Virus record (IMG/VR): IMGVR_UViG_3300022074_000332 | Span: 1 to 26,162 of that record | Direction: 5' to 3' (one strand) | Length of the DNA: 26,162 bases | Origin: a virus | In this document: piece after piece, positions 1 through 26,162 of the stretch | Layout: each line of letters begins with the position of its first letter | Position numbering within the stretch: the first letter of the stretch is position 1 | Notes under the pieces: model-generated | What the model saw: only the letters and a program-made list of their open reading frames with translations | Told to the model about the DNA's origin: nothing | Database searches by the model: none | Translations under genes and position numbers: made by a program

Positions 1-1
1 T

Positions 2-811
2 GATGTAAACTATGCTATCATAAACCGTGCACCGTACTCATTCTACAGCAACGGGAAATACATCAAGTGTAGACTCAATGTAGAGCAAATCTCCTCTAAA
101 GAAATTGCCTTAGAAATAAGCGAAGGTGTTTGGGGTACTCTTACCATAAAGCAATTTTTAGGTTATCTTTCTCATTATCTGCATGGAACAAACCGAGGAA
201 GTTGGGCCTTTACCTCCCCAGAAAGACTGTACGAAAGAGTGATGGGTAAAGAGGGACGAGAATCAGACATCAAAGTTATGGAAAGTTTCCTCATCCAAAA
301 CAGGACGAGAAACCTTGTAAATCAACGAGCAGAAGTCCTTCTAAAAGAAACACTTGAAAAGCACGGTGAAAAAATTAAACACTATAGTTTAAAGAAACAC
401 ACCGCTACAACTAACATCCTCTTTGTTCAAGGGATAGAAAACGACTGGGTTATCCGGTGGACTTCTTCTAACTCTGACAGGGAAGGAAGACAGTTGGTTA
501 GAACAGAATACATAGAAACCGGATTAATTGAACTACCCACAGGTTTTTTGAGCAAAAATAAATCGTATGGTATTCCTGATAGCGCAGAACGAGATGATTG
601 GTACGGTGTTTGTGTGGATAATCTACAAACAAACTCTCCTCAAGTTGACCAAGCCATTTCTAGAGTCCTTGTTTGTTTGAACGATAAATCGGCAAAGCAA
701 ATGGTTTCCACAATGAGAGGTATTGACCCTGCTAAACTCAGAATAGATTTTGACTCCTTTCTTCAACAAGAAGAAAATGTCATATTTTCATTAAAAGGGA
801 CGGCGAAGTAG
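2..811 (+). CDS. Hypothetical protein, 5'-truncated by the window edge
   Basis: The frame is open from base 2 to the TAG at 809-811, about 269 residues, so the gene begins upstream of the window. The GTG/ATG pair near 239-244 is internal and not a start, because the 79 codons before it read through with plausible protein sequence. The product looks soluble, with no membrane segment. Its first half is rich in aromatic residues (for example FYSNGKYIKCRL and HYLHGTNRGSWAF) and its C-terminal part is acidic. I do not recognise a family. The stop is directly followed by the TFB start codon, so the two are probably co-transcribed. Confidence 0.75.
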   Translation, partial: DVNYAIINRAPYSFYSNGKYIKCRLNVEQISSKEIALEISEGVWGTLTIKQFLGYLSHYLHGTNRGSWAFTSPERLYERVMGKEGRESDIKVMESFLIQNRTRNLVNQRAEVLLKETLEKHGEKIKHYSLKKHTATTNILFVQGIENDWVIRWTSSNSDREGRQLVRTEYIETGLIELPTGFLSKNKSYGIPDSAERDDWYGVCVDNLQTNSPQVDQAISRVLVCLNDKSAKQMVSTMRGIDPAKLRIDFDSFLQQEENVIFSLKGTAK

Positions 812-1633
812 ATGTTACCGTGCATAGAGTGCGGAGAAACCTCGTATCATTTTGATGAACATTTGGGAGAGCGAGTGTGTAATAGTTGTGGTCTTGTTGT
901 TGTTACTGAACCATTTGAACAAGAGGTTAGACTGTACGATAAAGAAGGCAACGCCATCCGTTCAGTGGACAAACTTGTAGGTTCTAAGTCCGTCAATAAA
1001 TACGACCGAGTGATGTCAACTCATGTTCTTAGAGGTTTAACCCTGAGTAAAATGTGTATGGCTTCTCTTACACAATCACGCTCCCTGATAAACAGGATAG
1101 AAAACGCTTATCTCTCTTGTTTCCGAGCGGGTGTTTTTGGCATGACCACCTATGAATGTAGGGCGACCGCTCTAACACTTTATCTTCTGAGAGAAAGAGA
1201 CTTACCCTACACATTATCGCAAGTCTGTGAAGAGTTTGGTTCCAGTAAAAAAGATGTTTCTAGACTAACAAAAAAAATAGCAAAGCACTTTGGAACGGTT
1301 GGGACAAACCAAATGAATTATCTCGGACTCGTAGAGAAACATGCTCTCTCTATGAAAGACTTAGATTTTTCAAACTCTTGCGGAAGAGTATTTTCTAAGT
1401 TTGAAAGTCTTGTCCAAGAGAGAGGACAGACACTCAAGCCCAACTATGTGGCCGCATCACTCTACATTACGAATCTACTAGAATACAAAAGATTCACTCA
1501 AAAACAAATTGGAGAGGAGTGCGGCTGTTCCAAAAGGACTGTCCGTGGAATGACAAAAGAATTACTTGCCTTAATTGGTAAAACTGAAAAAGAAATTAAA
1601 GGGAAGGGAATACAATGGTTTACTTCGGTGTGA
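812..1633 (+). CDS. tfb: Transcription initiation factor TFB (TFIIB-like)
   Basis: Archaeal TFB bridges TBP on promoter DNA and RNA polymerase. The N-terminal zinc ribbon is plain: C4-x2-C7 and C23-x2-C26, followed by a charged linker (about residues 35-60) in the B-reader position. Two helical cyclin-like repeats follow (about 70-160 and 165-262). The second ends in a helix-turn-helix-like stretch (QIGEECGCSKRTVRGMTKEL) typical of the BRE-reading part of the family. At 273 residues it is a little shorter than typical cellular TFBs of about 300. The start follows the previous stop immediately, and the 3' end overlaps the next gene by 19 nt. A virus-coded TFB would let the virus redirect host RNA polymerase to its own promoters (inference). 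The family call is firm. Confidence 0.93.
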   Translation: MLPCIECGETSYHFDEHLGERVCNSCGLVVVTEPFEQEVRLYDKEGNAIRSVDKLVGSKSVNKYDRVMSTHVLRGLTLSKMCMASLTQSRSLINRIENAYLSCFRAGVFGMTTYECRATALTLYLLRERDLPYTLSQVCEEFGSSKKDVSRLTKKIAKHFGTVGTNQMNYLGLVEKHALSMKDLDFSNSCGRVFSKFESLVQERGQTLKPNYVAASLYITNLLEYKRFTQKQIGEECGCSKRTVRGMTKELLALIGKTEKEIKGKGIQWFTSV

Positions 1634-1797
1634 AAAAAGGAACAGGCAGGACTTATTGCAGGCTATGTTCCATGGCTATAGATGAAGGACAGCCCGTTAT
1701 TTATGTTGGTGGCTACCGAACAAGTGGACAAGTCCACGCTTTACCTGAACATTGTCCGTATCTTAGGAAAAGATTGGAAGAATTAAAGGAGGAATAA
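1615..1797 (+). CDS. Small zinc-binding protein (CxxC...HC)
   Basis: A 60-residue protein with C15-x2-C18 and, 23 residues on, H41-x4-H46-C47. This is a likely treble-clef or PARP-finger-like zinc site, followed by a charged C-terminal helix (RKRLEELKEE). The gene overlaps the end of TFB by 19 nt and has an AAGGGAA Shine-Dalgarno inside TFB. Its own last codons form the GGAGGAAT ribosome site of the next gene. No function can be assigned; the position suggests a transcription-linked or DNA-binding accessory factor, which is inference only. Confidence 0.7.
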   Translation: MVYFGVKKGTGRTYCRLCSMAIDEGQPVIYVGGYRTSGQVHALPEHCPYLRKRLEELKEE

Positions 1798-1799
1798 AT

Positions 1800-1970
1800 A
1801 TGAAAATTATAGTTACGACATTAAAGACATGTAAGGAATGTGGAGAGTTGAAATTGACTCAACATGACCTTTGTAAAGAATGTAGAGGAACGCCAAACAC
1901 CATTGGCGATGAAAAACAACGGGGCTTTCTCCGTCGCATCCTTGATGATGTGAAAAAGAAGGAGGAATAG
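1800..1970 (+). CDS. Tiny zinc-ribbon protein, 56 aa
   Basis: Read directly from the sequence: ATG at 1800, TAG at 1968-1970. Two CxxC knuckles (C11-x2-C14 and C25-x2-C28) lie 10 residues apart and form a compact zinc ribbon. A basic and acidic C-terminal half ends in VKKKEE. The start is preceded by GGAGGAAT (1788-1795) at a 4-nt spacing, the house pattern here. The stop TAG is itself part of the ribosome site of the following E1-like gene (GGAGGAATAG at 1961-1970), so the two are translationally coupled. Function unknown. Confidence 0.72.
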   Translation: MKIIVTTLKTCKECGELKLTQHDLCKECRGTPNTIGDEKQRGFLRRILDDVKKKEE

Positions 1971-1972
1971 AA

Positions 1973-2530
1973 ATGAAAAGAAAAGTATTGATAATTGGAG
2001 CAGGTGGTATTGGGAGTTTCCTTGTGCCCCTTCTAGATAAGACGGGCCTTTACGCCATTACGGTTAGCGACCCCGACACCGTAGAAACGAAGAATTTGAC
2101 TTACCAAAACTTCAACGAGGATGATGTAGGTTCTCTCAAGGTTATGGCCTTGCAGAAAAAACACACGATTAGCCCCAACAAGTTTCCTATCTTGACAGAG
2201 GGACAACTTGCTGGCTACGACCTCGTGGTTTGCTGTGTAGACAATTTGACTGCACGACGCCTTCTCTACCGCTCTCAGGGCTTCCCTTGGCTTGACCTAC
2301 GAGCACAGGGTAGAAACTGCGCCTACATCACCTACAAGGCCGACCCTGCCACTTACGACACTTTGTTGTCCGGTCCTGATGGGAGTTTTTCTTGTCAAGG
2401 GGATGCTTGGGATGGCTCCAACGAGGCTGTCCACTTCATGCAGGTGGCAGTTGCGGGTATCGGTTCTGAATGGATTCAGCGTTGGTTTAACGACGAAGAA
2501 GTGAACGGGTTTGGAACCCTTTTCGTTTGA
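1973..2530 (+). CDS. E1/ThiF/MoeB-like adenylyltransferase-fold protein
   Basis: The family activates the C-terminus of ubiquitin-like proteins or small sulfur carriers by ATP-dependent adenylation. The N-terminus is a Rossmann nucleotide site (IIGAGGIGSF, G9-x-G11-G12-x-G14), followed by the E1 signature D33-x-D35-x-V37-x3-N41-L42-x2-Q45 and the conserved lysine in GSLK. An aspartate follows in CCVDN. The arginine normally found in the NLxRQ motif is tyrosine here (Y44). At 185 residues it is only the core fold, without the catalytic-cysteine and ubiquitin-fold domains of eukaryotic E1s. C115 or the cysteine in FSCQG could act in transfer, but this is unproven. Ten bases downstream lies a JAMM protease, a pairing known from ubiquitin-like systems in bacteria and plasmids (PRTRC, CBASS Cap2/Cap3, Bil). 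Confidence 0.85.
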   Translation: MKRKVLIIGAGGIGSFLVPLLDKTGLYAITVSDPDTVETKNLTYQNFNEDDVGSLKVMALQKKHTISPNKFPILTEGQLAGYDLVVCCVDNLTARRLLYRSQGFPWLDLRAQGRNCAYITYKADPATYDTLLSGPDGSFSCQGDAWDGSNEAVHFMQVAVAGIGSEWIQRWFNDEEVNGFGTLFV

Positions 2531-2539
2531 GGTGAAAAC

Positions 2540-3115
2540 ATGGAAAAGAAAACAACAGGAGAATTGATAGAAGAAATACGAACCAAAAAGTCAGCACATC
2601 AACTTTGGCTTAGAAGTAAAGTTGCCCCTTACATAACAAGCATTTGGGAAGACTTGCTAGAATCAGATGAAGGGTCAGGAAAAGATACCATCCACAGTCT
2701 TGAATTTCATGACGCTATTTGGATGGCTTCAACTTGGCTACTACCCGGTCTTGAAGTCCAAGTTGTGGTTGATGATAATTGGAACCTTTTCATTTCTTCA
2801 GGAACCGCAGGTTTCGTAGGGTTTCCAAAGGAACCCAAAGGATTGAAATTACCGATTCGTTGCTGGATTCATACCCACCCGTTCGGAAGCGCATACTTTT
2901 CCGGCATTGATTGGAACACGGTTTCTGTGTGGGAGCAACACATGGACTGCGCCTATGTCCTAGGTGGAGGCAACCACTACGGTTTCTGGGAACAAGAAAA
3001 CCCCAACGAGTTGACAATCTACCATGAACCCGTTGATGGATTCAAGGATAAATTCAGAGTGCAAGTAAAGAGTGAAAGTCTCAACATACCTGAACCTAAA
3101 GGTGAAATGGAATGA
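2540..3115 (+). CDS. JAB/MPN+ (JAMM) zinc metalloprotease
   Basis: The JAMM signature is exact: H111-T-H113 followed by seven residues, then S121-x2-D124 (HTHPFGSAYFSGID). These residues coordinate zinc in deubiquitinase-type isopeptidases such as Rpn11. A conserved upstream glutamate is expected; E72 in PGLEVQV is the best-placed candidate. The N-terminal 60 residues are helical and charged; the MPN fold probably spans about 65-175. The start has AGGTGA 4 nt upstream. It lies directly behind the E1-like gene, so the pair could conjugate and remove, or process, a ubiquitin-like tail. JAMM proteins also occur in tail modules of some phages, but no tail gene is nearby. The fold is confident; the substrate is unknown. 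Confidence 0.87.
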   Translation: MEKKTTGELIEEIRTKKSAHQLWLRSKVAPYITSIWEDLLESDEGSGKDTIHSLEFHDAIWMASTWLLPGLEVQVVVDDNWNLFISSGTAGFVGFPKEPKGLKLPIRCWIHTHPFGSAYFSGIDWNTVSVWEQHMDCAYVLGGGNHYGFWEQENPNELTIYHEPVDGFKDKFRVQVKSESLNIPEPKGEME

Positions 3116-3333
3116 CCTACACAGAAAAAGATATTGGAAAGGTTATCACTTACGAGGGACATAACGGAACTCTAAGGGACGAGAGAATCGTTCATGTGTA
3201 TTGTCAAATATGTTCTGCTCAGTTTATTGGCCCAATTAGAGAGGCCGGTGGATTTCTAGGAGCGCATGAGTTGTTTCACAACTGGGAGTTCGCCGCTATG
3301 ATTCAAGAAAAGAATGGAGGTTTGGTTCCTTGA
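3112..3333 (+). CDS. C2H2-like zinc-finger small protein
   Basis: A 73-residue protein whose start overlaps the JAMM stop as ATGA, with AGGTGA at 3100-3105. The centre holds CQIC and, 15 residues later, HELFH, a C-x2-C...H-x3-H arrangement like a single classical zinc finger. It ends in KNGGLVP. A Gly-Gly close to the C-terminus, immediately downstream of an E1/JAMM pair, is the only hint of a ubiquitin-like processed tail in this cluster. However, the body of the protein looks like a zinc finger and not a beta-grasp fold. Function unknown. Confidence 0.7.
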   Translation: MTYTEKDIGKVITYEGHNGTLRDERIVHVYCQICSAQFIGPIREAGGFLGAHELFHNWEFAAMIQEKNGGLVP

Positions 3334-3355
3334 CCGAAGGCGTGGAGGTGACAGC

Positions 3356-3967
3356 ATGAGCCTACACGAGAACTTCGGAAAGGGAAACAGGGACGCCAAT
3401 GAGAACCTTACGGCTAACGATGTGGTTTACACTCCTAGAGAAATTGCTAGACAAATGATTGCATTTTATGACCTAAAAGACAACGATAGAGTGCTTGACC
3501 CGTGTGCTGGTGATGGAGCATTCTTTGACCAATATCCAAAACATATACTCGCTAAATTCCGAATGGAGATTACAGAAGGTCTAGATTTTTTTGATTGGAA
3601 TACTAATTCAAGCCCTAAAATTGATTGGATTATCACCAACCCACCCTATAGCATCTACGAAGAATTCTGTCATAAAGCGTTTGAAGTCGCAGACAATGTT
3701 TGCTTTCTTGTCCCCTTGTCAAAAGTTGTGTCAAGTTTAGGTCGCATTCAAGCCACCATGGACTACGGAGGTTTTGTTTCTATTCACATCATCGGTGCGA
3801 GTCAATGCGGATTCCCGTTCGGATTTCCTGCGGCGGCTGTCCACATGAAGAGAGGCTATGAGGGAAAAACTGAAATTAAGATGTGGGAAGATAAAACACA
3901 ACGAAGCCTTCTAGACTACGCCTCAGTCGTTGACGAAGACGAAGAAGCCTACAAATATTCAGTGTGA
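3356..3967 (+). CDS. Orphan N6-adenine-type DNA methyltransferase
   Basis: Class I SAM-dependent methyltransferase. The SAM-binding motif I is DPCAGDGAF (residues 48-56) and the catalytic motif IV is NPPY (95-98), the signature of amino-methylating (adenine or N4-cytosine) DNA enzymes. Upstream, DVVYTPREIARQM is the usual lead-in of this family. At 203 residues there is no obvious separate target-recognition domain and no restriction endonuclease beside it, so it is probably solitary, perhaps masking viral DNA from host restriction (inference). The start at 3356 is chosen because GGAGGTGA lies 4 nt before it; the in-frame ATG at 3314 lies inside the previous gene and lacks such a site. Confidence 0.85.
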   Translation: MSLHENFGKGNRDANENLTANDVVYTPREIARQMIAFYDLKDNDRVLDPCAGDGAFFDQYPKHILAKFRMEITEGLDFFDWNTNSSPKIDWIITNPPYSIYEEFCHKAFEVADNVCFLVPLSKVVSSLGRIQATMDYGGFVSIHIIGASQCGFPFGFPAAAVHMKRGYEGKTEIKMWEDKTQRSLLDYASVVDEDEEAYKYSV

Positions 3968-3971
3968 TACC

Positions 3972-4175
3972 ATGAAGTGCTACAAATGCAAAAGCGACAA
4001 TGTAGAAGTTTTCTTCCCAAAGGGTAGGAAGAGGAAAAAAATGAATCATATGGTTTACTGCCAAGATTGTAAAGCCGTAAAGTATGTTTTCGTTCTAGGC
4101 AAAAAATCTGAAAAAATCAGAGAATATGTGCAAATAGACGACTACATCAAAAGAGGAGACAATATATACCGTTGA
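3972..4175 (+). CDS. Small zinc-ribbon protein, 67 aa
   Basis: C3-x2-C6 and C30-x2-C33 form a zinc ribbon around a lysine/arginine-rich loop (KGRKRKK), followed by a beta-like, charged tail. The start is set by GTGA ending 4 nt before ATG 3972. The longer frame from 3930 would lie inside the methyltransferase gene. The basic loop suggests nucleic-acid contact; nothing more specific can be said. Confidence 0.72.
   Translation: MKCYKCKSDNVEVFFPKGRKRKKMNHMVYCQDCKAVKYVFVLGKKSEKIREYVQIDDYIKRGDNIYR
4161..4168 (+). promoter_or_regulatory. Candidate TATA box of a leaderless promoter for the chaperonin pair
   Basis: AATATATA is centred about 26 nt before the ATG at 4191, the spacing expected between an archaeal TATA box and a start site at the ATG itself. 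A purine-rich stretch (GAGGAGAC) in the BRE position precedes it. The 15 nt between the genes carry no Shine-Dalgarno, unlike most starts here, and instead form a small inverted repeat (GAGAA at 4174-4178, TTCTC at 4183-4187). A leaderless transcript would fit, but the motif is short and AT-rich sequence is common. Confidence 0.4.
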
Positions 4176-4190
4176 GAATCTATTCTCCGC

Positions 4191-4403
4191 ATGAAGCATG
4201 TCGGAGACTGGGTAGTTATCCAAATAGAAGAAAGCGAATCAGAACACGGAATTATTTCCACTGATGAAAATAGCGGTATGGTTGTTGATTCAGCCGTAAA
4301 GAAACTCATTGGTAAGAGAGTATTCTATTCAATTGATAAAGCAAAGAAAAATCAAGGATATGTCTTTGTCCCCTTTGCTGATATTTACGGGGTGATAGAA
4401 TGA
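4191..4403 (+). CDS. Miniature GroES-like co-chaperonin (Cpn10)
   Basis: A 70-residue protein that follows the GroES pattern: GDWVVIQIEE at the start (compare the HDRVIVKRKE strand of GroES), then HGII in place of the mobile-loop hydrophobic tripeptide region. It continues with GMVVDSA, IGKRVFYS (compare VGDIVIF) and FADIYGVIE at the end (compare ESDILAIVE). It is about 27 residues shorter than E. coli GroES, mainly from the middle, where the roof loop lies. Its stop overlaps the start of the GroEL-type gene as ATGA. The similarity is weak when taken alone, but the adjacent chaperonin makes the call likely. Phage T4 Gp31 is a precedent for a divergent viral co-chaperonin. Confidence 0.75.
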   Translation: MKHVGDWVVIQIEESESEHGIISTDENSGMVVDSAVKKLIGKRVFYSIDKAKKNQGYVFVPFADIYGVIE

Positions 4404-5923
4404 TTAAATTCGGAGAAAGTGTAAAAGAAAAACTGCTAGAAGGCATTAATCTTGTAGCCGATACAGTGAGTCCAACCCTTGGCCCTCAAGCGAGAACAGC
4501 CATATTGCAAGGGAATCCTCCTATCGTTATCAACGACGGAGTGACGATTGCAAAACATGTCTCTCATGAGGACCCTTATGTGCAAATGGGTGTTCAACTC
4601 ATCCAAAATCTGGCGTTCAAGGCCCAATCTAAAGCAGGAGATGGAACAACTACTGCGTGCGTTCTAGCACAGTCTCTATGCAACTCTCTCATGTCTTTGG
4701 ATATTTCCAACATTCACGAATTCAGAGAGGAGTTGGAGTCCACAAGGGAAGATATGCTTCAAGCGTTGGATGAAATTTCAATTCCCGTAGAGAGTGGAGA
4801 AAAAATCCTAGAGGTTGCAACGATTGCCGCCAACAATGACCCCGTTTTGGGTCAACTTATTTCTGATGTCTTTTCTTTTGTTGGAAAGGATGGAGTTATT
4901 TCTGTAGAAGAGGGTCATGGATTAATCACAGAATATGAATTGAAACAGGGTCTTGAATTAGAGAACGGCTACATTTCACATCTATTTGCCAACCAAGACA
5001 GCGGGGAGTGTATTTTAGAGAAACCGCTGATTTTAACTACAAACAAAGTTATTCTTAATTTTGCAGATTTACTTCCTTCTCTTGAGTATGCTTCATCACA
5101 AGGGCGACCGCTCCTGTTAATTTGTGCCGACCTTCAGGGTTCGGCCCTTTCCAATGTTTTAGCAAATGTCGTTCAGGGGAGAATACAAGTCGGTGTTTGT
5201 AGAGCGCCAAACCACGGAGATGCTAGACTGGACGAATTAAAAGACATCATATCTGTTGTAGGTGGTAAGTTGTTTTCCAACGAAGCAAAAGACGATATGA
5301 AAATAATTGACGCTTCTTGTTTTGGTTCTTGCGAAAGGTCTGTGTTAAACCAAGTAAACACAACCTTGGTCGGAGGAGCAGGAAGGGAAGAAGAAGTCCA
5401 AGAGAGAGTAGAGTCCTTAACAGAGTTATACAAGTCTGCAAACAATGATTGGATTCGTGAAAGACTCACAACGAGGATAGCACGGCTGAAAGGCGGTGTC
5501 GCAGTCATTCGTGTCGGTGGAGGTTCCAGTGTAGAATTGCGAGAAACAAAGGAACGCCTTGACGACGCTCTCAATGCAACGAAGGCCGCTCTACAAGAGG
5601 GTGTAATTGTCGGAGGAGGTCTAGGAATTATCATGGCGTTTTCTACTCTTAGCAGTAAAAGGAAAATACATCCAATGTTTACGGATGTATTTTTGACCCC
5701 AACAGAAGTCCTCTTGAGAAACGCTGACGCCGACAATTCTCTTTGGGATGATATACATGCCGAGGAATTGGTAGGCTTTAACGCAAAGACACGAACAGTA
5801 GAGAACCTTTGGAATGCTGGCGTGATTGACCCTGTAAAGGTCACCAAGAGCAGTCTATCCGCCGCCTTTTCAATCGCCCTCATGTTTTTAACCACGGAAG
5901 TCGCCGTTTTATTGGAGGAGTAA
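4400..5923 (+). CDS. groEL: Group I chaperonin (GroEL/Hsp60-like)
   Basis: A bacterial-type chaperonin subunit that would form an ATP-driven folding ring. Visible landmarks: TLGPQAR at 26-32, NDGVTIAK with catalytic D46 at 45-52, GDGTTTA at 80-86, GKDGVISVEEG near 165, and the closing equatorial block GGVAVIRVGG...DALNATKAALQEGVIVGGG with the ATP-hydrolysing aspartate of DAL. The C-terminal block DPVKVTKSSL matches GroEL DPTKVTRSAL. These are group I, not thermosome, signatures. Length is 507 against about 545 residues; the Gly-Gly-Met tail of GroEL is absent (it ends VAVLLEE). GGTGA lies 4 nt before the start. It probably folds virion or replication proteins. Antisense frames across it are shadows. 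Confidence 0.95.
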   Translation: MIKFGESVKEKLLEGINLVADTVSPTLGPQARTAILQGNPPIVINDGVTIAKHVSHEDPYVQMGVQLIQNLAFKAQSKAGDGTTTACVLAQSLCNSLMSLDISNIHEFREELESTREDMLQALDEISIPVESGEKILEVATIAANNDPVLGQLISDVFSFVGKDGVISVEEGHGLITEYELKQGLELENGYISHLFANQDSGECILEKPLILTTNKVILNFADLLPSLEYASSQGRPLLLICADLQGSALSNVLANVVQGRIQVGVCRAPNHGDARLDELKDIISVVGGKLFSNEAKDDMKIIDASCFGSCERSVLNQVNTTLVGGAGREEEVQERVESLTELYKSANNDWIRERLTTRIARLKGGVAVIRVGGGSSVELRETKERLDDALNATKAALQEGVIVGGGLGIIMAFSTLSSKRKIHPMFTDVFLTPTEVLLRNADADNSLWDDIHAEELVGFNAKTRTVENLWNAGVIDPVKVTKSSLSAAFSIALMFLTTEVAVLLEE

Positions 5924-5924
5924 T

Positions 5925-6320
5925 ATGAAAAGAGCCGTGACGGTCACGCTACCTGCCCCACACAAAGCGCAAATCAAATGCCCTATTTGTGAAGGCAACA
6001 AGTGCAAGATTTGTAACATGACTGGACATTTGAAAATAGATGTAGCCCCTAAAATCCCTATTCAGCGAGCGCACATCATCAAGTATGTAGTTGATAACAT
6101 ACACGATGTTGCTTCTGAAATTACACGCACATACGGTTTAACCCCTGAAATAAACACCAAGGAAATTATTAAGATAGAGGATGCTCAGTATGAGATTGTG
6201 CAAATCTCTTCTTTGGGTGGGGCTTGTTGGGTTGTTAATCGTTTAGACGAATTGGAAACTCCCAGATATTTTGTTTCAAGAAAGGAGTTGAAGAAATTTT
6301 CCGAGGGATGGATTGAATGA
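5925..6320 (+). CDS. Zinc-knuckle protein, DnaJ-like CxxC pair
   Basis: A 131-residue protein with an N-terminal CPICEGNKCKICNMTGH stretch (residues 19-35). The two CxxC units are separated by a short glycine-containing turn and recall half of the DnaJ zinc centre (CxxCxGxG). The remainder is alpha/beta, with IIKIEDAQYEIVQIS followed by a tail. No J domain is present. GGAGGA lies just inside the end of the chaperonin gene, and only one base separates the two genes, so a role beside the chaperonin is possible but unproven. Confidence 0.75.
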   Translation: MKRAVTVTLPAPHKAQIKCPICEGNKCKICNMTGHLKIDVAPKIPIQRAHIIKYVVDNIHDVASEITRTYGLTPEINTKEIIKIEDAQYEIVQISSLGGACWVVNRLDELETPRYFVSRKELKKFSEGWIE

Positions 6321-6451
6321 CCTTTGGCGGATACTTTTTGTTGCTCTGTATTTTTGCAGGCTTGTATTGGTTGGGATTGAAAGTCAACCCACCATTACAG
6401 GAAAAAATTATTTCCGAATCTAATAATCTTTTAAGTGGTGATGAAGAATGA
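6317..6451 (+). CDS. Single-pass membrane mini-protein, 44 aa
   Basis: Starts at an ATGA overlap with the previous gene and ends at an ATGA overlap with the next. Residues 3-21 (FGGYFLLLCIFAGLYWLGL) form one hydrophobic segment, followed by a short polar, acidic C-terminal tail. There is no cleavage site and no recognisable family. The tight two-sided overlap supports it as a real gene despite its size. Confidence 0.6.
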   Translation: MTFGGYFLLLCIFAGLYWLGLKVNPPLQEKIISESNNLLSGDEE

Positions 6452-6660
6452 CAGATACTCTTGATTTCCAAGGAAGAATCGTCAGAGACGAAATGAACCA
6501 AATCAAGATTCATCAGGGAACCTACTACGGAAAAGAAGTGGTAGATATTCGTTGGTACAAAGACGACAAGCCAACAAGAAAAGGAATACGACTAAACAAA
6601 ATAGAATTCAATACAATGTTAAAATTATTAAAAGATATGGAGGAATTGAAGAATGAATAA
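6448..6660 (+). CDS. PC4/p15-like ssDNA-binding transcription coactivator
   Basis: A 70-residue protein with the PC4 layout: a beta region with basic residues, then VVDIRWYKDD (compare the family's IDIREYY), a basic turn KPTRKGIRL (compare kkGisL), and a C-terminal amphipathic helix EFNTMLKLLKDMEEL. PC4 domains dimerise, bind single-stranded or melted DNA and assist TFIIB-dependent transcription or replication. Together with the TFB gene it suggests viral control of transcription. The 3' end contains the GGAGGAAT site (6639-6646) of the next gene, which overlaps by 8 nt. This is pattern recognition from a short protein. Confidence 0.7.
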   Translation: MTDTLDFQGRIVRDEMNQIKIHQGTYYGKEVVDIRWYKDDKPTRKGIRLNKIEFNTMLKLLKDMEELKNE

Positions 6661-6790
6661 AAAGCATATTGAAAAGCGAATAAATTATCTTATGAAGAAG
6701 GGACTCATACCTGAAATATATGACCCCTCCCTCAATCCCGCCTCGCCATTTTTCCGGCCTCCGGTAAGCAAAAAGAAAGAGGAGGAATGA
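6653..6790 (+). CDS. Hypothetical 45-aa basic protein
   Basis: ATG at 6653 with GGAGGAAT six bases upstream; TGA at 6788-6790. A lysine-rich N-terminal helix (MNKKHIEKRINYLMKKG) is followed by a proline-rich stretch (PSLNPASPFFRPP) and a KKKEEE end, which encodes the next ribosome site. No family recognised. Support comes from the ribosome site and from the fit between neighbours. Confidence 0.55.
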   Translation: MNKKHIEKRINYLMKKGLIPEIYDPSLNPASPFFRPPVSKKKEEE

Positions 6791-6793
6791 CTT

Positions 6794-7165
6794 ATGAAAT
6801 TAAGCAAAATAAAACTGTTAGCAAAATCAAAAGTAGAATTTGAAAAATGGGCAAGAGAAGTCTTGGATGCAAAAAACTCTCCTTTGAGTGAAGAGATGAA
6901 GGCAGACTTTAGCAATTCATGGCCGGTTGTCTGGGACACCAACGACGCTCTCCGAGGGGCTTTTGTCGTCCACTGGTTGCTTGTTCTCAAGAACCCACTT
7001 ATTGATGTAAGCCTACCCATTGTCATGGGCTCCTTGACTTACATGCAACTCGCCGCTACATCCGTCGGTAGGGCCGACCTTGCAGAAGCAACTCAAACCT
7101 TGCTTCAAAACTTTACACGGATAAATCAAATGATTCTCAATGAAAATATACATGAAGAGGAATAG
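6794..7165 (+). CDS. Hypothetical helical protein, 123 aa
   Basis: A mostly helical protein. A basic N-terminus (KLSKIKLLAKSKVEFEKW) is followed by a tryptophan-containing core (NSWPVVWDTNDALRGAFVVHWLLVL) and an amphipathic C-terminal region ending in HEEE. The hydrophobic stretch around residues 55-66 is short and flanked by polar residues, so it is more likely a buried helix than a membrane span. GGAGGAAT (6781-6788) precedes the start. It sits directly before the ligase, whose GAGGAAT site lies in its 3' end. Function unknown. Confidence 0.72.
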   Translation: MKLSKIKLLAKSKVEFEKWAREVLDAKNSPLSEEMKADFSNSWPVVWDTNDALRGAFVVHWLLVLKNPLIDVSLPIVMGSLTYMQLAATSVGRADLAEATQTLLQNFTRINQMILNENIHEEE

Positions 7166-7167
7166 AA

Positions 7168-8697
7168 ATGCAAAGACTAGCGATGAATTTAGAAACATTA
7201 GAAAAACTACAGGGAACAAACAGTAAAGTGGCATACATAGCCTCAATGTTTGACCACTGCGAAAGCAAAGATTTACCTTCACTCGTCAAACTTCTAACCC
7301 TCAATCTTACGAAAAATAATGTAGGGTTGGCTAAAGCCAAATCATGGATGTGTCGATTCTTCGGCATTTTTGAGGAAGAGTTTGACATGCTTTACGAGTC
7401 CACTGGAGATTTCGGAGAGACTGTACGAATAATGGAACCCATGGACGATTACGAACCAGTATCTCTCAAGGAATTAATTCTTTTTCTTGAGAAGGACTTT
7501 TCAAAAGAAGCAGACTTTACAGAGTTCAAAACCTTCTTTGAGAGTCTTTCGGATATTGGTAGAAAATGGTTTTCCAAGTTTTGGATTAGAACGCCGAATA
7601 TTGGGGTACAAACAAAAGGAGTCCACAAGGCAATAGCAAAGAAGTTTGACATTCCTTTGGCTACGGTAGAATTAGACTGTTCATTTAATGACATCTCCTT
7701 TGTTGTTGAATGCTACTTTGGAGATAAAATCGTTCCAACAAACCTACAACACGGCAAATTTATCAAACCCATGTTGGCCAAAGTAAAACCGATTAGCAAA
7801 TGGCCAGAAGAAGTTGTCTACGATATTAAGTACGACGGCAACCGTTATCAAATTCACAAGGAAGAAGACTCAGTTATTATCTTCAATAGAAGAGGTAAGG
7901 TAGTCACTCATCAATTTCTTGATGTTGTAGAACAAATCAAATCTTACGAAGCAGACAATTTTGTGCTTGACGGAGAAATCTACCCAGTACGAAGCGATGG
8001 TTCGCCCGACGAGCATAAGAAGATGGGAACGAGAGTCCATTCAAAAACATGGGAGAAGGCGTCCACCGTTGATGTGAAATGGGTAGTTTTTGATTGCTTG
8101 AAGTGGGAAGGGACCTCTATGTTGAATGCCCCCTTGCGACTGAGATATGAAAGCATCATGGATTCAGTGCATGGGGATATGGCACTTCATCAAATCGGAG
8201 GCGACCCAATGGCTTTCTACAACCGGGCCATCTCAGAAGGTTTTGAAGGTATCATGGTGAAAGACCTTCAATCATTTTACACCCCTTCAAAGCGTGATTG
8301 GATTAAATACAAACCAAGCCGTGTAGATTTAGATGTTGTAATTGTTGGAGCAAAGCAAGGCGAGAATTCTAACTCAAACTTACTCACAAGTTTTGAAATC
8401 GCTGTAAAAGACGATTCCTCAGACAAGGGCTTCGTATCTATTGGAAGAGTGGGTAATGGATTCACGGACGATGAATTGTATTCCCTTACAAATAGGTGTA
8501 AGAGAATTGTTCATTCTTGGAATAGCAAGGACGGATATAAACTGCATCCACAAATCATTATTTCAGTAGATGCTGATGCAGTTTCTAGAAATAAGCAGGG
8601 AGAGTATGGCTTACGGTTCCCAAGAAAAACACGATTCAGAGAGGACAAAGTATTGTCAGAAATCAACACAATTACTGATGTTATCAATTTGCATTAG
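7168..8697 (+). CDS. lig: ATP-dependent DNA ligase
   Basis: Seals nicks by the lysyl-AMP mechanism. The nucleotidyltransferase motifs are in order: motif I K221-Y-D-G with the adenylated lysine, motif III D268-G-E, IIIa FDCL, motif IV E360-G-I-M-V-K, and motif V W-I-K380-Y-K382-P. An N-terminal helical DNA-binding domain (about residues 1-190) and a C-terminal OB domain (about 390-509) complete the three-domain archaeal/eukaryal form, slightly shorter than cellular archaeal ligases of about 550-600 residues. The start at 7168 has GAGGAAT 4 nt upstream. It would act in Okazaki-fragment joining with the PCNA and polymerase encoded downstream. Confidence 0.95.
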   Translation: MQRLAMNLETLEKLQGTNSKVAYIASMFDHCESKDLPSLVKLLTLNLTKNNVGLAKAKSWMCRFFGIFEEEFDMLYESTGDFGETVRIMEPMDDYEPVSLKELILFLEKDFSKEADFTEFKTFFESLSDIGRKWFSKFWIRTPNIGVQTKGVHKAIAKKFDIPLATVELDCSFNDISFVVECYFGDKIVPTNLQHGKFIKPMLAKVKPISKWPEEVVYDIKYDGNRYQIHKEEDSVIIFNRRGKVVTHQFLDVVEQIKSYEADNFVLDGEIYPVRSDGSPDEHKKMGTRVHSKTWEKASTVDVKWVVFDCLKWEGTSMLNAPLRLRYESIMDSVHGDMALHQIGGDPMAFYNRAISEGFEGIMVKDLQSFYTPSKRDWIKYKPSRVDLDVVIVGAKQGENSNSNLLTSFEIAVKDDSSDKGFVSIGRVGNGFTDDELYSLTNRCKRIVHSWNSKDGYKLHPQIIISVDADAVSRNKQGEYGLRFPRKTRFREDKVLSEINTITDVINLH

Positions 8698-8705
8698 GTG
8701 AGAAC

Positions 8706-8996
8706 ATGAACAAAAAAATGTTTAACCAACTACTAAACAAACGGTTGGTTAGATATTCTTTAGATAAGGAGTTGAGTGTCTTCCAACAACAAGTTTTGTC
8801 TATGTGTTTAGGTAAATGGCTACTACATAAAAAATGCCCCACGAGGTTTCTTTTTGATTTTGACCAAAAAGGCATTGTCGTTTATTTCTCAGGTCTTGAA
8901 ATAGATAAAGCAAGGTTTGCAATAGAGAAGTTTCTAGAAGTAGAAAATATACAATATAAATTAATTATTGAAATGGGTGTGAAAGATGTTAGATAG
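8706..8996 (+). CDS. Hypothetical protein, 96 aa
   Basis: Basic N-terminal helix (MNKKMFNQLLNKRLVRYS), a central cysteine-containing region, then an alternating beta pattern (TRFLFDFDQKGIVVYFSG) and a helix, suggesting a small alpha/beta fold. AGGTGA ends 4 nt before the ATG. The end overlaps the next gene by 11 nt. No family recognised. Its place between ligase and the clamp-loader region hints at a replication role, which is only inference. Confidence 0.72.
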   Translation: MNKKMFNQLLNKRLVRYSLDKELSVFQQQVLSMCLGKWLLHKKCPTRFLFDFDQKGIVVYFSGLEIDKARFAIEKFLEVENIQYKLIIEMGVKDVR

Positions 8997-9399
8997 AAAT
9001 ATGGTTTTGGGTATTTTCTTAGCCAAGGGAAACTTTGTTGTGAAAATTGAAGCCAGCGAAACAGCGGCTATTGGATACCAAATAACGATGCAAGCGAATG
9101 TCTCTTTCAGAACAGAAGAAATGTTGACAGCGTTTTCTAGGACTTTGAAAATGCTCAACATCAAGCACCACCAATACCATGTGAGCGGTCTGCGATTAGG
9201 GAAAAAATCTGCCGCCACGGTCATGGGGATGATTCCAGAAACCCTACACTATTTGAACCCCAAATTATCTACATTCAAAATGGTGTGGGATATTGTAGAA
9301 AACAAAGAACACAAAACTCTTATGGGACTTAACAGAATTATTAAAATATTATATGGTGAAAATAATGGGACTGACATCAATGAATACGAAGAGAAGTGA
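8986..9399 (+). CDS. LAGLIDADG-family-like protein with a degenerate catalytic motif
   Basis: The 137-residue protein follows the single-domain LAGLIDADG outline. It opens with VLGIFLAKGNF (compare LAGLIDADGSF), has a GYQI beta segment, then a helix (EEMLTAFSRTLKML). It ends in the family's typical helices with an FKMVWDIVENKEH...GLNRIIKIL pattern. In the motif both acidic positions are replaced (D to L and D to K), including the metal-binding residue, so nuclease activity is unlikely. It is a free-standing gene, not within an intron or intein. A repurposed DNA-binding protein, as in WhiA-type proteins, is one explanation. The family call rests on pattern only. Confidence 0.55.
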   Translation: MLDRNMVLGIFLAKGNFVVKIEASETAAIGYQITMQANVSFRTEEMLTAFSRTLKMLNIKHHQYHVSGLRLGKKSAATVMGMIPETLHYLNPKLSTFKMVWDIVENKEHKTLMGLNRIIKILYGENNGTDINEYEEK

Positions 9400-10213
9400 A
9401 ATCTATGTCGGTAAGACAGGAACAGGAAAAACAACTCTTGTAAAATCTCTTTTGCCTAACGCTCTATACTATTATGCCAACGAAATAGAAATTTCAGATA
9501 TTTATTCTATACCTACGGAATTAGGGATAATCATAGAGGATTTAGATTTTAAACCAAATACTAAATTAATTGTAAATGTTATTCGCTCTTATCGTGGCAC
9601 TGTAGTTTTGACATCAAAGAACCGGAAGAGCATTCCAAAAGAAATAATCAACATATGTAAAATCAAGAATGTGGGAACGAAGAAACATCTTCGTGAATCC
9701 ATCAAAGGCTTCGCACCTAGGAGTGAAGAACCGTTCTCCTTTGAACGGGATGTTTTTACTCTGATAAACGACTACTTACGAAACAGCGACCGTGAGTTGG
9801 TTAAGGATTTGCTCCTTTTCAACAAGCCCTCCGATACACAAATAATTTCTTGGTTGACAAACAATCTTCATCCCAACAAATTGTTGTTTATTGATGGTGT
9901 TGTTAAGCGCCGTTGGCCTCAACAATATTTCTATGAAATGTTGGCATACACTCATGATGGTAAGTTATTTCGTAAAACCAACATGGCAAAAAAAGGTAAA
10001 TACTCAAAGGCCCCTCGTTTGTTAAAGAGAGTGGGCTTGAAGCCCGATGAGGAGCGCCTGTTTCGGCAACTGATAAACGACGAAAACTTCGTGAAGTTTG
10101 TAAAAAGAAAATACAACAATGAAGAATGCCGACTCATGGGTTTGGGAGAAAAGACAATTCGTAGAGAAAAACCCAAAAAGCCTAAAATGAAAACACTGGA
10201 GGAATTTCTTTGA
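9365..10213 (+). CDS. P-loop AAA+-type ATPase with PIP-like tail (possible clamp-loader large subunit)
   Basis: A Walker A loop G16-K-T-G-T-G-K22-T23 is followed by a Walker B-like IIIEDLDF (about 50-57) and a strand VVLTSKNRKSIPKEI like sensor 1. The helical C-terminal part is very basic and ends in MKTLEEFL. This resembles a PCNA-interacting peptide (x-x-x-L-x-x-F-L), although the first position is not glutamine. Archaeal RFC large subunits also end in such a peptide, and RFC small lies 800 bp downstream. At about 282 residues it is far shorter than RFC-L (about 480), so the identity is tentative. Start: ATG 9365 has GGTGA five bases upstream; 9353 and 9383 are alternatives. Confidence 0.6.
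   Translation: MGLTSMNTKRSEIYVGKTGTGKTTLVKSLLPNALYYYANEIEISDIYSIPTELGIIIEDLDFKPNTKLIVNVIRSYRGTVVLTSKNRKSIPKEIINICKIKNVGTKKHLRESIKGFAPRSEEPFSFERDVFTLINDYLRNSDRELVKDLLLFNKPSDTQIISWLTNNLHPNKLLFIDGVVKRRWPQQYFYEMLAYTHDGKLFRKTNMAKKGKYSKAPRLLKRVGLKPDEERLFRQLINDENFVKFVKRKYNNEECRLMGLGEKTIRREKPKKPKMKTLEEFL
10198..10205 (+). promoter_or_regulatory. Ribosome site fixing a TTG start
   Basis: GGAGGAAT ends exactly 4 nt before TTG 10210, the spacing used throughout the window. The TTG overlaps the previous stop codon as TTGA. Confidence 0.75.
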
Positions 10214-10443
10214 CAAAGAGAATAATAGACGCCGTTAGGGACTCTCTTAAGAAAGGTGCTAAATCAACTCAAGAAGTCTATGAATACATCAATAGAACAA
10301 CAAAACACGGGATTACTAGCAGTCAACTAGGCTCAATCCTGAAACGAAAAGAATTCGTAAGAGAATCAAAAAAGAAAAATTCAATATGGAAATGGAGAGA
10401 TGATAATGAAGAGGAAAAAGAACACCCGACCGATGAGAAATAA
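10210..10443 (+). CDS. Winged-helix DNA-binding protein, 77 aa
   Basis: Begins with TTG in a TTGA overlap with the ATPase stop, supported by GGAGGAAT. The body reads as a winged helix: helix DAVRDSLKKG, helix STQEVYEYINR, recognition helix TSSQLGSILKRKEF, and a wing ending in SIWKW. The next gene's N-terminal domain has the same outline, so the two are probably paralogues. The last 15 or so residues (acidic, ending KEHPTDEK) overlap the start of that gene by 44 nt. Possibly a regulator or DNA-binding accessory factor. Confidence 0.7.
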   Translation: MTKRIIDAVRDSLKKGAKSTQEVYEYINRTTKHGITSSQLGSILKRKEFVRESKKKNSIWKWRDDNEEEKEHPTDEK

Positions 10444-10999
10444 AAAAATACGAGAAGATTTAATTTTCCTATTGTCTAGAGATGGTCCGTTGACGGCCAA
10501 CGAGTTAGCAGTAAAACTTTTAGAAATTAATGATAACAGAACCGTATCAGTGAATTCTGTGTCCCAGATATTAAGAGTTAAACAATTCGAAAAATTATCA
10601 AAAGCCCCCAACGGCACAGCCACTTGGACGCTTAGTGAATACGGGAACGACTGTATATCATATCCTTCTTATACTAAGTTAGTAAGAGATGATTTCTTGG
10701 AAAATGTATTCAAGATTCCGAAAGAAGACCTGCATCTGTTCAGTGATGAACCCGGTCTAGTAAAACTGAGCATATGGAAATACATAACGAAAGAGCAGTG
10801 GGAATCTTTGTTTACTCTCACACATGATAAAAAGTATGCTGAATTTATTCAGTTGGCGAAAGAAATGAATAACGCTTCAAAGAAAAAAAGAGCAAGTAAA
10901 GCCGCTCTGAAGAGAAGATATGAACGCTATCACAGCGATGAAGATTTCAGAAAAAAAGACTTGAAGAAAGAAAAGCGTATAGACGAAGAAAGAAACTAA
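10400..10999 (+). CDS. Winged-helix protein with long basic helical tail
   Basis: Residues about 15-80 repeat the winged-helix layout of the preceding protein (IREDLIFLLSRDGPLTANELAVKL, then SVNSVSQILRVKQF, then TATWTL). A middle region follows (FLENVFKIPKEDLHLFSDEPG...WKYITKEQWESLF). From about residue 155 the tail is extremely rich in lysine, arginine and glutamate (for example KKKRASKAALKRRYERYHSDEDF), probably a long charged helix that binds DNA. The start may be ATG 10400 or 10406. It lies before RFC small, whose GGAGGAAT site follows the stop. Function unknown beyond DNA binding. Confidence 0.75.
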   Translation: MIMKRKKNTRPMRNKKIREDLIFLLSRDGPLTANELAVKLLEINDNRTVSVNSVSQILRVKQFEKLSKAPNGTATWTLSEYGNDCISYPSYTKLVRDDFLENVFKIPKEDLHLFSDEPGLVKLSIWKYITKEQWESLFTLTHDKKYAEFIQLAKEMNNASKKKRASKAALKRRYERYHSDEDFRKKDLKKEKRIDEERN

Positions 11000-11012
11000 A
11001 GGAGGAATAGAA

Positions 11013-11927
11013 ATGTTATGGACAGAAAAATACAGACCAACAAAACTTGCCGAAGTAGTGGGACAAGAACACTTTGTTATGGATGCAGAAAATTGGGTAC
11101 TGATTAAAGACATGCCTAATATTCTAGTGTACGGAACATCGGGAACAGGTAAAACAACGATTGCTCTTGTTCTGGCTAAGGCGATTCTAGGAGAAGAAAC
11201 AGATGCTAACTTCTTTGAAGTCAATGCGTCCGATGACAGAAAATTAGAAACCGTAAGGACGAAGATTAAGGATATTGCACAAAGCGCAGTCATTGGGGAT
11301 AATGTTCCTTTCCGTATCGTTCTTTTAGACGAGATGGATGGAATGACTCGTGATGCACAAAACGCCATGAAAAGAATCATGGAGAGATACTCTGCGAATA
11401 TCCGATTCATTATCACTTGCAACGATAGGAACAAAATCATACACGCCCTACAAAGCCGGTGTGCAAACTACCGATTTAATCCGCTTCCTTTGGATTTAGT
11501 AGGTCGTATTGTCAAACAAGTTTTGCAGAAGGAGGGTCACAGAATTCCCCCCGAAGACGAATTGGGAGCGTTCATATACTCTCTGCAAGGTGATTTGCGT
11601 AGAACACTCACGGAGTTGCAGGCCAGCATTGTATCGGGAACAACATTAACGAGACAGATTGAGAAAGGCCTACAAGAGTACGAAGAAATAACGACACAAA
11701 TAATAAACAAAAATACCAATGAAGCACTAGATAAAATTCATGATGCAATCTACGCAGGTCGTTCCGCTAAGGAAATCTGCATTGGCTTGCATGAATACAT
11801 TATCCGATGCGATATGGAGGCTAAAATGAAACTGAAATTCCTGCGAGTGATTGGAGAAGGGGAGTGGCGTTCCACTACCATGACCCCGAAATTACTTGCT
11901 TCATGGATGGTGGGACAACTAATATAA
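11013..11927 (+). CDS. rfcS: Replication factor C small subunit (clamp loader ATPase)
   Basis: Loads PCNA onto primed DNA. It starts with the clamp-loader hallmark WTEKYRPTKLAEVVGQ. It has Walker A G41-T-S-G-T-G-K47-T48 (GTSGTGKT for the usual GPPGTGKT), the N-A-S-D-D box at 71-75, Walker B L-D106-E107-M-D, sensor 1 in ITCND, and the trans-acting arginine finger S148-R149-C150. A C-terminal helical collar follows. Length 304, close to the archaeal 315-330. GGAGGAAT lies 4 nt upstream. It would work with the PCNA and polymerase encoded downstream; the upstream P-loop ATPase could be its partner. Confidence 0.96.
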   Translation: MLWTEKYRPTKLAEVVGQEHFVMDAENWVLIKDMPNILVYGTSGTGKTTIALVLAKAILGEETDANFFEVNASDDRKLETVRTKIKDIAQSAVIGDNVPFRIVLLDEMDGMTRDAQNAMKRIMERYSANIRFIITCNDRNKIIHALQSRCANYRFNPLPLDLVGRIVKQVLQKEGHRIPPEDELGAFIYSLQGDLRRTLTELQASIVSGTTLTRQIEKGLQEYEEITTQIINKNTNEALDKIHDAIYAGRSAKEICIGLHEYIIRCDMEAKMKLKFLRVIGEGEWRSTTMTPKLLASWMVGQLI

Positions 11928-11940
11928 GAGGTGAAAAAAA

Positions 11941-13149
11941 ATGCAAAACGAAATTGCAAAAGCGGCAGAGAAGTTGGGTATTTCCGAAGAGGAAGCCCAA
12001 CTGAAATTTGATGAAATACGAGCGGAGAACGGTGGCTTGGCGGCAGATAACCCTGTTGCTATCGCCATGTGGCGAAGTTATGCGGCACAGGTTATCCGCA
12101 GTCGTAAATCTACGAACAACACAACCAACAACGGTGGCGGAGGCCTTGCAAAGCAAGCCTTTGGTTTCTTCATTTCTCTAGAACAACCTAGAGATTTGAA
12201 CGAATACAGCCGACGACGAGCAGTGGAAGAATGGAAAGAAGACCCATTCAACGCACACAAGAACGGGTTCGTTGCTATCGTTGAAGAAGCAGAAAACGGA
12301 TTCTATTCCGTTTCCCGTTATCACAACGACGAGGTACAAACAAAGACGGTGAAGAAACTGCCGGATTGTGTTCAAGAATTAGAAGATGGCTCAGTCGTCA
12401 TTCCTCTTGACAACACTCCCCGTTATCAAAACGGCGGAGAGAACACCAACTACGGCAAACCATTAAACTCCGTCATGCGGAGAAGCGGTGTCTTCATTGG
12501 AAAGGTTCACGATGATGAAGAGTATCAACTCTACAAGTTTTCCTACAAGAATAAAGGTGTTGATTTCCAACCGGAAACTTTCCAATGGTTAAGCATGGTT
12601 GTCATTAAGGATTCTAATCGTGAAGGCTACATTTATGGTTTCACAGAAAAAACCATTGGTAGCCTACGGATGAACAGCGACCAAGACCCCGAAGGAGACC
12701 TTTACAGAGACACTTCTACCTTGAACAAGCATAACTTGATTGCTTCTGCGGCTCCTAACCATGTTGTATATCTCGGTAATCTCCAAGAAGCACACTCTAC
12801 CATGTTGGATAGTCCGGTAGCAGAACGCTTCGTTATCACAAATGGAACGGTGTGCAACATCAACATGACCCCTACCGCCAACGGGAACCGTATCATCAAC
12901 ATTACCGACCTCACGGCGGAGTTTGATTACGAGGAAGAAGGTATGGTCACTTGTTGGATTCCCGAAGACATTGAAATTGACTTTGGAATCGGTTCAACGG
13001 TCACTGTTGTAGGGCGAACCTCTCAGCGAGAAACGGACGAAGGACTACAACCCGTCACCATAAATGTGAGCGGTATGTTTGTCAAAGAACGCCGTGGTCA
13101 AGTCGTTGAAATTGAGCAGGCGACGGAGGAAGACTTGGACTGGTTTTGA
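11941..13149 (+). CDS. RPA-like single-stranded DNA-binding protein (putative)
   Basis: A 402-residue protein with a helical N-terminus (about 1-50), an asparagine/glycine-rich linker (NTTNNGGGG near 60), and a long beta-rich body. The last 90 residues look like an OB fold (CWIPEDIEIDFGIGSTVTVVGRT). It ends in the acidic tip EEDLDWF with a terminal phenylalanine. This matches the C-terminal arrangement of bacterial SSB and phage ssDNA-binding proteins, which recruits partner enzymes. The gene sits between RFC and PCNA. I did not find the RPA zinc finger, so the name rests on the OB-like segment, the tail and context. AGGTGA precedes the start by six bases. Confidence 0.6.
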   Translation: MQNEIAKAAEKLGISEEEAQLKFDEIRAENGGLAADNPVAIAMWRSYAAQVIRSRKSTNNTTNNGGGGLAKQAFGFFISLEQPRDLNEYSRRRAVEEWKEDPFNAHKNGFVAIVEEAENGFYSVSRYHNDEVQTKTVKKLPDCVQELEDGSVVIPLDNTPRYQNGGENTNYGKPLNSVMRRSGVFIGKVHDDEEYQLYKFSYKNKGVDFQPETFQWLSMVVIKDSNREGYIYGFTEKTIGSLRMNSDQDPEGDLYRDTSTLNKHNLIASAAPNHVVYLGNLQEAHSTMLDSPVAERFVITNGTVCNINMTPTANGNRIINITDLTAEFDYEEEGMVTCWIPEDIEIDFGIGSTVTVVGRTSQRETDEGLQPVTINVSGMFVKERRGQVVEIEQATEEDLDWF

Positions 13150-13271
13150 TACCGGTCACCTTTCCCAAGGGTAGGAGTTTCGGCTATCTCCTATTCCTTC
13201 TCATTGGCGTAAGCATAGGCCAAGGGGACCTGATGCTCGGATGGGTGCAAAGCCCTATCAAATTTAGGTGA
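13146..13271 (+). CDS. Possible 41-aa membrane mini-protein (TTG start)
   Basis: The 126 bases between the RPA-like gene and the next ATG are fully open in one frame. It starts at a TTG that overlaps the RPA stop as TTGA and ends at the TGA of the next gene's AGGTGA site. The predicted product carries one hydrophobic stretch (FGYLLFLLIGVSIGQG, about residues 12-27). No ribosome site lies at the usual spacing (GGAGG is 16 nt away), so translation would depend on coupling. The same DNA also has hairpin-forming segments, so a structured spacer is the alternative. Confidence 0.4.
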   Translation: MIPVTFPKGRSFGYLLFLLIGVSIGQGDLMLGWVQSPIKFR

Positions 13272-13275
13272 TACA

Positions 13276-13524
13276 ATGATTATTTTAAAGACATCAATAC
13301 AGACAACAAGAGCGTTTATTCGCTACAAAAACATACAACATATTTCTTGGGAGTTTAGAGAACACAAAACAAGAGCGCTTGTAAAAATACACACCTCGGC
13401 TAATGATAAAATCATTGAAGAGTGTACCATAGAAGACTACAATGAATTCCTTAAGGCCTACAGGATTTGGGCGGCAGACATGGACAATTACTTCCAGTAT
13501 TCTATCCCTAAAGGAGATGAGTAA
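13276..13524 (+). CDS. Hypothetical small alpha/beta protein, first of a tandem pair
   Basis: An 82-residue protein with alternating beta segments (AFIRYKNIQHISWEFR, then RALVKIHTS) and a C-terminal helix (TIEDYNEFLKAYRIW). The following protein has the same order: ITF...VNFITL, HIKLHIG, then a helix with T-x-E-D-L-x-E-L ending in W. They are probably a diverged duplication. AGGTGA ends 4 nt before the ATG. No known family. The position between ssDNA-binding and RecA-like genes suggests a replication or repair role (inference). Confidence 0.7.
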   Translation: MIILKTSIQTTRAFIRYKNIQHISWEFREHKTRALVKIHTSANDKIIEECTIEDYNEFLKAYRIWAADMDNYFQYSIPKGDE

Positions 13525-13740
13525 ATGCTGGAATACGACGGACAATACATTACTTTTGAAGATAAGTGGACTGTGGATTTGAAGAAGGTAAATTTCATTA
13601 CTCTCAAGCAGAATTGGGAAGACCAAAACTACCACATCAAACTACATATCGGCACAAAAGAAGTGAGAATTATCTTAAATACTAAAGAAGATTTAGAGGA
13701 ACTACGAGAACACTGGAAAAAAATGAACGAAATTAGGTGA
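13525..13740 (+). CDS. Hypothetical small alpha/beta protein, second of a tandem pair
   Basis: A 71-residue protein. Strands YITFEDKWTVDL, VNFITLKQ and YHIKLHIGTKEVRIIL lead into a helix EDLEELREHWKKM, a compact antiparallel sheet plus helix. The layout matches the preceding 82-residue protein. GGAGATGA ends exactly 4 nt before its ATG, and its last codons contain the AGGTGA of the RecA-like gene. Function unknown. Confidence 0.72.
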   Translation: MLEYDGQYITFEDKWTVDLKKVNFITLKQNWEDQNYHIKLHIGTKEVRIILNTKEDLEELREHWKKMNEIR

Positions 13741-13744
13741 TAAT

Positions 13745-14536
13745 ATGATGAATAAAAAAGAAGAAACGGAAATTAAATTGGAAGGCTTTGACGCCATCCT
13801 ACAAGCACAGCAAAAAGAGTTTATTGCACAGAAGAATCATCTTCTTGCAGGAATTGAAGGAGAGGCGAAGACTGGTAAATCCGGACTCGCCATGGATACA
13901 GGATTCAAAACCTTCTACTTAGATTGTGATGTAGGAGCAGTCCCTACTTGGAAAACAAACCACGACTCTACGAATCGGATTGTGATTTACAATCCTAATG
14001 CCAAGGACGAGAACGGAGACTCCGACCCTTACAAAACTCAAGGCAACATTAGAACATTTATTGCTCATGTAGCCAAAGAAATCAAAGACGCACAAGAGCC
14101 TATCCTGTTTGTTTGGGATGGTATAGATTCATGGCTTGACGATTGTACCACTTACATGACAGGTATGGAAAACTCCAGAATGAGGCCCTTTAAACCTCAA
14201 AAACAACAAGAATGGCATCAAAGAAACAACCCGTTCAAGACCGTTGTTGGCGAGGCTATTGACCTACAATGTCATAGGCTTTTCATTACCCATACGAAAG
14301 AACCGTTTAGAGATGAACCTGCAAAGGCTATTTGGAACCGAGTTGATTCCAAACTACACACTGTTATTCGGACGAATCAACGAATGACCATTAAGGGCAT
14401 GCAATACATTGCCACAATCAAAAGTAGCAAATACCATCCTAAAATGGTTGGAAAGAAAATTTCTTTCTGTACCTTCGGAGAGGATGGAGAAGTTAAGTGG
14501 GAAGGTATTTCCGAACTAAAGGAGATGAGAATCTGA
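13745..14536 (+). CDS. RecA-superfamily ATPase (phage Sak4/RadA-like)
   Basis: A single-domain P-loop ATPase. Walker A is G39-E-A-K-T-G-K45-S46, with a second conserved acidic strand TFYLDCD (56-62), and Walker B is ILFVWDGID (120-128, D125). The compact size (263 residues) and the GEAKTGKSGLA loop resemble phage-type RecA-like proteins (Sak4 or the AAA_24 group), and not full cellular RadA, whose N-terminal helix-hairpin-helix domain is missing. It probably acts in strand annealing or recombination during replication, beside the ssDNA-binding protein and PCNA. The start ATG 13745 has AGGTGA 4 nt upstream. The end overlaps the PCNA start. Confidence 0.78.
   Translation: MMNKKEETEIKLEGFDAILQAQQKEFIAQKNHLLAGIEGEAKTGKSGLAMDTGFKTFYLDCDVGAVPTWKTNHDSTNRIVIYNPNAKDENGDSDPYKTQGNIRTFIAHVAKEIKDAQEPILFVWDGIDSWLDDCTTYMTGMENSRMRPFKPQKQQEWHQRNNPFKTVVGEAIDLQCHRLFITHTKEPFRDEPAKAIWNRVDSKLHTVIRTNQRMTIKGMQYIATIKSSKYHPKMVGKKISFCTFGEDGEVKWEGISELKEMRI
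14521..14528 (+). promoter_or_regulatory. Ribosome site that points to a CTG start for PCNA
   Basis: GGAGATGA is followed by 4 nt and then CTG 14533. The same octamer at the same spacing precedes ATG 13525 and ATG 17103. The CTG overlaps the upstream TGA as CTGA. Confidence 0.5.
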
Positions 14537-15324
14537 ATTTCAGAGTAGATGCAAAAGAGTTTAGAGAGGCAGTGGAAGACTGTATGTTGAAGGGTAAATA
14601 CTACAACAAGAGTGGAGACATCGGACAATATATCTATCTTGAAGCGTCAAAAACAAAGGACGACCCTCGCTTCTTTGAGTTGAGAATTTGGAACGCTGAC
14701 ATGTCTACAATTACCATGTGTTCTATTCCAGCAACACCCATTGAAAATACAGATATGTTGCTATTGGACACCAAAATTGTTTTTGATACTGCCAATACGA
14801 ATGGTTTCTTGAAAGGTTTCGGGGATAATATTTCCTTTCGTCTAGAGAGAGGTAGGCTTTTTCTATTCTCAGAGAACACCAATCTATCTATCTCGGTTAT
14901 GACAGAACACCCTTATGAATCGTCCATTGACATGGTGAAGAAAAATAGTCTTCCCATGGCTGGTGAATTTGAAGCAGATAACAAGAGCGAATTCCCTTCT
15001 TTTGGGAAAACCAAGTTTGAAACTGCTTGTCTTCTAGACAACAAAGAATTCGCAACCACTGTTCAAATGGCAGAAAGAATTGGTGCAGGATTCAAATTAG
15101 ATTTCATCTCTAACAGTCTCAATGTTAGCGCAGAGTCTAATTCTCAAAATTTCGCACGAAGCGTTGCGCCTATTGATAACTACGGAGAAGGAAGCATCGT
15201 TGAAATCTCAGCACCAATCTACAAATTCTTCAATGAACCATTTTGGCTTTTCTTGAAGGACGAATCTCCTGTTTTTGCTTGTTCTAATAATCGTCTTTTA
15301 ATCCGTGCGCCTAGAATTAATTGA
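14533..15324 (+). CDS. pcn: DNA polymerase sliding clamp PCNA
   Basis: A homotrimeric processivity ring. The N-terminus NFRVDAKEFREAVED aligns with the family's opening helix (xxAKEFxxxID). Two similar halves follow, with ISFRLERGRLFLFSE and the second-domain DNKEFATTVQMAERIGAGFKLDF. The C-terminus ESPVFACSNNRLLIRAPRI matches the usual PCNA ending, with a Y-x-L-A-P-R-I-type last strand. About 263 residues, slightly above the archaeal 245-250. Start: no ATG is available. CTG 14533 (a CTGA overlap, GGAGATGA 4 nt upstream) gives the normal N-terminus; GTG 14497 adds 12 residues and has a weaker GGAG site. The polymerase gene follows at once. Confidence 0.88.
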   Translation: MNFRVDAKEFREAVEDCMLKGKYYNKSGDIGQYIYLEASKTKDDPRFFELRIWNADMSTITMCSIPATPIENTDMLLLDTKIVFDTANTNGFLKGFGDNISFRLERGRLFLFSENTNLSISVMTEHPYESSIDMVKKNSLPMAGEFEADNKSEFPSFGKTKFETACLLDNKEFATTVQMAERIGAGFKLDFISNSLNVSAESNSQNFARSVAPIDNYGEGSIVEISAPIYKFFNEPFWLFLKDESPVFACSNNRLLIRAPRIN

Positions 15325-15333
15325 GGGTATCAA

Positions 15334-17106
15334 ATGATAATTGCCAATAATGAAAATACAATATACAAATCTTGGAGAAACGAAAAAGGCGAGTTGCTGG
15401 TTAAAACTGATGAACATCGCCCGTACTTTTTCATTCCTGATTCGTATAGAGAAGTAAAAACCTACAGAGTCGGTAAGTTTCTCAAACGGCCCCTTTCCTA
15501 TGAAAAAGGAGAATGGCATAGCATTGATGGGAAGAAGTTGAAGAAGGTTTACTACGAATTGCCTCGGCATGTTGAAGATGCTAAAAAGAAGTTCATTCAT
15601 CCGACCAATGGAGACATGACTTATGAAGCCGATGTATCGGTTGTCAATCGCTACGCTGTGGACAACATTAACGACATGCCAAACTACAAACTCAAGAAAT
15701 TTTATTGGGACATGGAATGGCAACAAAGCGGAGAACATGACGGCAAAGTTACATCTATTGGGCTTTACAATAATCAAACAAAAGTGTTTAACACTTGGGT
15801 TTGGTATCCTGAAGAATCCTTTGAATTAATTGATACTCCTATTGTGGAAGACTATCTATGCACTTTGCAGTACGCTGAAAGCGAAGCAAAAATGCTGTCT
15901 AACTTCATTCAATACCTCACGAAAGAAAAACCTGACATGATGATTGCTTGGTTTGGTCTTAAGTTTGACCTACCTAAACTGTTGAGTCGTTGCATCGCTA
16001 ACAGCATTGACCCAAGAGTGATTTCCCCAATGGGAATCATTGAAGGCGTCAAAGAAGACATGGAAGGGGAGTTGTCTTTTTCTAAACAAAACGGATATTC
16101 TCAAATTTCACAGCCCGTTAAAGGTATGCTCATGCTCAACCTTGATGTTGCTTTTGAGCGACAGTGGAACGATGCACAGAGAGGAACCTTGCCTAGTTTA
16201 GCACTAGACTTCGTATCAAAGACTCTTTTTGGAGAAGGAAAACACATTGAAACGAAGTTTACAGACCCGAACGAATTCTATTCTAGAGCGTGGTTGGAAG
16301 ACAAGTTTTCCTATCTACAATACACAATTACAGATGTAGAATTGCTCCGTAGAATTGACGAAGAGAACCATTGTAGCGAGGCAATCATTTCCTTACAGAG
16401 ATTGCTAAAGGCTCCCTTTGAGTCTTGCTTTTTTGCTTCACACATGGGTTCTATCTACTTCATGCGTAATGCTTCTTGGAAATGTAAGACAGGAGTTAGA
16501 CTGAAAACAAAGAAGTGTGAAGCATGTGGGTTTGAGAATCCCAAAGATAAACAATTGAAGAATTGTAAAAAGTGTGGCGCTTCTCTTTCGTATTCAGGCG
16601 CTATGATTTACCATCCTTTGAAAGAAGGAGGAACCAACGGATTGCATCTGAATGTAGCGGCCTTTGACTTTGCTGGCCTCTATCCTTCAATGATAGTGGC
16701 CCGGAACATCAGTTTTGAAACCGTCAGCGAAACACCCACCTTGTTTGGGGCAGATTTGAACACACCTCAAAATCTCCAGCCCGTGCCCGAGGGCTACACA
16801 GAGGACATGGTTTACTTCAAGATGGATGAGTTGGGACTACTCCCTCGCTCCATTCTTGAATTGAAATCGCTGAGGAACGACTACAAAGCCGAAATGAGGA
16901 AGGCCCGAGAGAACGGTTTGGAGGATGATGTCGTGAAGTGGAACAACAACCAAATGGCCGTGAAGAGGCTCATGGCTTCTTTCTATGGCATCCTCGCCTT
17001 CAAGGGCTTCGGATGGGCAGATTCAAAACTAGCGGCTAGCATAACAGCAAGTGCTAGAGAGGCTATTCGTGAAGCGGCTAGAGTCGCTAAGGAGATGAAA
17101 GTATGA
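15334..17106 (+). CDS. polB: DNA polymerase B, N-terminal part (exonuclease, palm motifs A and B)
   Basis: The larger piece of a split family B polymerase, 590 residues. The proofreading domain keeps its metal ligands: D126-M-E128, D212 (GLKFDLP, with the usual asparagine of this motif missing) and Y330-x3-D334. The polymerase domain has motif A D445-F-A-G-L-Y-P-S and motif B K544-R-L-M-A-S-F-Y-G552, where alanine replaces the asparagine of KxxxNSxYG. Before motif A sits an unusual zinc-ribbon insert (C395-x2-C398, C411-x2-C414). It stops at EMKV just before motif C, which is encoded 477 bases downstream. Start: GAGGG upstream of ATG 15334. Confidence 0.93.
   Translation: MIIANNENTIYKSWRNEKGELLVKTDEHRPYFFIPDSYREVKTYRVGKFLKRPLSYEKGEWHSIDGKKLKKVYYELPRHVEDAKKKFIHPTNGDMTYEADVSVVNRYAVDNINDMPNYKLKKFYWDMEWQQSGEHDGKVTSIGLYNNQTKVFNTWVWYPEESFELIDTPIVEDYLCTLQYAESEAKMLSNFIQYLTKEKPDMMIAWFGLKFDLPKLLSRCIANSIDPRVISPMGIIEGVKEDMEGELSFSKQNGYSQISQPVKGMLMLNLDVAFERQWNDAQRGTLPSLALDFVSKTLFGEGKHIETKFTDPNEFYSRAWLEDKFSYLQYTITDVELLRRIDEENHCSEAIISLQRLLKAPFESCFFASHMGSIYFMRNASWKCKTGVRLKTKKCEACGFENPKDKQLKNCKKCGASLSYSGAMIYHPLKEGGTNGLHLNVAAFDFAGLYPSMIVARNISFETVSETPTLFGADLNTPQNLQPVPEGYTEDMVYFKMDELGLLPRSILELKSLRNDYKAEMRKARENGLEDDVVKWNNNQMAVKRLMASFYGILAFKGFGWADSKLAASITASAREAIREAARVAKEMKV
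17096..17103 (+). repeat. Direct repeat TGAAAGTA, left copy at polymerase split
   Basis: TGAAAGTA at the end of the first polymerase gene recurs at 17584-17591, at the start of the second. Both copies encode M-K-V in the polymerase frame, so removing one copy and the DNA between restores a continuous polymerase reading frame. Short, so chance cannot be excluded. Confidence 0.5.
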
Positions 17107-17240
17107 AATGTATAGTATGCAATAAAAAGGAATCCGAGGTATGTTATATTGGTCGTTCATTGTGTTGGGAATGCCATGATAAAGGCAGATATGGGTCATT
17201 AAAACTACAACAAAAAAGAATCAGTGAGGGAACAGAATGA
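17103..17240 (+). CDS. Zinc-ribbon mini-protein, 45 aa, inside the polymerase gap
   Basis: ATG 17103 overlaps the polymerase stop as ATGA and has GGAGATGA (17091-17098) exactly 4 nt upstream. Residues C3-x2-C6 and C21-x2-C24 (MKCIVCNKK and SLCWECHD) make a zinc ribbon; the rest is basic. It ends in an ATGA overlap with the next small gene. Not recognised as a known family, but similar in kind to other zinc ribbons in this window. Confidence 0.65.
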   Translation: MKCIVCNKKESEVCYIGRSLCWECHDKGRYGSLKLQQKRISEGTE

Positions 17241-17419
17241 AATGCAGTATTTGTGGAAATGAAATTGATAAGCACTATCACAACGGAAAAATGTATTGGG
17301 ACAGCGGGCATAATGCCCAACCAGTGAATTCAGGTAGATGCTGTGATACCTGTAATTCAGAAGTGGTTATTCCCCGTAGGTTGACTGATATGTTGTCGGG
17401 TAGGAGGAATGAAGAATGA
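17237..17419 (+). CDS. Phage-type zinc-finger protein, 60 aa
   Basis: C3-x2-C6 is followed by a histidine-rich loop (DKHYHNG), then GHNAQPVNSGRCCDTCNSEVVIPRRL. The CCDxCN...VIP-R-L wording is familiar from small zinc-finger proteins of many marine phages, function unknown. It is joined by 4-nt ATGA overlaps on both sides, so the three genes in the gap form one coupled unit. Its 3' end holds the GGAGGAAT site of the following gene. Confidence 0.75.
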   Translation: MKCSICGNEIDKHYHNGKMYWDSGHNAQPVNSGRCCDTCNSEVVIPRRLTDMLSGRRNEE

Positions 17420-17580
17420 ATTTTCAAAAATTTAGCGAATGGTATGCTGAAAACTTTTTGGAAGAAACTTTTTACTTTTTGATGTTTTTAACATCATTAA
17501 TTGTTCTTATTTTCATAAGGGAGATAAAGAAAAAACCCACATCAATTTATGATTTCTTAAACCAAACTTTGGAGGAATAG
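17416..17580 (+). CDS. Single-pass membrane mini-protein, 54 aa
   Basis: GGAGGAAT (17403-17410) precedes ATG 17416. An aromatic, acidic N-terminus is followed by one membrane span (FYFLMFLTSLIVLIFI, about residues 19-34), a basic stop-transfer stretch REIKKK, and a short tail ending in LEE. The last codons and stop form GGAGGAATAG, the ribosome site of the second polymerase gene. The product is unknown; the gene sits in the polymerase gap. Confidence 0.65.
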   Translation: MNFQKFSEWYAENFLEETFYFLMFLTSLIVLIFIREIKKKPTSIYDFLNQTLEE

Positions 17581-17582
17581 TT

Positions 17583-18479
17583 GTGAAAGTAGTTTACGGA
17601 CATACTGATTCTATTTATGTTCAGATTGATTCTGTAGAAAAAGCACAAGAAGCAGTTAAGAATATTAATGAAGAAGTCAGAAAGAAGTTTCCGAATGTGT
17701 TAGGTCTTGAAGAACATCCAGTAGTCCTAGAATTTGAGAAATTTTACTCTTCTCTTGGAGTAGGAAATACGAAAAATAGAAATGCTGGTCTTGTTTCTTG
17801 GCTGGATGGTATTTGGCTTGAAGAACCAAAGTTTGCTATGACAGGATTCTCAGCAAAGAAAATTTCCGAAACTAAATTCGCTAAAGGAATACAACAAGAA
17901 GTATTGAAAATGTGGGTTGAGCAAAAATCATTTGATGAAATTAATACACACCTGAGAGAAAAATATCAGGAAGCATTGGACGGTAATGTGGTCTTTGAAA
18001 GTCTTATCAAAAGAAGAAGGTTTGACAAAGACAAGTTTCTTCTCAAGTGCAAATGCAAGAAACAAGTTTCGGCACTCCGTTTAAACAACGGAGAGGATTT
18101 GATTCAAGGTCTGTATTGTGCAAGGTGTGGTGAACCCCGGACTTCTTTTACAACCAAAGAAGGAAAGAAGCCAACTTACTCAGAAGGGAACGCCGCTATC
18201 ATGTTTAGTATCCAAAACGGGCTACTTGCAGAAGACATTGACTCATATGTTTTCCTCAAGGTTAAACCTGTAGGTTTCTACACTCACCCGATTACGGGTA
18301 AGAAGATTGAAGGAAACTATATCGCTAGGAGAACCTACGACGAATTACGAGAATATATTCCAGACTACGAACACTACGCAGAGCAGGTTTTGAAGAAAGC
18401 CAAGCCTGTGTATGAAGCGATGGGCTGGGATTTATTACAAATAAAAAACAAAAAACAAGCATTGGAGGAATGGTTTTGA
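17583..18479 (+). CDS. polB: DNA polymerase B, C-terminal part (motif C and thumb)
   Basis: The smaller piece, 298 residues, starts at GTG 17583 (GGAGGAAT 4 nt upstream). It opens directly with motif C: KVVYGHTDSIYV, with H7 where most family B enzymes have the first aspartate of YGDTDS; the key catalytic D9 is kept. The palm's last strands and thumb follow (KISETKFAKG, ...). A second zinc ribbon (C156, C158, C179, C182) is embedded in the thumb region. The C-terminus KKQALEEWF fits a PCNA-interacting peptide (K-x-x-L-x-x-W-F), as expected of a replicative polymerase. It must assemble with the upstream piece to be active, as in the two-gene polymerase of Methanothermobacter. Confidence 0.93.
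   Translation: MKVVYGHTDSIYVQIDSVEKAQEAVKNINEEVRKKFPNVLGLEEHPVVLEFEKFYSSLGVGNTKNRNAGLVSWLDGIWLEEPKFAMTGFSAKKISETKFAKGIQQEVLKMWVEQKSFDEINTHLREKYQEALDGNVVFESLIKRRRFDKDKFLLKCKCKKQVSALRLNNGEDLIQGLYCARCGEPRTSFTTKEGKKPTYSEGNAAIMFSIQNGLLAEDIDSYVFLKVKPVGFYTHPITGKKIEGNYIARRTYDELREYIPDYEHYAEQVLKKAKPVYEAMGWDLLQIKNKKQALEEWF
17584..17591 (+). repeat. Direct repeat TGAAAGTA, right copy at polymerase split
   Basis: Second copy of the 8-bp repeat, beginning inside the GTG start codon of the second polymerase gene. See the left copy at 17096-17103. Confidence 0.5.
18464..18471 (+). promoter_or_regulatory. Ribosome site that selects a TTG start for the Cas4-like gene
   Basis: GGAGGAAT ends 4 nt before TTG 18476, which overlaps the polymerase stop as TTGA. 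The in-frame ATG at 18470 overlaps the octamer itself and so cannot be used with it. Confidence 0.65.
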
Positions 18480-19375
18480 ATAACGAAGAAAAATACGAAG
18501 CAGAAATAAAGAGCATGGACGAATACACCTATCAGTGGTTGCCTGAAAACTACGAGGACCCGAGTGAGCCGATTTTGAAAATCACAAAATCTTCTCTTGG
18601 TTCATTCTTGTGGTGTCCCAAAAAATACGAATTTTCGTATGTGGAGCGTAGGCCCATTGACCAAACAGAAGCGATGAGAAAAGGAACCATTATGCATAAC
18701 GCACGAGAGGATTTCTTTAACGCATTTGACATCAAGAAAGCAGAGAACATGACCACCGACGAAGTAATTGATTACTGTTCATCTCTTTTCCCACTTGATG
18801 AATATTTTGATGAGTATTCCCACATGGCGGTGTTTGAAGCACAAAGATTTGTTGATGCACGAAGAGAAGACAAACTAGACGAGTTTTTGCCGGTTTGCAA
18901 CGAAGGAAAATTTGATTGCGAAATTATTATTGAAGCCAACACCGACCCTAAGTTTCCCTTGCAACGCGACTATAAGATTCACCTTCAGGGAATCATTGAC
19001 CGAATCTTTCAGGAAAAATCTGGATACATACCTATGGAGTTTAAAACTGGTGCATGGAAAGACCATAAGAAAACTTCTATGAGAAAAGAAATGGCTTTTT
19101 ACCAAGTCATGATTGAGAATTGTTCGCCAGCGGTTTTAGAAAAGAATGGCCTACAGGAAGGCATTCCTGTATCTCATTGGGCTTGGTATTACCCAATCTC
19201 AAATCACTTCTTTGTTGAGAAGGTCGTCAAGGCTTCAAAGACTGCTGTGTTTAGGTCAATTGCTAGATTGATTCATGCTTACGAAAACAAAGAGTTTCCA
19301 GTAAAATTCTATGCTCCTACTTGTTCTCATTGCAGTTTCTTCCCTATTTGCGATGAAGAGACTTGGTTAATGTGA
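18476..19375 (+). CDS. PD-(D/E)XK nuclease with Fe-S cluster (Cas4/RecB-like)
   Basis: A 299-residue RecB-type nuclease. N-terminal SSLGSFLWCPKKYEFSYV carries C47, followed by KGTIMHNAREDFF with the family's histidine. Then come the active-site D175 (LQGIIDRIF) and E188-F-K190 (PMEFKTG), and a Q-containing helix (EMAFYQVMI). Three C-terminal cysteines C283-x2-C286-x5-C292 complete, with C47, the four-cysteine pattern of the 4Fe-4S cluster in Cas4, AddB and Dna2 nucleases. There is no CRISPR array or Cas1/Cas2 here, so a role in DNA end processing, recombination or packaging is likelier than CRISPR adaptation. The TTG start is chosen from the ribosome site. Confidence 0.87.
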   Translation: MNNEEKYEAEIKSMDEYTYQWLPENYEDPSEPILKITKSSLGSFLWCPKKYEFSYVERRPIDQTEAMRKGTIMHNAREDFFNAFDIKKAENMTTDEVIDYCSSLFPLDEYFDEYSHMAVFEAQRFVDARREDKLDEFLPVCNEGKFDCEIIIEANTDPKFPLQRDYKIHLQGIIDRIFQEKSGYIPMEFKTGAWKDHKKTSMRKEMAFYQVMIENCSPAVLEKNGLQEGIPVSHWAWYYPISNHFFVEKVVKASKTAVFRSIARLIHAYENKEFPVKFYAPTCSHCSFFPICDEETWLM

Positions 19376-19384
19376 GGGTTAATT

Positions 19385-19759
19385 ATGTACGAAGAAAAGA
19401 TAATGGGAAAAATTCTAGAAAGAGATTGGGCATTCCATGAAATTGCTAATCTAAAAGATACTCTTTACAATTTATCCATAGAGATTTACAATGAATTAAC
19501 TCTTCTTGAAAGATTTGAATTAGTTAGAGAAAGAAAAGTGAGTAAAGGATATGTCGGTTTCAGTATTGAAAACTTATTCAGAGAAAATGTCAAATTCGCG
19601 CTCAAAGAAAAAATAGCAGAAACCGTAAAGAACATGCTTGAAAATGCAACAATTAATTTTGGAGGTAATACAAATGAAGTTTCCGAGAGAAGTGTGGGCG
19701 GGAAGTCACATAAAGAACGCCCCACAGATGAAAAGAAAAATAGTGAAGACGAAGAGTGA
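19385..19759 (+). CDS. Hypothetical helical protein overlapping the primase start
   Basis: A 124-residue, mainly helical and charged protein (KILERDWAFHEIANLKDTLY, LTLLERFELVRERKV). The last 28 residues are low-complexity and acidic (ending PTDEKKNSEDEE) and are encoded in the 86 bases that overlap the primase gene in another frame, a long overlap for this window. The overlapping tail contains KERPTDEK, nearly identical to KEHPTDEK at the end of the winged-helix gene at 10210, also in an overlap. GAGGG lies upstream of the ATG. Function unknown. Confidence 0.65.
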   Translation: MYEEKIMGKILERDWAFHEIANLKDTLYNLSIEIYNELTLLERFELVRERKVSKGYVGFSIENLFRENVKFALKEKIAETVKNMLENATINFGGNTNEVSERSVGGKSHKERPTDEKKNSEDEE

Positions 19760-20723
19760 ATACATTGATTTTGTGAAATCACAAAACAACAGAACCAATG
19801 TTTACACAAGTGTTTATGATTTTGCCGAGTTTGCTGAAACTGCAAAAATTGATTCTTCGGTTATTTTGGATAGAGTCTTTCTTGACTTTGACGCTCACGA
19901 AGAAAATCTAGAGCAGGCTTTGGATGATTTGAAAATCGTTGTTGAGTTTGTAAATAAGAACGATTATCAATACACAATGTTCTTCTCAGGAAAGGGATTT
20001 CACATGTTTGTGTTCGGTGAGGAGACTGATGATATTAGAAATATACAGGAGTTTCACCGACAAATCAAATCTCTTCTCCTTGAAGACTCTACTTTAGATG
20101 ATAGAGTGGGACAAGCCACGAGACTTCGTAGAGTCCCAAACACCGTGAACCTCTCTTCTTCTGACGAAAATGGCATACCCTACTATTGCATACCAATATT
20201 TGAAAATGACCTAAAATCAGGCCTTCAAGAAATCAAAAAATTGGCCTCCACCCCTAGACTCGGAGGGAGAAAAGTGCAAAACTTGAACCTCGTAAAATGG
20301 CCTGATTTGCCGCCTATTGAATATGTTGGTGAAGAGGTCAAAGTCACAGCGATTGAAGGCTCTCTTCCGTTGTTGCCCTGCATATACAACGCAATTATGG
20401 TGGAGAATCCTAGCCACATGGCGAGGGCTTACCTCGTCGCATGGTATCGTGACCTGTTATCTCAACGAACCATGCTTGAATCCACAGAACAGAAGACCAA
20501 GGTTCTAGACTTGGTGGTGGAAGAAATTGAAAAAATCGCTGAGATTGATGGGGTGTGGCTTGATTGGGATAAATCAACGACAAGAAGACACGCCAAGTTT
20601 ACCGTCTTCAATAACTATAAAACTCCAAACTGTAAAACAAAGTTGATACCTGAAGGGTATTGTGTTGGTAAATGTTGGAGATACCCTGATTATCTAGACA
20701 AAGGAAGTGAAAAAAATGAATGA
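19674..20723 (+). CDS. Archaeo-eukaryotic primase, PriS-PriL fusion
   Basis: Makes primers for replication. The catalytic AEP part has F-L-D71-F-D73, the metal-binding pair, and S105-G-K-G-F-H110, the nucleotide-binding histidine motif, followed by RLRRVPNTVN. The C-terminal third resembles the Fe-S domain of the large subunit PriL: LPCIY (C236), then C320, C330 and C334 in PNCKTK...GYCVGKC, followed by a WRYPDYL end close to the family's hPxxY. So catalytic and Fe-S domains appear fused in 349 residues. The start at 19674 has GGAGG eight bases upstream; the earlier in-frame ATG at 19638 has no such site. Confidence 0.85.
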   Translation: MKFPREVWAGSHIKNAPQMKRKIVKTKSEYIDFVKSQNNRTNVYTSVYDFAEFAETAKIDSSVILDRVFLDFDAHEENLEQALDDLKIVVEFVNKNDYQYTMFFSGKGFHMFVFGEETDDIRNIQEFHRQIKSLLLEDSTLDDRVGQATRLRRVPNTVNLSSSDENGIPYYCIPIFENDLKSGLQEIKKLASTPRLGGRKVQNLNLVKWPDLPPIEYVGEEVKVTAIEGSLPLLPCIYNAIMVENPSHMARAYLVAWYRDLLSQRTMLESTEQKTKVLDLVVEEIEKIAEIDGVWLDWDKSTTRRHAKFTVFNNYKTPNCKTKLIPEGYCVGKCWRYPDYLDKGSEKNE

Positions 20724-20883
20724 AAGAAAAAAAATTATTTGCCCGAAATGTAAAGAACGAAGAGGACTGTTCAAAGTTTTTCTTACAGTAAAAAAAGAAG
20801 AGTCTTCTAAAGAATATACGAATGTTAAGGCATTAGTTTGCAATTCCTGCGAACACATGTTCACCTTTACCACCAATGAGTGA
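20716..20883 (+). CDS. Zinc-ribbon mini-protein, 55 aa
   Basis: The start ATG 20716 overlaps the primase end by 8 nt, with GGAAGTGA upstream. C9-x2-C12 and C42-x2-C45 (IICPKCKE and LVCNSCEH) lie on either side of a beta pair, and the protein ends FTFTTNE, a classic zinc-ribbon outline as in TFIIS or RNA-polymerase small-subunit domains. No closer assignment is possible. Confidence 0.7.
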   Translation: MNERKKIICPKCKERRGLFKVFLTVKKEESSKEYTNVKALVCNSCEHMFTFTTNE

Positions 20884-21167
20884 TTTACATGTTATTTGAA
20901 ATTGTAATAGCAACTATTTTCTCTTTGCTACTTTTGCTTATTTTAGGAGGCCTTATGTCAATTTATGACAATGCACAATTCCACTATGGAAGAATAGCAT
21001 CACTTCAAGCCTTGACGATAAAAATATTAGTAGCATTAACGGAAATACCGATGGAAGAAGTAGAAGAAATATCGCAGTGCGCCCAGTGTTTTGATGAAGG
21101 AGGGCTGTGCGAAAAACACGAAGTAGAAGCAAGAAAAGCCCTACGAATCATGGAGGAATCAAAATGA
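20880..21167 (+). CDS. Membrane-anchored small protein with Cys-rich tail
   Basis: An N-terminal membrane segment (FEIVIATIFSLLLLLILGGL, about residues 6-25) is followed by a helix and a C-terminal C-x2-C-x7-C-x2-H motif (CAQCFDEGGLCEKH) that may bind zinc. The start is either GTG 20880, overlapping the previous stop as GTGA, or ATG 20889; neither has a strong ribosome site. The 3' end contains GGAGGAAT for the next gene and overlaps it as ATGA. The Cys-rich part would face the cytoplasm or the outside depending on topology, which cannot be settled here. Confidence 0.68.
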   Translation: MIYMLFEIVIATIFSLLLLLILGGLMSIYDNAQFHYGRIASLQALTIKILVALTEIPMEEVEEISQCAQCFDEGGLCEKHEVEARKALRIMEESK

Positions 21168-21499
21168 AATGGAATAAACAAGGATGGAATAAAATGATTT
21201 GCGCCCCATCGTATTATGACGATGACCCTTACGAAAAACACCCTAAACCTGATACCCTGATGGACATAGATGGATGGGAGGTAAACAAAGAAGGGAATCG
21301 TGTGGTATGGAAAAGATACCCTCTCTACATGGGCGAGTTTATCTATTCACCAAAATCATTCTCCAATGAGGGAAGTGAGTTTCCGGAAGAATGGCCCCCT
21401 TGGTTGGTTGATTTGTTTATTGCCAAGATGCGAGACTACTACCCAGTAACTTTACTCACCTCTTTTAAATACCGAAGCCTACTAACATGGACAGATTGA
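21164..21499 (+). CDS. Hypothetical protein, 111 aa, aromatic-rich
   Basis: GGAGGAAT (21152-21159) is 4 nt before ATG 21164, which overlaps the previous stop; the longer frame from 21107 is inside that gene. The product is unusually rich in tryptophan and tyrosine (KWNKQGWNKM, PSYYDDDPYEKH, DGWEVNKEGNRVVWKRYPLY, FPEEWPPWL). No family is recognised. It lies just before the XPF-type nuclease. Confidence 0.7.
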   Translation: MKWNKQGWNKMICAPSYYDDDPYEKHPKPDTLMDIDGWEVNKEGNRVVWKRYPLYMGEFIYSPKSFSNEGSEFPEEWPPWLVDLFIAKMRDYYPVTLLTSFKYRSLLTWTD

Positions 21500-21500
21500 A

Positions 21501-22196
21501 ATGTTAATTATTGACAGTAGAGAAGGGGACAGGTCAAAACTGTTCGGCAGGGTTGCTGACTTATGCAACAAGATGGGTATTCCGTGGGAAAAACGGTGGA
21601 TAGAAGTTGGGGATTATGTCTTTGACGACATGTGTTTTGAAGCGAAATCCAGCGTGGACTTCTTGGCCTCAGTTATGAACAAGAGGATTTGGAATCAAAT
21701 AGACAACATGGACAGAAACTACAAACACAATTTCGTTATCGTATACGGTAGTATTACAGAAGCAGTTGCGACAGTCCTTGAGAATTCTAAAACGAATATG
21801 TCCCCGCAAGGTAGAGCCTTGGTTATGCACAACAAATTCATAGGAGCCATCGCCACTATCTCTCTAGATACAGATACGCAAGTTATGTGGCTTGAAGATG
21901 AAAACCAAGCCGCAGAAATAATTGCTAGTTTCTGCAAAGTGAAGCCTCTTAACAGAAAAATACCAAGCCCCGAAATCATCAAAAGAGTGGCTACGGATGA
22001 TTTACGGGTGGATGTTCTTTGCACCATCAAAGGCATATCCAACAAAAAAGCAAAACTGCTACTCAAGAAATTCGGTTCCATACAGGAAATCGGAATGCAC
22101 TCCAAACAAGACCTGATGAAAATAGAAGGGATTGGAGAAAAAACTGCATCCATATTGTTGGATGTTCTATACAATGAAAGGAAAGTGAAAATATGA
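21501..22196 (+). CDS. ERCC4/XPF-type structure-specific nuclease
   Basis: The nuclease core shows I-D5-S-R7-E8 at the start, VGDY (36-39), and the catalytic E47-A-K49-x3-D53, which corresponds to the ERKxxxD motif with alanine replacing arginine. The C-terminus is a tandem helix-hairpin-helix (IKGISNKKAKLLLKKFGS and IEGIGEKTASILLDVL), the DNA-binding dimerisation module of archaeal XPF. At 231 residues this is the short archaeal form without a helicase domain. It cuts 3' flaps or forks in recombination and repair. A TTTTAAATA element about 34 nt upstream could be a TATA box. There is no clear ribosome site. Confidence 0.9.
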   Translation: MLIIDSREGDRSKLFGRVADLCNKMGIPWEKRWIEVGDYVFDDMCFEAKSSVDFLASVMNKRIWNQIDNMDRNYKHNFVIVYGSITEAVATVLENSKTNMSPQGRALVMHNKFIGAIATISLDTDTQVMWLEDENQAAEIIASFCKVKPLNRKIPSPEIIKRVATDDLRVDVLCTIKGISNKKAKLLLKKFGSIQEIGMHSKQDLMKIEGIGEKTASILLDVLYNERKVKI

Positions 22197-23746
22197 ATGA
22201 AGAATACAACATAGAACAAGAATACGAAGAAACAGTTGAGTTGCTTAAAGCGACTGCCAACCAAAAACAACAGAAGACAAAAGAAGGCGTGAAACTCCCT
22301 GCTTTGATTAAGGAATGGATGCAGGAATCCTTGAAGTATTCCAAATACAACGATGTTCCAGCGGCTCTTACTTGCCTTGTTTTGCTAGGTCAAGCAGTGA
22401 AGGACTTCGTGCATATCCCAAGAGGAAAGTCAAGTGATGATTCTAGACTACATTTTGTTTGGATTCAAAACTCAGGAACCGGAAAAACTGCTATTATGGA
22501 CTTTGTTATCCCAGTATCAGAATCTCTTTGGGGCAAAATTAACTCCGAAGAAAAGTATCTCCCGACAGAAGAAATTCAAAGAATACAGCGTGAAACCAAC
22601 CAACAATTAGACGAGCATGAATCACCGATGAGTCTACCTCTACAACAATACGACAATTTCGATGTTGTAGAATACACGGACGCCGCACTTATTGGTTATC
22701 AGGACCCCTTCGTTGATGAAGACGGAAGGACTCGTTGGAACCACATCAAGGGCGAATTGGACGGCCACGGCCTTGCCCGTTGGGACGAGTTTTCTAACTC
22801 CGGTATCTTCAAGCAAACACAACATAAGGAGGGCATTGTCACTTACTTGAACACGCTATGCAACAGTCTTTGCGGTTCTTCTTGGGTCATTACTAAGAAG
22901 TTGAAAGAAGGCCCTAAGGTAGAATGTCGTTCCCAGCGCTCTATTTTAGCCACAACCTTCCACCCTGAAAACTTGGATAAGGCCATTGTCAATACGGGTC
23001 TTTTCCAACGGGCTTTGGTTCTTGTGAAGTTTGTTCCCGAAGAGAAACAGAGGAAGATTCGTGAAACAATTGTGCAAAATTTTGGGATGATTGAAGAAAG
23101 CACCCTGCCCATTGAGAGATTCGCCACGGCACTATTCAAGGTCTACCAAACTACGAAGCAACGATTTGAGCAAACCAGCCTAGACCCTAGAAATAAAACA
23201 GGTGTAAATGATGCTCGCTTTACGATACGCTTTGCACCAAACTTCAACGATGCTCTACTCATGCGTCTTGATGATATGGATGCTTGGAGCGATTCAAGCG
23301 TTGGAACAATCAGGGATATTGTCAAGAATTTCCAAACACGGTGGCTTGGCCTACTTGGTAAAATCTCAATTCTCTGCTGTATCGCAGAGGCAAACTCAAT
23401 CAAGAAAGAAGAGGAACGATTTGTCGTCAATGCAAGAAATGTAAATCAAGCCGCTTTTATCGTCCGTAACTGCTATAAATCATTGATTGAGTGGTTAGAA
23501 TTGACCCTGCAACAAGGTAGAACAGATGTTCTGAATGCGACGATGAACGGTTCAATCATGAAAGCCTACGAACAACTTGAGAAAAATGAAGAAGGGTATG
23601 TTCCGAAAAAGGAATTCCTCAATAAAATAATGGAGATTTCAAAGCGCAAACAAGCCATCGTATATCGCCACTACAAGAAAATCTCAAGCAACTTTGAGGA
23701 GAAGAAGATTGACAAGAAAGCATTTGTCCGATTAAAAGGTGAGTAA
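22193..23746 (+). CDS. P-loop ATPase, putative viral replicative helicase (DUF3987-like)
   Basis: A 517-residue protein. A helical N-terminus leads to Walker A (NSGTGKT, K98-T99) and to R-W197-D198-E199-F200, a Walker B-like acidic pair placed about 100 residues later. The block VECRSQRSILATTFHPENLDKAIVNTGLFQRAL has the sensor-like pattern seen in DUF3987-type and MCM-like viral helicases, with a possible arginine finger in LFQRA. The C-terminal 80 residues look like a winged helix (VPKKEFLNKIMEISKRKQAIVYRHYKKIS). No other replicative helicase is visible in the window, and it lies with primase and polymerase, so a helicase role is likely but the family assignment is uncertain. Confidence 0.65.
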   Translation: MNEEYNIEQEYEETVELLKATANQKQQKTKEGVKLPALIKEWMQESLKYSKYNDVPAALTCLVLLGQAVKDFVHIPRGKSSDDSRLHFVWIQNSGTGKTAIMDFVIPVSESLWGKINSEEKYLPTEEIQRIQRETNQQLDEHESPMSLPLQQYDNFDVVEYTDAALIGYQDPFVDEDGRTRWNHIKGELDGHGLARWDEFSNSGIFKQTQHKEGIVTYLNTLCNSLCGSSWVITKKLKEGPKVECRSQRSILATTFHPENLDKAIVNTGLFQRALVLVKFVPEEKQRKIRETIVQNFGMIEESTLPIERFATALFKVYQTTKQRFEQTSLDPRNKTGVNDARFTIRFAPNFNDALLMRLDDMDAWSDSSVGTIRDIVKNFQTRWLGLLGKISILCCIAEANSIKKEEERFVVNARNVNQAAFIVRNCYKSLIEWLELTLQQGRTDVLNATMNGSIMKAYEQLEKNEEGYVPKKEFLNKIMEISKRKQAIVYRHYKKISSNFEEKKIDKKAFVRLKGE

Positions 23747-23747
23747 A

Positions 23748-23987
23748 ATGGTACATTGGGAAAACAAATTCATAATATTTCAAGCAACGCACGGACCGAA
23801 GGTTATCATTGAGTCTCTGAATACATACGGAGAAGAAGGCTGGGAATGCAATGCCATGCTCACCGTCGCCAACACTAAGATTGTAGCCTTCCTTAAGCGT
23901 AGAGTTGACGAACCAGTTTTGACAGTAGATGAAACGACTCAAAAAATTGAGGACGCTTGGGTAAACGAAAACGGTAAGAAGAAGTGA
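23748..23987 (+). CDS. DUF4177-like small protein
   Basis: AGGTGA ends five bases before ATG 23748, so the GTG at 23739 is not used. The body matches the DUF4177 outline: a first strand (FIIFQATHGPKVIIESL), LNTYGEEGWECNAML (compare LNxxGxeGWelv), and a last strand IVAFLKRRV. An acidic tail ends in GKKK. Proteins of this type are common in phages and bacteria without known function. Confidence 0.7.
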   Translation: MVHWENKFIIFQATHGPKVIIESLNTYGEEGWECNAMLTVANTKIVAFLKRRVDEPVLTVDETTQKIEDAWVNENGKKK

Positions 23988-23991
23988 TAGC

Positions 23992-24585
23992 ATGAATGTT
24001 CTTGCTCTTGATATTGAGACAAAGAACATGTCTCATGAAATAGGTGGTTTTGGAAATACTCATATGTTTCAAGTGTCTACAGTAGCAACTTGGAATGGAC
24101 AGACAGGAACCGTATATGTTGATGAACCCTTAGATTCATTTGCTAAGTCAGGCCACATCATCAAATCTCTTAGAGAATTGAAGTATGATTTAGACGAACA
24201 TTTTGAATCTGGCGGATACCTTCTCGGTCACAATATCGCTTCATTTGATTTAGCAATTCTCAAGGACGCTATGGACATCTATTGTATCAATAAATACCTG
24301 AACCAAAAGAAATACATTGATACCAGTAGAATCTTGGTTAAGGAACACGGAGAACGATTCCCCCTACAAAACCTAGGAGTCAACACGCTCAACGAGAGCA
24401 AATTGATGGAAAGTGCCGATGCTCCTAAACTGTGGAAAATGGGAGAATACGATAAGGTAGTTGAGTATTGCATGAAAGATACAAAAATTGTTTACGATGT
24501 ATGGATGCATGGGAAAGAGAACGGCTTCGTAAAAGCGTTCTCTATTGAAAAAGAAAAATTTGTAGATTTGGAGGTTGATTGGTGA
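23992..24585 (+). CDS. DEDDy 3'-5' exonuclease (RNase H fold)
   Basis: A stand-alone proofreading-type exonuclease of 197 residues. Motif I is L-D7-I-E9-T, motif II is GHNIASFD86, and motif III is Y159-C-M-K-D163. These supply the four acidic ligands and the tyrosine of the DEDDy class, the same class as the exonuclease domain of family B polymerases. The polymerase in this window keeps its own exonuclease residues, so this enzyme is additional, perhaps for DNA degradation, end trimming or RNA removal. GTGA lies just upstream of the ATG. Confidence 0.88.
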   Translation: MNVLALDIETKNMSHEIGGFGNTHMFQVSTVATWNGQTGTVYVDEPLDSFAKSGHIIKSLRELKYDLDEHFESGGYLLGHNIASFDLAILKDAMDIYCINKYLNQKKYIDTSRILVKEHGERFPLQNLGVNTLNESKLMESADAPKLWKMGEYDKVVEYCMKDTKIVYDVWMHGKENGFVKAFSIEKEKFVDLEVDW

Positions 24586-24734
24586 TGTCTACTTGGGAAT
24601 GGATTGGATTACTTTTCTTTGTCTTTGCAACTGTCCTTCTTTTCTTTGCGGCGTTTGGTGGTTCTAAATTGACCGAACAATCCGTTGAAGATTATATGAA
24701 GAGACTTTTGCACAGCAAGGAAGAACGCAAATGA
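24585..24734 (+). CDS. Single-pass membrane mini-protein, 49 aa
   Basis: ATG 24585 shares its A with the exonuclease TGA. Residues 5-25 (EWIGLLFFVFATVLLFFAAFG) form one very hydrophobic, phenylalanine-rich span, followed by an amphipathic charged tail (TEQSVEDYMKRLLHSKEERK). It ends in an ATGA overlap with the next gene. GGAGG in the exonuclease end (24570-24574) and GGTGATG just before the start give a plausible ribosome site. Function unknown. Confidence 0.6.
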   Translation: MSTWEWIGLLFFVFATVLLFFAAFGGSKLTEQSVEDYMKRLLHSKEERK

Positions 24735-24862
24735 GTTTGAAAAAGCCGTGCCCTTATTGCGGTGCTAAAACCATCGCAATAAGGATTCAAGGTTTCTACA
24801 TCGGTAGCGATGATACAGTTAAACTTTGGGAATGCCGCAATTGTGGAGGCATATGGAAATGA
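24731..24862 (+). CDS. Zinc-ribbon mini-protein, 43 aa
   Basis: ATG 24731 overlaps the previous stop as ATGA. C7-x2-C10 (CPYC) and C35-x2-C38 (CRNC) flank a beta hairpin (IAIRIQGFYIG ... VKLWE), and the protein ends GGIWK. This is a minimal zinc ribbon. It is the last plus-strand gene before the convergent junction. Confidence 0.65.
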   Translation: MSLKKPCPYCGAKTIAIRIQGFYIGSDDTVKLWECRNCGGIWK

Positions 24863-24873
24863 AGGGTCATGTT

Positions 24874-24910
24874 ATCGTCTTAACAGACGATTTCATGGCC
24901 CGGATTTTTT
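24874..24910. terminator. Hairpin plus T-run at the convergent junction
   Basis: A perfect 7-bp inverted repeat (ATCGTCT at 24874-24880, AGACGAT at 24885-24891, loop TAAC) lies 11 bases after the last plus-strand stop and holds the stop codon of the opposite gene. A TTTTTT run follows at 24905-24910. It is placed to end plus-strand transcription, perhaps both directions. Archaeal termination depends mainly on T-runs, so the hairpin's role is uncertain. Confidence 0.5.
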
Positions 24911-25728
24911 AATGCAAATTTTTGTATCTCCGCACTAATTTTAGTAGGTTCCCTAAGGGCTTCACTAGGAATCCCACAATCAAAACCCCACGCTTCTAGA
25001 TGTCTAATAAGAGTTTGAGTGGACAAGTTTTCACCACTTAATTCAGCAAACGGACACCCTCCTAAACCTGTAAGGCTCGTATCAAACTCATAGATTCCAT
25101 GAAATAATGCAGTTTTAACAAGAGAGATTGCTGGCTCCTCTCTTCCTCTGTGATGTAGATGTAAAGCAGGTTTGACTCCTAGTTTTTTAGAAATATCAGC
25201 GAACATTTCTACATCCTGACGGATACCCACACCTACAGTATCACAAAATACTACGGTATTACCAAACATTCTAGCATCCCTAACACATGATTCTATTTTT
25301 CTTCTCGAAAACTCTCCTGAGTATGGGCTTCCGAAAGCCATAGAAATGTAGACTCGCACATTTTCTTTCGGCACTTTATCCATGAATGTCTTATACATGA
25401 GAACAATTTCGCTTCTCGTTTTACCCATGTTCTTCACATTGAATTCTTCACAAGGAGAAAACACGATGTTTATTTTATCAACGCCTAGTTTCTTGGCTCT
25501 GTCGTATCCTCTTTTATTCATAACAAGAGCAGAGCCTTTCATGTAAACTTCTTCTGCATCTGCCATTTGCGGAAGAAGTTTAGGATTTGCAAAACTGACT
25601 TCTTCTATTTCGTCAAAGCCAGCAGAATATAAAGAAGAAATTAATTTTCTTTTCATTTCTGTAGGTACTATCTGTTTCATAGATTGTAGGCCGTCTCTTG
25701 GGGAGACTTCTACAATCTTCACTTTCAT
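24880..25728 (-). CDS. HMG-CoA lyase-like enzyme (DRE-TIM family)
   Basis: Probable aldol-cleaving TIM-barrel enzyme; HMG-CoA lyase splits HMG-CoA into acetyl-CoA and acetoacetate. It opens EVSPR11-D12-GLQ, the conserved metal/substrate site. H190-L-H192 gives the metal-binding histidines (HxH), and the signature loop GGC225-PFAELSGEN234 holds the catalytic cysteine and asparagine. The glutamate equivalent to human E279 is glutamine (Q238). Length 282 against about 300. The start at 25728 is chosen for GGAGAGGG upstream; an ATG 30 bases earlier lies inside the preceding gene. It is a metabolic gene in a viral setting, downstream of a likely structural gene. A related acyl-CoA or isopropylmalate-type substrate cannot be excluded. 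Confidence 0.85.
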   Translation of the reverse strand: MKVKIVEVSPRDGLQSMKQIVPTEMKRKLISSLYSAGFDEIEEVSFANPKLLPQMADAEEVYMKGSALVMNKRGYDRAKKLGVDKINIVFSPCEEFNVKNMGKTRSEIVLMYKTFMDKVPKENVRVYISMAFGSPYSGEFSRRKIESCVRDARMFGNTVVFCDTVGVGIRQDVEMFADISKKLGVKPALHLHHRGREEPAISLVKTALFHGIYEFDTSLTGLGGCPFAELSGENLSTQTLIRHLEAWGFDCGIPSEALREPTKISAEIQKFALKNPGHEIVC

Positions 25729-25880
25729 TGTGGCCCTCTCCGTAGGCCACTCCAGCACATTTCGTCTAATTCTTCCGGGCTGTCAAAGACGATGAAAGAG
25801 TCTCGTGGAGAAGGAGTGGCAAACCAAATGACTGCAAAACCAACAACGAAAGACGCCCAAAATAAACCCCAAAGACTCAT
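25725..25880 (-). CDS. Small membrane protein, 51 aa
   Basis: From ATG at 25880 the product begins with a membrane span (SLWGLFWASFVVGFAVIWFA, residues 2-21) and continues with an acidic, soluble tail (FIVFDSPEELDEM). Its stop overlaps the HMG-CoA-lyase-like start as ATGA, so the two are coupled. A TTG at 25925 would add 15 residues, but neither start has a good ribosome site. No family recognised. Confidence 0.6.
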   Translation of the reverse strand: MSLWGLFWASFVVGFAVIWFATPSPRDSFIVFDSPEELDEMCWSGLRRGPQ

Positions 25881-25922
25881 GAATGGACCAGAGCGGTGTA
25901 GAAAATAAACTTTGCTGTGATT

Positions 25923-25958
25923 CAATTGACTTTATCAGGAAATCAATCCCGTCAATTG
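25923..25958. repeat. Inverted repeat CAATTGAC/GTCAATTG
   Basis: An 8-bp inverted repeat (25923-25930 and 25951-25958) with a 20-base loop that contains the stop codon of the structural gene on the minus strand. It could form a hairpin between the structural gene and the downstream small genes. Its arms are built on the palindrome CAATTG, so chance is possible. Confidence 0.35.
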
Positions 25959-26162
25959 CAGTTTATCAATCAACAAGTCCACTTTAGTTCTAAGAAAACC
26001 TATTTCGTCTTCTAAGGTTTGAAGATAAGCCGCATTTGTCGGTTCAAAACCCGGCGCTAAAGTAGGGTCGTCAGGAGGTCTTGAGGCGATAGTGCTTGAA
26101 TTTAAATTAGCCACAGCCCCTCTTGCAGTAGGAGCAATTCCGTAAAACCCGACATTTGAACC
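25935..26162 (-). CDS. Probable virion structural protein, C-terminal 75 residues (cut by window edge)
   Basis: Reading the minus strand from the right edge, one frame is open for 75 codons to TGA at 25935-25937. It starts SNVGFYGIAPTARG, close to the 'igFyGxxPxaq' wording near the C-terminus of many marine phage tail or virion proteins. It ends with a helix (YLQTLEDEIGFLRTKVDLLIDKLQLTGLI) that matches the usual trimerising C-terminal helix following that motif. The bulk of the gene lies outside the window. The exact role (fibre, decoration or tail) cannot be told. Confidence 0.65.
   Translation of the reverse strand, partial: GSNVGFYGIAPTARGAVANLNSSTIASRPPDDPTLAPGFEPTNAAYLQTLEDEIGFLRTKVDLLIDKLQLTGLIS

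Follow-up and report, generated by a model that had tools for sequence, protein, structure and literature searches.

Two-gene PolB DNA polymerases are known from several systems. The closest is the Poseidoniales virus YSH_150918 (Aoguangviridae, Magrovirales), in whose genome-map legend two genes are already labelled PolB-NTD and PolB-CTD (PMC10768690). This genome resembles the locus described here in having two PolB genes and similar neighbours, including GroEL/GroES, a sliding clamp, and HMG-CoA lyase; the text compared here does not mention where the break lies, what fills the gap, whether the split is universal, any tail copies, or a hotspot. In T4-like phages (Aeromonas 25 and 44RR, Acinetobacter Ac42 and KARL-1), a viral PolB is likewise divided into two genes, gp43A and gp43B, which are separated by a homing endonuclease gene or by several small ORFs, as in the magrovirus gaps. 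The gp43 halves of Aeromonas phage 25 co-purify and are active (PMC2988022). However, gp43 belongs to another polymerase lineage (about 25% identity to the magrovirus PolB) and is broken in the fingers, between motif A and motif B, whereas the magrovirus break lies after motif B and before motif C. The archaeal-type PolB3 of Methanobacteriales also consists of two polypeptides but is cellular (PMC4104785), and the passage of that source citing Kelman (1999) attributes its split to faulty intein excision. The split-intein PolBs of Nanoarchaeum equitans and an Aeromonas phage are also made in two parts, yet these are joined by protein trans-splicing, and an intein is absent from 97 magrovirus gap proteins. 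The locus is related to, and distinct from, earlier split PolBs, as the preliminary description had proposed.

T4-like phages also carry free-standing HNH or GIY-YIG homing endonucleases beside or inside replication genes, such as mobE, inserted into nrdA of Aeh1, and the seg genes (PMC2988022). These share an overlapping stop/start coupling with the magrovirus inserts (PMC2988022). In magroviruses, by contrast, the 3′ end of an inserted gene often duplicates that of its host gene, and the joint also gathers cargo without endonucleases. Whereas the PolB-NTD/CTD label in a magrovirus and split PolBs elsewhere are known, the fixed break, the tail copies, and the hotspot appear to be new.

The window analysed here is a 26-kb contig (26,162 nt) that, judging from its genes, probably derives from a magrovirus-like virus, a virus of marine archaea. 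Its Pfam matches comprise a chaperonin, TFB (slightly under the cut-off), ligase, clamp loader, and HMG-CoA lyase in addition to the two PolB genes, polB-N and polB-C, and this set agrees with the published Magrovirales (Aoguangviridae-like) set (PMC10768690). The putative sliding clamp gene stops a few nucleotides ahead of polB-N, likewise in relatives. polB-N also matches PHROG 262, DNA polymerase (E 4.9e-62). The thumb/palm part of polB-C includes a cysteine-pair insert. The gap between the two genes holds three tiny genes and no HNH or GIY-YIG endonuclease gene. As previously described, these genes are translationally coupled, by ATGA overlaps and by a GGAGG sequence ahead of polB-C. They had been read as two zinc ribbons and one membrane protein. 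The CxxC pairs and the hydrophobic stretch are present, but none of the three proteins matched a Pfam family above the cut-off, so that both labels denote a sequence pattern. No relative of the first gap gene was found among the other gaps.

Table 1. Features at and around the polB-N/polB-C joint (positions in the window)
Feature	Position	Strand	Remarks
Putative sliding clamp, upstream neighbour	14497..15324	+	No Pfam match
polB-N (590 aa): N-terminal domain, 3′-5′ exonuclease, motifs A and B	15334..17106	+	PF03104 and PF00136 above cut-off
polB-N tail module AAGGAGATGAAAGTATGA, encoding KEMKV-stop	17089..17106	+	SD and ATGA start/stop overlap for next gene
First TGAAAGTA copy	17096..17103	+	Sequence
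Gap gene 1 (45 aa), two CxxC-type pairs	17103..17240	+	ATGA-coupled to polB-N
Gap gene 2 (60 aa), cysteine pairs (zinc-ribbon-like)	17237..17419	+	ATGA-coupled; kept in L003, dN/dS 0.09
Gap gene 3 (54 aa), single hydrophobic segment	17416..17580	+	ATGA-coupled; kept in L003 and L009, dN/dS 0.14-0.18
GGAGG ribosome-binding site of polB-C	17571..17575	+	7 nt ahead of GTG
polB-C (298 aa): motif C strand-turn-strand, remaining palm, thumb	17583..18479	+	PF00136 above cut-off
Second TGAAAGTA copy	17584..17591	+	Sequence; 480 nt after first
Motif C, YGHTDS	17595..17612	+	First Asp of usual YGDTDS is His (226/226 loci)
PD-(D/E)XK (Cas4/Exo5-like) nuclease, downstream neighbour	18470..19375	+	PF12705, E 3e-16; overlaps polB-C

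In the window, polB-N ends in KEMKV-TGA, and polB-C starts at a GTG codon, its protein beginning (M)KVVYGHTDS. This joint and the two TGAAAGTA copies flanking the gap were confirmed, and removal of one copy together with 480 nt restores a single frame (...GAG ATG AAA GTA GTT TAC...). The first ORF covers positions 42-206 of the PF00136 profile and the second positions 219-373; therefore, almost no polymerase sequence is missing at the joint. The reading of one PolB fissioned immediately before motif C was right. Both window halves are from one polymerase lineage, and the foreseen objection that they might come from different ones did not arise. Relatives were retrieved as the best 80 loci per query in IMG/VR scans and a genome scan. 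The 157 distinct junctions cover two magrovirus clades (48-97% identity), and in all of them the break lies in the same turn before motif C. Among these relatives, polB-N ends in KEMKV, KEMKI, KELEV, KEMN, KVMEL, or KVREL, and polB-C nearly always starts with MKVVYGHTDS. Other cassettes at the site were found, as anticipated; no unsplit magrovirus PolB was present among the matches listed in these scans (best 80 loci per query), where the uninterrupted gene occurred only in distant outgroups (haloviral and cyanophage). On these comparisons, the split is ancient and clade-wide and not peculiar to the genome of the window.

Among the relatives, the length of the polB-N/polB-C gap ranges from -4 to 2554 nt (quartiles 701/1112/1556 nt), and its contents vary freely and are unrelated between genomes. 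At the flanking joints, the quartiles are 4/7/9 nt at one, and the median is -5 nt at the other. The gap is thus an insertion hotspot. A gene for an HNH or GIY-YIG endonuclease was observed in 19 of 102 gaps, mostly directly after polB-N, and 14 of these genes begin at most 8 nt from the polB-N stop. None of the 57 gaps of the second clade contains a recognised endonuclease; therefore, the split may have arisen without endonucleases. Five pairs of empty and occupied joints (L190/L191, L192/L171, L178/L198, L097/L098, and L122/L110) have flanks about 89-99.7% identical and are nearly clean. In the first pair, L190 carries an HNH gene and L191 has the empty joint. Within 4 kb, the polB-N stop is by far the most frequent point at which similarity between loci ends. 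This excess is in part simply differing gap content.

In the relatives, the last ~18 nt of polB-N, a sequence like AAGGAGATGAAAGTATGA, are often copied at the 3′ end of inserted genes. We counted 24 such tail copies in 117 kb of gaps and 11 in 746 kb outside them. Any coupled gene needs an SD sequence (AAGGAG) and an ATGA overlap, and the tails could in principle be convergent coupling sequences and not copies of polB-N. We regard this as unlikely: the strict form of the tail occurs 20 times in gaps and never in the 746 kb of neighbouring sequence, and the final 26 nt of the GIY-YIG gene in L192 are identical to the polB-N end of its empty relative L171. Nevertheless, part of the tail copy serves as a ribosome site, and selection as well as descent could have shaped it. 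The first TGAAAGTA copy falls within this 18-nt tail with its SD and ATGA. A conserved target-site duplication was rejected for TGAAAGTA, as relatives do not keep the repeat. Nor does the repeat simply mark a single insertion, since its first copy is part of a tail repeatedly copied onto later inserts in other genomes. Its match to polB-C could be left over from the founding event or be coincidental.

The preliminary description explained the locus by the entry of a cassette, in this virus lineage, into a polymerase that was still intact, the cassette then becoming woven into the operon. The restored frame and the tight coupling of the array agree with such an insertion. As a recent event, however, it is very improbable, and we consider it refuted: all relatives share one break position and have unrelated genes in the gap, and in L246 and L247 the two halves meet through an ATGA overlap with zero insert. 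Because these loci lack any insert, the two-gene form persists without any cassette; the fission and the coupled array stand, but it is not the cassette that maintains the split. As an ancestral event, insertion is possible. The sources are metagenome contigs, but the chance that the split is an assembly or sequencing artefact is negligible, as many contigs from independent samples have the same structure, among them L003, a separate contig 95-97% identical to the window with the same break. It is also scarcely credible that one full-length chain is made because the gap is spliced out as an intron, removed through a split intein, or bypassed by programmed frameshifting, although PolB genes elsewhere among viruses and archaea do contain inteins and introns. 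The polB-N frame closes with a stop codon of its own, and polB-C has its own start (ATG in 149 of 157) and a preceding SD-like sequence (172 of 226 loci, 28.5 expected). A self-splicing intron was rejected because Rfam searches of the window and of 8 relatives found nothing, and an intein because none of the 97 gap proteins has an intein domain. For a programmed frameshift, the gap lengths do not keep the frame, which varies freely among relatives, and inspection of the insert-free L246 joint revealed no slippery heptamer.

A further alternative is that the two ORFs together have ceased to act as a polymerase, with a host or other polymerase being used and the halves otherwise employed, for example as an exonuclease only. 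Motif C does not have both Asp residues of YxDTDS, the first being His and the second retained at all 226 loci, and the KxY motif after it, KKRY in haloviruses, is KNRN in magroviruses with its tyrosine gone. Because of these two substitutions, polymerase activity is not a given. In contrast, the exonuclease, motif A (DFAGLYPS), motif B (KRLMASFYG), and the second Asp of motif C are conserved in aligned members. Strong purifying selection acts on both halves alike: in comparisons with L003 and L004, dN/dS was 0.07-0.09 for polB-N and 0.04-0.06 for polB-C. An AlphaFold2 model of L003 read through N-gap-C (pLDDT 82.8, pTM 0.78) was obtained with a 93-row alignment including read-through rows. 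It has a disordered gap segment and a confident motif C hairpin, and archaeal PolBs match it best in the PDB, along the entire chain (TM ≤0.79, by target). As the model was built from a read-through chain, the closeness of the halves was imposed, whereas the fold was not. An earlier fold from 63 mostly unpaired rows had a poor palm (pLDDT 68), and a 149-row alignment put motif C in the wrong place and was not used for folding. Both halves together are predicted to fold as one archaeal-type PolB, and we consider the loss of polymerase function improbable.

On balance, we think it probable that one ancient fission gave rise to a two-polypeptide PolB, whose joint later became a landing site for genes. 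A single fission would have predated the last common ancestor of the magroviruses sampled here, cutting the gene in the turn that links the final palm helix of the N part to the motif C strand. Its products, presumably co-transcribed as one operon, would be made one after the other by start/stop-coupled translation. The halves probably assemble non-covalently into one B-family polymerase, probably active, to which one chain contributes motifs A and B and the other motif C. HNH, GIY-YIG, and small cargo genes would then have entered exactly at the polB-N 3′ end, with endonucleases possibly cutting the joint and driving insertions. The 3′ end of an inserted gene would carry the polB-N tail, with its SD and stop/start overlap; therefore, ribosomes would still have been passed along from gene to gene until they reached polB-C. 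The window would be one version of this array, with three tiny genes and no endonuclease.

A replicative polymerase cut between motifs B and C, and retained in that form in every sampled magrovirus, is a natural test of two-chain active-site assembly. The many empty and occupied joints provide a field-scale record of how genes enter an essential enzyme without halting its synthesis, the inserted gene bringing with it the signal by which the host gene itself hands over translation. It becomes directly testable how gene fissions come to be tolerated and permanent, and whether homing endonucleases drive them. We advance more tentatively, and with some doubt, the idea that the polB-N 3′ end is a dual-use element (coding tail and ribosome hand-over) picked up by mobile genes, that the joint both collects genes and swaps polymerase halves (candidates L032 and L059/L068), and that the split is kept because it is modular.

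Discordance between the N and C halves was uninformative as a general statistic because the within-N control varies too, and extreme pairs alone are cited here. L032, with an L023-type N half and an L094-type C half, and L059/L068, all of which may be assembly chimeras, look chimeric between the two halves.

The window spans a virus contig in full (26,162 bases), which encodes a TFB-like zinc protein, a ThiF family protein, a chaperonin, an ATP-dependent DNA ligase, a clamp-loader subunit, a PD-(D/E)XK nuclease and an HMG-CoA-lyase-like gene. This is the kind of set given for the Aoguangviridae (order Magrovirales), which infect marine Poseidoniales archaea (PMC10768690). Re-examination of the sequence confirmed all coordinates of the preliminary description, in which the PolB gene is split just before motif C (into the ORFs polB-N and polB-C) with three coupled small genes in the gap. 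The three gap ORFs are linked by ATGA overlaps, and polB-C starts with GTG, with GGAGG seven bases upstream.

Features of the window and of related polB loci (L numbers)
Feature	Locus	Position	Size (nt)	Remark
polB-N	window	15334-17106		exonuclease domain, motifs A and B
polB-C	window	17583-18479		begins at motif C strand
Motif C (YGHTDS)	window	17595-17612		
ThiF/E1-like gene, then protein with HTHPFGSAYFSGID stretch	window	1973-3115		PF00899 (ThiF/E1-like gene)
Insert-free joint	L246	~6640-6680		
Apparent polB-C start	L288	~6821		ATC, non-standard codon
DNA methylase within polB gap	L098	8466-9239		PF01555, E 6.8e-54
Pair with vs without gene	L190/L191		592	HNH
Pair with vs without gene	L192/L171		600	GIY-YIG
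Pair with vs without gene	L178/L198		588	GIY-YIG
Pair with vs without gene	L122/L110		236	
Pair with vs without gene	L097/L098		748	

Either polB half matched hundreds of sequences in IMG/VR, and the best of these were retrieved together with one further relative from a bacterial genome bin. Among these best relatives, the break occupies an identical position in all loci with both ends (157 distinct junctions), polB-C starting with ATG in 149 and with GTG or TTG in 7. Alignment to unsplit PolBs places the break in the turn that leads from the final helix ahead of motif C into the motif C strand, in agreement with the preliminary description. An uninterrupted gene was found only in distant outgroups (a cyanophage-like phage and haloarchaeal tailed viruses), which lie far from the magrovirus PolBs; a tree of the latter, with 111 non-redundant sequences, contains split members only. 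Judging from these sequences, the split is old and general among magroviruses. One magrovirus contig, NZMJ01000151.1 (L203), was binned within a Maricaulis (Alphaproteobacteria) genome and is probably a misbinned virus.

Split PolBs are known in Methanobacteriales (PMC4104785) and in T4-like phages, where the halves from phage 25 co-purify and are active (PMC2988022). However, the split gp43 of T4-like phages is broken elsewhere, before motif B. For one magrovirus, published work (PMC10768690) already marks the two PolB genes as NTD and CTD. The literature searched yielded no account of a break fixed ahead of motif C throughout magroviruses, of an insert-free joint, or of the tail copies and empty/occupied pairs described below, all of which appear new relative to that literature.

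In two loci, L246 and L247, the polB halves directly adjoin via ATGA with no insert, and in their sister loci a lone 28-codon gene lies in the gap; because of this, the two-gene state is not dependent on any cassette. Genes of 28 codons are the only gap content of L217 and L235-L240, one zinc-ribbon-like and one hydrophobic/basic, and are ATGA-coupled at both ends in several loci.

Genes insert at the polB joint. Gap length there ranges from -4 to 2554 nt (first-clade quartiles 701/1112/1556); at the flanking joints of the same loci, the quartiles between the clamp gene and polB-N are 4/7/9 nt and the median between polB-C and the nuclease gene is -5 nt. Genes in the gap are short, share the polB strand and mostly lie end to end. 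Across 102 gaps, a conserved hydrophobic peptide of 43 residues (e.g. MMMDKTNELLEELLNMIAKSNRILMMVNIVNIVTIITIVTVIV) occurs in 80, a family of ~67 residues, HTH-like in appearance, in 75, and a coiled-coil-like family in 70. Cysteine-pair proteins occur in 62 gaps, and one gap protein has a weak acetyltransferase match. HNH or GIY-YIG endonuclease genes, some HNH members being recognised by motif alone, are present in 19 of the 102, and 14 of the 19 begin no more than 8 nt from the polB-N stop. Neither type was recognised among 57 gaps from the second clade.

At their 3' ends, endonuclease genes and some other gap genes repeat the final 18 nt of polB-N (AAGGAGATGAAAGTATGA in the window). Counts of this motif in its loose form are 24 in 117 kb of gap versus 11 in 746 kb outside, and in its strict form 20 versus 0, although the loci overlap and the counts are non-independent. 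Near-identical pairs with and without a gene show precise insertion, with flanks ~89-99.7% identical. The gene inserted in L192 finishes with 26 nt that match the polB-N end of the empty relative exactly, whereas the polB-N of L192 itself ends slightly differently. The simplest reading is that the inserting gene would enter within the polB-N 3' end and acquire its 3' end from the old tail, while polB-N would gain an equivalent tail. Because the tail holds an SD sequence and the ATGA overlap, translation would still be handed on. By analogy with known homing systems, endonuclease cleavage may drive these insertions.

In 324 alignments between loci, similarity breaks off at the polB-N stop, whereas no other 50-nt bin within 4 kb has more than 24 such ends; part of this excess is due to differing gap content. 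Two cases look like half-swaps from their sequences. The polB-N of L032 is 99% identical to that of L023 and its polB-C 98% identical to that of L094 (55 and 63% in the other comparisons), and L059 and L068 are 98.8% identical over 7.6 kb ending at the polB-N stop and ~69% identical beyond it. The 184.7-kb contig of L068 (IMGVR 3300021958_000021) carries a second, different magrovirus polB locus, L191, so two genomes may have been joined in assembly and this apparent swap may be an assembly chimera.

The two halves are predicted to remain one enzyme. Nei-Gojobori dN/dS estimates are ~0.03-0.11 for both, and 172 of 226 loci have an SD-like sequence ahead of polB-C, compared with 28.5 expected from random positions. 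In L003, which is 95-97% identical to the window, the halves happen to share one frame, which allowed a read-through chain of the locus to be folded. The model (mean pLDDT 82.8, pTM 0.78), in which that chain itself tethers the two parts, has a confident motif C hairpin, while residues 590-701 (the gap segment) are disordered, and with Foldseek the whole chain aligns to archaeal PolB structures (TM up to 0.79 by target length).

Motif C reads YGHTDS in place of YGDTDS in the window and all 226 relatives, and the KKRY motif, also in polB-C, is KNRN in magrovirus PolB. Both changes appear fixed in magroviruses, and the metal site may therefore be unusual. Elsewhere in the window, the HTHPFGSAYFSGID stretch resembles a JAMM protease motif in a protein with no Pfam match, which possibly forms a viral ubiquitin-like pathway with the ThiF/E1-like gene.
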